64,000 nt of DNA, from NCBI RefSeq assembly GCF_000255135.1, contig NC_016751.1, positions 1,178,001 to 1,242,000 on the forward strand. The letters run 5' to 3'. The translations under genes were made by a program, and so were the position numbers. Below are positions 1 to 64,000 of the stretch, piece after piece. The notes under the pieces are model-generated. The model searched no databases. It was not told the origin of the DNA and was given only the letters and a program-made list of their open reading frames with translations. Origin of the DNA: Marinitoga piezophila KA3 (lineage in GTDB: Bacteria > Thermotogota > Thermotogae > Petrotogales > Petrotogaceae). Numbering within the stretch: position 1 is the first letter of the stretch; each line of letters starts with the position of its first letter.

Positions 1-6
1 TTTCAT
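1..6 (-). CDS. start of a gene running off the left edge
   Basis: Only the first two codons (ATG AAA, read leftwards) are inside the window. They are supported by a GGAGGT ribosome site at 12-17, five bases upstream of the ATG, and a TATAAT-like element further upstream. No product can be named. The gene diverges from ridA, so the region 7-180 carries promoters for both directions. Confidence 0.4.
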
Positions 7-114
7 TTTATACCTCCAAATTAATTCGTAAAACTAACAAAGTTTATTATAGTATACTACAAAAAATCCCTCTTAATGTTAAACCGAAATTAAAATCTTC
101 CTAAAAATTATAGT

Positions 115-142
115 TTGCTTTACTAAGAATATATGTTATAAT
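115..142 (+). promoter_or_regulatory. sigma-70-type promoter for ridA
   Basis: TTGCTT at 115-120 and a perfect TATAAT at 137-142 are separated by 16 bases. Transcription would begin near 149, about 30 bases before the ridA start. The ribosome site GAAGGGGG lies at about 166-173. Confidence 0.55.
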
Positions 143-180
143 AAAAGCGTGAAAAATTTTTCTTAGAAGGGGGAATTAAA

Positions 181-555
181 ATGGAATTATTAAATCCAGA
201 AAATGCACCAAAAGCAGTAGGACCATATTCAATAGCAGTAAAAAGCAATGGTTTCATCTTCGTTTCAGGACAGCTTCCTGTAGACGTTGAAACAGGAGAA
301 TTTATAAAAGGCGATATTGCAAAAGCAACAACAACAATCTTAAACAACATCAAAAACATTCTCGAAAGCGCTGGAAGCAGTGTAAATAAAATTGTGAAGG
401 TTAATGTATTTATGACAGACCTTTCAAAATTCGATGAATTTAATAAAGCTTATGGCGACTTCTTCAACGGCCATAAACCAGCAAGAGCAGCTATACAGGT
501 TGCAGCATTACCAAAGGGCGCAGATATAGAAATAGAAGCTATTGCTGAAGCATAA
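181..555 (+). CDS. ridA: RidA family enamine/imine deaminase
   Basis: The 124-residue protein is the usual length for the YjgF/YER057c/UK114 family, which hydrolyses reactive 2-aminoacrylate-type enamines released by PLP enzymes and works as a cytosolic trimer. Family hallmarks are visible: the opening NPENAPKAVGPYS (residues 5-17), the central FVSGQLPVD (about 27-35), and the C-terminal PARAAIQVAALPKGADIEIEA carrying the Arg and Glu that line the active site. It has its own promoter and a terminator directly behind it, so it is probably monocistronic. Nothing odd is seen; identification is secure at family level. Confidence 0.95.
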   Translation: MELLNPENAPKAVGPYSIAVKSNGFIFVSGQLPVDVETGEFIKGDIAKATTTILNNIKNILESAGSSVNKIVKVNVFMTDLSKFDEFNKAYGDFFNGHKPARAAIQVAALPKGADIEIEAIAEA

Positions 556-571
556 TTTTTAATTAAAATAA

Positions 572-606
572 ATACCCGGAATTTCAATTAATTCCGGGTA
601 TTTTAT
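572..606. terminator. bidirectional intrinsic terminator
   Basis: ATACCCGGAAT and ATTCCGGGTAT form an 11-bp stem with an 8-base A/T loop, flanked by A-rich and T-rich runs on the two sides. It serves ridA from the left and the convergent gene that ends at 606 from the right. Confidence 0.85.
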
Positions 607-1331
607 TATGCAAGTATTTTGTTTAATATTTCCCTATACTTTCCGTTTAAATATATCTTTCCTTTCTCACCATATATAATCTTCTCCTTATTATGAGGCG
701 AATTTCTCGAAATAGCGCTCGTAAATGCAGAAATGGAACGCGAATCCTTCAAGTTTAACTCTTTTATAATCTCATCTTTCGAAGAACTTCCAACTTTAAC
801 CATATATCTTAAAAATTCTCTGGTAGAATCAGTCAACGAATTCACAAGACCTTTTAATTCATTCTCTGACCATTTCTCTTCCATAACCTTTGACCCTTTT
901 ATCAATTCCTTAAAATATTTAATCCGTATTGCAAGGTCATTTGACAAAATCCCAAATAATATTTCTGTTGGTAAATTTTCATATTCTATCAATTCTATCA
1001 TCTCATACAAAAACGGTTCTATTTCCACAATACTCTTATCAAGATTTAAGTTTTTCATGTTAATTTTCTCATTTCCATATATTAAAACTTCATTTTCCAT
1101 ATCAGCTGCTATTCTTAATCGCTCAAATAATGATATAATAAATAATGAGAGGAATTTTCTTTCCACTTCCTCAGGAAAGGTTTCGCTCTTTAAATATTCA
1201 AGAATCTCATAAAAATCATCTTTTGTTGTTAATTTATCAAAAATCTCGCTCTTTACCTTTTTTTCTTCTTCTACTATATTTTTTCCAAGAAATGTATATA
1301 ACGTAGAAAGTATTTCTTTATACAAAATCAT
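606..1331 (-). CDS. hypothetical protein with a possible C-terminal winged helix
   Basis: I do not recognise this family. The protein of about 241 residues is mostly helical and charged. The last ~75 residues (VGSSSKDEIIKELNLKDSRS onward, then a basic stretch and a GEKGKIYLNG hairpin) read like a helix-turn-helix plus wing, so DNA binding is possible but inferred. The start is ambiguous: GGGGTG at 1332-1337 abuts the ATG at 1331, and a TTG two codons further in has a better spacing. It is convergent with ridA and divergent from the RluA gene. Confidence 0.6.
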   Translation of the reverse strand: MILYKEILSTLYTFLGKNIVEEEKKVKSEIFDKLTTKDDFYEILEYLKSETFPEEVERKFLSLFIISLFERLRIAADMENEVLIYGNEKINMKNLNLDKSIVEIEPFLYEMIELIEYENLPTEILFGILSNDLAIRIKYFKELIKGSKVMEEKWSENELKGLVNSLTDSTREFLRYMVKVGSSSKDEIIKELNLKDSRSISAFTSAISRNSPHNKEKIIYGEKGKIYLNGKYREILNKILA

Positions 1332-1388
1332 CACCCCGTTTATAATTTTATAACTTAATATATATTATACCAAAAAGGAGAGTAAAAT

Positions 1389-2276
1389 ATGCAAAAATCT
1401 ATAATTGTAAAAGAAGGAAATTATTATAAAAGATTGGATAAATTCTTAAGAAATAACTATGAAAATCTAAAACTCGGGTTTATATACAAATTACTCAGAA
1501 AAGGTTTTGTATATGTAAACGGAAAAAGGGTAAAAAAACAGGATTTCGTTTTGAATATAGGTGACAAAGTTGAAATTAGATATAACGGTCCTCTTGAAGA
1601 AAGAAAAAAGGAAAAAAGCATATTGCCAAGACCTTTAGACCTGGAAATAATATTTGAAGATAAAAATATCCTTGCAATAAACAAACCAAATGGAGTTTCA
1701 GTGCATCCTGGAACAGGAGAAGAAAAGGTTACAATAATAGAAGGTGTTTTACATTATGCAAATGGCGAATTTGAACCACATCTTGTTCATAGACTTGACA
1801 AACATACATCTGGCGTTCTTGTAATAGCTAAAAACAAACAAATTGCACGAGAATTAACAGAAATAATCAGAGGAAGAAATATATTGAAGAAATATCAGGC
1901 ATTGGTATTGGGAAAATTAAAAGGAGAAAAAAATAAATTAGAGGACATACTTGACGATAAAAAAGCTGTATTATATTATGATGTCTTAAATACATACAGA
2001 ATAAAAAACATACCGTTATCCCTTGTTGACATTGAATTAAAAACAGGAAGAAAACATCAAATAAGAAGGCAATTTGCAAATATCGGCTCGCCTGTTGCAG
2101 GTGATAATATATATGGTGATTTTGAAAAAAATAAGATATTAAAAAGATTTGTAGGACTAAAAAGATACTTCCTGCACTCATATTACCTTGAATTTGATTA
2201 CAAAAACAAACGTTATACATTAATGGCAGAACTAACTAACGATTTAAAAAAGGTTTTAAACAGATTGGAGCGATAA
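1389..2276 (+). CDS. RluA/RluD-family RNA pseudouridine synthase
   Basis: The 295-residue enzyme converts uridine to pseudouridine in RNA, usually 23S rRNA. It has an N-terminal S4 RNA-binding domain (RLDKFLRNNYENLKL to about residue 70) and a catalytic RluA domain whose signature HRLDKHTSGVLVIAKN (about residues 136-151) contains the catalytic Asp. The later GRKHQIRRQFA motif is also typical. AAGGAGA precedes the ATG with good spacing. The gene is followed after four bases by a membrane-protein gene, suggesting an operon. Which uridine it modifies cannot be told from sequence alone (RluC/RluD type). Confidence 0.93.
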   Translation: MQKSIIVKEGNYYKRLDKFLRNNYENLKLGFIYKLLRKGFVYVNGKRVKKQDFVLNIGDKVEIRYNGPLEERKKEKSILPRPLDLEIIFEDKNILAINKPNGVSVHPGTGEEKVTIIEGVLHYANGEFEPHLVHRLDKHTSGVLVIAKNKQIARELTEIIRGRNILKKYQALVLGKLKGEKNKLEDILDDKKAVLYYDVLNTYRIKNIPLSLVDIELKTGRKHQIRRQFANIGSPVAGDNIYGDFEKNKILKRFVGLKRYFLHSYYLEFDYKNKRYTLMAELTNDLKKVLNRLER

Positions 2277-2280
2277 GCTT

Positions 2281-3567
2281 TTGAAAAATCTTAAAACGCT
2301 TATATTCTATATAACCATATTCTATGCAGTTTTTAGCTTTATCTATATCTCATATAATGATTATAAATTCTTATCCAGAGGATATCATATCATTGATAAC
2401 TCCAGATTAAAAACCCAATCAATAAAGATTGGGGAAAAGGTTGTGGAATATTACAAATATCAGGATTATATCCTAATAAGCGAAAATTCCACCAATATAA
2501 CTTTGGATGACTTTAAAAATATAGTCCATAGATTCAATAATATAATAGTTGCCGAGTTTTCAGACTTCGGCTTCATCTTTGACAGATATAAAATCTATCT
2601 ATCAAATAACGAATTAAAAAAAATAAGATATGCTCATTATATAAAACCAAAGGAAATGGATAAATACGATACAGAACAGGTTGTTCAACGGTATTGGAGA
2701 GCGCTCAATGAAAGAAGAATAAACCTTTTCTATATTCCAGAACATAAAAAAAGATCTGAAATAATAAATGCCATAGAAAAAAGAATGAAAAACCATAAAG
2801 ATTATATATTGCCATTGGAAAATATTCCTGAATACTTTGATATTATCTCAGCTGCAGTTCTTTTAGCTTTTGGAGCAATATATATACCGTTGTTTTCAAT
2901 AATATATGCTATATTATATTTTTACTTTAACCCCTGGTCGTATGTATTTGCAGCGATATTTTTTTCCTTTATTTCATGGATAAAATGGAAAAATCATTTT
3001 GAAAAAGACAAAGCATATATAAAAGCTGTTTTGTTTAATATACTAATTGGTATATTAATCTACTCTTCAGGATACAGTTATTTATACATCTATAAAATTT
3101 CTGTTATTAGAGGTATTAAATTATTACTCATTACCCTTCCATTTATACTATTTATAGTCCAGATAAAAAACTTTAAATTAAAGAAAAAAGACATAATTCT
3201 CTCTTCAATAATCCTTGGGATAGTATTTATCTATTATATCCTCAGAAGCGGAAATTTTGGCATTTCCACAATGACAGAAAGAAAAATAAGGGATTTACTT
3301 GAAAAATATCTAATTGCCAGACCGAGATTTAAAGAATTACTGGGATACACTTTCATCTTCACAAAACCACCAACAGAATTCTTTAAAATATTCTGGAACA
3401 TAGGACAGGCTATTGTTTTTGTTTCAATAATAGATACATTTTTGCACTTTCAAACACCACTATACCTTGGTGTATTGAGAACAATAAATGCTTTTGTTAT
3501 TGCAGGAATTATTATAGTTTTACTTAGAATTATCGTGTATAAACTAATATATAATCGGGGTGAATAA
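2281..3567 (+). CDS. polytopic membrane protein, DUF5693-like
   Basis: The 428-residue protein starts at TTG, four bases after the RluA stop. It has one N-terminal membrane helix, an extracytoplasmic segment of about 170 residues, then a block of hydrophobic helices (from about residue 185 to the end). The stretch around ARPRFKELLGYTF and GQAIVFVSIIDTFLHFQTPL resembles, from memory, the conserved end of DUF5693 membrane proteins, which are often near cell-surface polymer genes; this assignment is tentative. It overlaps or abuts the next gene, suggesting co-translation with the RMD1-type protein. Function is unknown. Confidence 0.7.
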   Translation: MKNLKTLIFYITIFYAVFSFIYISYNDYKFLSRGYHIIDNSRLKTQSIKIGEKVVEYYKYQDYILISENSTNITLDDFKNIVHRFNNIIVAEFSDFGFIFDRYKIYLSNNELKKIRYAHYIKPKEMDKYDTEQVVQRYWRALNERRINLFYIPEHKKRSEIINAIEKRMKNHKDYILPLENIPEYFDIISAAVLLAFGAIYIPLFSIIYAILYFYFNPWSYVFAAIFFSFISWIKWKNHFEKDKAYIKAVLFNILIGILIYSSGYSYLYIYKISVIRGIKLLLITLPFILFIVQIKNFKLKKKDIILSSIILGIVFIYYILRSGNFGISTMTERKIRDLLEKYLIARPRFKELLGYTFIFTKPPTEFFKIFWNIGQAIVFVSIIDTFLHFQTPLYLGVLRTINAFVIAGIIIVLLRIIVYKLIYNRGE

Positions 3568-3568
3568 A

Positions 3569-4369
3569 ATGGGAAATGAAATAAGAATAAAGGCTATTGA
3601 TGCTGGAAAAAATATAGACATTGCACTTATAGCTGCAAAATTGCAATTGCCAGTCATCACAAAATGGGAAATGCCATTAATATTAAACTATAATCAAAAA
3701 AACGTACATGTTTATCAATTTGGAACCTTTGTATTTTTTGATTTCACCGACAAGGAAATAAAGGATTTTATAGTCTATCTGGAAAAATTAATAGAAGAAG
3801 AATATAAAACGGTTTTAGAAGATGAATTAATCATAAAAATCGATAATAATATAAAGGGAAACTTTTATATTGACTACAACATAGAAACATTATTCATAAA
3901 AGAAGAATTCATTACTCAGGAAGTTCTTTCATTAATATCATTGACCATATCCCAAAGTGTGGCATTAGAACGATATGAACAACTTTCGGACGAGCTTGAA
4001 GATGAAATAGAAAAAACTATATATAGATACAAAAAATTCAAAGCATTTTTGCCAATAATAAGGAATATTGTAATAGGAAAAACATTAAATCTTGTAAAAA
4101 CAAGACATGAAATAATATCTGATATTATGATTCTTGATAAACCGTCCATTACCTGGGAATGGAATCTATACGATGAATTATATGAATCACTTGCAAGATT
4201 CTTTGAGTTAAAAAGAAGATATAAAAACCTTTCGCATAAATTAGATTATGCACTGGAAACTTACACTGTATTAAACGAAATAAGCGAAGGCTCAAGAGCC
4301 AATTTTCTCGAATTTCTCATTGTTGTCCTAATTGTCCTGGAAATCGTCATGGCATTCTTGCACATCTAA
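3569..4369 (+). CDS. RMD1/YagE (DUF155) family protein
   Basis: The protein resembles the RMD1/RMND1/YagE family: an N-terminal alpha/beta domain with a conserved VYQFGTFVFFDF strand (about residues 45-56), a long helical middle with the typical RYEQLSDELEDEIE coiled region, and one C-terminal membrane helix (LEFLIVVLIVLEIVMAFL). In mitochondria relatives support translation near the membrane; the bacterial role is not established. I take ATG 3569 as start because GGGGTG sits six bases upstream; an in-frame GTG at 3560 would overlap the previous gene. It is probably co-transcribed with the RluA and membrane-protein genes. Confidence 0.8.
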   Translation: MGNEIRIKAIDAGKNIDIALIAAKLQLPVITKWEMPLILNYNQKNVHVYQFGTFVFFDFTDKEIKDFIVYLEKLIEEEYKTVLEDELIIKIDNNIKGNFYIDYNIETLFIKEEFITQEVLSLISLTISQSVALERYEQLSDELEDEIEKTIYRYKKFKAFLPIIRNIVIGKTLNLVKTRHEIISDIMILDKPSITWEWNLYDELYESLARFFELKRRYKNLSHKLDYALETYTVLNEISEGSRANFLEFLIVVLIVLEIVMAFLHI

Positions 4370-4432
4370 TAAAATCCAAGCATTTATTTTTCTCAATCAA
4401 CAATAAAAACCATCATTGAAAGGAGAACAAAA

Positions 4433-6607
4433 ATGCTAAAAGCCAATCTTTTAAATTTTACAACATTATATAGATTCGGAACACCATTTGAAACAGACGC
4501 TGTAACACTCGACAAAAAATCGCTTAATTTCACCGAAACAGAACAACTCCCCTTCTTTTCTTTTGAAAAAAACGACACAATTTTCACATTAAAATTCCAG
4601 CTCAATGAAGAAGACCGTATATACGGTTTAGGACAAACACTTGGAGGATTAAACAAAAGGGGAAAACGCTATAAACTATATGCAACAGATGACCCTTTAC
4701 ACACACCGGAAAAAGAGTCATTATATGGTTCTCACCCTTTCTTAATAGTCAACAACAAATTTGGACTCTTTATTGATTATCCATCAGAAATAATATTTGA
4801 CATAGGATTTACAAAACACGACATAATGGAAATCACAATCCCATCAAACAATTTTGATTTATACATATTCAACTCACAAAACAATATTGAAATTATCAAA
4901 GAATATTTAAAGCTAACGGGAACACCATATATTCCTCCAAAATGGGCTTTTGGATATCAACAATGCCGATGGAGTTACCCTGATGCTAAAACAATAAAAG
5001 AAGTCGCTGAAAACTTTAGAAAAAAAGAAATTCCATGTGATGCAATATATATGGATATTGATTATATGAAAGACTTTAAAGTCTTTACCATCGATGAAAA
5101 CAAATTTCCAGACTTCGATAAATTTATGAAAGAAATGAAAGAAAAAGGATTTAAACTCGTTCCCATAGTTGACCCAGGTGTAAAAATCGAAAAAGGATAT
5201 GACGTCTATGAAGAAGGAAAAGAAAAAGGATATTTTTGTAAAGACAAAGATGGAAAAGACTTTGTAGCAACAGTATGGCCTGGATTCACACATTTTCCAG
5301 ACTTTTTAAATCCAGAAGTTAGAAAATGGTGGGGAAGAAAATATAAATTATTCACAGATCTTGGAATATACTCATTCTGGAATGATATGAATGAACCATC
5401 AATTTTCTTCGTTCCAGACGCTTTAAAAAAATATCTTAAAGAAATAAATGAAATGCTAAACAAAGAAATAGGTCTGGAGTTCTTTGGAATAAAAGACGGA
5501 ATAAACGCTCTTTCAAACAAAAGGGAATATTACAGCGAATTCTATCATAATACCCCTTATGGAAAATTCTCAAATGAAGAATTACATAATCTATATGGTT
5601 ATTATATGGCAAAAGCTACAGTTGAAGGATTTAATGAACTTATTCCAGATAAAAGATATTTATTATTATCAAGAAGCAGCTATGCCGGACATCATAGAAT
5701 AGCCACCATATGGATGGGCGATAATATGTCCTGGTGGGAACATATGCTCGTAAATATAAGAATGCTCCTCTCATTAAACATGGCAGGATTCTTCTATACC
5801 GGCGCTGATATAGGCGGATTTGGCAGCAATGCGTCACCGGAATTAGTTATTAGATGGATGCAACTTGGAGTTTTCTCACCATTATACAGAAATCACTCAG
5901 CTCTTGGAACCCGTCACCAGGAACCATGGGCTTTTGACGAAAATATTGAAAATATAATGAAAAAAATCATAGAGTTTAGATATGCCTTAATCCCATATCT
6001 TTATTCTGAATTCTTCAATTCAATTGAAGAATTAACACCTTTTATTTCACCTCTATTCTTGCATTATAACGACGATGAAACTTCCTTTGAAATAGAAGAT
6101 CAATTCATGGTTGGAAAATCCTTAATGGCTGCACCAATAATACAGCCTAATGCAAAAGGTCGTTTTGTATATTTACCTGAAAATAAATGGTTATACTGGA
6201 AAGTTTCTGATTTTAAAGAAAGAAATGTAGAAGTTTTAAACCCAGGAACACATTACATAAAAGCGGGATTAAATGAAATACCTGTGTTTATAAAAGAAAA
6301 TTCATTAATCGTATTAAACGAAGAAAAATTAAATTATGTTGATGAAAAAGCAACGGAAGAAATTATCGTTATAGGTTTTGTAACTGACAAAGCGGAATTC
6401 ATCTATTTTGAAGATGATGGAGAAAGCTTTGCATTTAAAGAAGGCAATTATGCAAAAATAAAGATTACTGTAATCAAGAATAAAAATGGATATGACTTTG
6501 AAGTTGAAAAAGATGAAAGTGAAAAATTCGAAACTTCCTTAAAAAGAATAAAATTTGAGATTTATAATGAAAATAATGAGAAAGTAGTTTTTACTCTTTC
6601 TTTATAG
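4433..6607 (+). CDS. glycoside hydrolase family 31 alpha-glucosidase
   Basis: This 724-residue enzyme is a GH31 retaining alpha-glycosidase. It has the N-terminal galactose-mutarotase-like beta domain (EDRIYGLGQTLGGLNKRG), then the (beta/alpha)8 barrel with the nucleophile motif SFWNDMNEPSIF (Asp318) and the acid/base motif WMGDN (Asp430), followed by GADIGGFG and RNHSALGTRHQEPW, and C-terminal beta domains. No signal peptide is visible, so it probably acts in the cytosol on imported malto- or isomalto-oligosaccharides; the exact substrate cannot be told. GAAAGGAG gives a good ribosome site. It stands alone, consistent with a sugar-fermenting thermophile. Confidence 0.95.
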   Translation: MLKANLLNFTTLYRFGTPFETDAVTLDKKSLNFTETEQLPFFSFEKNDTIFTLKFQLNEEDRIYGLGQTLGGLNKRGKRYKLYATDDPLHTPEKESLYGSHPFLIVNNKFGLFIDYPSEIIFDIGFTKHDIMEITIPSNNFDLYIFNSQNNIEIIKEYLKLTGTPYIPPKWAFGYQQCRWSYPDAKTIKEVAENFRKKEIPCDAIYMDIDYMKDFKVFTIDENKFPDFDKFMKEMKEKGFKLVPIVDPGVKIEKGYDVYEEGKEKGYFCKDKDGKDFVATVWPGFTHFPDFLNPEVRKWWGRKYKLFTDLGIYSFWNDMNEPSIFFVPDALKKYLKEINEMLNKEIGLEFFGIKDGINALSNKREYYSEFYHNTPYGKFSNEELHNLYGYYMAKATVEGFNELIPDKRYLLLSRSSYAGHHRIATIWMGDNMSWWEHMLVNIRMLLSLNMAGFFYTGADIGGFGSNASPELVIRWMQLGVFSPLYRNHSALGTRHQEPWAFDENIENIMKKIIEFRYALIPYLYSEFFNSIEELTPFISPLFLHYNDDETSFEIEDQFMVGKSLMAAPIIQPNAKGRFVYLPENKWLYWKVSDFKERNVEVLNPGTHYIKAGLNEIPVFIKENSLIVLNEEKLNYVDEKATEEIIVIGFVTDKAEFIYFEDDGESFAFKEGNYAKIKITVIKNKNGYDFEVEKDESEKFETSLKRIKFEIYNENNEKVVFTLSL

Positions 6608-6663
6608 TTTGCTACCATAATTAAATATTTGAACTTTTTTTAGAGTTGAACATTCTAAATAGC

Positions 6664-6692
6664 TTGAAAAATATTTGTATTTACTGTATAAT
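6664..6692 (+). promoter_or_regulatory. promoter of the antitoxin/GNAT toxin pair
   Basis: TTGAAA at 6664-6669 and TATAAT at 6687-6692 are separated by exactly 17 bases. The antitoxin start follows about 38 bases downstream, so the leader is short. Confidence 0.7.
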
Positions 6693-6729
6693 TAATATAA
6701 GGTTTCATTTGTGAAGCGAGGTGAATAAT

Positions 6730-6903
6730 ATGGCAACATCATCCTTTAATAAAGATTTTATATTAAAAAGCAAAAAGGAAGTAGAAAGTTTTATTAAAAT
6801 ATTAGAAAAAACTTCTAAACCTATAAAAATTGATAAAAATTTAGTCTCACCTGAAAAAGAGAAAGAGGGTGTAGAAAAATTAAAAAAAATATTCTCTCAT
6901 TAA
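6730..6903 (+). CDS. small antitoxin-like protein upstream of a GNAT toxin
   Basis: This 57-residue protein begins MATSSFNKDFILKSKKEV and ends with a Lys-rich segment (PIKIDKNLVSPEKEKEGVEK). Its size, position and charge fit the antitoxin of a GNAT-type toxin-antitoxin pair. A GAGGTGA ribosome site at 6718-6724 supports ATG 6730 rather than the GTG at 6721. The following toxin frame overlaps its 3' end in a different frame, so translation is likely coupled. No separate DNA-binding domain is obvious in so short a protein. Confidence 0.7.
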   Translation: MATSSFNKDFILKSKKEVESFIKILEKTSKPIKIDKNLVSPEKEKEGVEKLKKIFSH

Positions 6904-7475
6904 AAAAATTAATTGAGATAAGCGGTGGGCAGGAAAATGCCCAAAAGCTTATCTCAAATTTTTTTTGTAGAAAAGATTCAGATATTGAAAGATTTTTAAA
7001 GGAAAAAGCTATTAAATTTGAAAAATTAGGTAAAAGTAGAACATTTTTTATATATAATGAAGATGCAATCAAAAACAATAAATTTGAAATTTTGGCTTAT
7101 TTTACACTGGCTATCCAAGTTTTAAAAATTCCAGATGAATTTTCGGGAAATAAAATAAAAAAATTAGATGGTTTTAGTTCAAAAATAAATGGAAAACGAA
7201 TTACAGAAATCCCAGCAATTTTAATTGGACAATTAGGAAAAAATGATTTATATTCTTCTAAAATAACAGGCGATGAAATAATGCAGTTTTGTTTTAGTAA
7301 AATATTAGAAGGTCAAGAAAGATTAGGTGGAAGAATCATAATGCTTGAATGTAAAAATATAGAATATTTAAAAAATTTCTATAGAAAATACGGATTTGAT
7401 TTAATCGATAAAGATTATGATAACGATGAATTACTTCAATTCATAAAAATTTTAACTGAAGAAGATTTAATTTAA
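6879..7475 (+). CDS. GNAT-family acetyltransferase toxin, start codon irregular
   Basis: This frame encodes about 198 residues with GNAT features: FEKLGKSRTFFIYNEDA, a central ILAYFTLAIQVLKIP strand, ITEIPAILIGQLGKND, GGRIIMLECKNIEYLKNFY and RKYGFDLID. It resembles acetyltransferase toxins that block translation by acetylating aminoacyl-tRNA. The frame is open from 6855 but has no ATG, GTG or TTG until 7092, which would remove the N-terminal third. GAGGG at 6865-6869 suits an ATT start at 6879 (or 6891); alternatively, slippage on the A8 run at 6882-6889 would fuse it to the antitoxin frame, or one base is wrong. Confidence 0.7.
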   Translation: MKKNILSLKKLIEISGGQENAQKLISNFFCRKDSDIERFLKEKAIKFEKLGKSRTFFIYNEDAIKNNKFEILAYFTLAIQVLKIPDEFSGNKIKKLDGFSSKINGKRITEIPAILIGQLGKNDLYSSKITGDEIMQFCFSKILEGQERLGGRIIMLECKNIEYLKNFYRKYGFDLIDKDYDNDELLQFIKILTEEDLI

Positions 7476-7500
7476 AATTCCCCCATCTGGGGGAATTTTT
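7476..7500. terminator. bidirectional terminator between GNAT toxin and smc
   Basis: AAATTCCCCC and GGGGGAATTT form a 10-bp perfect stem with a four-base ATCT loop, followed by T's on the plus strand and by T's when read on the minus strand. It ends both the toxin operon and smc. Confidence 0.9.
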
Positions 7501-10500
7501 TTAGTTAAGGTTCTCCATAAATTTAAAATCTACTGGAACAACATGAGTAACGCCATCTCTCATAGTAATTCCATGGAAAATATCGGCAATTTCCATCATC
7601 AATTTATTATGTGTAATAACCAAAAACTGTGTCTTATCAGCATGTTTCCTTATTAACTTCGCCAGTTTTCCTGCATTTATATCATCAAGCGGCGCATCAA
7701 TTTCATCAAGCACATAAAATGGGCTAGGATTCACATTCATAAGTGCAAAAAGGAAAGCTGAAGTTATCAAAGCTTTCTCTCCACCAGAAAACAATTGCAA
7801 TTTCTGGAAATTCCTTCCTGGCTTTTTAACGGAAATTTCCACACCTTTTTCAAAAGCCTTTCCTTCACCAAACATCTTCAACAATCCATCGCCGCCAACA
7901 AATAATTCTTTAATAAACTCACCAAACTTTTCATTTACAAAATTAAATGTCTTTAAATATTTCTCCTCTGCTTCCTGATCTATCTTATCAATACCTTCCT
8001 GTAATGTCTTAATAGACTTTAAAATATCCTCTTTTTGCTTATATCTATCATCAAGATCCTTTTTCACCATTTCATATTCATCTAAAACAGCAAGATCAAC
8101 ACTTCCAATATGTTTTAAAGCCTTTTTAATATCCTCAATACGCCTTTCAAGTGCCATAATTTCCATATCGTTTAAATTTTCAAAAACAAATTCTTCTGTA
8201 TCAATTCCCATATTCTTTGCCTTTTCAAATAAAAAGTCCTTTTCATGAATAAGATTTTGTTTCTCTAAATCCAGCTCATGCGCAGCATTCTTCAAATCAT
8301 CTATCTTATCCTTTATTTCATTTCTAAGCTTTTCATATTGTTCCAATTCCTCAAACTTCTCTTTCTTACCTTCTCTACTCTTTTTAAGCATTTGAAATGC
8401 CTCATTCATTTCCTCATTAATTCTTTTAATTTCCTCTTCATAATCTTCTAACTCTTTGCTTTTTTGTTCCATCTCATTCTTTAACTGCTTAAACTTATTC
8501 TCAAGTGATTCAAGATGATTTTCTATGCTTCTCAAATTATTCTTTACTTCATTTCTTTCCTTTTCATATTCTGAAATCTTTGACAATACAGAATTCTTAT
8601 GCAAATTCAATTCATCCAATCTTGCAATCTTCTTCCTGAGTTCATTATCTATTGTCTTATTGCTCTTTTCTATTTCCTCTATTTCAATTTCTATTTTCTT
8701 TTGCAAATCAACATTATCGTTTATTTTTATTTCCAGTTCCTTCAATTCTTCCTCTATTTCATTTATCCTATCTTCAAATGTATCTATTCTGCTCAACACC
8801 TCTTCATACCCATGTTTTGCATTGGAATATTCCTTTTTAAAATCCTTATATGAATTCTTTCCATTTAAATGATTATATCTTATCTCATTTAACTTCTCTT
8901 CCAATTTTTTAAGCTCCACAGTTGAACGCTTATAATTATATTCCACCTTTTCCAAATTTTTTTCATTTAAAGAAATTTCTTCTTCTATTTCCTTCAATGA
9001 CTCTTCAAGCTCAGCTAATTCTCTCTTTCTTGAAAGAAGAAGTGTTTGATTATTGTTTTTTGAAGCACCACCTGTAATTGCACCAGATGTGTTTATTATC
9101 TCTCCAGAAACAGTTGCAATTGTAAGCGACACATTCTTCATTCGATTTTTAATTTCCAGTGCTGTTTCAAGCCTATCAACAATTATTGAATTACCAAACA
9201 CATATTTTATAACCTTTTCATATTCTGGATCATAACTTACCAGATCTACCGCATAGCCATAAAATCCTGGTTCATATTCCAGCTCTTTTACCCTTCTTAA
9301 ATTTGAATTAATCAAATCAAGAGGCAAAAATGTAACTCTTCCAGCTCTTTCTGCTTTTAAATATTTTATATATGAAGACACCTGTGAAGAGCGTTTTATA
9401 ACCACATTCTGAAGTCTAAAACCTGCAATTGTGGTAATAGCCGTTTCCAACTCTTCAGGTACCTCTATTAAATTCAAAACCACATCCACAATATTTTCAT
9501 CATTATGAAACGCCTCAAACAGTTTTTTTATTGCATATGAAAACCCTTCATAATCCGAAATCTGCAGTTTTAAATTCTCTATCTTTCTTTTTGTTAAATC
9601 CTCTTCACGTCTTAACTTTTGAAGATATTCATATGTTTCCGAAACGCTCCTATGCAGCTCTTCTGTTTCACTTTTCTTTTCTTCAATCTGATCCATTAAT
9701 TCCTTTTCTTTTTTAGAATAATGCTCAAGATCCTTTTCAAGAACTTTTAATTTTTCCTCTAATTCCTCTATCTTCTTTGCATAATTTTCCTTTTCAGTCT
9801 TCAAAAACTTCAATCGCTCATCCTTACTCCCCTGTTCGCTTATTAACTCATTTTTAGTTTTTTCATATTCTTTTCTTTCTTCAATTAATCGCTTTAATTT
9901 CTCTTTCAAAGAAGTTAGCTTATTCATCTCTTTAGAAATAGAAGCCTCTATCTCTTTCTTTTCATTTTCAACCTCTGTAATCTCTTCATTTAATTTACTC
10001 AATTCATTTTCATACTTTTCTATTAAATTCCTAATTTCTTCAAATCTCTTTTTATTTCTGGCATAATCCTCTTCAAACTTCGTCTTTTCCCAGCTATTTT
10101 CAACAATGGCTGAATTTAATTGTTTCAATTCATCCTCAAGATGTGTTTTCATCTTTTCATATGAATCAAGACGTTGCTTGAAGTTTTCCAGTTTTTCTCC
10201 ATATGCAGAAAGCTTTTCATCCTTCTCTTCTATCTCCGCCTTTAATTCCCTGTATAACCTCTCAACCTCAAAACTCTTAGCAAGCAATTCCTTAACCTCT
10301 GACTTATTCTCAAGAATCTTATTCTCAATCTCCTGTATTTTCTCGCTTATCTTTATATTCTTGGCACCAAAATACTTAACCCCTATTTCCTTTAATTCCT
10401 TATTATACTCAACATATTTCTTAGCTCTCGATGCTCTGTTTGACAATGATCTAACCCTTTTCTCAACCTCATACAATATATCGTTTAATCTTTCAAGATT

Positions 10501-11040
10501 CTCCTTTGTCTGTTCAAGCATTCTCAAAGCTATTTCCTTTTTATCAAGATAAACCTTTATTCCAGCAGCATCCTCAATAAGCGCTCTTAACAATTCAGAA
10601 GGAGCTGCTATTAATTCCTTAACCTGGTCCTGACCGATAATAGAATAAAAGGACTTACCAACACCTGCACCACCCATTACCTCAATTAAATCCTTCAATC
10701 GGACATTTCTATTATCAATCTTATATTGTATCTTCCCATCAGCAGAAAGAATCTTACCAAGAGTTCTTATCCTTCCCTCATCATCCTCTATCTTTATAAA
10801 CACCTCAGCCTTTTTGGCAGGAGGCAACTTTTCAGTCCCACTAAAAATAACATCAAACTTCTCCTCTATACGCATTTGCTTTGAGGATTGTTCGCCCAAT
10901 AGCCATCTTATGGCATCCACAATATTCGATTTTCCTGAACCATTTGGTCCAACAATACTAACAACATTTGCATCAAGATTTAATGTTGTATTTTTTACAA
11001 AACTCTTAAACCCTTTTATCCTCAACTCAAGTAACTTCAA
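7501..11040 (-). CDS. smc: chromosome segregation ATPase Smc
   Basis: The 1,179-residue protein is full-length Smc, the DNA-loop-forming ATPase that compacts and separates chromosomes with ScpA/ScpB. Walker A GPNGSGKS is at residues 31-38, a long coiled coil follows, a hinge domain lies at about 505-660 (GFSYAIKKLFEAF through GAITGGASK), then the return coil, the ABC signature LFSGGEKAL (about 1083-1091) and Walker B FYVLDEIDAP (about 1108-1117). It appears to start at TTG (11038-11040), preceded by a G-rich TAGGGGGCGAAGTGG region. It ends at the shared terminator. No scp genes are nearby. Confidence 0.97.
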   Translation of the reverse strand: MKLLELRIKGFKSFVKNTTLNLDANVVSIVGPNGSGKSNIVDAIRWLLGEQSSKQMRIEEKFDVIFSGTEKLPPAKKAEVFIKIEDDEGRIRTLGKILSADGKIQYKIDNRNVRLKDLIEVMGGAGVGKSFYSIIGQDQVKELIAAPSELLRALIEDAAGIKVYLDKKEIALRMLEQTKENLERLNDILYEVEKRVRSLSNRASRAKKYVEYNKELKEIGVKYFGAKNIKISEKIQEIENKILENKSEVKELLAKSFEVERLYRELKAEIEEKDEKLSAYGEKLENFKQRLDSYEKMKTHLEDELKQLNSAIVENSWEKTKFEEDYARNKKRFEEIRNLIEKYENELSKLNEEITEVENEKKEIEASISKEMNKLTSLKEKLKRLIEERKEYEKTKNELISEQGSKDERLKFLKTEKENYAKKIEELEEKLKVLEKDLEHYSKKEKELMDQIEEKKSETEELHRSVSETYEYLQKLRREEDLTKRKIENLKLQISDYEGFSYAIKKLFEAFHNDENIVDVVLNLIEVPEELETAITTIAGFRLQNVVIKRSSQVSSYIKYLKAERAGRVTFLPLDLINSNLRRVKELEYEPGFYGYAVDLVSYDPEYEKVIKYVFGNSIIVDRLETALEIKNRMKNVSLTIATVSGEIINTSGAITGGASKNNNQTLLLSRKRELAELEESLKEIEEEISLNEKNLEKVEYNYKRSTVELKKLEEKLNEIRYNHLNGKNSYKDFKKEYSNAKHGYEEVLSRIDTFEDRINEIEEELKELEIKINDNVDLQKKIEIEIEEIEKSNKTIDNELRKKIARLDELNLHKNSVLSKISEYEKERNEVKNNLRSIENHLESLENKFKQLKNEMEQKSKELEDYEEEIKRINEEMNEAFQMLKKSREGKKEKFEELEQYEKLRNEIKDKIDDLKNAAHELDLEKQNLIHEKDFLFEKAKNMGIDTEEFVFENLNDMEIMALERRIEDIKKALKHIGSVDLAVLDEYEMVKKDLDDRYKQKEDILKSIKTLQEGIDKIDQEAEEKYLKTFNFVNEKFGEFIKELFVGGDGLLKMFGEGKAFEKGVEISVKKPGRNFQKLQLFSGGEKALITSAFLFALMNVNPSPFYVLDEIDAPLDDINAGKLAKLIRKHADKTQFLVITHNKLMMEIADIFHGITMRDGVTHVVPVDFKFMENLN

Positions 11041-11136
11041 CCACTTCGCCCCCTAACTTATTACTAAAACTATTATATCATAAAAATTTTGTGCAATAAT
11101 AACAAATAAAAATTAAATCAAAAATCAAGAAAACAT

Positions 11137-11205
11137 TCATAAAAAGGTTCGTTCATGCGACTCAATTGCTGATCCTTGAAAATTCCCAACTTAGTTTTCT
11201 TTTCG
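11137..11205. repeat. fragment resembling one arm of the 58.4-kb palindromic element
   Basis: AAAAAGGTTCGTTCATGCG in this otherwise gene-free 11041-11256 interval closely matches AAAAAGGTTCATTCAGGCG at the edge of the nested palindrome near 58.42 kb. The following bases diverge. It may be a decayed copy of the same intergenic element. The rest of the interval is A/T-rich and should contain the smc and MFS promoters; GGAGG at 11245-11249 is the MFS ribosome site. Confidence 0.35.
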
Positions 11206-11256
11206 AACTTTTTTTGATATAATAATATAAAAAGACTATATATCGGAGGTATCTAT

Positions 11257-12468
11257 ATGCAAAACGTCAAACGAAACTTCTACGCATTCATCTGGCACGC
11301 AATATTCCTCGCAATAGCAAGCTCATTCATCGAAGTAAACACCGTAGTCTCCTCATTAATCCTTCAAGCAGGAGGCGGTGAATTCCTGCTCGGTCTTGTC
11401 ACAGCAATCTCTGTTGGAATTCCACTCTTAGCACAATTATTCTTTGCAGGGTTTCTCGTTTCAAAACCTCTAAAAAAACCATATCTATTAACAGGAATAT
11501 ACCTTAGAATCTTTTCATTATTAGCAATAGGTTTATTATTAATCTCTCCATTATCAGAAAAAACACTGTTAACCCTGATTATTATTATAATTTCTATATT
11601 CTCATTTAGCGGTGTATTTGCAGGTGTAAGTTACACCGATTTACTTGGAAAATCTATACCAAAGGACTTGCAAAGAAAATTCATGAGCTTCAGGCAAATA
11701 TCCAGAAGTTCCTTTGCACTATTAAGCGCATTCTTAGCAAAGTATATATTAAATAAATTCGAATATCCACACAATTACTCAAACATGTTTCTCATAGCTT
11801 CATTTTCACTGTTCATAGCCTCACTTGGATTCTGGCTAATCAAAGAAGAAAAATTTGAAGTAAAAAGGGAATTCCCTTCTTTCATGGAAATAATAAAAAA
11901 TATTCCTACAATACTTTCAAGGGATAAAAATCTCCTAAATTACGTTATCTTTAGCAATTTAACAGGGTTTGGTTTAATAATAATACCATTTTATGTATTA
12001 CTTGCCAAAAACACATTTACCCTTTCAGACAAAATGGTTGGAAACTTCCTGTTATTACAAATGATAGGAATAGTTTTATCAAGTTTCGTCTGGGGACCAT
12101 TATTACATAAAAAAGGCTACAAAAAAATATTGAAATACTGTATAGCAATTGGAGGTTTAATCCCAATACTTGCATTAATATTAAGCAAAACATCACCATT
12201 ATTATACTCAACATTATTCCTGCTAACGGGAATTGCAATAAGTGCCCGTCAAATGACATTTGAAGGTGTTTTAATAGAAATCAGCGATCATCATAACAGA
12301 GCATTATACGTTGGAATCTCAGGAGCTTTAAACTTTGTAACAGCATTACTCCCATTAATAATTGGCGCAATTATAAAACACGTTGGTTTTATTAACGTAT
12401 TCATCTTTGTAGCTATAATGATATACTCAAGCTTATATTTCTTAAATCAGATGAAATTAGAACATTAG
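11257..12468 (+). CDS. major facilitator superfamily transporter
   Basis: The 403-residue protein has about 12 hydrophobic helices in two halves of six, with a central charged loop (IKEEKFEVKREFPSF, about residues 194-208), the usual MFS arrangement. The N-terminal half contains LVTAISVGIPLLAQLFFAG and SYTDLLGKSIPKDLQRKFMSFRQ, which resembles a group of uncharacterised MFS permeases. Substrate cannot be predicted. GGAGG precedes the ATG. It is monocistronic: a strong hairpin overlaps its stop codon and no gene follows for 180 bases. Confidence 0.85.
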   Translation: MQNVKRNFYAFIWHAIFLAIASSFIEVNTVVSSLILQAGGGEFLLGLVTAISVGIPLLAQLFFAGFLVSKPLKKPYLLTGIYLRIFSLLAIGLLLISPLSEKTLLTLIIIIISIFSFSGVFAGVSYTDLLGKSIPKDLQRKFMSFRQISRSSFALLSAFLAKYILNKFEYPHNYSNMFLIASFSLFIASLGFWLIKEEKFEVKREFPSFMEIIKNIPTILSRDKNLLNYVIFSNLTGFGLIIIPFYVLLAKNTFTLSDKMVGNFLLLQMIGIVLSSFVWGPLLHKKGYKKILKYCIAIGGLIPILALILSKTSPLLYSTLFLLTGIAISARQMTFEGVLIEISDHHNRALYVGISGALNFVTALLPLIIGAIIKHVGFINVFIFVAIMIYSSLYFLNQMKLEH

Positions 12469-12492
12469 AACTTTCTAATGTTCTAATTTTTT
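12455..12492 (+). terminator. terminator overlapping the MFS stop codon
   Basis: AATTAGAACATTAGAA (12455-12470) pairs perfectly with TTCTAATGTTCTAATT (12473-12488), leaving a two-base loop, and is followed by TTTTTTAATTTT. The stop codon at 12466-12468 lies inside the left arm, so the terminator includes the last codons of the gene. Confidence 0.8.
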
Positions 12493-12648
12493 AATTTTCT
12501 AATTCTCTAATTCTCTTTTAATCTAAATTTAAAAGAAAATACATATATATTTTTTCAATAGATATATGATTTGTGATATAATTAATAATGTAAAGGATAA
12601 AAATGCCAAAAATAAAGTGAAAATTATAACTTTTTTAGGAGGGATATT

Positions 12649-13989
12649 ATGAAATACGACATTATTGTTATTGGTGGAAGTGCAGCTGGACTCGTTGCAG
12701 CAATGACTTCAAAAAAAATCTACAAAGACAAAAAGGTACTTGTTATCAAAAAATTAGACAAAGAATTAGTTCCATGTGGAATACCATATATCTTTCACAC
12801 ACTTGGTGGTGTAGAAAAAGACTATATGGGAATTGAAGAAAAATTCAAAGCTATGGGAATTGACTTATTAATTGATGAAGTTATAGACGGTGATGCAGAA
12901 AAGAAAACAATATCAACAAAAAGCGGAAAAACATTTGAATATGAAAAATTAATTATCGCAACAGGTTCAACTCCATTTAGAGCTCCAATTCCTGGAAATG
13001 AACTTGAAAATGTACTAACAATTCCAAAGGATCATTTTTATCTCGAAACAGTTCACGAAAAACTCAAAGATGCTAAAAATGTGGTAATTATCGGCGGTGG
13101 ATTTATCGGTGTTGAAGTTGCAGATGAAATCAAAAAAGCCGGTAAAAACGTTACATTAATAGAAGCAAGAGATTATTTATTACCAGCATCATTTGACAAA
13201 GATTTTGGAGAAATTGCACGTGAAGAAATTGAAAGCGATAATGTAAAAGTATTATTGAATTCTAAAGTAAAAGAAATCGCAGGAAACGGAAAAGTTGAAA
13301 AGGTTGTTCTTGATGGTGGAGAAGAAATACCTGCAGATGTTGTAATACTCGCTACAGGTTATAAGCCAAATGTTGAAATTGGAAAGAAAATGGGTTTAAA
13401 AATTACAGATCTTGGATACATTGAAACAGATGATTACATGAGAACATCAGTAGCTGACATTTATGCAGCAGGAGACTGTGTACAACACAAAGATTACTTC
13501 ACAGGAAAACCATCAAGACTTATGCTCGCATCAGCAGCTGTTTTTGATGCAAGAATTGCAGCATCCAACCTTTACAAATTAAGAGTATTAAGAACAAACA
13601 AAGGCTCATTAAACGCATATTCAACAGTAATTGGAGGCAAAGCATTTGCTGCAGCAGGAATTACAGAAGCAGTTGCAAAACAGGAAGGTTTCGATATAGT
13701 TGTAGGAAAAGCGGAAGTTATGGACAGACATCCTGGTAAATTTGCAGATGCTTCAAAAATCGTATTAAAATTAATATTCTCAAAAGAAAGTGGATTATTA
13801 TTAGGAGCTCAAATGGCTGGCGGAAAGAGTATCGGTGAAATGATAAATATTATCAGTTTAGCAATTCAAAAAGAAGTTACTGTTCAGGACATTATGACAA
13901 TGCAAATAGGTACACACCCATTATTAACAGCAGCTCCAACTGTATATCCACTCTCAGTAGCAGCAGAACAGGCTTTTTCACAAATGTAA
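12649..13989 (+). CDS. CoA-disulfide reductase / NADH oxidase-type flavoprotein
   Basis: The 446-residue enzyme belongs to the FAD- and NAD(P)H-dependent family that includes CoA-disulfide reductase, NADH oxidase and NAD(P)H polysulfide reductase. It has an FAD-binding IIVIGGSAAGLVAA motif at the N-terminus, the redox-active cysteine in VPCGIPY (Cys43), an NAD(P)H-binding IIGGGFIGVEVADEI motif (about 148-162), YAAGDCV for FAD, and a C-terminal dimerisation domain. In anaerobic thermophiles these enzymes handle oxygen or elemental sulfur; which reaction applies here is not decided by sequence. A GGAGGG site precedes the ATG and a clean terminator follows. Confidence 0.92.
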   Translation: MKYDIIVIGGSAAGLVAAMTSKKIYKDKKVLVIKKLDKELVPCGIPYIFHTLGGVEKDYMGIEEKFKAMGIDLLIDEVIDGDAEKKTISTKSGKTFEYEKLIIATGSTPFRAPIPGNELENVLTIPKDHFYLETVHEKLKDAKNVVIIGGGFIGVEVADEIKKAGKNVTLIEARDYLLPASFDKDFGEIAREEIESDNVKVLLNSKVKEIAGNGKVEKVVLDGGEEIPADVVILATGYKPNVEIGKKMGLKITDLGYIETDDYMRTSVADIYAAGDCVQHKDYFTGKPSRLMLASAAVFDARIAASNLYKLRVLRTNKGSLNAYSTVIGGKAFAAAGITEAVAKQEGFDIVVGKAEVMDRHPGKFADASKIVLKLIFSKESGLLLGAQMAGGKSIGEMINIISLAIQKEVTVQDIMTMQIGTHPLLTAAPTVYPLSVAAEQAFSQM

Positions 13990-14000
13990 ATACAATAATA

Positions 14001-14032
14001 AATACAGCCCCTTAAAGGGGCTGTATTTTATT
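14001..14032 (+). terminator. intrinsic terminator of the flavoprotein gene
   Basis: AATACAGCCCCTT and AAGGGGCTGTATT form a perfect 13-bp stem with little or no loop (so a few central pairs must open), followed by TTA TTGT. It lies 12 bases after the stop. Confidence 0.85.
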
Positions 14033-14034
14033 GT

Positions 14035-14160
14035 AACTTCCTTTTCATCCTCAACAAAAAACCAGGGCAAAAATTTGACCCTGGTGGTTTGGAAAATGAA
14101 TTATATAAAAATATATACCGTGGACCACATTCTAATCTTTGTTAGAAGGATCTACGGTAT
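14035..14160. repeat. ~125-bp direct repeat, copy 1 (downstream of AAA gene 1)
   Basis: This stretch matches 15745-15869 with only a few differences, so the AAA/PD-(D/E)XK gene at 14165-15700 lies between direct repeats. It has two hairpins: a terminator at 14061-14085 and a long imperfect stem at about 14115-14160 (ATACCGT...ACGGTAT with an inner TTCTAA/TTAGAA pair). A partial third copy (terminator part only) lies at 20689-20743 beside the second paralogue. Confidence 0.85.
14061..14085 (-). terminator. minus-strand terminator of AAA gene 1
   Basis: Read on the minus strand, ACCAGGG...CCCTGGT forms a 7-bp stem followed by TTTTTTG. It lies about 80 bases past the stop at 14165. The same hairpin recurs at 15770-15795 and 20716-20740. 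Confidence 0.75.
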
Positions 14161-14164
14161 TTTT

Positions 14165-15700
14165 TTATAACTTCTCTATTATATATTCCTCAATATTCCT
14201 TTTTTCTGAATTTATATTTATTCCTATGAGATATATTTCTTTTCCGCTGTATTTTTCATAGTATTTCATTTCTTTTATTTGTTTTAATGCTTCGTCGCTA
14301 CTTTGATCCAGTTTTATCTCAAATAAATATATCCTGTCGTCAAAATCTATTACTAAATCACTTCTTCCAAGATTTGTCAATTCTTCTGCTTTTACATCTA
14401 TTCCTGCCGAGGCTATTATTGTAAATATCAATGAGTGATAATATTTTTCTTCTTTTTTGTGTAGATTATACGGAACAGCGCTTATTATCTTTTTTATTTC
14501 TTCTATTAATCCTTTTATGTCATTTTCTTCTATTTTTAAATATATCTCACTTACCCTGTTTATTTCTTCATCATTAAATCCATAATTGGCTTCTAATATT
14601 AGTGTTGAAAAACTGTTTTTTACTTCAAAATTTGGATAGTCCAGTATATATTTTTTCTTTAATCCATATTTTTTTATTCCCTTAAAGGTTAAATATCCTG
14701 CCTGCGTAAAGAAGATATTTGCTTTTGCATCTTCTATTTCTCTTGTTGAGAAATCTTCTGCACTTACTGGTGTTTTTACTAAATCCTCATACTCTATCTT
14801 TTTGCCTTTTATGTATTCATACAAAAAACTTGGTGAGCCACTTTCAAACCAGTAGTTTCTAAGTTCTTTTTTCTGGAAAAATTGTAATATCGAAAATGGA
14901 TTATATACTGTATGTTCTCCATCAAATGAGAATCCATTATAATATCTTTTCATTTCCTCTAATAATTCTTTTTTTGTTATTCCAAACTTTTTTGCCGTTT
15001 TTTCTATATGTTCTTTAAAATAATATTCTAACTCTTCCTGGGTATATCCAAACATTTGTGAATATGCTGTATCTAATGATATATCGTTTAAATTGTTTAA
15101 TGCTGAGAATACTCCTGTTTTGGTAAATTTTGTTATTCCGGTTATGAAGACAAATCTTATATGTTCATCATTCGCTTTTATTGTTGTATAAAAATCTCTC
15201 AATATTTCTCTATTGCTTTCCGCTTTTTCTTTTTTATTTATATTGTCCAATATTGGTTTTTCGTATTCATCAACTAATATTACTACTTTTCCTTTTTCTG
15301 ATAGCTTCATTATTAATTCATCGAATGCAAACGCATAGTCTGTTTCTTCTATCTTTATTCCGTTCCTTTTTCCTTCTTGTATTATTATCTTTGTTAAACT
15401 TTCTTTGAGTTTTTCTGTATTTTCTGATTTCGCCTTTAATAGATTTAATCTTATTATTGGATATTCCTTAAAATCCCATTTGTCATATATATATGTATCC
15501 TTAAATAATTCCTTCTCTCCTTTGAATAAGTAATAAAATGTTGATACTGTTAAACTCTTCCCAAATCTTCGTGGCCTAGACATAAAATAAAATTTTCCAC
15601 TATTTATTAAATCATATAAATACTTTGTTTTATCCACATATATATAATTTTCTTCTATTATTTCCTTATAATCCTGTATCCCTACCGGCAGTTTTTTCAT
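14165..15700 (-). CDS. AAA-ATPase-like / PD-(D/E)XK protein (DUF1703 type), paralogue 1
   Basis: The 511-residue protein has the AAA-ATPase-like plus PDDEXK_9 architecture. It opens MKKLPVGIQDYKEIIEENY, has a Walker A-like SRPRRFGKSL (residues 41-50), a Walker B-like VVILVDEYEKPIL (about 143-155), the TGITKFTKTGVFSALNN motif, and a C-terminal nuclease-like core DLVIDFDDRIYLFEIKL. The family is abundant in anaerobes; its function is not established, though defence or mobile-element roles are suspected. GGAGGTG lies seven bases before ATG 15700, so the in-frame GTG at 15715 is part of the ribosome site. It is a mosaic relative of 19106-20647. Confidence 0.88.
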   Translation of the reverse strand: MKKLPVGIQDYKEIIEENYIYVDKTKYLYDLINSGKFYFMSRPRRFGKSLTVSTFYYLFKGEKELFKDTYIYDKWDFKEYPIIRLNLLKAKSENTEKLKESLTKIIIQEGKRNGIKIEETDYAFAFDELIMKLSEKGKVVILVDEYEKPILDNINKKEKAESNREILRDFYTTIKANDEHIRFVFITGITKFTKTGVFSALNNLNDISLDTAYSQMFGYTQEELEYYFKEHIEKTAKKFGITKKELLEEMKRYYNGFSFDGEHTVYNPFSILQFFQKKELRNYWFESGSPSFLYEYIKGKKIEYEDLVKTPVSAEDFSTREIEDAKANIFFTQAGYLTFKGIKKYGLKKKYILDYPNFEVKNSFSTLILEANYGFNDEEINRVSEIYLKIEENDIKGLIEEIKKIISAVPYNLHKKEEKYYHSLIFTIIASAGIDVKAEELTNLGRSDLVIDFDDRIYLFEIKLDQSSDEALKQIKEMKYYEKYSGKEIYLIGININSEKRNIEEYIIEKL

Positions 15701-15715
15701 CACTCCCACCTCCAC

Positions 15716-15740
15716 AATTGAATTATATCACAATTCAATT
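15716..15740 (-). promoter_or_regulatory. palindromic operator overlapping an extended -10 promoter
   Basis: AATTGAATT (15716-15724) and AATTCAATT (15732-15740) are perfect inverted 9-mers around a 7-base spacer. On the minus strand they contain TGATATAAT, an extended -10 box, immediately before the ribosome site of the AAA gene. The same arrangement is preserved at 20665-20689 for the paralogue. A repressor binding here would block transcription; that role is inferred. Confidence 0.6.
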
Positions 15741-15744
15741 ACGA

Positions 15745-15869
15745 CCTCTCTTTCATTCTCAACAACAAAACCAGGGCAAAAATTTGACCCCTGGTAGTTT
15801 GAAAAATGAATTATATAAAAATATATACCGTGGACCACATTCTAATCTCTCTTAGAAGGATCCACGGTG
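15745..15869. repeat. ~125-bp direct repeat, copy 2 (upstream of AAA gene 1)
   Basis: Nearly identical to 14035-14160, including the terminator hairpin and the long ACCGTGGA...TCCACGGT stem (here perfectly paired at its ends). It lies 3' of the Panacea-like gene on the minus strand, so both copies follow the end of a minus-strand gene. Bases 15870-15981 hold no gene; an open stretch of about 27 codons on the minus strand (GFVIEIGEWKKIIKNIELFF) may be a gene scrap. Confidence 0.85.
15770..15795 (-). terminator. minus-strand terminator behind the Panacea-like gene
   Basis: ACCAGGG and CCCTGGT pair, with minus-strand TTTTG following. It is part of the 125-bp repeat and ends transcription coming from 16425-15982. 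Confidence 0.65.
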
Positions 15870-15981
15870 ATCATATAGTTTCTATTTTTACTAATAATTT
15901 ATTACTCTTCAAAAAAAAGTTCGATGTTTTTTATAATCTTTTTCCATTCACCTATTTCTATCACAAACCCCACCCCAAATT

Positions 15982-16425
15982 TTACATTATAACCTCTCCA
16001 AATTTCCCATTTTTTACTTTGTCCATTGCATATACTTCTTTTAATATTTCATCTAAATCTTTTCTGGAATATCTATTAACTACATTTTTTATAAACGCTT
16101 TTTCTTCATCTGTTAATAATTTATTCTCTTTAAATTCTTTTGAAATAGAAATAAGATAATATCGTTTTCCTTCATAACTCAACCTTTCTTCAAAATTTAT
16201 ATAATCAAAAGCTTTAAGATATCCTAATATTTTTTCTATTTCCGCTGGATATGGGCCATAAAAATATAACGTATAATCTAAAGTACTTAATTTTTTCCCT
16301 CTCATCTTATTATAGTATAAATCTATCAAAAAAAGGATTTTTACTAATTTAGTCTTTGTTAAAGTCTTTGCCTCATTTAAGACTTCAAGTATAATTGCAT
16401 AATTTTTATTTTCTATTTTTTGCAT
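15982..16425 (-). CDS. Panacea/SocA-type antitoxin-domain protein (putative)
   Basis: The 147-residue protein contains LVKILFLIDLYYNKMRGKKL and TLDYTLYFYGPYPAEIEKIL, which match the pattern of the SocA/Panacea (DUF4065) domain: a K-L-hydrophobic helix, then 'YGPxP' before another helix. Panacea proteins act as chaperone-like antitoxins with many unrelated toxins. No toxin gene is adjacent on the same strand; the nearest possibility is the short scrap at 15890-15975. A TATAAT and GAGGGTG precede the ATG. The domain call is a pattern match made by eye. Confidence 0.65.
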   Translation of the reverse strand: MQKIENKNYAIILEVLNEAKTLTKTKLVKILFLIDLYYNKMRGKKLSTLDYTLYFYGPYPAEIEKILGYLKAFDYINFEERLSYEGKRYYLISISKEFKENKLLTDEEKAFIKNVVNRYSRKDLDEILKEVYAMDKVKNGKFGEVIM

Positions 16426-16684
16426 ATAATCACCCTCTCACTTAATTCTTCACTTTTATTATACCATATAAAAATAAATAGAAATACTTATATCTACTTC
16501 TATAATCACTTTTTATACTATTTCTTTATTAATTCTCTGAATTCCATTTCGGTAGTTAAATCGTATCCATTTATAAAAATCTTTTTCAATATTCCACTTC
16601 TCATTTTTAGAATATTTTACAAACACAAAAGTTCAATTTCATCTTTGGTTTACTTTTAGTATACAATATACAGATCATATAATT
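16426..16684. other. gene-free interval with promoter and direct repeat
   Basis: Holds the minus-strand promoter region of the Panacea-like gene (a GGTATAATAAAAG -10 element just upstream) and, at its right end, one of the two direct repeats that bracket the RloAB pair. I see no coding sequence. Confidence 0.5.
16632..16672. repeat. direct repeat bracketing the RloAB module, left copy
   Basis: The 41 bases from TTCAATTTCATCTTTG to TTTAGTATACAATATACA recur at 18816-18856 with about four differences. The AAA15-RloB gene pair lies exactly between, suggesting it arrived or can leave as a unit. Confidence 0.75.
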
Positions 16685-17284
16685 TTATTTTCTTTCATAT
16701 TTTCTTAATTCTTCTACTAACTTATAAACATTTGTATATGGATTTTTTTTAGAATAACTATTTATATCTTTCTTTTGTTCTTCCAATTTTTTTGCATTTT
16801 TTATAGCAACCTCTATTTTATCTTTTAATCTTTCATACATATCTTCAATATTTTTTTCATATTTAGGAATTTTAGATTTTAATTTTTTTAAGCACTCTTC
16901 CTTACTTAAAGTTGATTGCTGAAAACTAAAGTGCAACAAATACCATAATTCAAAACACGGATTAGAATAAATAGCGTTATACCCCTTACTTTCAATTTTG
17001 TTTATAGCATTATTAAAATCCTGATCTTTTACTTCATCTTTATCAAATACTAACCAAATTTGATCATATTCATCATTTTTTAAGTATTTTCTTGCTGCTT
17101 CTAGCAAAACATTTGCTCCTCTTCCTTCGCCTTCTACTCTAACATGTGCATTTGGAACTTCAAATGCTTCAAAATAAAGTTTTTCGGTTTTTTCTCCTTC
17201 ACAAACTATCAGTATTGAAGGTAATATTTCTCTTATATCCTTTTTTCTTTTACCTTTATTTTTAAAATATCCCTTCCTACTCAT
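16685..17284 (-). CDS. RloB-like protein
   Basis: The 199-residue protein matches the RloB family: SILIVCEGEKTEKLYFEAF (about residues 23-41), QIWLVFDKDEVKDQDF (about 95-110) and SNPCFELWYLLHF (about 127-139). The first two motifs, a Glu after a strand and a DxD, look like the metal-binding core of a TOPRIM nuclease. Together with the upstream AAA ATPase it forms a two-gene unit (4-base overlap) like those found in restriction loci and phage-defence islands, comparable in design to OLD or PARIS systems. Target and trigger are unknown. Confidence 0.85.
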   Translation of the reverse strand: MSRKGYFKNKGKRKKDIREILPSILIVCEGEKTEKLYFEAFEVPNAHVRVEGEGRGANVLLEAARKYLKNDEYDQIWLVFDKDEVKDQDFNNAINKIESKGYNAIYSNPCFELWYLLHFSFQQSTLSKEECLKKLKSKIPKYEKNIEDMYERLKDKIEVAIKNAKKLEEQKKDINSYSKKNPYTNVYKLVEELRKYERK

Positions 17285-18522
17285 TTTAAATCAAACCCTT
17301 TTAATATCTTTTTTAAATATGGGATTGCTCCATATTTTCCCTTTAAATAGTCTTTTTCAAAATTGGCATTTTTTCTTACTCCTTTTATTTCAAGAAGTGA
17401 GTATAATTCTGATTTTCCATATTTATCTTTACTTACAAACCAAATTTGATCTCTACTAAATAACTCTGGATTTAAAATAAGTGTATTATGCGTCGTAAAA
17501 ATTAATTGTGCGTTCTTTTCATTTTTTTCTGAATTAAAAAGTTCTATTATTGTCCTTAGCAACAATGGATGAATTCTAGTATCAAGTTCATCTATAAACA
17601 AAATAGAGCCATTTTTTAATGTTGCTAATACAGGACCTAAAATTCCAAAATATTTTTTTGTTCCATCAGATTCTTCTTTTAAAAAGTCAAATTCAATATT
17701 TTCTATATAATTATTTTTTTCATCAAAAACTGGATGATATGTTATAAGCTTATTTGAATATAATTTTTCATTATTTACAGATATAATCCCAATGTTCTGT
17801 GGAGTTAAAGCAACCTTTTCATCTGTTCTTATTTCTATTCTCTCATTTCTAAAATCATTTATTCCCATATCTGCATTTTTCAACATATTCAAAATTTCGT
17901 CTTTATTAACAACTCCTTTTTCCATTAAATCTAACGTAATTACAACTGGAAAATCTGTGGAAATAAAATTAATTTTTTGAAAAAATTCTACTATTTTAAT
18001 TGCAGTTTTGCTATTCCATTGTGCCAAAGACGAAAGAAAAAGAGTATTTGCTTTCGTCTTTTCCTCAACACCTTTTCCTTCTGAAAACTTCCCTCGTTTA
18101 AATTCTTGCCAATCTCTTTCAAAAATCCTGGCCTCACGACCTTTTGGCCTATAATAAAGCCATTCGCTTTCAATCTTTCTATCTTTTATAGAAAATCCAT
18201 ATCTATAATAAATTTTATCTATTATAAACCTTCCTTCAAAAATCATAGGTTCATCTATATATTTTTTGTTCAATTTAAATTTCTCATCTGGAATTTCAAA
18301 TCCAAAATTCGCAGAATTTAAAATAAGATATATATAAAATTTAAAGGCTTTAAATAAATTACTTTTTCCTCCTGCATTTGGTCCATATATTGCAGCTGTT
18401 TTTAAAAGTTTAAATTTTTCAGCATTAAAATAACTCTTTGCTTCTTTATCATCTGCTACCATTGAAAATTCTGTTCTTTCTGCAAATGATTTAAAATTAT
18501 AAAAACTAAAATCTATTAACAT
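17281..18522 (-). CDS. AAA15-type ATPase (RloA-like), partner of RloB
   Basis: The 413-residue SMC/ABC-like ATPase has Walker A YGPNAGGKSNLFKAF (residues 46-60), Walker B SILFIDELDTRIHP (about 305-318) and the switch FTTHNTLIL. The start at 18522 is chosen because GAGGTG sits 8 bases upstream and MLIDFSFYNFKSF is the standard opening of the family; the 19 further in-frame codons upstream are unlikely. In RloA/B or AriA/B-like pairs such an ATPase senses infection and controls a TOPRIM partner. That role is inferred from architecture. Confidence 0.88.
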   Translation of the reverse strand: MLIDFSFYNFKSFAERTEFSMVADDKEAKSYFNAEKFKLLKTAAIYGPNAGGKSNLFKAFKFYIYLILNSANFGFEIPDEKFKLNKKYIDEPMIFEGRFIIDKIYYRYGFSIKDRKIESEWLYYRPKGREARIFERDWQEFKRGKFSEGKGVEEKTKANTLFLSSLAQWNSKTAIKIVEFFQKINFISTDFPVVITLDLMEKGVVNKDEILNMLKNADMGINDFRNERIEIRTDEKVALTPQNIGIISVNNEKLYSNKLITYHPVFDEKNNYIENIEFDFLKEESDGTKKYFGILGPVLATLKNGSILFIDELDTRIHPLLLRTIIELFNSEKNEKNAQLIFTTHNTLILNPELFSRDQIWFVSKDKYGKSELYSLLEIKGVRKNANFEKDYLKGKYGAIPYLKKILKGFDLK

Positions 18523-18683
18523 ATTACAACACCTCACAAAATGGAATTTATAACAATTCATTATATTAAAATTATACATTATATAATTTTAAAAGTCAAA
18601 TTTGAAATTTTTATTCAATTTAGATATCTAAAATATATATCATGTACACTTTATACTCTCAAACAACCTCACCAATTATAACA

Positions 18684-18718
18684 AAACCAGCAGAGTCAAT
18701 TTTTGGCTCTGCTGGTTT
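18684..18718 (-). terminator. intrinsic terminator, 12-bp stem
   Basis: AAACCAGCAGAG pairs with CTCTGCTGGTTT; on the minus strand the hairpin runs into TTTTGTTATAATT. It is a divergent member of the ACCAGGG hairpin family found beside the AAA paralogues. Confidence 0.7.
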
Positions 18719-18815
18719 ATTATAGATTATTCCATCACTTTCAAAAATTATTTTTTATAACCATTAAAATTGAATTTTTTTTTGTACATTTTTATTTCCC
18801 CTTTATGGACCATTT

Positions 18816-18856
18816 TTCAATTTCATCTTTGTCTTGCTTTTAGTATACAATATACA
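18816..18856. repeat. direct repeat bracketing the RloAB module, right copy
   Basis: Matches 16632-16672 in the same orientation. It lies upstream (5') of the AAA15 gene and directly next to dispersed-repeat copy A. Confidence 0.75.
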
Positions 18857-18867
18857 TTGCAGGCTGA

Positions 18868-19093
18868 AAAAGAGTATGTAGAGATTTAGGAGATTATAAT
18901 GGGTTGGTAGATTAGGAGAGGGACTTTAAATAACTACAACTTCTAATTATGAAAATTCTAATGACTAAAGAATATTTTCACAATTTTGATTTCAAATAAC
19001 CCCACAGCAGAAGCTGTGGGAGGATTGATGGGGCAATTGGTTTTAATTCAAATTATGTTTGAGTTTTTGGTAGAGATTGATTGCGATGATAAC
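18868..19093. repeat. dispersed island repeat, copy A
   Basis: Contains the core (GTAGAGATTTAGGAGATTATAAT ... family) followed by hairpin CCCACAGC-AGAA-GCTGTGGG near 19001-19020 and a 3' extension (AGGATTGATGGGGCAATTGG onward) shared only with copy E. It lies just 3' of the minus-strand AAA gene at 19106. The 5' third seen in copies B-D is missing here. Confidence 0.85.
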
Positions 19094-19105
19094 TTCTATT
19101 TTTTT

Positions 19106-20647
19106 TTACAACTTCTCAATTATATAATTCTCAATATTCCTCTTTTCAGAATTTATATTCATTCCTATGAGATATATTTCTTTTCCTGCATACTTTTCAT
19201 AATACTTCATTTCTTTTATCTGCTTTAATGCTTCTTCTGCACTTTGATCCAGTTTTATTTCAAATAAATATATTCTGTCTTCAAAGTCTATTACTAAATC
19301 GCTTCTTCCTAAATTTGTCAATTCTTCTGCTTTTACATCTATTCCTGCTGAGGCTATTATTGTAAATATCAATGAGTGATAATATTTTTCTTCTTTTTTG
19401 TGTAGATTATACGGAACAGCGCTTATTATCTTTTTTATTTCTTCTATTAATCCTTTTATGTCATTTTCTTCTATTTTTAAATATATCTCACTTACCCTGT
19501 TTATTTCTTCATCATTAAATCCATAATTGGCTTCTAATATTAGTGTTGAAAAACTGTTTTTTACTTCAAAATTTGGATAGTCCAGTATATATTTTTTCTT
19601 TAATCCATATTTTTTTATTCCCTTAAAGGTTAAATATCCTGCCTGCGTAAAGAAGATATTTGCTTTTGCATCTTCTATTTCTCTTGTTGAGAAATCTTCT
19701 GCACTTACTGGTGTTTTTACTAAATCCTCATATTCTATCTTTTTGCCTTTTATATACTCATACAAAAAACTCGGTGAGCCACTTTCAAACCAGAAGTTTT
19801 GGAATTCTTTTTCTGAAAAAAATCTCAATATTGAATATGGATTATATACTGTATGTTCTCCGTCAAATGAAAAACCATTATAATATCTCTTCATTTCTTC
19901 AAGCAATTCTTTTTCTGTTATTCCCATTTCTTCTGATAATTCTTTTATGTAATCTTTGAAATAATATTCCAATTCTTCCTGCGTATATCCAAACATCTGT
20001 CCATATTTCCTGTTTAAAGATATATCGCTTAAATTATTTAATGCTGAGAATACTCCTGTTTTTGTGAATTTTGTTATTCCGGTTATGAATACAAATTTTA
20101 CATATGCATCCTTTGTTTTTATCTTTTTATAGAATTCCCTTAAAAATCCTCTAAACTTTTCAGCTTTTTTCTTATCGTTTATATGCTCTAATATTGGTGA
20201 TTCATATTCATCTATTAAGATTACCACTTTTTCTTCATATTTTTTATTTAATACCCTTATTAAATTTCCAAATTTCGTTGGTAAATTATTTTCTATCTTT
20301 GGTATTTCATAATCTTCATATATATCCTCTATCATTTTATTTAATGATTCTATAAACTCTTCATATGTTGTAAGCGTATTATCAGACATATCCAGTTTTA
20401 TTATTGGATATTCCTTAAAATCCCATTTGTCATATATATATGTTCCCTTAAATAATTCCTTCTCTCCTTTGAATAAGTAATAAAATGTTGATACTGTTAA
20501 ACTTTTTCCGAATCTCCTAGGCCTTGACATAAAATAAAATTTTCCACTATTTATTAAATCATATAAATACTTTGTTTTATCCACATATATATAATTTTCT
20601 TCTATTATTTCCTTATAATCCGCTATCCCTACCGGCAGTTTTTTCAT
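19106..20647 (-). CDS. AAA-ATPase-like / PD-(D/E)XK protein (DUF1703 type), paralogue 2
   Basis: The 513-residue paralogue of 14165-15700 has the same Walker A-like SRPRRFGKSL, VVILIDEYESPILEH, TGITKFTKTGVFSALNN and C-terminal DLVIDFEDRIYLFEIKL. Its first ~90 residues and the last ~230 are nearly identical to paralogue 1, even at DNA level, while the middle (about residues 92-255) is clearly diverged. The start is placed at ATG 20647 behind GGAGGTGG, as in paralogue 1. The conserved operator-promoter lies at 20665-20689. Function is unknown; location in a defence island is the only hint. Confidence 0.88.
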   Translation of the reverse strand: MKKLPVGIADYKEIIEENYIYVDKTKYLYDLINSGKFYFMSRPRRFGKSLTVSTFYYLFKGEKELFKGTYIYDKWDFKEYPIIKLDMSDNTLTTYEEFIESLNKMIEDIYEDYEIPKIENNLPTKFGNLIRVLNKKYEEKVVILIDEYESPILEHINDKKKAEKFRGFLREFYKKIKTKDAYVKFVFITGITKFTKTGVFSALNNLSDISLNRKYGQMFGYTQEELEYYFKDYIKELSEEMGITEKELLEEMKRYYNGFSFDGEHTVYNPYSILRFFSEKEFQNFWFESGSPSFLYEYIKGKKIEYEDLVKTPVSAEDFSTREIEDAKANIFFTQAGYLTFKGIKKYGLKKKYILDYPNFEVKNSFSTLILEANYGFNDEEINRVSEIYLKIEENDIKGLIEEIKKIISAVPYNLHKKEEKYYHSLIFTIIASAGIDVKAEELTNLGRSDLVIDFEDRIYLFEIKLDQSAEEALKQIKEMKYYEKYAGKEIYLIGMNINSEKRNIENYIIEKL

Positions 20648-20664
20648 CACTTCCACCTCCACAA

Positions 20665-20689
20665 TTGAATTATATCACAATTCAATTAT
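20665..20689 (-). promoter_or_regulatory. palindromic operator over extended -10, second copy
   Basis: Identical AATTGAATT-7-AATTCAATT inverted repeat with an embedded minus-strand TGATATAAT, as at 15716-15740. Preservation in both paralogues, while sequence further upstream differs, supports a shared regulator. Confidence 0.6.
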
Positions 20690-20715
20690 GGTTTCCCTTC
20701 ATTTCCAACAAAAAA

Positions 20716-20740
20716 ACCAGGGCAAAAATTTGACCCTGGT
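20716..20740 (-). terminator. minus-strand terminator of the membrane-protein gene
   Basis: ACCAGGG...CCCTGGT hairpin followed on the minus strand by TTTTTTTG; it begins 19 bases after the stop at 20759 and is the third copy of this terminator sequence. Confidence 0.75.
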
Positions 20741-20758
20741 GGTTCCATTTATATTATC

Positions 20759-22090
20759 TCATTTATCTAATTCTTGCATAATTTCATCTATAAAAACATC
20801 TATTTTTCTTTGTAATTTTGTATCATTTAAATATGTTTTTTCTTTGAGTCTTTCTAAGACACCTTTAATTTTTCCTTTTGCATATGATGAAGAATATTCA
20901 TCTAGTACTGATTTTATTTCTTTTTTTACCTCAAACCCATAAGCATATTTATACAAAAATCTATATATTTTCAATTCAATATTTTTACTTACAGCATCTG
21001 ACCAAACTGTATCTTTTTCCTTTTCAATTATAAATTTTACAAAACACTCATATCTCTGGTTATCTGATAATTTAGCTACAATTATTTCTTCTAAAATAGG
21101 ATACAGTATCTTTTCTTTTAATATCTTCTCACTTGAAAGTTTATATCCAAAAAAATCCAAAATTCGTATATATAGAACTTCTTTTATTTCTTTATCTTTG
21201 AAATCATAAGATATTAAATACAATAAATATGACTTTATAAATTCAAATTGCCAAACATGTATAATTTTAATTTCTTTATATACATTTAATAAATACTCCG
21301 TATATAACTTTATGAATTCAAAAACCCTAATTGCATCAAATTTATTTGTAATAAATTGAAGATTTTTACTTAAGATTTTCCATGAATTCCAGTATTTCTC
21401 CATAATAAATGTAATTAAAGGAAAATACATATAATCTTCTCTTAAAATAACTTCTGTAATAAAATTATCGTTTAATTTATATATTTGTCCCTTTTCATAC
21501 TTATTTTTTTCCCTATCTATATAATTTAATATATTATAATATATATAAAGTTCTGGAAAAGCATATACATCTACAACTATTGAAAGCGCTATAATTACTA
21601 TTTCTACCAAAACAAAAGATATTACAAAAAAATTTAATTTAGAAAATTCCATTGAAAGAAATACAATTAATAATAAAGATAACCATACATATATTCCTAA
21701 ATCTAATAATATCTTGATTTTTAATTTACTAGAATATTCTTTTTTATACTCAAAAAAAGACATAAAAAGAGCTATTAAAGTAAACGATCCTACAACAAAG
21801 CTGACAATAAATCCTTTAAAAATCTCCCAATTAAAATTCTTTATTATATTCAATTCTAAAATATACAAGCTAAAAAAGGCTATAATAATTGCTATAATTG
21901 CTCTAAATACTATATTATTAACAATTTCTACAAATAATATTTCTCTCCCCAATTTTTTAAAATCTTTGGTTAAATATGAGTTCAAATATTCATATTTATC
22001 TCGTATAAAAGAAAATTCAACTATAATTACAGGGAGTATCCACATTAAAATTATTTCCAGAAAAATACTGTGTTCTATAATTTCTTGCAT
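20759..22090 (-). CDS. membrane protein of unknown function
   Basis: I do not recognise this 443-residue protein. It has hydrophobic helices at about residues 9-26, 54-78, 90-112, 128-145 and 150-172, then a soluble, helical, Lys/Glu-rich C-terminal region of about 270 residues (YDFKDKEIKEVLYIRILDFF and similar). The layout, an N-terminal membrane anchor plus a large cytosolic domain, is common among effector-type proteins in defence islands, but no catalytic motif is visible. It lies upstream of AAA paralogue 2 on the same strand but has its own terminator between, so it is probably a separate unit. Confidence 0.7.
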   Translation of the reverse strand: MQEIIEHSIFLEIILMWILPVIIVEFSFIRDKYEYLNSYLTKDFKKLGREILFVEIVNNIVFRAIIAIIIAFFSLYILELNIIKNFNWEIFKGFIVSFVVGSFTLIALFMSFFEYKKEYSSKLKIKILLDLGIYVWLSLLLIVFLSMEFSKLNFFVISFVLVEIVIIALSIVVDVYAFPELYIYYNILNYIDREKNKYEKGQIYKLNDNFITEVILREDYMYFPLITFIMEKYWNSWKILSKNLQFITNKFDAIRVFEFIKLYTEYLLNVYKEIKIIHVWQFEFIKSYLLYLISYDFKDKEIKEVLYIRILDFFGYKLSSEKILKEKILYPILEEIIVAKLSDNQRYECFVKFIIEKEKDTVWSDAVSKNIELKIYRFLYKYAYGFEVKKEIKSVLDEYSSSYAKGKIKGVLERLKEKTYLNDTKLQRKIDVFIDEIMQELDK

Positions 22091-22121
22091 TCTAACACCT
22101 TCTAAAAATTTATAATTCTAC

Positions 22122-22204
22122 TTATTCATACATTCCATGACACTTTTTATATTTCTTTCTACTTTCACAAGAGCAATGACCATTTCTATTAATTTTTTAC
22201 TCAC
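22122..22204 (-). pseudogene. SEC-C zinc-motif mini-protein, frameshifted
   Basis: A minus-strand frame reads KINRNGHCSCESRKKYKKCH then GMYE and stop, the classic SEC-C zinc-binding pattern (CxCxSxKKYKKCH). A GTG start with a GGGGAATTAAGA region (22202-22204) lies in a different frame; the two are separated by an A6 run, so a one-base indel has probably broken a 25-30-residue protein. SEC-C peptides are known as adaptors or tails (for example in SecA); here it is likely a relic. Confidence 0.5.
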
Positions 22205-22242
22205 TCTTAATTCCCCTATTATTTCAAAATTTCCATCCTATA

Positions 22243-22552
22243 AATTCCACCACCAAATTCAATGAAAATTTTACTTAAATTCAAAATTTAATTTTTTAGT
22301 TGCAGGGAATTAATTAATCAATGATATATTAAAATAAAGAAATTATTCACAAATATTGGTTGGAAAATTACATGAGGATTTTGTGGAATGAGATAAAGTA
22401 TGCAGAGGTTTAGGAGATTATAATGAGTTGGTGAATTAGGAGAGGAACTTTAAAGAAAAAACTACAACTTCTGATTATGAAAATTTTAATAACTAAAGAA
22501 TATTTTCACAAATTTAATTTCAAATAACCCCACAGCTTCCGCTGTGGGAGCG
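22243..22552. repeat. dispersed island repeat, copy B (most complete 5' part)
   Basis: Runs from TTCCACCACCAAATTCAAT through a conserved AGTTGCAGGGAATTAATTAATCA segment and the GAGGTTTAGGAGATTATAAT core to hairpin CCCACAGC-TTCC-GCTGTGGG (22529-22548). It lies 3' of the minus-strand gene ending at 22600. The hairpin stem is the same as in A and E but the loop differs. Confidence 0.85.
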
Positions 22553-22599
22553 ATTTATATTAAAGTCTAACTTTTAAATAATTCCATAAATATTTACAA

Positions 22600-23619
22600 T
22601 TAAATGTTTTGACTATTTTTTATTTGAAATAATGGTAGTTGGTCTACATAATTTCTTTCAAAATATGATTTGTCAAGTTTTTTTGTAATTGTTTTAATAA
22701 GAGCTTTCTGAGTTCGTGGATTATTGAGATTTTTTTCTGGATTTATCTTATATGAATTTAATAATATATCTATATCTCCAACTTTAATTGCCTTTTCTTC
22801 ACATCTTTTCAGGTATTTTGATTTCACAAGAATTTCATCAACCTGCTTATCAATAAACCTCAAAAACTTCCCACTTTGATATGAAGCTTTTATTATTTCC
22901 CAAGATGGACTTCTATTTTCTTCTAAAACATCAACAATATTAAATTCTTTATTCTCATTCCACCAGCTTAATTTAAATAAATATCCTACCAGCAAAGAAA
23001 AAAAGATTGAGGCATTTTCTTTTTTATATGCATCAAACCCCATTTTAAAATTAAAATAACACATAGGGGTATAAAAAAATTTATTTTTTTTATCAAAAAA
23101 CTCGTTAATAACTTCGTATTTTGATTCATTAAAAATTTCTAATTTGATCAAAGGATTATTATATTTATAATTTAATTTAAATACGCCAAAATTTTCATTT
23201 TCTTCCACTATATCGTTTATTTTATTTTTTATTTCTTCAAAGCTTAAATTACCACTTCTTATAATCAATAAAAGTTCCCATTCTTCTACATTTTTCGTAA
23301 TCCTTATTCCTGCACTTTTTAGTTTTTCATAACTAATAGAAAAATAACCATTAAGCTGTTCATTTTTAAATATATTTTCAATATTACCAGAATCTTTATA
23401 TTCAATTGGAAAAAGTATATATTTACCCTTTTCTTTAATTTTTAATGCTGCATCTGGATTTATCTTTGAAAATTTTGGTTCATATGCAAGAAAATATTTT
23501 ATTCCTTTATTTTCTAAAAAAGAAGTTAGCTTTTTTAACATTGTATAAAAAGCATTCATACTCCTTAATTCTTTAAAAAATTTTTCTTCTTGAAAATCGT
23601 TATTCGTATTTATAATCAT
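22600..23619 (-). CDS. unknown protein with a PD...ExK nuclease-like core
   Basis: The 339-residue product is not recognised. Residues 42-75 contain a pattern like the PD-(D/E)XK nuclease fold: FLAYEPKF, then PDAALKI (Asp56) and, after a strand, FPIEYKDS (Glu73, Lys75). The rest is helical/beta with a hydrophobic stretch ASIFFSLLVGYLFKLSWW (about 204-221) and a basic C-terminus. It overlaps the upstream gene by 20 bases, so the two are translated together. Nuclease activity is inferred from the motif spacing only. Position between repeats B and C marks the pair as one cassette. Confidence 0.75.
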   Translation of the reverse strand: MIINTNNDFQEEKFFKELRSMNAFYTMLKKLTSFLENKGIKYFLAYEPKFSKINPDAALKIKEKGKYILFPIEYKDSGNIENIFKNEQLNGYFSISYEKLKSAGIRITKNVEEWELLLIIRSGNLSFEEIKNKINDIVEENENFGVFKLNYKYNNPLIKLEIFNESKYEVINEFFDKKNKFFYTPMCYFNFKMGFDAYKKENASIFFSLLVGYLFKLSWWNENKEFNIVDVLEENRSPSWEIIKASYQSGKFLRFIDKQVDEILVKSKYLKRCEEKAIKVGDIDILLNSYKINPEKNLNNPRTQKALIKTITKKLDKSYFERNYVDQLPLFQIKNSQNI

Positions 23620-24694
23620 AATCTAAAATATTAAAAACCTCCTTTTCGCTAATATATAATTTACATAATGGATCATAATTTTTTCTAATAAAATTCAGTA
23701 TTCGCTTAACAGTATTAGAACAAGTACCCGGCCTTATTAAAATTTGAAGACCAAATCTATAAACATTTATTGCTAAACTTCCACCAACATGCATATCTGA
23801 AAATACACCATATGCTTCGTCTTCATCAGAAAATATTTGAAAAGATACTACTTTTAATTCATTATTATCATTCAATCTTTTCAAAAAATTCTCCGGTTTT
23901 TCTTTTAATTTCTTTTCTTTGTCAAAAATTATATAAACTCCTTCATAGTTATACGCCAGCTTTTCTATTTCAAACAATTCATCCGAATATTTTTTCGTTT
24001 TAACTTTAAAAAATTCTTTAACTTCTTCAAAATCATTGCCATAAAAAGTTATCTTTCCATTATTATAAGCTATTATATGTGTTGATTCGGGATTTGAAAG
24101 AAAATATTTTATTTTAACCTTATTCAACGGTAATTGCTTAACAATCTTTTTGTAATTATTTATAAAAGCTTTACTAGAATTTGATTCCAATGAAAAACTT
24201 ACATTCTCTTCATTTGCAATTAGTTCTCCAGGAAAAGAACTCGATATCCCAACAATAAATTCATCATATTCATCATCAGATTCATTGAAATCAAGCCATT
24301 GATAATCAAAGAAAAATGACTTCTTTATTAAACTCCCAATAATGGAATCCGAAACTTGCGAATGCGCCAAAGTAAAAATCGGAACAAATCTAAACCTTGC
24401 ATTTTCCAAGTCATAAAACAAATATGGATCTGCATAAAAATACGTGTCTCCTATTTTTATTTCTATTAATTCATTATCATCAAAATAACTTAAATTAGCA
24501 TCCATTCTACTTGTAAATTCTTTTTTCATATAATCAAAAAATATATTTTCATCCAAATTACTACTTGTTTCCAATACATAAACTTTTGGAATCGCCGATT
24601 CCAAATTTTCATATCTTCGCCCTTTTAAAGATTTTACCATCTTTTCATTTATTATTTCATAAAGTTGTTCTCTGGTATTTATTTCCAACTTCAT
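23600..24694 (-). CDS. unknown protein, first gene of a two-gene cassette
   Basis: I do not recognise this 364-residue protein. It is acidic and mixed alpha/beta, with no membrane helix and no Walker motif. Noticeable segments are IEIKIGDTYFYADPYLFYDL (about 77-96), FVPIFTLAHSQVSDSIIGSL (about 102-121) and a C-terminal DMHVGGSLAINVYRFGLQIL (about 301-320). It overlaps the nuclease-like gene downstream by 20 bases, which argues for a stoichiometric partner such as a sensor, recognition or inhibitor subunit. The ATG at 24694 follows AGAGGTGTACAT. No function is claimed. Confidence 0.75.
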   Translation of the reverse strand: MKLEINTREQLYEIINEKMVKSLKGRRYENLESAIPKVYVLETSSNLDENIFFDYMKKEFTSRMDANLSYFDDNELIEIKIGDTYFYADPYLFYDLENARFRFVPIFTLAHSQVSDSIIGSLIKKSFFFDYQWLDFNESDDEYDEFIVGISSSFPGELIANEENVSFSLESNSSKAFINNYKKIVKQLPLNKVKIKYFLSNPESTHIIAYNNGKITFYGNDFEEVKEFFKVKTKKYSDELFEIEKLAYNYEGVYIIFDKEKKLKEKPENFLKRLNDNNELKVVSFQIFSDEDEAYGVFSDMHVGGSLAINVYRFGLQILIRPGTCSNTVKRILNFIRKNYDPLCKLYISEKEVFNILDYDYKYE

Positions 24695-24785
24695 ATGTAC
24701 ACCTCTATTTGATTCATTCTTTTTTATTTATTATATCATAATAAATACTAAACCAAATATTTATAAAAATATTAAATTTACTTTA

Positions 24786-24966
24786 CTATATACAGTCTTT
24801 TATAATGTTATATTTATCATTTGATAAATCGGTTTCTTCCTCATCAATAAATAATTTCAAAGACATATCCCCTTCAAACACACTAAACAAATCTAAAATA
24901 TCATTATTATCAGATTCAACTTCAATTTTCTTTTTTTTTACTTAAAAAAAGCAATTTCTTTCCCAT
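24786..24966 (-). pseudogene. small broken ORF upstream of the unknown operon
   Basis: A strong AGGAGTG site precedes ATG at 24964-24966, but that frame stops after nine codons. Dropping one A from the AAAA run just after the start gives a 59-residue acidic protein (KKIEVESDNNDILDLFSVFE, then FIDEEETDLSNDKY). It is either a recently frameshifted gene or a sequence error. The rest of 24695-25221 holds repeat C and nothing else that I can recognise. Confidence 0.4.
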
Positions 24967-25040
24967 AAAATCACTCCTATAATATTCACAAATTAAAGTT
25001 AATTTGGTCTCCATAAAACAAATTTTTCATACATAAAAAT

Positions 25041-25190
25041 TCTACCACCAAATTCAATAAAAAATTTACCTAAACTTAAAATTTAATTTTTTAGTTGCAG
25101 GAAATTAATTAATCACTGATATATTAAAATAAAGAAATAATTCACACATTTAATATAAATAATCCCCACAGCAATTACTGTGAGGATTAT
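25041..25190. repeat. dispersed island repeat, copy C (internal deletion)
   Basis: Has the 5' part (TCTACCACCAAATTCAATAA, AGTTGCAGGAAATTAATTAA) and the terminal hairpin (CCCCACAG-CAATTA-CTGTGAGG) but lacks the ~165-base core. The join falls at TTCACA(C)AT, a short sequence present at both ends of the core in other copies, so deletion by recombination between those short repeats is likely. It lies 3' of the McrC-like gene. Confidence 0.8.
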
Positions 25191-25221
25191 TTATACTTCA
25201 AAATTTTGATTTTTATAAATT

Positions 25222-27930
25222 TTATAAAATGTTAGGATCAAATGTTGGAAATTCACATAATTCCTCAAAAACTGTTGTATTTTCACCATTATCATTTTTA
25301 CCACATCTAGGGCATTTAACATACCATGGATATTTTTTATCTGTATCTGGAGTATGATAATTAAACAAATGTTTAATTAATGAATGGCCTTCTTTTTCAC
25401 AATGGTTTTTTACCCAAAACTCTCCACACGATTTACACGTATAATGATATTTATTAAATCCCCCCATTGTTTTTTCAACTTTTATTTCTATATTATCTAT
25501 TTCTCCACAATTCCAACAATAATTATAAAGTTCTAAATGATATTCAAGAATCATTTTTATAAAATTTTTAAAATATTGAATATTATTAGGTGTAAATGCA
25601 AATATTCCAAACTTGTGTTCCGGTGGAATTCCTTCCATATCAAATTTTTTTTCTAATTTATCATCAAGATATCCACCATAAAAAGTCCATTCATTATTAG
25701 TATCTGGATGTACAATAAAAGATGCTATTGGTTCATTTTCAGTATCTCTAAATTTTTTTGTATATTTATCTATTGCAACATCTTTTATATCTTTAAACCA
25801 TTGCTCTTTTCCTTGTTCTCTATAATTCCTATATTTTGCATCAAGATAAACAATACAATTCCTATTATCCTTTCTAAATTCAAAAGTAAAATCTGGTCTA
25901 AGTATTTTTCCATCATTACTTTTTATATTTTTATTAAAATATATTACAAGGTCTATTTTCTCATTGTTTTTTAAATCATGTTCTAATTTCGCTTTTAAAT
26001 TTCCCTGAAAATAATCCCATTGCATATATTTATTTAAATTATTTAAAACTTCATTTTTATTTTTTAATCTCCATTTTAATTCAGAAATAAGCACATCTAT
26101 CATTTTGAAAAAAGTCCAATATTCATAAATTTCATGAGTACTCTTTATTAAATAACTTTTTTCATTTAACAACATATTTGAATCAATAAAATCATGTATA
26201 AAATAAATCTTCTTGTTTAGTGCATTAAAATATTGCCAAATTTTCTTATAATTATTATCATTCGTAAATATCTGTGTTGGTTTTAAAATTAATTTCTCTT
26301 CTTTTACTTCTTTAAATAAATCTAAATTCAATATCTCATCAAGACGACTTTTTGCCTTTTTTAATTCATTTATTTTATCATCATAACAACTAAGATTATC
26401 TTCTTTTTTCTTATACAATTCTAAAAATCTTTTATTTTCCACAATAGACTCATAATTATCATTTAAATATGGAGCTAATTTTTCTACTATTTCTTCTTCA
26501 CTATATTCTGGTACTTTTTTATTATTTAGAGAATATATCTTTTTTATATTAATATAATATTCTTTAACCGGTGAACCATCTCCATAAGTATAATTCTTCA
26601 TAACTCTCACACATAATGGATCATTGTTATCATAATATTCTCGTTTAGCTAAAGCTTTTATTTTTATAGGATTTTTAAAGTCTTCTCTTTCAATAACTTC
26701 ATCTATAAAGAAAACTAATTCATTCAAATTTGACGTTTCAAATTTTAACATAAATGATTCAGCATTAAATCTTGACTGTTGAAAATTTTCAAATGGTGAA
26801 ACTGCATAAGAATAAAAACTTCTTTCTAAGGAAATAAATCTATTTTCTCTTTTTGTAATAAAATTACAATATAAAATTACTTTATTATCCTCTATCTTAC
26901 CATTTACTCTACTCTTAGGAATGGAAGCTTTCTTATATATATCAAAAGATATTTTAATATCTTTATCCTTATCTATATTTTCCAAACTCCTATTATTTTT
27001 TATAATAGTTTTAATATCCTCTTTGATATCTATCAATTTTTTCTCAATTTTCCCTAATTCACTATCAAAATCTATTTCTTTTTTATTTTGTTCTCTTATT
27101 ATATCAATTTCTCTCTTCTTTTGTTCCTTATAATTATTCAACGACTGAATATATAATTCGATCTTTTTCTTTAATAAATTCAATAAATATTTAATAATTT
27201 TATTTTCATAAATGTCAACACTTTCTACTTTCATTTGACCTTTGAATTTATTTTTAAATGGATACATCTTCTTTTCTACTAAAATTTTTGGACTTATTGC
27301 TTTCTTTGGATCATATTTAATCTTTGCAGGTATTGCCTTTAAAGACGCTGCAGGATTAGCATTTATTTTTTCTAATACCTTTTTCATATCATCCAAGGTT
27401 TTTCCTATTTCCACTAAATTTTGTACCCCTTTACCTGCTAAAAAAACTTTTGACTTATTATCCTCTATCAAATGCTCATTTATTTGTATTAAATCATTTA
27501 TCATTTCCAAGTAATCGCCATAACTCAAAGAGGAAGGCAAAACATATATAGGAGGTGAAACATAAATCCTTTCCCCATTTTCAAAAACTCCCACATAAAA
27601 AACTCCAGATGCATTGCTTCCAACATCTGGGTCATTATTATCATTACTATCATAAAATATCTTAATTCCTTTACCAGATATTGATGTTAATTTATTAATA
27701 GGTTCTTTTTCTGAATCAAGAATATACACTTCATAATCTTTGTCGCTTAAATCTACAATACTAAATCCTAATCTATACCTCTTACTATTAACCCTATAAT
27801 GGGTATAGGTTACCCAAAATTCTTTATTATCTTCCCCTAATATCGTCCCTTTTTTATAATTTCCCTTATCCAAAAATTCAATCCTTTTTAAATTTTTATC
27901 AACATTCATCATAAAACTTATTAACTTCAT
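25222..27930 (-). CDS. McrC-like DUF2357 nuclease subunit with zinc ribbons
   Basis: The 902-residue protein combines an N-terminal beta-rich domain, a helical middle with a coiled coil (about residues 255-310), a DUF2357/McrC-type PD-(D/E)XK core (LRPDFTFEFRKDNRNCIVYL at about 672-691, then DAKYR), and C-terminal Cys pairs (CWNCGE at about 803; CKSCGEFW; CPRCGKND at about 871) forming zinc ribbons. McrC partners deliver the cut in GTP-driven modification-dependent restriction; here the partner is the McrB-like ATPase directly upstream (4-base gap). Target specificity is unknown. It is longer than classical McrC (about 350), as DUF2357 members are. Confidence 0.85.
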   Translation of the reverse strand: MKLISFMMNVDKNLKRIEFLDKGNYKKGTILGEDNKEFWVTYTHYRVNSKRYRLGFSIVDLSDKDYEVYILDSEKEPINKLTSISGKGIKIFYDSNDNNDPDVGSNASGVFYVGVFENGERIYVSPPIYVLPSSLSYGDYLEMINDLIQINEHLIEDNKSKVFLAGKGVQNLVEIGKTLDDMKKVLEKINANPAASLKAIPAKIKYDPKKAISPKILVEKKMYPFKNKFKGQMKVESVDIYENKIIKYLLNLLKKKIELYIQSLNNYKEQKKREIDIIREQNKKEIDFDSELGKIEKKLIDIKEDIKTIIKNNRSLENIDKDKDIKISFDIYKKASIPKSRVNGKIEDNKVILYCNFITKRENRFISLERSFYSYAVSPFENFQQSRFNAESFMLKFETSNLNELVFFIDEVIEREDFKNPIKIKALAKREYYDNNDPLCVRVMKNYTYGDGSPVKEYYINIKKIYSLNNKKVPEYSEEEIVEKLAPYLNDNYESIVENKRFLELYKKKEDNLSCYDDKINELKKAKSRLDEILNLDLFKEVKEEKLILKPTQIFTNDNNYKKIWQYFNALNKKIYFIHDFIDSNMLLNEKSYLIKSTHEIYEYWTFFKMIDVLISELKWRLKNKNEVLNNLNKYMQWDYFQGNLKAKLEHDLKNNEKIDLVIYFNKNIKSNDGKILRPDFTFEFRKDNRNCIVYLDAKYRNYREQGKEQWFKDIKDVAIDKYTKKFRDTENEPIASFIVHPDTNNEWTFYGGYLDDKLEKKFDMEGIPPEHKFGIFAFTPNNIQYFKNFIKMILEYHLELYNYCWNCGEIDNIEIKVEKTMGGFNKYHYTCKSCGEFWVKNHCEKEGHSLIKHLFNYHTPDTDKKYPWYVKCPRCGKNDNGENTTVFEELCEFPTFDPNIL

Positions 27931-27934
27931 CTAA

Positions 27935-29812
27935 TTACCTCCAGAAGGTAAGTATATACTCTGTTTCTGCAAATTCCTTCATCTCATCAAAAATAACTTT
28001 TGATACTTTAGTTTTTTCCAACAATTTAGATATTTCATCGATTATTTGTTCATTTCTTTCATTAATACTTATATTTATTTTAGGTAAAATCATGCTTGAA
28101 ATTATATAATCTAACAAATCATCTCTGTCAATATAATCATTTCCTAAAATTTGTTTTACTTGATTATCAAATCTATTATTTAAATAAACCCTCATTTTTT
28201 TAAATATTAATTTTATTTCCTCCAACTCTTCTTTTATTTCGTCCAAAATATCTTTAGATTCCATTTTAAAATCTGATTCTTTTAAATATAACCGTTTTTG
28301 ATAATTTTCCTTTTCTAATTCAGAAAATTTAGAAACTAAATTCTCATCATATTCCTTAACTTCTATAACAAAACTTCTATCTATAACCTTAGGGCTTAAA
28401 CTCTTTGTAGTCTCATCCTTATTCACAGTTCCAACAAATCTTATATTATCAGGTATTTCCACTTGAGCCTTATATTTTTTTAACAAATTATATCTTCTTT
28501 TAAGAGCTAAAAATTCATTGAATTCTTCATTTGAAAGTTCTTCCTTTAAAGATTCCTTATTTTCATATTTTAAATATTTTTCCCATTTCATATTTAACTC
28601 TTTCAAATTCTCATCATAAATCTTTTTACTATATAAATCCAATATTTTATCTGATTGAATTTTACTTAAAAATTCAGAAAAATAATACTCAACATGAGAT
28701 AAATTCATTTCATCTAAACATAATATATACAATCTATCCTGATTTTCCTTAGCTTCAATAATAGCATCTAAAAAAGGTGTTGGAACATAAACATTTTCTA
28801 TTGGATTATAAAACCCTAATAAATCCTGATTATCAGTCCAATTAGGCTGAACAGATATTATCTTATGTTTTGCAGAAATTGCTTCTGAAAATCCTCTAAC
28901 TAAACTTGTTTTACCAGTTCCGGGCTCACCACTTAAAATTATTATTTGATTAGTATGAAGAGCCAAAAAGAAACGTTTTAAAATATGATCATCATAATAC
29001 AATCCTTTATTTAACGCTAAATATTTTTGTATATAATCAATTTGCTCTTTTTTATCTTTAATATCTATATATTCTTCTTTAATAATCTCCTCTTTTTTTT
29101 CATTAACATTATCCTCATTCAAAATACCCAACTCAATATATTTATTTCTTAAAATTTCAAGCTCTTTAATTTCAAATTCTTTTTCACTAACTATATTTTC
29201 AAGTTCTTTTAATCTTTCTTCTTGGGTCTGAATCTTATTTTTTATTTCTTTCAAATAATTATCTATATTTTTATTTACCAACAATATTCTCTCATTAATA
29301 ATAGAATTTATTTTATTTCCAAAATCTTTCTCTCTTATTTGCTCTAGAAATTCTATTAAGTTCACTGCGCTAAAAATTTCTTTTTCTTTAACGTTATTAT
29401 CTATATTATCCAAAATCTCCATAATATTTGTAACCTTATAAACTGTCTTACTTTTTGCAATTATAAGTTTATTTTTATCTTCATGTTGAGAAAAAGGAAT
29501 TGTAAATTTAAAAATTACTTCATCTCCAACCTTCAAATTTCTCTTTAATAAAAAACTATCTACATTTTCACACAAACAAATCGTATTTCTTAAAATCTCA
29601 TTATTGAAAGGATTAATAATAATATCATTTTCTATATTTCTCAAATTAGTTATCAAAAAATATTTTTCACTACTTGCAAGTTGGATAGTTCCTTTTAATA
29701 TGCTATTATTAGTACCAAACTTTTCATTTAAAAAATTAATCTTATCCTTTTTTGCCCAATTTTTATAATCTTCATATTCCACAATCTCTTCAAACATCAC
29801 TTCATTTTCCAT
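27935..29812 (-). CDS. McrB-like AAA_5 NTPase
   Basis: The 625-residue protein has an N-terminal region that may read DNA (residues 1-150), a coiled coil (about 190-250), then an AAA_5 motor: Walker A ILSGEPGTGKTSLVRGF (about 291-307), Walker B LYILCLDEMNLSHVEYYF (about 360-377) and the sensor RFVGTVNKDETTKSLSP (about 457-473) whose TVNKDE segment corresponds to the McrB 'MNTAD' site. With the DUF2357 protein it forms a McrBC-like restriction system. Start 29812 is chosen because GGAGGT is only two bases before the upstream ATG (29818) but eight before this one. Confidence 0.87.
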   Translation of the reverse strand: MENEVMFEEIVEYEDYKNWAKKDKINFLNEKFGTNNSILKGTIQLASSEKYFLITNLRNIENDIIINPFNNEILRNTICLCENVDSFLLKRNLKVGDEVIFKFTIPFSQHEDKNKLIIAKSKTVYKVTNIMEILDNIDNNVKEKEIFSAVNLIEFLEQIREKDFGNKINSIINERILLVNKNIDNYLKEIKNKIQTQEERLKELENIVSEKEFEIKELEILRNKYIELGILNEDNVNEKKEEIIKEEYIDIKDKKEQIDYIQKYLALNKGLYYDDHILKRFFLALHTNQIIILSGEPGTGKTSLVRGFSEAISAKHKIISVQPNWTDNQDLLGFYNPIENVYVPTPFLDAIIEAKENQDRLYILCLDEMNLSHVEYYFSEFLSKIQSDKILDLYSKKIYDENLKELNMKWEKYLKYENKESLKEELSNEEFNEFLALKRRYNLLKKYKAQVEIPDNIRFVGTVNKDETTKSLSPKVIDRSFVIEVKEYDENLVSKFSELEKENYQKRLYLKESDFKMESKDILDEIKEELEEIKLIFKKMRVYLNNRFDNQVKQILGNDYIDRDDLLDYIISSMILPKINISINERNEQIIDEISKLLEKTKVSKVIFDEMKEFAETEYILTFWR

Positions 29813-29888
29813 AATCATCTACCTCCAAAAACAAAGAATTATCTTATTTATTTTCTTTATACATATTTCTATACAAACACCGCATATA

Positions 29889-30198
29889 TTCTACCATCTT
29901 ATTCAATAAAAAATTCATCTATCTTAAGAGTTAATTATCCCTTTACTCTGAATTAATCAATGATATGCTAAATTAAAGAAATAATTCACAATTATTGATT
30001 GAAAAATTACATGAGGATTTTGTGGAACGAGATAAAGTATGTAGAGGTTTAGGAGATTATAATGAGTTGGTGGATTAGGAGAGGGACTTAAAAAAATGGC
30101 TACAATTTTTGATTATGAAAATTCTAACAACTAATGAACATTTTCACAATTTAACTTTAATAATTCCCACAGACTAAGCTGTGGGAGGATTGATGGTA
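29889..30198. repeat. dispersed island repeat, copy D
   Basis: Full-length in its 5' and core parts (CTACCATCTTATTCAATAAA, GAATTAATCAATGATATG, GTAGAGGTTTAGGAGATTAT) with hairpin CCCACAG-ACTAAG-CTGTGGG (about 30167-30188). The 3' extension stops after AGGATTGATGG, where the IS remnant begins. It lies 5' of the McrB-like gene and 3' of the next cassette. Confidence 0.85.
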
Positions 30199-30402
30199 TT
30201 TATAATTATATATTTCATATATCTATTTTTATAATAATCTCAGACCTCATGGTTCTTTGAAATATTCTACTCTTGATTTTATGTTTAATCTTTTTACTAC
30301 AAATTTAAATAATAATAATTCAATTAATTTCAATGATTTTTTTATCACTGTGAAAAAATGACTTTTTCCTATCTTTTCTCCAATATCCGGGGGTCAGACC
30401 GA
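30199..30402 (+). mobile_element. 3' remnant of an IS with rve-type transposase
   Basis: A plus-strand frame reads YISYIYFYNNLRPHGSLKYS and ends FNDFFITVKK-stop, the C-terminus of an integrase-core (IS3/IS481-like) transposase. It is followed by an apparent element end GGGGGTCAGACC (30389-30400), which also occurs alone at 37797-37808. Near-identical C-terminal remnants lie at 46022-46300 and 48010-48240. The rest of the element is absent. Confidence 0.7.
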
Positions 30403-30422
30403 AAAAGAATTTATGATTTATT

Positions 30423-30734
30423 TTAATCTATACATTTATTTTCTAATATTATTATTTTTAAATTATCTTCAGTATCTACTATGCAAATTCGATATTTTTT
30501 TATTAATTCGCAAAATTTAGATAATTCTTTCCTAGTTAATGGTTCATTAAAATAATATGTTTCTTCACTTGTTTCTAAACACCAAAATTTTATATTTGGA
30601 TCTTCTTTATTTATACATCTTTTATATATACCACATAATATATCATCAAAAATAGTTTCATGTGTAAAATCATTTTTTATAAAAGCTGGTTCTGATTCTA
30701 TTTTTTTTAAGATACTTTTATATTTATGATCCAT
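30423..30734 (-). CDS. small protein of unknown function
   Basis: The 103-residue acidic protein (MDHKYKSILKKIESEPAFIK, KFWCLETSEETYYFNEPLTR, ICIVDTEDNLKIIILENK) is not recognised. GGAGGT sits six bases before ATG 30734; the earlier in-frame ATG directly abuts the ribosome site. It is the last of three small minus-strand genes between repeats D and E. The three could form one operon although gaps of 70-75 bases separate them. Confidence 0.6.
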   Translation of the reverse strand: MDHKYKSILKKIESEPAFIKNDFTHETIFDDILCGIYKRCINKEDPNIKFWCLETSEETYYFNEPLTRKELSKFCELIKKYRICIVDTEDNLKIIILENKCID

Positions 30735-30806
30735 GCTCATACCTCCATTTCATTTTTTTATTTTTCGGCATTCCATTTTTATCTTAAATCAAAAAAATTT
30801 GCTCTA

Positions 30807-31286
30807 CTATATCAAACTTATTTGTATAGGAAATTCAATATATGAAATAATCAAATTTAACAAATCATCTGAAAAATTTTTGTTTAAAAAATTAATAATT
30901 TCATCATTTTTATTCTTATCAGTTGCTTTAAAATGAGCTAATAGATGTAAAAATATGGATAAAAACCGTTGTATTTTACTTTCAGAAACGTCATTTATCT
31001 TCCAATCATCTATTTCAATTTTCAAATAATAAAACAATAATATTTCAAAAATATCTAATCTTTTTTTAATCAAAAAAATAGAATTTTTAATTTTTATACA
31101 GGTTAAATCTGATTGAACATAAAAATCAACTTTCTTATTTCCTTCTATAATAATTGACATAAACATTTCATTTGAGCAATTTATAATATCTCCATTATAA
31201 TAATTGTAATAATTATTTAAAAAATTATCGAATTCATTTATAATTTCTATTTTCTTAATGGTTATATGCTCATTTTTAATACCCAT
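30807..31286 (-). CDS. hypothetical protein in the D-E cassette
   Basis: The 159-residue protein is helical, with many Ile/Asn/Lys residues (IKKIEIINEFDNFLNNYYNY, KKRLDIFEILLFYYLKIEID). No known domain is seen. A GAGATGATAGA site precedes ATG 31286. Its base composition is as A/T-rich as its neighbours. It may work with the 103- and 170-residue neighbours, but this rests on location only. Confidence 0.6.
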   Translation of the reverse strand: MGIKNEHITIKKIEIINEFDNFLNNYYNYYNGDIINCSNEMFMSIIIEGNKKVDFYVQSDLTCIKIKNSIFLIKKRLDIFEILLFYYLKIEIDDWKINDVSESKIQRFLSIFLHLLAHFKATDKNKNDEIINFLNKNFSDDLLNLIISYIEFPIQISLI

Positions 31287-31360
31287 TCTATCATCTCACT
31301 TTTATTCTCTAAACTATAGAATGTTTAAGATTAACTATTGAAGATTTTATTTAGTTGGTA

Positions 31361-31873
31361 TTAATCTACCAACTCAACACTTAAACCAGAGTTTGGACCA
31401 GTTGGGACCATTTCTTGCAGACATTCAAAATTATTATCTCTTAAACAACTCAAAAGTTTTTGAGGATCAGTAATAAACTCTCCAATTTTTGCATTAGATT
31501 CATTCCTTGGCTTTTTAACCTCTTTGGCTCTATAAATTCTTAATTTTTTACCTTCTTCTAAAGCTCTTATACAAATCGCTCTTATATAAAATTTATTAAA
31601 CTCTCCTTCTGCTAAAATTATATTTGCATTACGTGGGATTTTAACAGATTTGTTTTTTCTTAATTCTTTTTCATTAAACATATCTTTTAAGCTATTAGCT
31701 AATGTCTGCTCATTTCCAGATTCAATAGCTTCTCTTAATAAATTTGGATACTCTTTTTTTCCATCTCCATTTAACCTTTCACTTATATACAACGTTCTTT
31801 TATCAATATCCATCTCTAACTCTTCCAACATAATTCTTCTTGTTTTTTCATCTAAATTTCTAAAAAAAAACAA
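31361..31873 (-). CDS. conserved hypothetical protein of accessory loci
   Basis: The protein of about 170 residues begins LFFFRNLDEKTRRIMLEELE and contains KKEYPNLLREAIESGNEQTL, IPRNANIILAEGEFNKFYIR and ends MVPTGPNSGLSVEL. I recall proteins with this ordered set of motifs as uncharacterised hypotheticals in scattered bacteria; no function is known to me. The start is uncertain: GGGGGTGG is followed by an in-frame GTG (31882, inside the site) and a TTG at 31873 with normal spacing, which also matches the 'xLFFFRNLDE' opening. It is first in the D-E cassette. Confidence 0.65.
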   Translation of the reverse strand: MFFFRNLDEKTRRIMLEELEMDIDKRTLYISERLNGDGKKEYPNLLREAIESGNEQTLANSLKDMFNEKELRKNKSVKIPRNANIILAEGEFNKFYIRAICIRALEEGKKLRIYRAKEVKKPRNESNAKIGEFITDPQKLLSCLRDNNFECLQEMVPTGPNSGLSVELVD

Positions 31874-31882
31874 TCCAACCAC

Positions 31883-32162
31883 CCCCGATTATATTTATTT
31901 GATTGCATTAAAAATGCACCTAATATTACTATCCTCATAGATTTACTATAGTTAATAAAGTTGTAAACTTATATTCTTTCTGGAAATATAACTATATTGT
32001 TTTATCTAAAAATTTAACCTAATATTCCTTATTTATACATTTAGACTACAAAAATTATACAAAGTTCAAATATTTATGTAAAAAATTAACCTGATTTATA
32101 TAATATCTAAAATATATTTATTCTCTAAAACTAAATTTTTCTATAATAAAATATTAGCACCT
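31883..32162. other. A/T-rich gene-free interval
   Basis: Contains the probable promoter of the 31.9-kb gene (a minus-strand TTTGTATAATTTTT element near 32050) but no coding sequence that I can support. It borders repeat E. Confidence 0.4.
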
Positions 32163-32452
32163 TAAATAAAGAAATTATTCACAAATATTGATTGGAAAAT
32201 TATATGAAGATTTTGTGGAATAAGATAGAGTATGGAGAGGTTTAGGAGATTATAATGGGTTGGTGGATTAGGAGGCGGACTTTAAAGAAATGACTACAAC
32301 TTCTGATCATGAAAGTTCTAATAACTAAAGAACATTTTCACAAATCAAATTCAGATAACCCCACAGCAGAAGCTGTGGGAGGATTGATGGGGCAATTGAT
32401 TTTACTTCAAATTATGTTTGAGTTTTTTGTAGAGATTGATAGCGACAATGAT
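32163..32452. repeat. dispersed island repeat, copy E
   Basis: Carries the core, hairpin CCCACAGC-AGAA-GCTGTGGG (about 32360-32379) and the same 3' extension as copy A (GGATTGATGGGGCAATTG ... GTAGAGATTGAT). It lies 3' of the flippase gene, at the border between the defence island and the polysaccharide locus. It lacks the 5' third seen in B-D. Confidence 0.85.
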
Positions 32453-32514
32453 TTCTAAAGATCCAAAGATTAAAACTCTAGAAGTTTGTATATGGCATAG
32501 AATACCTTTATATT

Positions 32515-33921
32515 TTAAGATTTTTTTAGTAAAATTTCCTTTGCTAAATTATATCCCCAAATTATTTCTTTATAGTGATATCCAATAATTAGCAAAAACA
32601 TTATAAAATCTATGCCAAAATTATTATAAACAACTGCTAATGATGCCATAATTACCATCAATAATATCGAAATAAAATGTTTTTTTATAGCCATTTTTTC
32701 CCATATTAAGTTTGAAATTATAGTTCTCATCCAGAAAAATATTATATAAGAAAGACCTGTAGAAATTGATGCACCAAGCGCTCCGTATTTTGGAACCAAT
32801 AAAAAATTACCAATTATATTAGCTCCACCGGCAACTGTTGTTATTAATATATTATAATAGGTTTTTCTTGTAAAACCTATTCCTATTTGAGTTGTTTCTG
32901 ATAATGTATTCATAATTGGATAAAAAAGTAAAAATGGAATTATTATTGTTGCATCTTTATACTCGGGAGATAAAAGTAATACTATATAATTTCTAAGCAA
33001 AACTACTAAAGCAAATAAAATAGTTAAAATACTATTTAATTTATTACTAACTTCTTCATATTTTTTTATTTTTACTTTATTTTCATACCATCTATATGCT
33101 GTTGGAGGCCAAAACGAAAGAAAAGCTGTTTGAATAATAATAATCATCCCTACTATTTTAAAAGCTGCTGAATACAATCCAATTGAATAAAAATCAGCCC
33201 ATATTCTAAGAGCTATTTTATCCATTGAATTTAATAACCATAATATTATTGAAGATGGAATAATTGGCAATCCAAATTTCATAAGTTGTTTAATTAATTC
33301 TTTGTCAAATTTAAATTGATAAAACCAATAATTATAATTAATAAAAGTAGTTATAGTAGCTGTAAGAATTAATGTCAAAAATTGTGCTTGGATAATCCCT
33401 TTAAAATTCCTATTAAAAAATAACAGAATTACAATCGTTAAAATTAATCCAATAATTTTATTAAGTAACTGAATAAACGAAAATAATTTGGCTTTTTCTT
33501 TCATTCTTATAATTAAATTATTGAATCTATTAAATATAGAGAAAGGTAATGAAAATGCTAATATTTTTATTATATATTCTTCTACAGAACCAAATAATAA
33601 TTTTGAAATAGGTTCATAAAAGTATAAATATGTTATCATAACTATGATAGAAAAAGAAAATGGAATAATAAAACTATTCCATAACAAATTCTTCTTATCT
33701 TTTTCTACATTAAATTCTCTTACAAATGCCTGATCAAAACCTAAATATATAAATAGTGAAGATATCCCTAACGCCATAGAATACATAGAAGCTTTCCCTA
33801 ATTGAGTCGGATCAATTAACCATGTTTGGAGGGGAACATTGATAAAACCTAATAATGCAGCTCCAATTGGTCCAATTGAAAATGCACCTAATCTTTTTAA
33901 AAATTCTCTACTTGTTTCCAT
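32515..33921 (-). CDS. Wzx-type oligosaccharide flippase
   Basis: The 468-residue protein has 12-14 hydrophobic helices and the opening FLKRLGAFSIGPIGAALLGF typical of the polysaccharide transporter (PST/MATE-like) family, which flips lipid-linked sugar units across the inner membrane. The conserved AFVREFN, FGLPIIPSSIILWLLNSMDK and GLYSAAFKIV segments fit Wzx proteins. It is the last gene of the minus-strand polysaccharide cluster and ends next to repeat E. The unit it exports cannot be read from sequence; the cluster suggests a fucose-containing, perhaps pyruvylated, glycan. Confidence 0.9.
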   Translation of the reverse strand: METSREFLKRLGAFSIGPIGAALLGFINVPLQTWLIDPTQLGKASMYSMALGISSLFIYLGFDQAFVREFNVEKDKKNLLWNSFIIPFSFSIIVMITYLYFYEPISKLLFGSVEEYIIKILAFSLPFSIFNRFNNLIIRMKEKAKLFSFIQLLNKIIGLILTIVILLFFNRNFKGIIQAQFLTLILTATITTFINYNYWFYQFKFDKELIKQLMKFGLPIIPSSIILWLLNSMDKIALRIWADFYSIGLYSAAFKIVGMIIIIQTAFLSFWPPTAYRWYENKVKIKKYEEVSNKLNSILTILFALVVLLRNYIVLLLSPEYKDATIIIPFLLFYPIMNTLSETTQIGIGFTRKTYYNILITTVAGGANIIGNFLLVPKYGALGASISTGLSYIIFFWMRTIISNLIWEKMAIKKHFISILLMVIMASLAVVYNNFGIDFIMFLLIIGYHYKEIIWGYNLAKEILLKKS

Positions 33922-33963
33922 ACATTCATACCTCTATTTCAAAAATTTATATTTGCATATAAT

Positions 33964-35199
33964 TTATCCCATTTTATAAATATGCAATAATTTGTTTAAA
34001 ACTTGCTCTTTATTAAAATTATTTCTTATATATACGCTATTTAAATTTTTTAAACACCAATCGATTCCTTTTGCTAAATCAACAGAATCTTTATATTTTG
34101 CTAAATATCCATTTTGTTTATGAATTATCATATCTGACATTCCTCCAATATTAAAAGCAACAACTGGCGTTCCACAATGTAAACTTTCAAGTACAGTATT
34201 AGGTAAATTATCTTCTAATGATGGAGCTACAAAAACATCTGATGCATTGTATAATAATGAAAGTGTATATTCATCGTATACTTTCCCCATAAACTTTATT
34301 TTAAACGGTAATTCTTCTATATCTTTAGAATGACTTGTACCAAAAACTAATAATTCTAGTTTTTCTTTAATTTTAGGATTTTTTTCATTCAATAAAGTAA
34401 TAGCTTCTTTTAAATATTTCCAACCTTTTCTTGGATCACTTGTAGAATTCATTGCTCCAAAACTAATATATTTTCTATTTTTATCTAAATTTAATACCTC
34501 TCTTGCAAAACTTTTATCAATAGGTTTAAAAATTTTATTATCTAAAACATTTGGAACTACATAAATATTTTTTTCTTTGAACAAAGAGCTTTTTTTAGCA
34601 CACTCACCTAACCAATTACTACAAGTTATTACCGTAATGTCTAAATCTTTTAATATTTTATTTTTTTCATTCCAAATTTTTCTTGTTATATCATTTTCAT
34701 TATTTGTTTTAAGAATTGGACAATTACCACACTTTTCTTCGTATTTTCTACAAGATGAACTATAATGACACCCTCCTGTAAAAGGCCACATATCATGAAA
34801 TGTCCATACTATCTTTTTATTTAACATTTTTAATTTTTTTAATGTTTTTACAGAAATATAATTCGCATTAATCCAATGTAAATGAATAACATTTGCATCT
34901 AAAATATATGGATGTTTTGTTATATCTATACCAAATTTTCCACTAGAAAATAATATAGGATTCTCTCTATTTTTAAACTTATTCCAAATAACTTTTTCAT
35001 TCAATTTTCTAATATTAGAAAAAAAGTATTTTTCCATATAATTATTTTTAGCTACATCTATATATAATTCATCTGTTTTTTTAGACATAACTAACATCTT
35101 TGACTCTATTCCACGTTCTAATAAAGCCTTATGCAATCTATATGCAGCTTTCGCTGCTCCTCCTTCAACATCTGAAGTACTCACATGAACAATTTTCAT
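33964..35199 (-). CDS. family-4 glycosyltransferase
   Basis: The 411-residue GT-B enzyme begins MKIVHVSTSDVEGGAAKAAY and has the GGCHYSSSCRKYEEKCGNCP cysteine motif (about residues 147-166) common in one GT4 branch, then GAMNSTSDPRKGWKYL and the donor-binding DVFVAPSLEDNLPNTVLESL with its E-x7-E pattern. It adds a sugar to the lipid-linked repeat unit in the cytosol. Donor and linkage are unknown. It is one base from the pyruvyl-transferase gene upstream, so they are co-translated. Confidence 0.9.
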   Translation of the reverse strand: MKIVHVSTSDVEGGAAKAAYRLHKALLERGIESKMLVMSKKTDELYIDVAKNNYMEKYFFSNIRKLNEKVIWNKFKNRENPILFSSGKFGIDITKHPYILDANVIHLHWINANYISVKTLKKLKMLNKKIVWTFHDMWPFTGGCHYSSSCRKYEEKCGNCPILKTNNENDITRKIWNEKNKILKDLDITVITCSNWLGECAKKSSLFKEKNIYVVPNVLDNKIFKPIDKSFAREVLNLDKNRKYISFGAMNSTSDPRKGWKYLKEAITLLNEKNPKIKEKLELLVFGTSHSKDIEELPFKIKFMGKVYDEYTLSLLYNASDVFVAPSLEDNLPNTVLESLHCGTPVVAFNIGGMSDMIIHKQNGYLAKYKDSVDLAKGIDWCLKNLNSVYIRNNFNKEQVLNKLLHIYKMG

Positions 35200-35200
35200 A

Positions 35201-36382
35201 TTATCCCTCTCTCAATAATTTATTAAGTTCTTCTATATAAATATCTAATTTTTTAAGCAACTTTTCTAAATTTAATTTGTTTTGTTCATTTTCATTTATA
35301 ATAAATTTATCTATATTAATACTTTCATTGTTGATTTGCTGTAAGTTTATATATCTATTATTATAAAAATCATTCTCATCAATTTCATTTATAAATCCTG
35401 AAATTTTTCCTTTTTGGGGTTCAGTATAATCTAAAATATAATTTTTTCCACTTAATATAGTTTGTAATACCACAGAATGAAATCTCATACCTATATTAAA
35501 AAAAGCATTCCTAAAAAGCTCCATAGTTTCTTCTAAAGTTAGGATTTCATTTTGAATTTCAACATTATCCAATCCAAAATTCTTTAATTTTATTTTATTG
35601 AGAAATTTTCTATCATCATTTCCTATAAAATAATAATGCATTGGAACCAAAAGGATACGAAAATCATTAAATTTTTCAGATAAATCCTTAATAAATGTAA
35701 TCAATGTTTTATTTACTTTATTTTTAATTTCATTCTGTGAGTATTCTGAAGGAAAATCCCTCAAATTCACAATTATATAATTTTTTGGATTATTAAATAC
35801 CTTATTTTTTCTTTTATATTCCAAAACAAGCTTTGTAGCAGGATCAAGTGAAGTTTTTATTTTATCTTTTTTAATAGTTATTCCCAATTCATTTGAAATA
35901 TTTAAAATATTTTGTTTAGATTTTTCATCCCTTAAAATAATAATATCTGAATTTTTTATTATTTTTATAGCTAATTTTTTATATTCAGTAGAAAACAACG
36001 GACCTATTCCACAACCTAATATCCCAGTTTTTTTTTTAATTTTTTTTGCATATTTAAAAGCATAATTTATCATATATAATGGACCTATATGCATAATAGG
36101 TCCTCCACCCATGAAAACATAATCAGAATTATTTATAGCCTTTTTTAATTCTTTTTTATTTTTAGAATTAAACATTTTTATTTTTAAATTTTTACCTAAA
36201 ATATATTTATACAAACTTTTATCTTCAAATAACATTCTTTCAGAATAATCTGGATACAAAGAACCTAAATTTATTTCAAAATCTCCAAAGACTTCTTTAA
36301 AAAAAGAAAACAATCCTGCAAGAATTGCTCTATCTCCAAGTGTTTCAGTTCCATACCAACCAATTATACATATTTTTTTCAT
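35201..36382 (-). CDS. polysaccharide pyruvyl transferase family protein
   Basis: The 393-residue protein matches the WcaK/CsaB-type pyruvyl transferases: ICIIGWYGTETLGDRAILAG at the N-terminus, YVFMGGGPIMHIGPLYMINY (about residues 89-108), and FFNIGMRFHSVVLQTILSGK (about 312-331). Members transfer a pyruvate ketal from phosphoenolpyruvate onto a sugar hydroxyl, adding negative charge to the glycan. It is tightly packed between a GT4 gene and a radical SAM gene. The C-terminal ~60 residues are low-complexity Asn/Lys/Glu. Confidence 0.88.
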   Translation of the reverse strand: MKKICIIGWYGTETLGDRAILAGLFSFFKEVFGDFEINLGSLYPDYSERMLFEDKSLYKYILGKNLKIKMFNSKNKKELKKAINNSDYVFMGGGPIMHIGPLYMINYAFKYAKKIKKKTGILGCGIGPLFSTEYKKLAIKIIKNSDIIILRDEKSKQNILNISNELGITIKKDKIKTSLDPATKLVLEYKRKNKVFNNPKNYIIVNLRDFPSEYSQNEIKNKVNKTLITFIKDLSEKFNDFRILLVPMHYYFIGNDDRKFLNKIKLKNFGLDNVEIQNEILTLEETMELFRNAFFNIGMRFHSVVLQTILSGKNYILDYTEPQKGKISGFINEIDENDFYNNRYINLQQINNESINIDKFIINENEQNKLNLEKLLKKLDIYIEELNKLLREG

Positions 36383-36386
36383 AAAA

Positions 36387-37547
36387 TCATACCCCTTTAT
36401 ATTGGTTTATCCAAAATTTTTCTCGAATCAAAAATAAAATAAATTTTATAACATTCTTCAATTCTGGTTTACCTGAATAATCATGTATACATTGATTACA
36501 TTTATTATCAATAATAAATTTTCTATATTCTAAATTTTCTTTTGAAAAAAATATCTTTTCTCCTGTTCTTTCATTTCTTATATTACCTAATTTTTTACTT
36601 TCTACCGCACAATAATAAATATCTCCTTTTGAATCCAAAGTAATTCCGTTTTCTTTCCATGAACATCCTAGATATCTTTTCGGTTTCTTTTCAGATAAAA
36701 ACTTATATATAGCCCAATATTTATATTTATCAGATATTTCTTTACTTTTATATATTTGCATTTGAAAAAATTCTTTAGCTGTTTGTTTTTTTCTCGTATC
36801 AAAAAAAACACTAAAATCTCCTAATTTTGATATGCTATCAATTCTTTTATTTGGAATAGCTAATCTATATTTTATATCATATCCTTTTATTTTAGCATAT
36901 TCATCTAACTGAATTAAATAATCAACATTTTGTTTGGTTATTGTACATCCTACATCTATAGAATCACAGTACATATGTTTATTTTCATATATTTCATCTA
37001 TTGTTTTAACAGTTTTTTCAAAAGCTCCTGGAACTCCCCTAATTTCATCGTGAACTTTTCCAACACCATCTAACGAAAAAGATATATGAAACGATATATT
37101 TTTTTTCTTACACATTTCATATATAATTCTAGTTTTTTCTAAAATAATGGAAGTTAAAAAACCATTAGTTATAATATTCAAGCTTTTTATATTAGGTAAT
37201 AATAAAACTTTCTCAACAAATTTCTCGATATCTTTTTTTAAAAAGGGTTCTCCTCCATTTATACCTACAGAAGTTACTTTTTTAAAAATAGGGTCTTTTA
37301 AAATTTCTTCTAATTCTTGAGGAGTTATTTCATTAGTAGAATCCATATTAGGTATATTACACATTATACATTTTGAATTACACATATATGTAATAGGTAG
37401 TTGTATAACTTTAGGATATTTTTTATTTTTTCCTGTTTCAGGTAAAATATGCGAATTTTTTAATAGTAAAAGTATCTCAATTATTTTTTTTAATTTTTCG
37501 TTTTTATATAGAAAACTTTTTACAGTTTTTTTCATATTAAAATCCAT
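36387..37547 (-). CDS. radical SAM protein with SPASM-like C-terminus
   Basis: The protein of about 386 residues has the radical SAM motif CNSKCIMC (Cys at about 56, 60 and 63) after the strand VIQLPITYM, the GGEPFLKKDIEKF motif, and a C-terminal Cys set (LGCSWKENGITLDSKGDIYYCAVE and CNQC) that could hold an auxiliary 4Fe-4S cluster (SPASM/Twitch). Such enzymes modify sugars or peptides by radical chemistry; the substrate here is unknown. The start is ATG 37547 with AAAGGTGG nine bases before; the in-frame GTG at 37559 lies in that site. Its presence inside a capsule operon hints at sugar modification. Confidence 0.85.
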   Translation of the reverse strand: MDFNMKKTVKSFLYKNEKLKKIIEILLLLKNSHILPETGKNKKYPKVIQLPITYMCNSKCIMCNIPNMDSTNEITPQELEEILKDPIFKKVTSVGINGGEPFLKKDIEKFVEKVLLLPNIKSLNIITNGFLTSIILEKTRIIYEMCKKKNISFHISFSLDGVGKVHDEIRGVPGAFEKTVKTIDEIYENKHMYCDSIDVGCTITKQNVDYLIQLDEYAKIKGYDIKYRLAIPNKRIDSISKLGDFSVFFDTRKKQTAKEFFQMQIYKSKEISDKYKYWAIYKFLSEKKPKRYLGCSWKENGITLDSKGDIYYCAVESKKLGNIRNERTGEKIFFSKENLEYRKFIIDNKCNQCIHDYSGKPELKNVIKFILFLIREKFWINQYKGV

Positions 37548-37573
37548 TAAATTCGCCACCTTTATAATATAGC

Positions 37574-37797
37574 TTATATTTTATTGATTACTTTTCTAAT
37601 CCCCTCATTCAACTCAACATTATACTTCCAACCTAATTCATGAAGTTTTGAAACATCAAGCAATTTCCTTGGTGTTCCATCTGGTTTTGTTGTGTCATGG
37701 ATTATTTTTCCAGTGTATCCTACTGTTTCTTTTATTAACTCTGCCAATTCTTTTATTGTTATATCTTTTCCTATTCCTATGTTTACGAAATAATCTG
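37574..37797 (-). pseudogene. truncated fcl (GDP-L-fucose synthase) 3' fragment
   Basis: About 74 C-terminal codons of fcl remain ([20 protein letters not shown] ... [20 protein letters not shown]), nearly identical to the two intact copies up to ...AATAATCTG, where sequence changes abruptly to GGGGTCAGACCG and then to the segment that normally follows the start of gmd. The upstream part of fcl and all of gmd have been lost between. The reading frame is intact but has no start, so it is a relic. Confidence 0.88.
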
Positions 37798-37808
37798 GGG
37801 GTCAGACC
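37797..37808. mobile_element. solitary IS-end scar GGGGGTCAGACC
   Basis: The 12-base sequence at the fcl/GT junction is the same as that ending the IS remnant at 30389-30400. It most likely marks where an IS inserted or mediated a deletion that removed the rest of fcl and gmd. Confidence 0.55.
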
Positions 37809-39119
37809 GTTCATTAAATTAACTCCTTTCTTGAACATATTTTAGCAACTTTAGTATTTCTTTTTTTTCATTTTCTATTATTTTTTCTATCTTTTTTAAA
37901 TTTTTATTCTTTTCTTTATTTTTTTCAATACATCTTTTTATTGCATATTTTAAACTTTCCTTATTTTCTTCATCATAAAAACTTATAAAATCCTTATATG
38001 GAGAATTTAAAGCGGCTTCCATTTTTGTCGAAACAATACATTTTCCTAATGATGCATAATATGTAATTTTTGAAGGAAATGAGACTTTAGAAAATTTTGA
38101 TTTCGCAGGTTGAGGATTTAAGCAAATATCAACATTTTCTATTATAAATTTTTTATACTCAGAATCTTTTAAAATTCCTAAATATTTTATATTTTTATTT
38201 TTTTTGTAATTCTAATTAATTTATCTTTTAAAGGTCCATCACCTGTTATGTATAATTTATAATTTTTATTTTCTTTTATTAATTCATTAAATATACTAAT
38301 AAAAATTAAATAAACCTCTCTCTTCATCAATTCTTCCTGAATATAATAGAATATTATTATTTTTATTTTTTCCCAAATCATTTATATTATTAAAAATAAA
38401 CGGATAACCATAACTTAACACTATAGGAGAACTATTATTTATATTTCTTATAAAGCTCTTTATTTCTGTAGAACATGTAATAAACCCTTCAGCTTTTTTT
38501 ATACCTAAAATTTCTAAGAAACGAAAAAACTTAAATTTTTTACTAAAAAAACTATAAATTTCTTCAAACTCAATTATTAATTTAAATTTTTTAATTTTTT
38601 TAGCTAATAATATAGGAAAGGCTATTTCAGGTCTAAAATTATATGTTATTATAATATCATCTTCTTTTATATTAAATAACAAAAAGAAAAACAAATTAAT
38701 AATTGAAAAAATATAATTTAATGGAAAAAATAAGACTATATTACCCAAATAAACTTCTTTATAATTCTCGTTTTTATAAATTTTTTTAAAATAAATTCCT
38801 TTTTTTTTAGGTATTGCTACTGAAATAAAATTAGTTCTTTCATTTTTATTAAAAATATTTAATAAATATTTTGTCCTATTTTGTCCAGCTAAAGAAATTT
38901 GAGATTTCTCCAATTTTATTATTTTATTTGATATAATTGTATTAGATATATAATATAGCAAAATCATTCCTCCAATATTTTTATTTTCAGTAAAAGACCT
39001 ATTTTAAAATTTACATTCTATTTTTTGTTTATTGAAAAATTTATCATATTTTAAAATAAATAAATAAATCCAAAAAGAATAAAAAGCATAACTATCAAAT
39101 TGAATATATATATATGACA
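37809..39119. repeat. 1.3-kb direct duplication, copy 1
   Basis: This segment is almost identical to 44570-45877: the end of gmd's leader, a whole glycosyltransferase gene, and the first ~115 bases (C-terminal coding end) of the next polymerase gene. Differences seen are a few substitutions and one extra A at 38301-38305. Left border: the IS-end scar; right border: TATATGACATTA, after which the two copies diverge. Confidence 0.9.
37819..38967 (-). pseudogene. glycosyltransferase, duplicate copy 1, two frameshifts
   Basis: Same gene as 44575-45722. The N-terminal ~220 codons are open (MILLYYISNTIISNKIIKLE ... YSGRIDEERGLFNF); an extra A at 38301-38305 (A5 instead of A4) shifts the frame, and the A8 run at about 38198-38205 shifts it again, after which the C-terminal part (ITYYASLGKCIVSTKMEAAL ...) is in another frame. 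It would encode a family-4-like enzyme of about 381 residues if restored. Upstream fcl is truncated, so this copy is probably not functional. Confidence 0.8.
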
Positions 39120-40263
39120 TTATTAAAAATATGGTTATTTTTCTTGATTTTAAACTTTTAACAAAAAGATTAAAAAATAATATTAAAAAAAAGATTATTC
39201 CAAATTCACTTATTAATCTAATAGGCATAGAAAATAGTTGATTTGGGTTGCGATATTTTAATGCTAAAATTTCATTTAAATACTCATTTTTATATTCTTG
39301 GTATGCACCTAAATAACCCTTTTTTAAAAAATATGAAGAATTTCCTGTTCCTTTTCCTATTAATGCTATTAAAGGATCTTGTAGATAACCTTTTATTGAC
39401 GAATTAATTCTAAAATACCTCGAAGCTAAGGAGGCATCGGCATATATACCATAATCAATGATCTTCTTAATTCTCAAATTATAAGTTAATACATTTTCTA
39501 AATCCGAATAAAAAAACATAATTAATGCTAAGAAAATAAACATTAAAATTATATTATAGGATTTTTTAATATTTATTTTGGTTATTAATAATATTATACT
39601 TATAAAAAATAAATCTACAAAAAATCTAGTAGACGATTTTGATACAAAGGTTATAATAACATAAAAGGAAATTAAATATAATATTCTTTTTTTTTCATTT
39701 TTGTAATATTTTCCGTCTAAACTAAAAAATAATATCAATAAAATTCCAAAAACATGAGGGGAAATAAAAGATGGTTCAGTAAAACCAAATGAAACACGTG
39801 GATAATATCTTTTTTCAAATATTTCTTGAAATTTTATAATATATATAATTTGGAACCTTAACGCTATATATTTTAATATTCCATACATTAAAGAAAAACT
39901 ATACCCCATTATTAATATTTTCAAATCTCTTTTTAAAGAATATTTTTTTAGTATATATCTATCATATAAACTCAAGTAAAATGCAAAACCCAAAATTAAA
40001 GATATTATTGAATCAAGCAGATTTCCTACATCCACATTATAAAATATATCATTTAAAAAAGTGTATAAAATCATAAAATATATAATACTGAATATTTTTA
40101 AATTATTAAATAGCGAAATTACAAGAGATTTATAATCTAAAATTATATATATAAAAAAAATTATCGGTGAAATTGCTGCCCATCCATTTGATGGCGCAAA
40201 AAAAAGATTATCAAATGCTATAAAAAATATACCTATTTTAAATATTAAATTTCTTAATTTCAT
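39004..40263 (-). CDS. O-antigen polymerase/ligase-like membrane protein (Wzy type)
   Basis: The protein of about 419 residues has 10-12 hydrophobic helices and a large loop (DASLASRYFRINSSIKGYLQ ... GKGTGNSSYFLKKG, about residues 275-315) with the Arg-rich and G-x-G pattern typical of Wzy-type polymerases, which join repeat units in the periplasm. Upstream GGAGGG is four bases from ATG 40263; the ORF can extend five codons upstream to TTG. Sequence identity to a polymerase fragment at 45750-45877 shows the C-terminal coding end was duplicated with the transferase. Exact linkage is unknown. Confidence 0.83.
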   Translation of the reverse strand: MKLRNLIFKIGIFFIAFDNLFFAPSNGWAAISPIIFFIYIILDYKSLVISLFNNLKIFSIIYFMILYTFLNDIFYNVDVGNLLDSIISLILGFAFYLSLYDRYILKKYSLKRDLKILIMGYSFSLMYGILKYIALRFQIIYIIKFQEIFEKRYYPRVSFGFTEPSFISPHVFGILLILFFSLDGKYYKNEKKRILYLISFYVIITFVSKSSTRFFVDLFFISIILLITKINIKKSYNIILMFIFLALIMFFYSDLENVLTYNLRIKKIIDYGIYADASLASRYFRINSSIKGYLQDPLIALIGKGTGNSSYFLKKGYLGAYQEYKNEYLNEILALKYRNPNQLFSMPIRLISEFGIIFFLILFFNLFVKSLKSRKITIFLIMSYIYIQFDSYAFYSFWIYLFILKYDKFFNKQKIECKF

Positions 40264-40329
40264 AAAACCCTCCAACAAATTTTATCCATAATATTGACAT
40301 TATCATTATTAAAAATATCTATTTCTCTA

Positions 40330-40945
40330 TATTTTGTCTGTAATTTCATATGAAAATGGTATATCTGAAGTTAATATTATTATTTTATGCAATTTTGCTT
40401 CTAACAAAAGCAAAAGTAACACAAAAATTTTTATATTAAAAAGGAAAGAACAAAACTGATTTTGTATATAAATAAAAAACTCTCTTCCTAGAATTTTTCC
40501 TATAAATTTTATAGAAAAATTATATTTATTTCATCTCTTAAATTTAAACTATATTTATTTTCATTATTTTATAATTTTTGTATTGAACACCTCTTACAAG
40601 ATAAAAAAGATTTTTAATTTTTCATCAGTTGGTACAAAAATTTGCTTAACTTTAATATTTATTTTAGGTGGAATAACTACAATTTTTTTAGGATTTGCTT
40701 CTGTTTTTTCCATATAAGATTTTCTAAACCATTTAGTTTGTACAATCCTTATTAGCTTTTTATAAACTTAAAAATTTGTTTACTAATTATATTTTAATAA
40801 ATCCAAAATAATCTATTTTCTTTAAAAGAAAATTTGTATTCGAAAAAAAGAAGAGGTTGATGTACATATACTATTTGAAATATATTAGTATATGGAACCA
40901 TCATATTTGGCAAAGAAAAAATTTTATCTATTTTTGCTCATGTAG
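40330..40945 (-). pseudogene. decayed glycosyltransferase, relic of a 48.4-kb-type gene
   Basis: Across about 600 bases this matches the body of the intact gene at 48388-49464, in the same order: the ATTTCATATGAAAATGGTAT region, AACTTTAATATTTATTTTAG, GTGGAATAACTACAATTTTT, and GATGTACATATACTAT. Many substitutions, deletions and stop codons make it unreadable. It is clear evidence that a second copy of that gene stood here. Confidence 0.8.
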
Positions 40946-41094
40946 GTCACTTTTTTTATTTTATTACACTATTTCCTTGTTAACTTTTCGGTGCCCACTT
41001 TTTGCTGGTCAAATTCAATAGTTTGTCTCCCAAAAATAACTCAAAAAATTGTTTTGATATAAAACTAAACAAAATTATATTTTCCATATTATTA
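40946..41094. mobile_element. possible IS scrap
   Basis: The bases GCTCATGTAGGTCACTTTTT and CGGTGCCCACTTTTTGCTGG look like ends or leader sequence of an IS21-like element, with 'GTGACCTACATGAGC' on the minus strand. There is no transposase. This is a weak resemblance recorded because the stretch breaks the relic of the neighbouring glycosyltransferase. Confidence 0.25.
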
Positions 41095-42261
41095 TCACCA
41101 ACTATTTTCATTTAAAATATGCTTATATAAATTAATCTGATCTTTAACAACTTTTTCTTCTTCATATTCTTTTGCCAACTTCAAACAATTATTAACTAAA
41201 AAATCATATTTTTCAAAATTATAAGATTTTTTTATTACATCTACAAAGTTTTGTTTATCGAATATAATAAAACCATTCCACCCATCTTTTATAAAATCTT
41301 TTCTTGTTCCAATATTATATCCTATAACTGGTGTTCCCAATTGAAAAGCTTCTATTATTGTTAAACCAAATGTTTCATACCATATTGATGATTGAACCAA
41401 AAACTTAGCCTTTTTTATAAACTTTTTAATTTTTTCATTTTCAATTCTACCTAAATAAATTATATTTTCAGAAGTATTCATTTCTACATACGTTTTTAAG
41501 GGACCATCACCAATTATAGTAAGTACATAATTTTTAGGTAATTTTTTCCAATTTTCTATAAGCTCTTTAATTCCTTTACTCTCATCTAATCTTCCAATAA
41601 ATAAATAACCATTTTTCTTTACATTTTGAATTTCATTGCTTGAATCCAACGGAACATTAAAATTAGGTTTTATGATAATTTTATTTCTATCTAATCCCAA
41701 AGATATTACCTTATTTTTTTGGAATTCTGTTAATACAAAAAAATAATCAATGTATTTCATCATATCATTTTTTCTGTAAAAATAGAATGCACTTTCCGCT
41801 ATAAAACTTTGTATAGTCGAATTACGATAACATTTGTGTTTTATCGCATCTAAATTAAATTTTTTCACTGCACATTTTTCACAAATTCCTTTGCCATCTC
41901 TATATAAAGTTCCTTTAATACACCACCATCTATAATTATGTAAAGTATGTATAACTTTTGCTCCTGCATCTTTTGCAGCTTTAAAAATACTTGGTGAAAG
42001 CATTGGAAAAAAATTATGTATATGTACTATATCTATCTTATTCTTTATGATAATCTCTTTTATTATTTTATAATATTTTTTTGAGAAAAATATGTTTTTT
42101 GCTAATTCCATATATTTTATATTATCATTCGAAACTTCATATGAAAAAACATTTTTTTTCCCAAGAAAACTTTCTAGAGCATTTAGTTCTCTATTAAAAA
42201 CTATATCTTCTCCTCCAATATTTTTATTTTTATATCTATTATGAATAAGTAATATCTTCAT
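41095..42261 (-). CDS. family-4 glycosyltransferase
   Basis: The 388-residue GT-B enzyme begins MKILLIHNRYKNKNIGGEDI, has HNYRWWCIKGTLYRDGKGIC and a Cys set (CEKCAVKK), then FIGRLDESKGIKELIENWKK and the donor site SSIWYETFGLTIIEAFQLGT. It adds a sugar to the repeat unit. ATG 42261 is chosen because GGAGG lies six bases before it; the ORF could extend five codons upstream. The gene begins at the fcl stop codon, so it is translationally coupled to fcl copy 1. Confidence 0.9.
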   Translation of the reverse strand: MKILLIHNRYKNKNIGGEDIVFNRELNALESFLGKKNVFSYEVSNDNIKYMELAKNIFFSKKYYKIIKEIIIKNKIDIVHIHNFFPMLSPSIFKAAKDAGAKVIHTLHNYRWWCIKGTLYRDGKGICEKCAVKKFNLDAIKHKCYRNSTIQSFIAESAFYFYRKNDMMKYIDYFFVLTEFQKNKVISLGLDRNKIIIKPNFNVPLDSSNEIQNVKKNGYLFIGRLDESKGIKELIENWKKLPKNYVLTIIGDGPLKTYVEMNTSENIIYLGRIENEKIKKFIKKAKFLVQSSIWYETFGLTIIEAFQLGTPVIGYNIGTRKDFIKDGWNGFIIFDKQNFVDVIKKSYNFEKYDFLVNNCLKLAKEYEEEKVVKDQINLYKHILNENSW

Positions 42262-42262
42262 C

Positions 42263-43345
42263 TTAATCCTCCACAATCACTTTCAAAACTTTCCCAATCC
42301 CCTCACTCAACTCAACCCTATACTTCCAACCTAATTCATGCAACTTTGAAACATCAAGCAACTTCCTTGGTGTTCCATCTGGTTTTGTTGTGTCGTGGAT
42401 TATTTCTCCTGTGTATCCTACTGTTTCTTTTATTAACTCTGCCAATTCTTTTATTGTTATATCTTTTCCTGTTCCTATATTTACGAAATAATCTGATGAT
42501 ATTTTTTTCATTTCTTCTGCTTCTATATTTTGCATTAGATATACACATGCATCTGCCATGTCATCTACGTATAAGAATTCCCTATATACTTCTCCTGTTC
42601 CCCATAAGGTTATACTTTCTTTTGTTATTCCCAATTGTTTTAATGTTTTTATTATTGATTCTTTATTATCTAAATCTATTGTTTTATCTAATCCAAATCC
42701 TAATGGATATTTTTCTATGTTTTCTTTTATTTTTTCATAGTTTTCTTCTTCTAATTGTTTCCCTAAATAGAATTTTCTTATTAATGCTGGTAATACATGT
42801 GATGTTTCTAGATTGAAATTATCATTTGGTCCATATAAGTTTGTTGGCATTACGCTCATGAAATTTGTTCCATATTGTTCGTTGAAATATCTCACCATTT
42901 TTATTGCTGATATTTTTGCTATTGCATATGGTTCATTTGTTGGTTCTAGTTCTCCTGTTAATAGATATTCTTCTTTCATTGGTTGTTTTGCATATTTTGG
43001 ATATATGCATGATGAGCCAAGGTTTAGTAGTTTTTTTACTCCATATCTATATGATGCTTCTATTACGTTTGCTGCTATCATTATGTTTTGATATATAAAG
43101 TCTGCTTTGTACGTGTCATTTGCAAGTATTCCTCCTACTTTTGCTGCTGCTAGGAATACGTATTCTGGTTTTTCTTTTTCAAAGAATTCTCTTGTTGCTT
43201 TTTGGTCTGTTAAATCTAATTCTTTATGTGTTCTTGTTATTATGTTTGTATATCCTTTTTTTTGTAATTTTTTCATTATTGCTGATCCTACTAATCCCCT
43301 ATGACCAGCTACGTATATTTTTGCATTTTTTTCCAACTCATTCAT
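42263..43345 (-). CDS. fcl: GDP-L-fucose synthase, copy 1
   Basis: The 360-residue enzyme carries out the last steps from GDP-4-keto-6-deoxy-mannose to GDP-L-fucose. It shows the NAD(P)-binding [15 protein letters not shown] (residues 13-27), the Ser in NLGSSCIYP, the YAIAKISA catalytic Tyr-Lys pair, and the usual C-terminal [15 protein letters not shown]. It follows gmd copy 1 by 64 bases. About 1,000 bases are almost identical to fcl copy 2 (49495-50568); only the last ~25 codons differ. It should supply fucose for the capsule together with gmd. Confidence 0.95.
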
Positions 43346-43409
43346 CCCCTTGTTTATTTTAGTTGTTATTGATTATTATTTGTTATTTTTTCTATTTTTT
43401 ATTTTGTTA

Positions 43410-44570
43410 TTATTCTTTTATCCATTCGTTTCTATGTTTTTCTTTTATCGCTAATCCCAAATCATATTCTGTCATTATTTTTACTAGTTCTTCAAAGCTT
43501 GTTTCTGGTTCCCAGCCTAATTGTTTTTTTGCTTTTGTCGGATCTCCAAGCAATATATCTACTTCTGTTGGCCTGAAGTATTTTGGATCTACTGCTATTA
43601 TTTCCTGTCCTTCTTTTAGATGTTCTGTATTTATTTTAAATTCTTTTAGGTCTGGATGTTTTTCTTTTAGTTTTTCTATTATTTCTTTTGTTTTGTTTCT
43701 ATCTATTTTTTTGATTATTCCCTTTTCGTTTATTCCTTCACCTTGCCATTTTATTTCTATTCCAAGAGTTTCAAATGTTTTTTCACAGAATTCTCTTACT
43801 TCATGTGTTTCTCCTGTGGCTAATACATAGTCATCTGGTCTTTCTTGTTGTAGTATCATCCACATTCCTTTTACATAATCTTTTGCATATCCCCAGTCTC
43901 TTTTGGCGCTTAAATTACCAAGGTATAGTTTTTTCTGATTTCCTACTAATATCCTTGTTGCTGCCCTTGTTATTTTTCTTGTTACAAATGTTTCTCCTCT
44001 TCTTTCTGATTCATGATTAAATAGTATTCCATTACATGCAAACATGTTATATGCTTCTCTGTAATTTACTGTTATCCAATATGCATATAATTTTGCAACT
44101 GCATATGGACTTCTTGGATAAAATGGTGTTTTTTCGTTTTGCGGTATTTCCTGTACTTTTCCGTATAATTCAGATGTACTTGCTTGATAGAACTTTACTT
44201 TTTTTTCTAATCCAAGCAAATGTATTGCTTCTAATATTCTTAATGTTCCTAATGCATCTGAATTTGCTGTGTATTCTGGTAATTCAAAACTTACTTTTAC
44301 ATGACTTTGTGCTGCTAAATTATATATTTCATCTGGTTGTATTTGCTGTATTAATCTTATTATATTTGTTGAGTCTGTTAAGTCATTATAATGAAGAAAT
44401 AATTTTGTATTTTTTTCATGTGGATCTTTATATATATGGTCTATTCTTTTTGTGTTGAAACTACTTGATCTTCTGATGAATCCATGCACTTCATATCCTT
44501 TTTCCAATAAATATTCTGCTAAATAACTTCCATCCTGTCCTGTTATTCCAGTTATTATTGCGGTTTTCAT
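43410..44570 (-). CDS. gmd: GDP-mannose 4,6-dehydratase, intact copy
   Basis: The 386-residue enzyme makes GDP-4-keto-6-deoxy-mannose, the precursor of GDP-fucose. The N-terminal [20 protein letters not shown] binds [24 protein letters not shown] is the family signature, and [10 protein letters not shown] holds the catalytic Tyr and Lys. GAAAGGAG precedes the ATG, whose 5' end lies just after the upstream glycosyltransferase. The second copy at 50633-51789 is disrupted, so this may be the only functional one in the window. Confidence 0.96.
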
Positions 44571-45877
44571 TAAGTTAACTCCTTTCTTGAACGTATTTTA
44601 GCAACTTTAGTATTTCTTTTTTTTCATTTTCTATTATTTTTTCTATCTTTTTTAAATTTTTATTCTTTTCTTTATTTTTTTCAATACATCTTTTTATTGC
44701 ATATTTTAAACTTTCCTTATTTTCTTCATCATAAAAACTTATAAAATCCTTATATGGAGAATTTAAAGCGGCTTCCATTTTTGTCGAAACAATACATTTT
44801 CCTAATGATGCATAATATGTAATTTTTGAAGGAAATGAGACTTTAGAAAATTTTGATTTCGCAGGTTGAGGATTTAAGCAAATATCAACATTTTCTATTA
44901 TAAATTTTTTATACTCAGAATCTTTTAAAATTCCTAAATATTTTATATTTTTATTTTTTTTGTAATTCTAATTAATTTATCTTTTAAAGGTCCATCACCT
45001 GTTATGTATAATTTATAATTTTTATTTTCTTTTATTAATTCATTAAATATACTAATAAAATTAAATAAACCTCTCTCTTCATCAATTCTTCCTGAATATA
45101 ATAGAATATTATTATTTTTATTTTTTCCCAAATCATTTATATTATTAAAAATAAACGGATAACCATAACTTAACACTATAGGAGAACTATTATTTATATT
45201 TCTTATAAAGCTCTTTATTTCTGTAGAACATGTAATAAACCCTTCAGCTTTTTTTATACCTAAAATTTCTAAGAAACGAAAAAACTTAAATTTTTTACTA
45301 AAAAAACTATAAATTTCTTCAAACTCAATTATTAATTTAAATTTTTTAATTTTTTTAGCTAATAATATAGGAAAGGCTATTTCAGGTCTAAAATTATATG
45401 TTATTATAATATCATCTTCTTTTATATTAAATAACAAAAAGAAAAACAAATTAATAATTGAAAAAATATAATTTAATGGAAAAAATAAGACTATATTACC
45501 CAAATAAACTTCTTTATAATTCTCGTTTTTATAAATTTTTTTAAAATAAATTCCTTTTTTTTTAGGTATTGCTACTGAAATAAAATTAGTTCTTTCATTT
45601 TTATTAAAAATATTTAATAAATATTTTGTCCTATTTTGTCCAGCTAAAGAAATTTGAGATTTCTCCAATTTTATTATTTTATTTGATATAATTGTATTAG
45701 ATATATAATATAGCAAAATCATTCCTCCAATATTTTTATTTTCAGTAAAAGACCTATTTTAAAATTTACATTCTATTTTTTGTTTATTGAAAAATTTATC
45801 ATATTTTAAAATAAATAAATAAATCCAAAAAGAATAAAAAGCATAACTATCAAATTGAATATATATATATATGACAT
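44570..45877. repeat. 1.3-kb direct duplication, copy 2
   Basis: Partner of 37809-39119, in the same orientation about 6.8 kb away. It includes the glycosyltransferase and ~115 bases of the C-terminal coding end of a Wzy-type gene (45755-45877), here followed by IS sequence rather than the rest of the polymerase gene. Confidence 0.9.
44575..45722 (-). pseudogene. glycosyltransferase, duplicate copy 2, one A-tract frameshift
   Basis: The first 259 codons read as one frame (MILLYYISNTIISNKIIKLE to ITKKIKI-stop); the remainder (KNIKYLGILKDSEYKKFIIE, DICLNPQPAKSKFSKVSFPS, KITYYASLGKCIVSTKMEAA, ... YVQERS) continues in another frame. The switch lies in an A8 run (44953-44960 as T8). Adding one A gives a continuous ~381-residue GT-B enzyme with a normal 'NxKNIKYLG' motif. 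Either the gene is off, or transcriptional slippage on A8 makes some full-length product. GGAGGA directly abuts the ATG at 45722; a TTG two codons further in is better spaced. Confidence 0.75.
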
Positions 45878-45879
45878 TA

Positions 45880-46021
45880 CCAAAAATATATACACTTATC
45901 CTAAAATTTGGGACAGTCTAACTTTAACTAAAAAAATAGCATTTCAAGTTATGTTACTTTTTTCTAACAATTTTAGAACTTCATCTTCTTTTTCTTGGAG
46001 AGTTAGATAATTTATTGAACT
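45880..46021 (-). mobile_element. IS3-family 3' remnant (minus strand)
   Basis: On the minus strand, FYNRKIIHSSINYLTLQEKE followed by DEVLKLLEKSNIT-stop (with small frame breaks) is the C-terminus of an IS3-type OrfB, and GACTGTCCCAAATTTTAGGA just after is a typical IS3 end. A second, shorter scrap of the same kind lies at 46380-46460. Confidence 0.6.
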
Positions 46022-46300
46022 GTGTATTATCTTTCTGTTGTAGAATTATTCTATACATTCATTGAATTCAACAATATTGATGATATTTATAATTACTATA
46101 TTTCATGTATCTATTTTTATAATAATCTCAGACCTCACGGCTCTTTAAAATACTTTACTCCTGATTTTGTATTCATGCTTTTTAATCACAAACTTAATAA
46201 CATTGACTCTGATAATAATTTTTCAATTAAATTCGATGATTTTTTCATCACTATGAAAAAATGACTTTTTCTTATTTCTTCTCTAATTTTCAGGTGTAAA
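46022..46300 (+). mobile_element. transposase C-terminal remnant (rve type)
   Basis: An open frame of 80 codons encodes IEFNNIDDIYNYYISCIYFY, NNLRPHGSLKYFTPDFVF and ends FDDFFITMKK. It is the same family as the remnants at 30199 and 48010 and is the best preserved of the three. The catalytic DDE part is gone, so it is inactive. Confidence 0.7.
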
Positions 46301-46451
46301 ACCGCAGTTTATTCTTTTCTTTCACTTCTTCTTTTATCTTAACATTTCTTATCAAATATCTTTGGAAGAACCAATTTATTTTATTCTTTACAACTTGAAT
46401 TTAGCTAAAAAACAACTCTTTAATGTTACTTTTTCTAACAAATTTATTACT
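46301..46451. other. gene-free interval with IS scrap
   Basis: Includes bases 46380-46451, which on the minus strand resemble the end of the IS3-type gene at 45880-46021 (KKDEVINLLEKVT-like reading). Nothing else is recognised. Confidence 0.35.
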
Positions 46452-47683
46452 TCATCTTTTTTTATTTATTATTGCTAACTTAGAATATCCATATTCTAAC
46501 CCTAAATATAAAAATATTATATCTGATATTCTCTCAGCATAAAATGCTAAAGTGCCTAAATTTATTAAATACCAATTTATCAAAAAAATATAAGATATTA
46601 TTTTATATCTGCTTGTTTTAAATATTTCCCAAAATAAATAAATATAGAATATTGATTGGAATATTAAATTAATAACTCCTCCAAAATTTAACATATAATT
46701 AAAACCACTATCCCATAAACCGTAATTAAATAAAGTATATGGTGTTTTTAAGAAACCAACGCCATGCCAAAAATTATTATTTATTATATATCTTATATTT
46801 TGAGCTACAATATTGTATCCTCTTCCAGCAAGAGGATCGTTTAATATTATAGATTTACTTCTTAATAATAACGTGTAAAAATATTTCGAGTTAAAATTTT
46901 TCAAAGTAACAAAAACAAATATAACAAAAAATATTCCACAACAAATATATATAATATTTTTAAATTTAAATTTTTTCTTTATACTATATTTAGTATTGAT
47001 TTTATACTTATAGTAATACTCCATTAAGATAAATGGTACCGATAAATAAAAGACCTTAGTATTAGCAAATACTCCAATTAATAAAATCAAAAACTTATAA
47101 AATTCATTATAATCATAATATATTGCTATATACATATAAAAAACAAACCATATTCCTGCAGTATATGTCATTCCAAAAATACCTGGAAATCTAATATTTG
47201 AAATAGCTTCTAAATTTAATTTATAATATTCTACTAAAAAAATATTATAAAAATTATGTATTCCATATATAAAACTAAACAATACATTAAAAAAAGATAT
47301 TATAAAAACCAATAATATAGAGATTTTAAAAAATAAATGCATTGTTTGTTTTTTAAAATGAAAATATTTTATCCCAAAATATCCAAAAAGAAGATAAAAA
47401 AAGGTTTTAAAATATTTTGTGCTTCTTTTATAAAATTCGAAAAATTAATCATATATAGTTCGCTATTATTTAAATTTAACAATGTTGAAAACAAAGGAAA
47501 AAAAATAGATATATTTAGAGCCCCAAAAACTATACATCCGAATTTTTTATCTATTTTCCTATGCAAAATAAGTAAATATATAGAAAAAATAGGAATTAAT
47601 AATTGATCAATTCTAAACCCATATTTTAAATATGGAGATAATAATATTATTATTAGAATTAAAAAATAGATTTTTTTTTTCAT
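46452..47683 (-). pseudogene. second Wzy-type polymerase, split by a frameshift
   Basis: Two minus-strand frames join into one polytopic protein of about 410 residues. The first (47683-47369) reads MKKKIYFLILIIILLSPYLK to FFLDILG-stop; the second (from about 47370 down to 46452) has an open extension GYFGIKYFHFKKQTMHLFFK before more helices and a loop LLRSKSIILNDPLAGRGYNI, the G-R-G polymerase signature. The shift lies near the T7/A7 run at 47395-47401. It is likely a recently broken wzy or a sequence error. Confidence 0.7.
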
Positions 47684-47689
47684 AATGCT

Positions 47690-48240
47690 TCCACCTCATA
47701 TATGTGCACAAATGCTTTTTTAAATATTTAGAAAAAAATATGATCCGGATTTTAAACTATCTGTTGTTAAAGAATATCTTTCCAGTGATTCTTTAACTCA
47801 AGAAGATATTTGCAATAAATATTCTATTTCACATTCTGCTTTTTTCAAATGGGTTAAAAAGTATGAAGATTCTGGTTATGATGACAATGTTTTTAATTCC
47901 AAAAAAAGGTAGAACTAAGTCTATTATTTCTGATATTTCTAAAGTTCCTCCTTTTATTTATGAATCTGCTGGTAATTAACTTTTAAACTTATATTAAATT
48001 TTTTCATTCTTCTCTTCAAAGAGAGTTTTTTGAATTCAACCATATTGATGATGTTTATAATTGCTATATTTCATATATCTATTTTTATAATAATTTCAGA
48101 CCTTATGGTTCTTTGAAATACTTTACTTCTGATTTTGTCATGCTTTTTTAATCACAAACCTAATAACATTGATTCTGATAATGATTTTTCAATTAATTTC
48201 GGTGATTTTTTCATTTCTATGAATAAATGACTCTTTCTTA
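47690..48240 (+). mobile_element. internally deleted IS3-like element
   Basis: Bases 47725-47911 encode RKKYDPDFKLSVVKEYLSSD, SLTQEDICNKYSISHSAFFK and WVKKYEDSGY, an IS3-type OrfA helix-turn-helix; after a short break, 48020-48230 encode the transposase C-terminus (FNHIDDVYNCYISYIYFYNN, FRPYGSLKYFTSDFV). The catalytic middle is missing, so it is a dead or MITE-like derivative. Confidence 0.7.
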
Positions 48241-48387
48241 TTCCTTCTCCAATATATTGCGGTTAGCTTGCTAAAAAGTAATTATGTTAATATTCTTTGA
48301 TTTATATTAGATTACTTTATTTTTATATTAAATTCGATAATAATGATAATATTTATAATTATTATATTTTATATATTTTTAAGATAT
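48241..48387. other. gene-free interval
   Basis: A/T-rich sequence between the IS remnant and the glycosyltransferase stop. No ORF, hairpin or repeat that I can support. Confidence 0.4.
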
Positions 48388-49464
48388 TTATTTCTTCGTT
48401 ATAAAATCTAAAATTTTCTTATTTTTAATGCTATTATAAAAATTATTTGTTTTTTTATAGCTAATTTTTTTTGTTAAAATCATTTCCATTAAGTTATATA
48501 ATTTATTTTTATTAAACGGATTAAAAAAATATGCATTTGGATAACCATCTAAAATTTCATGTGAAAATGGCATGTCTGAAGCTAATATTATTGTTTTATG
48601 TAACTTTGCTTCTAACAATGGCAACCCAAAAGTTTCTATATAAGAAGGAAATAATAAAACTGACTTTGTATATAAATCAAAAACTTCTTCCCTCGCAATA
48701 TTTCCAATAAATTCTATAGGAAGATTGTAATTATTTATTTCATCTACTAAATTTAAAATATATTTATTTTCATTACCCTTTAAAGTAAATAATACTTTAA
48801 AATCATTAAATCCGATATTTTTAAGTTTTTTTACAGATTCAATTATAATTTTATGATTTTTATATTGAATTCCCCTTGCAGGATAAAAAAAAGTTCTTAA
48901 CGATTTATCAGTTGGTAGAAAAGTTTGGCTAACTTTAATATTTATTTTAGGTGGAATAACTACAATTTTTTCAGAATTTATTCCTGTTTTTTTTATACAA
49001 GCTTTTTTAAACCATTCTGTTTGTACAATTACTTTATCAGCTTTTTTTATAGATTTAAAAATTTGTTTACTAATTATATTTTGATAAATCCAAAATAATT
49101 TATTTTCTTTAAAAGAAAATTTATATTCAGAAAAGGGAAGAGGCTGATGTACATATACTATCTGAGATATATTAGTATATGGAACTATCATACTTTGTAA
49201 AGAAAAAATTTTATCTATATTATGTTTTTTTATTAATTTCGGTACAATAAAATTATCAAAATATAATCTATGAATCCAACTTTTTTTTACCCATGGAAAT
49301 CTTAAAATCTTTATATCTTTTGTTTCTTCAAGAAAAGGTGTACTAATAACAAAATACCATTTTATGTCCTTGTTGCTATTATGACAAACTTCCTCATAAA
49401 AATCTGTTAATATTGATAAAGCTCCACCATCTGAAGCTTGAACATCAAGAACCAATATATTCAT
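48388..49464 (-). CDS. family-4 glycosyltransferase
   Basis: The 358-residue GT-B enzyme begins MNILVLDVQASDGGALSILT, has the acceptor-side IVYVHQPLPFSEYKFSFKEN and ADKVIVQTEWFKKACIKKTG, then FFYPARGIQYKNHKIIIESV and the donor site LFPSYIETFGLPLLEAKLHK. ATG 49464 follows GGGAAGTG; the ORF could extend five codons to a TTG. A heavily decayed relative lies at 40330-40945. It lies 30 bases after fcl copy 2, so each fcl-gmd block has a different transferase downstream. Confidence 0.9.
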   Translation of the reverse strand: MNILVLDVQASDGGALSILTDFYEEVCHNSNKDIKWYFVISTPFLEETKDIKILRFPWVKKSWIHRLYFDNFIVPKLIKKHNIDKIFSLQSMIVPYTNISQIVYVHQPLPFSEYKFSFKENKLFWIYQNIISKQIFKSIKKADKVIVQTEWFKKACIKKTGINSEKIVVIPPKINIKVSQTFLPTDKSLRTFFYPARGIQYKNHKIIIESVKKLKNIGFNDFKVLFTLKGNENKYILNLVDEINNYNLPIEFIGNIAREEVFDLYTKSVLLFPSYIETFGLPLLEAKLHKTIILASDMPFSHEILDGYPNAYFFNPFNKNKLYNLMEMILTKKISYKKTNNFYNSIKNKKILDFITKK

Positions 49465-49564
49465 GTTTTCACTTCCCAAAATACATTGTTTATTTTATAA
49501 AGTCTCCAAAACCTTTCGAACACCTTTACTTAACTCAACATTATACTTCCAACCTAATTCATGA

Positions 49565-51785
<2,221 letters not shown>

Positions 51786-51789
<4 letters not shown>

Positions 51790-52355
51790 TGTTCTAGTTC
51801 CCCCTCAGTCAAGTATCTTATAATTTTCGCTGGATTTCCTGCAATAACACAATTGTCTGGAAATTTTCCAGATACCACCGAACCTGCTCCAACAATACAA
51901 TTTTTACCAATTTCGCTTCCTCTTAAAATTATAGAATTAGTTCCTATATAAACATTATCTTTTATTATTATCGATTTTCTACGTATTTTTTCTCTATTAT
52001 CTTCAATTCTAGCTTTAGGTTCTAATGGATGAAAATCATGATCTATAATTTTACAATTAGCTCCTATTAATACATTATTCCCAATTTTTATTTCTTTTAA
52101 TGAATAAATAACGCTTCCCGATATTCCAACATTATTTCCTATTGTTATTTTCCCACCATCTCGTGCAATGATTATTGTTTTATGATTTAATCCTACATAA
52201 TTATCATCAAAGCGATTCTTAATTTCTATATTATTACCAAATTCTATTTTAGATTCTGGAAATTCAAAAATTATTGAAGTTCCATAAAATTTTACTTTTT
52301 TTCTTAATTTAAATTTATATTTAAGAAATATTAGAAACATTATAATTCTTCTCAT
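51786..52355 (-). CDS. left-handed beta-helix acyltransferase
   Basis: The 189-residue protein has hexapeptide repeats ([80 protein letters not shown]) and the H-D-F-H-P active-site loop of WbbJ/maltose-O-acetyltransferase-type enzymes, ending [11 protein letters not shown]. It transfers an acetyl (or similar) group from acyl-CoA to a sugar. Its stop overlaps the start of gmd copy 2 by four bases. Confidence 0.9.
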
Positions 52356-52359
52356 ATTA

Positions 52360-53589
52360 TTACCTCATATTTTTAATTTTTTCTACAAATTTATCAAGAA
52401 CTTTCTTTTTATCATAATTTTGTATTATAAAACTTCTTGCATTTTGACCATAAGTTTTTAAAATTTCTTTATTATTTATTATTTCTAATATTGTTTCTTT
52501 AAGCTTATAATATTCTAATTCATTTAATGTTATACCCAATTCATTATTTTTTACAACATTATATATATCACTTTTAGAATTTGCTAAAACTAATGATGGT
52601 TTCCCAACAGCAGCAATTCCTAAAAATTTAGATGGCATTACACTATCCACAACATCTCTTTTTTGAGGAATTATATGAATATCTGCTGAAGCTAAAATAT
52701 CATTTAATTTTTCTTTAGCTTGTACATCCAATAGCATAATATTTTTTAATTGTTTTTCTTTTATAAAAGCTTCTATATTTTTCTTTTTAGAACCATTACC
52801 AATAATAACAAACATTATATCTTTTTCATCTTTCAATTCGTAAATTGTATTTAAAACTATATCCCAATCTTGTTTATTAGCAATACTCCCCGAATACATA
52901 ATTACAAATTTATTCTCTAAATTAAATTCTTTTCTAAATTTAGGATTATCTATAGGTTTTAATAGTTTTGTGTCAACCCAATTTGGTAAAAAATAAATTT
53001 TGTTATTTGGAATTTTTTTATTTTTCAGTTTTTTTATCATTCCATCACTTATTGTACTAATGATATCGAAATTATTATATATTGATTTTTCCCAAGCATA
53101 ACCCATATATTTTATTAATTTATTATTGATCATCCCAGATTCAAACATCGCATCAACTTCAAAATCTTGAATATGAAGCCACAATTTAGAAGCAAGATCT
53201 CTCCTTTTCATCTTTATTGCAGTTTTTGCAGATAATAATGTTGGTGCAATTGAAATTATTAAATCATATTTTTTTTCTAAATTTAAAGCTACTTTAGTAG
53301 ATCCTTTATAAAAATCATATAAATGTTTTAGTCTCGATTTTGCAGTAATATTTTCAGGAACAAATTGTTTATATCTATAAACATTTACTCCATTTATTGT
53401 TTCTTTAAAAAACTTAGGTTTATTCTCATATGAATCATAAATTTTCCATTGAGGATAATATGGAAAGCCTGTTACAACATCAACTTCCAAGTTATTATGT
53501 AACAGATATTCTGCTAACTCCGTCGAATATAATCCAACACCTGTTATTTCAGGATAATAGTTTATTCCCATAATAAGAATATTTTTCAA
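52360..53589 (-). CDS. WcaI/WbuB-like family-4 glycosyltransferase
   Basis: The 409-residue enzyme begins ILIMGINYYPEITGVGLYST, with VVTGFPYYPQWKIY, then FLPNWVDTKLLKPIDNPKFR, FVIMYSGSIANKQDWDIVLN and PSKFLGIAAVGKPSLVLANS, typical of the WcaI/WbuB branch that often acts second, adding (6-deoxy)hexose to the first sugar. It is one base from the initiating transferase gene upstream and five from the acyltransferase downstream. Confidence 0.9.
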   Translation of the reverse strand: MKNILIMGINYYPEITGVGLYSTELAEYLLHNNLEVDVVTGFPYYPQWKIYDSYENKPKFFKETINGVNVYRYKQFVPENITAKSRLKHLYDFYKGSTKVALNLEKKYDLIISIAPTLLSAKTAIKMKRRDLASKLWLHIQDFEVDAMFESGMINNKLIKYMGYAWEKSIYNNFDIISTISDGMIKKLKNKKIPNNKIYFLPNWVDTKLLKPIDNPKFRKEFNLENKFVIMYSGSIANKQDWDIVLNTIYELKDEKDIMFVIIGNGSKKKNIEAFIKEKQLKNIMLLDVQAKEKLNDILASADIHIIPQKRDVVDSVMPSKFLGIAAVGKPSLVLANSKSDIYNVVKNNELGITLNELEYYKLKETILEIINNKEILKTYGQNARSFIIQNYDKKKVLDKFVEKIKNMR

Positions 53590-55059
53590 CTAATATGCTC
53601 CTTTCTTATCTAACACAGCTTTTATTGTTTTTAAAATTATTATTATATCAAGCCACAATGACCAATTTCTTACATAATACTCATCTAATTTAAGTCTTTC
53701 TTCAAAGTCTAAATCATTCCTTCCACTTACTTGCCACATTCCTGTTATTCCGGGTTTTACTTTTATAATACTATAGTAACTTTCTTTCATATCTGGAATT
53801 TCTCTATGAAGATATGGTCGGGGTCCAACAATACTCATATTCCCTTTTAAAACATTAATAAATTGTGGAAATTCATCAAGACTTGTTTTTCTTAAGAATT
53901 TTCCTATTTTAGTAATTCTTGGGTCATTTTTTAATTTTTTATGTGTTAAATATTCTTCTTTTATTTTTGGATCTTTTTCCATCATTTCAAATAGTACTTT
54001 TTCAGCATCTACAATCATACTTCTAAATTTTAATATATGTATATCTTTTCCATTTTGGCCTATTCTTTTTTGAGTAAAAAACACAGGACCTTTATCTTCT
54101 AATTTTATTTTAATCCATACATAAATAGTTAAAGGAATTAAAAAAATCCCTCCTATTAATCCGCCAATTATATCAAAAACTCTTTTTAAAATTCTATTTA
54201 TTGGATTCAAAAGTCCTTGCGAAGCCGATATTGTCATAACACCATCAAAATCTTGAATATCTGTTGAAAATGTAATTAATCCGTACATATCTGGAATGAA
54301 TTTTATTCTTCTGACTTTTCCTTCCAAATGAGAAATTATTTTCGAAATTGTTTCTCTTTTAGCTGTTGGAATTGCAATTATTATTTCATCAATATTCTTT
54401 TGAGATAATATTTTATCTATATCTTTTGTTTTTCCTAATACTTTATAATTATCATTTATTTTTTTTCCGATTTTTGCTTCATCATCATCTAAAAAACCTA
54501 CAATGTTATATGTTGTAAATGTATGAGCTTTTATTTTATCTGAAATTATTTTTCCCATTTCTCCAGCACCAATTATTAAAACATTTGTTTTGAATATATT
54601 CAATTTATATAGTATTTTTCTATAAATATATCTAAAAGGCATATCTAACAGAACAAACAATGTTATACCATATATTACAACAAATCTTGAATAATAAACT
54701 TTATTCAAAAAGGAAAATAATAAAAGTATTATTAGAGAGAAAAAAGAAGCTTTTATAATATTTTTCATTTCATCCCAAAAGAGATAAGTTTTAAACGAAT
54801 ATAATTTGTTAAATAAAAATGAAAGAATAAAAATGAAAGATATTAAATAAAGTGAAGGAATGTCTTTTAAATAGAATAAATTTCTTATAAATTCACCATC
54901 GTATTTTAAATAAGAAACTATTGCAAAAGAAAAGTATAATATAAGCAAATCAGAAAAAGCTAATATTGTTCCTAAAATAGCTTTTTTTATTCCCCGTAAA
55001 ACTATCTTTTTTTCTAAATTTTTTGTTAAAATATCTGTTTCTTGTGTTATCGATTCCAT
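53590..55059 (-). CDS. undecaprenyl-phosphate sugar phosphotransferase
   Basis: The protein of about 489 residues starts polysaccharide synthesis by moving a hexose-1-phosphate onto undecaprenyl phosphate. It has four N-terminal membrane helices, a CoA-binding-like Rossmann domain (VLIIGAGEMGKIISDKIKAH), a further membrane segment, and the C-terminal bacterial sugar transferase domain with FFTQKRIGQNGKDIHILKFR, TSLDEFPQFINVLKGNMSIV and GPRPYLHRE. It is the first gene of the minus-strand cluster. ATG 55059 is eight bases from GGAAGG; the ATG at 55065 is too close. The sugar (glucose or galactose type) is not determined. Confidence 0.92.
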   Translation of the reverse strand: MESITQETDILTKNLEKKIVLRGIKKAILGTILAFSDLLILYFSFAIVSYLKYDGEFIRNLFYLKDIPSLYLISFIFILSFLFNKLYSFKTYLFWDEMKNIIKASFFSLIILLLFSFLNKVYYSRFVVIYGITLFVLLDMPFRYIYRKILYKLNIFKTNVLIIGAGEMGKIISDKIKAHTFTTYNIVGFLDDDEAKIGKKINDNYKVLGKTKDIDKILSQKNIDEIIIAIPTAKRETISKIISHLEGKVRRIKFIPDMYGLITFSTDIQDFDGVMTISASQGLLNPINRILKRVFDIIGGLIGGIFLIPLTIYVWIKIKLEDKGPVFFTQKRIGQNGKDIHILKFRSMIVDAEKVLFEMMEKDPKIKEEYLTHKKLKNDPRITKIGKFLRKTSLDEFPQFINVLKGNMSIVGPRPYLHREIPDMKESYYSIIKVKPGITGMWQVSGRNDLDFEERLKLDEYYVRNWSLWLDIIIILKTIKAVLDKKGAY

Positions 55060-55191
55060 GTTCATTACCTTCCTTCTTTTTCTTTCTAACCCAATTAGAT
55101 CACAAGATTAATTTTTTGGCAATAATTGAATAATGGTTATTTTAATTTAGCAGAAAAAAATTAATTGCAATCAATTTTCTTTTCCAGTTTT

Positions 55192-55220
55192 ATTTTACCA
55201 TTGTACTTATCATATTTCAA
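55192..55220 (-). promoter_or_regulatory. promoter of the polysaccharide cluster
   Basis: Read on the minus strand, TTGAAA (55220-55215) and TAAAAT (55197-55192) are 17 bases apart. The leader to the first start codon is about 120 bases and contains a near-palindrome AAAATTGATTGCAATTAATT (55160-55179) that could be an operator. The rest of 55066-55343 holds nothing else I recognise. Confidence 0.5.
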
Positions 55221-55343
55221 GCAAAATTCCATTCTTTTTCTATTTTGAAATATTCAATTAATATATCAATTGATTAGTTTTTTTTTAGATACATCTAATA
55301 AATTTGTTGATTTTTTATTTTGATTTGTATTATTTTTTAAAAT

Positions 55344-55379
55344 AAAAAGCAGAAGATGATTGTTCATCTTCTGCTTTTT
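55344..55379 (-). terminator. terminator of the gltX-cysS operon
   Basis: AAAAAGCAGAAGATGA and TCATCTTCTGCTTTTT pair over 16 bases with a four-base TTGT loop; on the minus strand the hairpin ends in TTTTT. It begins two bases after the cysS stop. Confidence 0.9.
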
Positions 55380-55380
55380 A

Positions 55381-56790
55381 TTAATTAGCTTCTATTGTGA
55401 ATTTGGTTCCTTCTGGTGTGTCTTTTAGTGTAATACCAATGTTTTTAAGTGAATCTCTGATATAATCGCTGAGCTGGAAGTTTTTTTCTTTTCTGAGCAT
55501 GTTTCTTACGTCTATTAAGACGTTTATTAATTCTTCTGCTTTTGCTGATTTTTCTTCTTTTGTTGGAAGTTCAAAGATTCCAAGCACTGGACCAAATTCG
55601 TTTCTGATTAGATGATAGTTTTCAAGGATTTTTTGTTCGTTATTTTCAGTTAATGCTTTGTTGAGTTCATTGGTTAATTCAAAGATTAATGCTATTGCTT
55701 TTGGTGTGTTGAAATCTGTTGAAAGATAATCAATGAATTCATTTATTTTTTCTTTCATGTATTCTGATTTTGGAATATATGGAACATTGCCTTCGTATTT
55801 TTCTTCTACTGCTTTTAATGCTTCATTTACTCTCTTTGTTGATTTTTTCTGGGCGTTTAATCCTTCTTCTGTGAAGTCTAATGGTGTTCTGTAATGTTTT
55901 GAGAGTATAAATGTTTTTATGGTATCTGGATCATATGCTTTTACAAGTTCTCTTACTAACCAGATGTTTCCAATGGACTTTGACATTTTTTCGCCTGAGA
56001 ATTTTATCATTCCATTGTGCATCCAGTATTTGGCGAATGTTTTTCCGTGTCTTGCTTCTGATTGTGCTTTTTCATTTTCGTGATGTGGGAAGATTAAATC
56101 GTTTCCACCCGCATGAATGTCAAATGATTCTCCAAGAAGACAGTTTGACATTACTGAACATTCAATGTGCCATCCTGGTCTTCCTTTTCCCCATGGGCTT
56201 TCCCAATATGGTTCTCCTTCTTTTGCTTTTTTCCAGAGAGTGAAGTCCAGAGGGTTTTGTTTTTTATCTGAAATTTCTATTCTTGATCCTGCGATCATGT
56301 CTTCCGGGTTTCTGTGTGAGAGTTCGCCGTATTTTTCAAATTTTGATACATTGAAATATACGTCTCCGTCTGATTCATATGCAAAGCCTTTGTCTATTAA
56401 ATCTTGAATGAATTCTATTATTTCATCAACGTAATTTGATGTTTTTGGATGGAAGTTTGCTGCTCTGATTCTGAGATTGTATGAATCTTTCCAGTATTCT
56501 ACTATATATCTTTCTGCTATTTCTTTAAAAGGAACTCCTTCTTCATTTGCTTTATTTATTATTTTGTCGTCTATGTCTGTGAAGTTTTGTACCATTGTTA
56601 CTTTGTATCCTATATATTCAAGAAATCTTCTGAATGCATCGAACACAATCATTGGTCTTGCGTTACCAATATGGATAAGATTGTATATTGTTGGACCACA
56701 GACATACATTCTTACATGATTTTTTTCTATAGGTTCAAAATCAACTAATTCGCCTTTTAATGTGTCAAAGATTTTTATTTTTTTTACCAT
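55381..56790 (-). CDS. cysS: cysteinyl-tRNA synthetase
   Basis: The 469-residue class I synthetase charges tRNA-Cys. It has the [16 protein letters not shown] signature with zinc ligand Cys31 and the HIGN motif at residues 40-43, the second zinc cluster ([11 protein letters not shown], then HHENE), and KMSKS at about 266-270. Length is normal. Its start overlaps the gltX stop by seven bases, so the two synthetases are translated as an operon, as in many bacteria. Confidence 0.97.
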
Positions 56791-58244
56791 TGTGCCACCA
56801 CTCTTTCCAATCTTTGAAGGACTCTTGTTCTTCCAATTAAGTGTATTGTTTTTACAAGGTCTGGTCCTTCAAAGGAGTTTGTGAGTATTTTTCTTAATGA
56901 CATGTAGAATGGTTTTTTTGCTGGTTTTGCTTCTTTCATTGCTTCTTTTATGTTTTTGAGTATTGTTTCAACTTTCCAGTCTGGATCGTTGAGTATTTTT
57001 TCGTGTATTATTTTTATTGTTTCTTTTACGCCTTTTGCTTCTAAGAATTCTTTGAGTTCTTCATCTGCTTCGTCGAGCTCAAATTCTTTGAGGAAGATTT
57101 CGAGTTTTTCTGGAACCTGTGATAAGTCGTCAACTGATTCTCTTACTATATCTACTGCTTCTGTTACCCATTTCTTGTTGTTTTCAAATTGTTCTTCTGT
57201 AAGCAATCCTGCTTCGAGGATAAATGGTTTTGAGAGTTTTACTATTCTGTCGAGGTTTGCTTCTCTGATGTAAACGCCATTCATCCATTTTAGTTTTTCG
57301 TTGTCGAATATCGCAGGGCTTGAATTTACTCTATTTAAGTCAAATGTTTCTATCATTTCTTTTAATGGGATTATTTCTTTTCCGTCTGGATGTGACCAGC
57401 CAAGTAATGCAAGGTAGTTTACCAATGCTTCTGGTAAGTAACCTTTGTTTCTGAATTCTTCTACTGATGTTGCACCATGTCTTTTTGAGAGTTTTTTGCC
57501 GTCTGGTCCAAGTATCATTGATACGTGGGCAAATTGTGGCATTGGTGCGTTGAATGCTTCGTATAATGCTACCTGTCTTAATGTGTTTGAGAGGTGGTCG
57601 TCTCCTCTGATCACGTGTGTGATTTCCATTGTAATATCATCCACTACAACTGCGAAGTTGTATGTTGGTAAACCGTTGCTTCTCATGATGATGAAGTCGC
57701 CAATTGCGCCTTCGCCAAAGGTTACTGGCCCTTTGATTAAGTCGTTTATTGAGAATGGTTTTCTTGGCATTTTGAAGAATACTACAGGTTTTAATCCTTT
57801 TTCTTCGAATTCTTTTTTTCTTTCTTCTGTGTTGTATGGTTCTAAGAGTTCGTATGAGTAGTGAGGTGGTTTTCCTTCTTTTGCAAGTTTTTCTTTGATT
57901 TCTTCCATTTCTTCTGGGTATACGTAAGAGTAATATGCTTTGCCTTCGTTGATTAATTGTTCTGCCATTTGTTTGTAGATATGTGTTCTTTCGCTTTGTC
58001 TGTAAGGTCCGTATTCACCTTTTACGTCTGGGCCTTCATCCCAGTCTAATCCTAACCATGTTAATGCTTCGATGAGCTGATTTTCTGATTCTTTTGTGGA
58101 ACGTTCCACGTCTGTATCTTCTATTCTTAATACGAATACACCATTGTGTTTTTTGGCGTATAGGTAGTTGTATAATGCTGTTCTTGCTCCACCTACGTGG
58201 AGGAAGCCTGTGGGGCTTGGGGCGAATCTTACTCTAACACTCAT
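56784..58244 (-). CDS. gltX: glutamyl-tRNA synthetase
   Basis: The 486-residue class I synthetase has the HIGH-type motif [18 protein letters not shown] (residues 8-25) and the KLSKRHG motif (about 250-256). The start at 58244 is firm: AAGGAGGT lies eight bases upstream and [11 protein letters not shown] is the standard beginning, although the frame is open for 56 further codons upstream. Ends inside cysS. A 22-bp perfect inverted repeat lies 35 bases upstream. Confidence 0.97.
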
Positions 58245-58278
58245 TGTAGTTACCTCCTTATTGTTGTTTGTTATTGTT

Positions 58279-58329
58279 TTATCACTCAGCAGAGGAATAT
58301 TCTGAAGATATTCCTCTGCTGAGTGATAA
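58279..58329. promoter_or_regulatory. 22-bp perfect inverted repeat upstream of gltX
   Basis: TTATCACTCAGCAGAGGAAT with the next two bases (58279-58300) pairs perfectly with 58308-58329 across a seven-base TCTGAAG loop. No run of T follows on either strand, so it is not a simple terminator. If transcribed it makes a very stable hairpin in the gltX leader, a possible RNase III or regulatory site. Confidence 0.6.
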
Positions 58330-58416
58330 GTGGTGGTTGTAGATTCACGTCTATGTTCGTCCTTTTGTGTTGTTGATTGAAAAAATAAAAGTTTTTGCTT
58401 CGTAAAAAACACTCCT

Positions 58417-58589
58417 AAAAAGGTTCATTCAGGCGGGTGAAATTTCTTATTCCTCACTCCAATATTGCTTGCCGCCGCCGCTCAGACATCGCCTCCTGCG
58501 CTGCTTCGCTAAAAATCACATCCATGTGATTTTTACGGCTCACGCAATATCTCCGTTCGGGAAATTTCAAGCCTTCATTCACCTTTTTA
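58417..58589. repeat. nested palindromic GC-rich intergenic element
   Basis: Three nested inverted pairs are visible: outer arms AAAAAGGTTCATTCAGGCGG (58417 on) against CCTTCATTCACCTTTTTA (to 58589, imperfect), middle AATATTGC / GCAATAT (58472 and 58544), and inner AAAAATCACAT-CC-ATGTGATTTTT (58511-58534, 11-bp perfect). The segment CCGCCGCCGCTCAGAC is far richer in GC than the region. The following bases to 58735 have no gene. Confidence 0.7.
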
Positions 58590-58735
58590 CTCGTGTTTTT
58601 TATTCTTAATTTCAAATCTTATTTTTTCAATCGTTTGTAACTTTACCTTGGGCACTCTGCGAGCCTTCACTCGCTTTTATTTTTTCCAACTATCCTGTAA
58701 TCCCTGCTGCGGGAAATTCTTAGTTTTCGCTCATA

Positions 58736-59020
58736 TTATTTTTCTACTTTCTTTCTGTTTAATATTTCCACTGTTTCTTCGTAATTAATTCCAAATATGT
58801 TTTCTGTTATGTATTCTATTGTTTCTATGTTGAGACTATCTATGTTATCTATATATGGCGTTATTTTTTTTCCGAATTTTTTTAGTAATTGCTTTTTCAA
58901 TACTTTTTTTTCTCCTTCGTATAACCCTTCTTGTAATCCTTTTTCTAATCCTTCGTGCAACCCTTTTTCGTAATTTTCTCTCATGTTTTCATCTAAGGCT
59001 TTTGCAAATCTTTCAAACAT
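58736..59020 (-). CDS. C-terminal fragment of an Rpn/PD-(D/E)XK transposase-like protein
   Basis: The 94-residue protein has a repetitive segment KGLHEGLEKGLQEGLYEGEK followed by KKQLLKKFGKKITPYIDNID, typical of the end of Rpn-family (recombination-promoting nuclease, PF12784-like) proteins; the nuclease domain itself is missing. A GAGGTG site six bases before ATG 59020 suggests it is translated as is, so it may be a small stand-alone protein or an internal-start remnant. It follows the receiver-phosphatase gene by 15 bases. Confidence 0.65.
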   Translation of the reverse strand: MFERFAKALDENMRENYEKGLHEGLEKGLQEGLYEGEKKVLKKQLLKKFGKKITPYIDNIDSLNIETIEYITENIFGINYEETVEILNRKKVEK

Positions 59021-59035
59021 TAGGCGCACCTCTTT

Positions 59036-60190
59036 TCAGCTGGATTGTTTCCAGGATAGTATTAGAAATGTGATGTCGTCTGGGGGGCGGGGGGGGTTGA
59101 GGTTGGTTTTTATTGCGTTTTCTATTTCCGGTATTATTTGTTCCGGTGTTTTTAGGTTCTGGGTTATTATTTTGTATAGTTTTTCTGTTGCGAATTTTTC
59201 GCTGAATTCCACCAGCCCGTCTGTGTATAATGCTATTTTTGTGTCTGGAGTGATTTTTTGTTCTTTTAATGTTATCTGTTCTGACGATGTAACCAGTCCA
59301 ATTCCCAATGGGAAGTTGGTGAATTCGTCTGTTGTTATTTCATTGTTTGTTATAAATATTATTTCTCTATGTGCAAAGTTGGCATATTGGATTTTTTCTT
59401 TTGATAATATTGCAAATATGCCCGTGAAATACATATCGTCACCAAAGTAATTTGTTACTGATTTTTCTAAGGCTAATATTACTTTTTTTAGATTTTTTTC
59501 TTTTTTTTCTACTACTATTTTTTCAAGTTCTTCTTTTACTATTATTGATAGTAATGATGAGGTTAGTCCGTGGCCTGAGATGTCGTATATATATACGAAG
59601 TTTTCATTATCTGATAATGGGATTATTCCCGCCATGTCACCTGAGGTGCTATGGGATGGGATATATAGATAATCGAATTTTATGTTTTTGTATTGTGCAG
59701 GTGTTGGTAATAATCGTTTTTGTAGATTTCTTGCCAGGTTCAGGTCTTTTTCGTGAATTTCAAAGGTTCTTTGCAATTCTAATTGCAGATGATATAGTTC
59801 TATGTGTCTTTTTATTTTCATTAGTAATTCATATGGTTGAACAGGTTTTTCCAGATAATCTGATGCCCCCATTTGAAATGCTTTTTCTTTTTGTTCTGGA
59901 TCCTGTATTGCTGTGTGAAATATTATTGGGATTTTTTCAAGTCCTTTTAAAGCTTTAAATGCTTTACATATTTCAAGCCCTGACATTCCCTTTAATTTTT
60001 GTTCTAAAATAACAACATCTGGCTCATGTAACTGAGCCATTTTTATTCCTTCGATACCAGTTGAAGCTTTGTATATTTTAAACGGTTCATCGAATTTTAA
60101 TTTTTTTATTATGTTTCTTTTTTCTGTGAATATTTGTTTTAAGAAATATACATGATCCTGATTGTCATCGATTATCAGAATTTTGATCAT
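59036..60190 (-). CDS. receiver-domain SpoIIE-type phosphatase (RsbU-like)
   Basis: The 384-residue protein has an N-terminal response-regulator receiver (IKILIIDDNQDH, acidic pair Asp8-Asp9; FHTA; YLEKPVQP with the conserved Lys), a short helical linker, and a PP2C/SpoIIE phosphatase (YIPSHSTSGDMAGIIPLSDN, FVYIYDISGHGLTSSL, IALYTDGLVEFSE). Such proteins dephosphorylate anti-sigma-antagonist proteins. The phospho-acceptor Asp is replaced by Glu63 (DVVILEQKLKGMSG), so the domain may be locked on. It overlaps cdd by 26 bases, so it belongs to the dnaJ-to-cdd operon. No partner is visible. Confidence 0.88.
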   Translation of the reverse strand: MIKILIIDDNQDHVYFLKQIFTEKRNIIKKLKFDEPFKIYKASTGIEGIKMAQLHEPDVVILEQKLKGMSGLEICKAFKALKGLEKIPIIFHTAIQDPEQKEKAFQMGASDYLEKPVQPYELLMKIKRHIELYHLQLELQRTFEIHEKDLNLARNLQKRLLPTPAQYKNIKFDYLYIPSHSTSGDMAGIIPLSDNENFVYIYDISGHGLTSSLLSIIVKEELEKIVVEKKEKNLKKVILALEKSVTNYFGDDMYFTGIFAILSKEKIQYANFAHREIIFITNNEITTDEFTNFPLGIGLVTSSEQITLKEQKITPDTKIALYTDGLVEFSEKFATEKLYKIITQNLKTPEQIIPEIENAIKTNLNPPRPPDDITFLILSWKQSS

Positions 60191-60590
60191 TTAAATCTTT
60201 CCCTGAAAAACCGTATGGAAGTAATTCCTCTACTGTCATTATTTTCAGGTCTTTTTTGAGGTTTGTGAGTATTATGTTTTCAACACCAAATTCCGCAATT
60301 ACCTGTCTGCATGCACCACAAGGGCTAATTGGTTCATCGGTTTCTCCTATTACCACTAATGCTTCAAAGTTTTTTTCGCCTTCTGATACAGCTTTGAATA
60401 TTGCTGTTCTTTCTGCACACATTGAAAGACCATATGACGCATTTTCAATGTTTGTACCGGTATATATTTTTCCGTCTTTTGTGAGCAATGCAGCACCAAC
60501 TTTGAAGTTTGAGTATGGTGAATATGAGTTTTGCATTGCATCTTTTGCTTTTTGGTATAACAGGTCAATCTTCTTTTGGTCTAATTTCAT
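60165..60590 (-). CDS. cdd: cytidine deaminase
   Basis: The 141-residue enzyme deaminates cytidine and deoxycytidine in pyrimidine salvage. Zinc ligands are Cys58 (in MCAERTA, with catalytic Glu60), Cys91 and Cys94 (SPCGACRQ). Other family marks are YSPYSNFKVGAALLT and GTNIENASYGLS. Normal homotetrameric length. It overlaps both neighbours by 26 bases (60165-60190 and 60565-60590), a compact arrangement that suggests coupled translation. Confidence 0.95.
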   Translation of the reverse strand: MKLDQKKIDLLYQKAKDAMQNSYSPYSNFKVGAALLTKDGKIYTGTNIENASYGLSMCAERTAIFKAVSEGEKNFEALVVIGETDEPISPCGACRQVIAEFGVENIILTNLKKDLKIMTVEELLPYGFSGKDLNDQNSDNR

Positions 60591-61899
60591 TAAAATCCTC
60601 CTTAACTGTTATTTTTACTTTGTCTATTTTGTTTTTCGAGACTGAGACTATTTCAAATGTAACTCCATCGAGGGTTAATTTTTCACCTGCTCTTGGGAAT
60701 CTTTCGAATTCTTCGAGTAAAAGCCCGCCTATTGTTTCAAAATCCGTTTCTGGAAGTTCTAAATCGAGCTCCCTTTCTATGTCGTTTATTGGTGTTGTTC
60801 CGTTTACGAGATAATTATTTTTGCCGAGTTTTACTATGTTTATTTCTTCGGAAACAACATCGTATTCATCGAGTATTTCACCTGTTAATTCTTCAAGTAC
60901 GTCTTCGAGGGTTACTATTCCTGCTGTTCCACCGTATTCGTCCACAACCACGGCAAGATGTGTTCTTTTTTCAAGGAATAGTTTCATTACGTCTCTGAGT
61001 TTCATTGTCAATGGAATAAATTCCACTTTATGCATTATGTGTTTTATGTTTAGTTCTAATGTTTCTTCGTTGAGTCCTTCTTTTTCTATGATTTTAAATA
61101 CGTCTTTGGCATAACATACGCCTATTATGTTGTCTATTGAGTCTTTGTAAACGGGAATTCTTGAGTATCCTTCTTCGTTGATTATTGTGATTAAGTCTCT
61201 TATTGATTCTTCTTCTGATATTGCAATTATATCAACTCTTGGTGTCATTATTTCTTTTACAGATATTTCTTTTAGTTCGAGTCCTCTTTTCATTATGAAT
61301 TTTTCGTCTTTTTCTATTACCCCTTCTTCATGCCCTATATCAAGGTAATTTATGAGTTCATCTTCGGTGATGAACGGGGCCTCGCTTATTTTTTCTCCAC
61401 CAAAAAGCCTTATGAAAAAGTTTGAAATGCTTACAAGTAACCATATTATTGGTTTTAATATATATGTGAGAAATGAAATCACAGGAAATACAAAATTAAA
61501 GAATTTTTCGGTGTTTTCTCTGGCGTATACTTTTGGTGTGATTTCACCAAATATGAGTATTGCCAATGTGAGTATTCCTGTTACTATTCCAACAACTTTT
61601 CCGGTGTTTCCTGGAATCATTTCAATTACAAATGCAGTGGTAATGGATGATACGAGTATGTTTACCAGATTGTTCATTACAAGGATTGTGGTGAGCAATT
61701 GGTTTGGATGTTGTAAGAAATGATGTAATTTGTCCCTTGCATGTTCGTCTTCTTCGTTTTCTATCATGTCTTTTACTTTAAGCCTGCTCATAGATGTTAA
61801 TGCTGTTTCTGATGCTGAAAAGAATGCTGACAGAGATAATAATCCCACAATCTCGAGTAACATTATTATGATGCTCTTATAACTGGTAGGGTCGTCCAC
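60565..61899 (-). CDS. CNNM/CorC-type membrane protein with CBS domains
   Basis: The 444-residue protein has four N-terminal membrane helices (DUF21/CNNM, with SASETALTSMSRLKV), a pair of CBS domains (IMTPRVDIIAISEEESIRDL and HKVEFIPLTMKLRDVMKLFL) and the C-terminal CorC/HlyC domain (IGGLLLEEFERFPRAGEKLT). The family exports or regulates Mg2+ and sometimes Co2+. The name 'hemolysin C' used for it is historical. Its start codon ATG follows a GGAGGAAAAAGCAAAGTGG region. Confidence 0.92.
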   Translation of the reverse strand: MDDPTSYKSIIIMLLEIVGLLSLSAFFSASETALTSMSRLKVKDMIENEEDEHARDKLHHFLQHPNQLLTTILVMNNLVNILVSSITTAFVIEMIPGNTGKVVGIVTGILTLAILIFGEITPKVYARENTEKFFNFVFPVISFLTYILKPIIWLLVSISNFFIRLFGGEKISEAPFITEDELINYLDIGHEEGVIEKDEKFIMKRGLELKEISVKEIMTPRVDIIAISEEESIRDLITIINEEGYSRIPVYKDSIDNIIGVCYAKDVFKIIEKEGLNEETLELNIKHIMHKVEFIPLTMKLRDVMKLFLEKRTHLAVVVDEYGGTAGIVTLEDVLEELTGEILDEYDVVSEEINIVKLGKNNYLVNGTTPINDIERELDLELPETDFETIGGLLLEEFERFPRAGEKLTLDGVTFEIVSVSKNKIDKVKITVKEDFNEIRPKED

Positions 61900-61918
61900 T
61901 TTGCTTTTTCCTCCTCTG

Positions 61919-62809
61919 TTATCTTATTTTTTTGAATCCATACCCTAATGCTTCGGAGTTCTGGAGTATGGAAATGAATGCATTGCTGTCTTCTTCTCTG
62001 ATTATTCTTCTGAAATCTCCAATTTCACGACGTGAAAGAACTATCATTAATACGTTTTTGTCCTGATATGTGTATCCGCCTTTTCCCTGAAGTATTGTTA
62101 CTCCACGGTCGAGTTCTTTTAATACTCTTTCTTTTATTTTATCATATTTTTCGCTGATTACAAATACTGTTCTGGTTGATTCGAAACCTTCTACCACTGT
62201 GTCTATCATTTTTGAGGTTACAAAGATGGTGATTATACCATACATTGGAACCAATGGGTTTATTAAAAATGCTGAAGCGGTAACCATTGTATCCACTATT
62301 AATAGCCCTTTTCCTGTTGATATATGGAAGTATTTGTTTATTATTAATGCAAGTATATCTGTTCCTCCTGTTGATGCGTTTCGCCAGATTACAAGCCCCA
62401 ATCCTATTCCTGATAGGACCCCACCGTATATTGCACTCAATAGGTATGGATCTATTGCCATTTGTGAATTGAGCATTATTTCTTTCATCATTGAGTCTAA
62501 ATGCAATGCCTGTTCAAAGAAGTCTATTTGAAACGATAATAGTGTTGCTGCATATATGCTTTTGAAACCAAAGCCAATTCCAAGTAGCCAGAATCCAAGC
62601 GCAAAGAGGAATATGTTGTAAATGAACATTTGAAGACCGAGCCACCAGCCAAATAGGTTTTTGAGAACAATGGCAAGACCGCTAACTCCACCAGCAACTA
62701 TTGCAAATGGGTCAAGGAATAATACTATTCCCAATGCTGTTAATGTTGTTCCTGCTGTGATGATGATGTAATTCACTGTTTCTTTTTTGATGTCGATTTT
62801 TGTTTTCAA
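61919..62809 (-). CDS. YitT family membrane protein (DUF161/DUF2179)
   Basis: The 296-residue protein has five or six hydrophobic helices (IIITAGTTLTALGIVLFL at the start, IYGGVLSGIGLGLVIWRNAS and GGTDILALIINKYF in the middle) and a C-terminal DUF2179 domain (LDRGVTILQGKGGYTYQDKN, VLMIVLSRREIGDFRRIIRE). The substrate of the family is not established. It lies two bases after dnaJ and 20 before the CNNM gene. Confidence 0.92.
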   Translation of the reverse strand: MKTKIDIKKETVNYIIITAGTTLTALGIVLFLDPFAIVAGGVSGLAIVLKNLFGWWLGLQMFIYNIFLFALGFWLLGIGFGFKSIYAATLLSFQIDFFEQALHLDSMMKEIMLNSQMAIDPYLLSAIYGGVLSGIGLGLVIWRNASTGGTDILALIINKYFHISTGKGLLIVDTMVTASAFLINPLVPMYGIITIFVTSKMIDTVVEGFESTRTVFVISEKYDKIKERVLKELDRGVTILQGKGGYTYQDKNVLMIVLSRREIGDFRRIIREEDSNAFISILQNSEALGYGFKKIR

Positions 62810-62811
62810 CC

Positions 62812-63945
62812 CTATACCTCCAATCCCTTAAGTTTTGCTATTTGTTTTAGCAATCTTTTTTCTCTGAGTCCAGGTTTTTTTAATTCTACGTCTATTTTAA
62901 CATATAGGTCGCCATATTTTCCAGTTCTGAAATCTGGAAGTCCGTGACCTTTTAAGACGATTATTGTGCCTGGGTTTGTTCCTTCTGGGATTTTCAGGGT
63001 TGTACTACCGTTTAAGAGTTCGAGGTTTATTGTTGTACCGAGTAATGCCTGGATATAATCGATTTTTACTGTTGTTTCAAGATGATTACCTTTTCGTTTA
63101 AAATTAGGGTGTGGTCTTACATTTACTTTTATGATTAAGTCTCCTGCTGGACCGCCATTTTTACCGTCGTTACCTTTTCCAGGAATTTTAAATGTGTAGC
63201 CATCTTCAACGCCAGCTGGAATTGTGATTTCAATGCTTTCTCTTTTTAGTTGTTTTCCTGAGCCATGACAAACATCACATCTTTCGTTTATTATCCTTCC
63301 TTCGCCATTACATGTTGGACATGGATATGTTCTTACGAATACACCAAAGAATGTTCTTTCTTCTTCCTGAACTTTTCCTGTTCCGTTACAACGAGGACAT
63401 GTTGTGAAGCTGGTTCCATTTTTTGCTCCTGTTCCGTTACAAGCATAACAGGTTACATATCTATCGTATTCTATTCGCTTTTTTACGTCTTTTAATATGT
63501 CTTTGAGGTCAACTGTTATTGCAAAATATTTGTCTTCTCCTTTTACAGGAGGTCTTGATGTTCTGGTTTTTTTTCTTGATGTTGTTCCGCCGCCCATGAA
63601 CATGTCAAAGATGTCGGAGAATGTTCCACCAAAGTCTCCTATGTTGCCAAAGAGGTCTTCAAATAAATCTTCGAAACCTCCACCTGCTCTCTGGCCACCG
63701 TTTGGTGGCATTCCTCCTTCGGGGACGAAACCAAATTTATCATAAAGTGCTTTTTTCTGTGGATCGCTAAGCACTTCATATGCTTCCTGGATTTCTTTAA
63801 ATTTTTCTTCTGCGTATTGTTTGTTTTCCTGATGTCTATCTGGATGCCATTGTTTTACTAATTTTCTATATGCTTTTTTTATTTCTTCTGGTGTTGCGTT
63901 TTTGCTGACACCTAGTATGCCGTAATAGTCTTTTTTCTGGTTCAT
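62812..63945 (-). CDS. dnaJ: chaperone DnaJ
   Basis: The 377-residue co-chaperone stimulates the ATPase of DnaK and binds unfolded protein. It has the J domain with HPD at residues 34-36, a Gly/Phe-rich linker (about 75-120), four zinc-finger repeats ([32 protein letters not shown]) and C-terminal beta domains. GGAGGTGAATAAAC gives a good ribosome site. It follows a gene with an acidic C-terminus, probably grpE. The TTTT-rich strand hides no other gene. Confidence 0.97.
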
Positions 63946-63947
63946 GT

Positions 63948-64000
63948 TTATTCACCTCCATTTGTTTCTTCGTTTTCTGTTTTGTCTTCCTGTTTTGTTT
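63948..64000 (-). CDS. 3' end of the gene upstream of dnaJ, probably grpE
   Basis: The only frame with a stop at 63948-63950 next to dnaJ reads [16 protein letters not shown]-stop, an acidic tail. grpE commonly precedes dnaJ in heat-shock operons and often ends in such a tail; 17 codons are too few to be sure. The stop lies two bases before the dnaJ start, consistent with an operon. Confidence 0.45.

Follow-up and report, generated by a model that had tools for sequence, protein, structure and literature searches.

The DNA analysed here, a stretch of 64,000 nucleotides from the Marinitoga piezophila KA3 genome (2.24 Mb, two contigs; positions 1178001-1242000 of contig NC_016751.1) that is called the window below, carries a two-gene cassette on its minus strand. 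Gene A (364 aa, 23600..24694) comes first and is followed by gene B (339 aa, 22600..23619). The ORF coordinates agree with the protein lengths and the 20-base overlap (23600..23619, minus strand) given in the preliminary description, and overlap or close abutment of the two genes is kept in homologues. AlphaFold and Foldseek results, together with the homologues, point to A as a predicted tandem TBP-like protein and the proposed nucleic-acid recognition subunit. B is a putative PD-(D/E)XK nuclease whose carboxyl-terminal half is probably winged-helix and which ends in a predicted sliding-clamp tail, as judged from alignment, Pfam matches of homologues and a structural model.

The cassette is bounded by repeats, as had been noted before. 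Direct repeats of 125 nt, 88% identical to each other, lie upstream of A (25025..25149) and downstream of B (22230..22354), the latter with further copies elsewhere in the genome, and a terminator-like hairpin (22528..22549, minus strand) follows B at the end of a repeat unit. Related intergenic repeats, at 18866-19022, 22332-22550 (the unit that ends with the hairpin), 29951-30194 and 32164-32388, lie between the cassettes of this stretch, which is rich in defence genes, and could drive cassette exchange. Upstream of A is the McrBC-like system that had already been recognised as its neighbour (25222-29818; PDC-M26A/B in PADLOC), composed of an ATPase gene matching AAA_5 (27935-29818) and a partner gene matching DUF2357 and PDDEXK_7 (25222-27930). 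A/B was not counted as part of this system, which comprises two genes of its own and is separated from A by 527 bp and the repeat.

The side of the cassette next to B features an AbiL-type pair (16685-18579) coding for an AAA_21 ATPase and RloB. On both sides of this pair are near-duplicate ORFs (14165-15715 and 19106-20662, 516-518 aa) of AAA-ATPase-like/PD-(D/E)XK type, whose end segments are 91-94% identical. The protein of 443 aa whose gene adjoins the cassette (20759-22090) has a hydrophobic amino-terminal part and no family match.

Neither A nor B of the window gave an above-chance match in Pfam, NCBIfam or PADLOC-DB 2.0.0 (2023), in line with the earlier view that they belong to no known family, and PDB sequence profiles revealed no relative of either protein. 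Their homologues are equally without match in Pfam, NCBIfam and PADLOC, bar nuclease matches of B. One PHROGs family to which no function is assigned there, phrog_22469, matches A of two Bacilli loci. The same gene order at about 30 distant loci is more than chance and bears out the preliminary reading of a two-gene operon. Judged against the PADLOC-DB of 2023, A/B appears to be an unnamed conserved two-gene operon, of which a newer description may exist.

The family was opened by a three-row alignment and then by tblastn with the A protein of another Thermotogota genome (G015); profile scans followed. Single-protein scans of genome and viral contigs with A and B of the window yielded no further relatives. 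The roughly 30 loci recovered belong to several bacterial phyla and to archaea, and the order is always A then B, usually with overlap. B lies downstream of A at every locus with a readable flank, including that of a Chloroflexota genome (L030); it is in fragments at one locus (L076), while A is broken at another (L031). The homologues are accessory and mobile, and not the single genes of conserved metabolic loci that the preliminary description had considered as a counter-case.

A search of 103 genomes of the phylum found A in the window genome, G079 and G015 and B only in the first two; neither gene was found in any of six congeners. The three Thermotogota sequences group with full support in the tree of A. 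In G079 the pair lies in a prophage, with early genes on one side and the terminase on the other, and this prophage is also present as a viral contig; in G015 the pair follows repressor-type genes and directly precedes a large serine recombinase. The tblastn search with the G015 protein led to plasmids of Halobacterium, Metabacillus and Lysinibacillus and to the large extrachromosomal element of Methanocaldococcus jannaschii, in each of which a second gene overlaps A. Profile scans added twelve more loci in archaea, Bacilli and Chloroflexota, 16 further genomes among 345 of one archaeal phylum, and a viral contig on which A/B is located beside an IrrE-type gene and an integrase in a lysogeny module. 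One locus has a TnsD neighbour within a Tn7-like element. Samples of 399, 301, 13 and 250 genomes around other carriers gave a match only in the central genome, plus one broken copy among the 301. The distribution of A/B is mobile and patchy, which fits defence or conflict better than housekeeping repair.

Two sets of candidate homologues were not retained. Matches to A in G046 and G049 (E 1e-4) are placed within carbohydrate-metabolism operons and were dropped as chance, and a Natronosalvus plasmid match that sits in a run of small genes was not counted. In one Chloroflexota genome (G1021, L088/L089) the A gene is broken by in-frame stops.

Seven Bacilli loci have a PemK/MazF-like gene ahead of A/B and in the same orientation (L018:3333-4040, L024:5026-5763, L025:449-1159, L026:4838-5566, L027:4841-5569, L028:326-1048 and L015:5775-6491), which matches Pfam PemK in six of them; it is absent in the window. 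In Bacilli, A/B may include this gene as a third component. An annotated EVE-domain gene is found near A/B in M. jannaschii (L017:1765-2199) and a gene that looks ASCH-like by eye in an Anaerolineales genome (L030:4354-5223). The neighbour survey for defence-island enrichment that had been proposed gave PADLOC matches modestly above the control, with 319 families matched among 129 neighbours of A/B vs 205 among 126 control proteins, a tally in which model overlap raises the two counts alike and restriction genes are present in the control regions as well. This modest excess is suggestive and by itself no proof of defence-island enrichment.

The preliminary description had read residues Asp56, Glu73 and Lys75 of B as a PD-(D/E)XK core, and the alignment of 13 B proteins upholds this: the residues are in place and conserved. 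The core (P55-D56 ... E73-x-K75; 23395..23457, minus strand) is followed by a helix with the nearly invariant motif Q88-x3-Y92 (23344..23358, minus strand). P55 and K75 do not vary at all, E73, Q88, Y92 and W240 hardly do, and D56 and E73 are conserved with D/E exchange; the overall pattern is P-[DE]-x(n)-[DE]-x-K, then Q-x3-Y. Homologues of B match HSDR_N_2 (four members, best E 1.5e-5), Hjc, PDDEXK_11, Card1 and DUF234, all of them PD-(D/E)XK families; B of the window itself matches none of these profiles.

The AlphaFold check suggested in the preliminary description gave a poor model for B, with a mean pLDDT of 62 overall and of about 50 in the nuclease half. The element order of this half fits an alpha-beta-beta-beta-alpha-beta fold. 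Foldseek with the B model, in which the nuclease half is of low confidence, found no nuclease and returned only weak winged-helix matches from the better-modelled carboxyl-terminal half. One B homologue matches MksE (0.0048), and this half of B is probably winged-helix. The low-confidence model of the nuclease half neither bears out nor dismisses the other counter-case of the preliminary description, a predicted structure without a nuclease fold. The nuclease call is based on motif conservation and family matches, by which B is a predicted PD-(D/E)XK nuclease. In one archaeal group (L077, L078, L079, L081, L082 and L084) the core of B reads ExT, not ExK, so nuclease activity was possibly lost or altered there; several of these proteins keep a PIP-type tail.

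The most informative feature of B, absent from the preliminary description, is its carboxyl terminus. Residues 327-331 read QLPLF (22627..22641, minus strand), a predicted beta-clamp-binding motif by motif match and background rates. Published work gives QL[S/D]LF as the consensus for binding the beta clamp, with Q-phi-x-[L/M]-[F/L] as its wider form (PMC13254535). Other bacterial B proteins end in ELPLF (G079), QLSLPF (G015) and QLSLF (Lysinibacillus), and QLSLF is also the tail of the Chloroflexota protein of L030, which was translated only after the clamp idea had been formed. In two of the host genomes the DinB polymerase has QLDLF. Archaeal tails are of PIP type, with QAGLQEFF and QSNLSNF at the very end of the protein and also QTSLDDF, QRTLSDF, QRTIADF and QTEIGDF. 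The clamp motif of NucS is a carboxyl-terminal PIP in archaea and [E/K][L/Y][T/R]LF in Actinobacteria (PMC8228993).

Counted over the terminal 25 residues, 10 of 12 bacterial B proteins contain Q[LMI]x[LI], against 0.59 expected from shuffled sequences, and 7 of 16 archaeal ones contain QxxLxxF, against 0.29 expected; since the sequences are related, these counts overstate their independence. The same shuffle test on the last 25 residues of A proteins showed no excess. The PIP pattern is carried by about 2% or less of the ordinary proteins of control regions, and Q[LM][SDTP][LI] occurs in the control-region set only in B genes that chanced to be there. The Bacillaceae tails, QLTIDEFL, are close to PIP and a poor fit to the beta-clamp consensus, and about half of the archaeal B tails are without a clean PIP box. 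The M. jannaschii protein (L017:7449-8765) ends in QTTLD, like a PIP box cut short by the stop codon; the downstream frames have no clear PIP continuation. By sequence, the form of the tail motif appears to switch with the domain of life between beta-clamp type and PIP, as in clamp ligands, and it is inferred that B would dock on the sliding clamp through its tail.

The AlphaFold model of A is good (mean pLDDT 78.7, pTM 0.81). Its elements can be read as helix-strand-helix-four strands-helix twice over, and one half of TBP has this topology. The best Foldseek match of A is RnlA (E 4.6e-4), with TBP further down; an independent viral library returned an RNaseLS-like protein (9.5e-5), a giant-virus TBP (3.8e-4) and also a B263R homologue. 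TM-scores of A with RnlA and TBP are low, and the sequence test for an internal duplication found none, the two halves being unlike. A is predicted to have a double TBP-like fold. The earlier suggestion of a sensor or specificity subunit is plausible in its recognition part, given this predicted fold.

A local TBP-like signature in A (residues 206-236, AYNNGKITFYG ... Y236; 23987..24079, minus strand) surrounds G213-K214, ends at Y236 and is present in 25 of 28 A proteins. Residues 192-235 match DUF3378 of Pfam weakly (E 0.06), and profile comparison with the RNase HIII amino-terminal domain, which in two Bacilli genomes reads AYRSGKVLFQG where A has AYNNGKITFYG, picks these residues, again weakly (E 0.096). 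In RNase HIII a tyrosine stacks on the DNA strand of the RNA/DNA hybrid (PMC4132731), and Tyr210 of A is by eye its counterpart. From this correspondence one may guess, and only guess, that the ligand of A could be an RNA:DNA hybrid or a primer. The family-profile search with A gave neither a HEPN nor an RNase H match.

Comparison of the loci shows the conserved two-gene order, the mobile contexts, the nuclease core and the domain-dependent tail motif. The reading that we favour, at somewhat better than even chances, is that A/B is a mobile cassette for defence or inter-element conflict in which A recognises nucleic acid and clamp-held B cuts at forks. The tail of B would occupy the pocket in which partners bind to the replicative sliding clamp (beta clamp for bacteria, PCNA for archaea), and clamp-bound B would ride on replicating DNA. 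Many phages and plasmids load the host clamp, so that clamp-held B would be aimed at replicating invaders. The host also loads its clamp, and A would therefore have to supply restraint or discrimination: as a saddle-type TBP-like protein without a recognisable nuclease domain, it might recognise a nucleic-acid feature and license or aim B. The outcome would be cleavage of incoming phage or plasmid DNA by B at forks. We infer in this way both a function of A/B in defence against viruses or plasmids and its presumed capacity to discriminate self from non-self. A more far-reaching version is less likely than not, namely a new class of immune system common to bacteria and archaea with a clamp-docked nuclease, whose docking peptide was rewritten across domains, and a TBP-like saddle that senses hybrids or primers at foreign forks.

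The same features could belong to a fork-associated accessory of DNA repair with no defence role, B cutting mismatched or damaged DNA like NucS/EndoMS under clamp control and A recognising the lesion. NucS is a PD-(D/E)XK nuclease with a carboxyl-terminal clamp motif in archaea and Actinobacteria (PMC8228993), and the tail of B follows the same logic. Repair enzymes are, however, usually stable chromosomal genes, while A/B is rare, patchy, carried by prophages and plasmids and absent from congeners, and no above-chance match to the NucS family was obtained; a repair function is rather improbable. Of small probability too is a restriction-like pair untied to forks, in which A reads a DNA or RNA feature, B cuts, and the tail serves some other contact such as that between B and A. 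The HsdR amino-terminal domain as best nuclease family match of B homologues, the neighbours at two loci that resemble modified-base readers (EVE; ASCH-like by eye) and the imperfect tail motifs of Bacillaceae would agree with it, but against it stand the change of tail form between bacteria and archaea, a behaviour shared with clamp ligands, and the scarcity of the motif among ordinary proteins. Toxin-antitoxin activity or plasmid/prophage maintenance, with one protein restraining the other and released B killing, or blocking the replication of, cells or rival elements, would account for an overlapping gene pair on plasmids and prophages, for the toxin-antitoxin protein RnlA as nearest structural match of A and for the PemK-like genes just upstream in Bacillaceae, but it is unlikely for two large proteins of equal size that include no small antitoxin and an A without HEPN match, and it falls in part within the main reading, since toxin-antitoxin and defence functions overlap.

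If defence or conflict by a clamp-held nuclease is correct, A/B would represent a simple means of directing a nuclease to invaders as they replicate, and its two genes would make a unit compact enough to pass between bacteria and archaea. A TBP-like module for recognition would also join the known components of conflict systems in prokaryotes. The defined residues in A and B make the clamp-tethering idea directly testable. We know of no described defence system whose nuclease is docked on the sliding clamp, nor is one named in the literature searched, which leaves out most subscription papers.

Several known systems share single aspects with A/B. B has the nuclease superfamily and motif order of the HsdR amino-terminal domain and other restriction nucleases, the former being the best Pfam match of its homologues, but the cassette is without helicase motor, methylase or specificity subunit. 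The TOTE and TALON conflict systems (TPR, OB, TBP, effector) combine a TBP-type protein with a PD-(D/E)XK effector (PMC12458937). They share with A/B the theme of TBP plus nuclease, A being set beside the TOTE TBP by description only, whereas the cassette has two genes only, homologous loci included, and lacks a TPR-OB/cold-shock partner and a YprA helicase. The RNase HIII amino-terminal domain (DUF3378), which is TBP-like and binds the RNA/DNA hybrid, resembles A in its local pattern and through the weak Pfam match; A differs in having no RNase H domain, and with E 0.096 the profile comparison falls short of significance.

TBP-like domains occur in the RnlA/RNase LS family (PMC3710099), which gave the best structural match of A in two libraries. 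A differs in giving no HEPN match and in being paired with a 339-aa nuclease candidate where that family has the small RnlB antitoxin. NucS/EndoMS resembles B in combining a PD-(D/E)XK nuclease with a short carboxyl-terminal clamp motif, which in B is a sequence motif. Its family profile found among B homologues only a NucS_C match in a single protein (E 0.084), and B has its nuclease core near the amino terminus. NucS is a stand-alone housekeeping repair gene, while B has A as its partner and is mobile and patchily distributed. A/B is closest to NucS in its predicted tethering, but it is not NucS.
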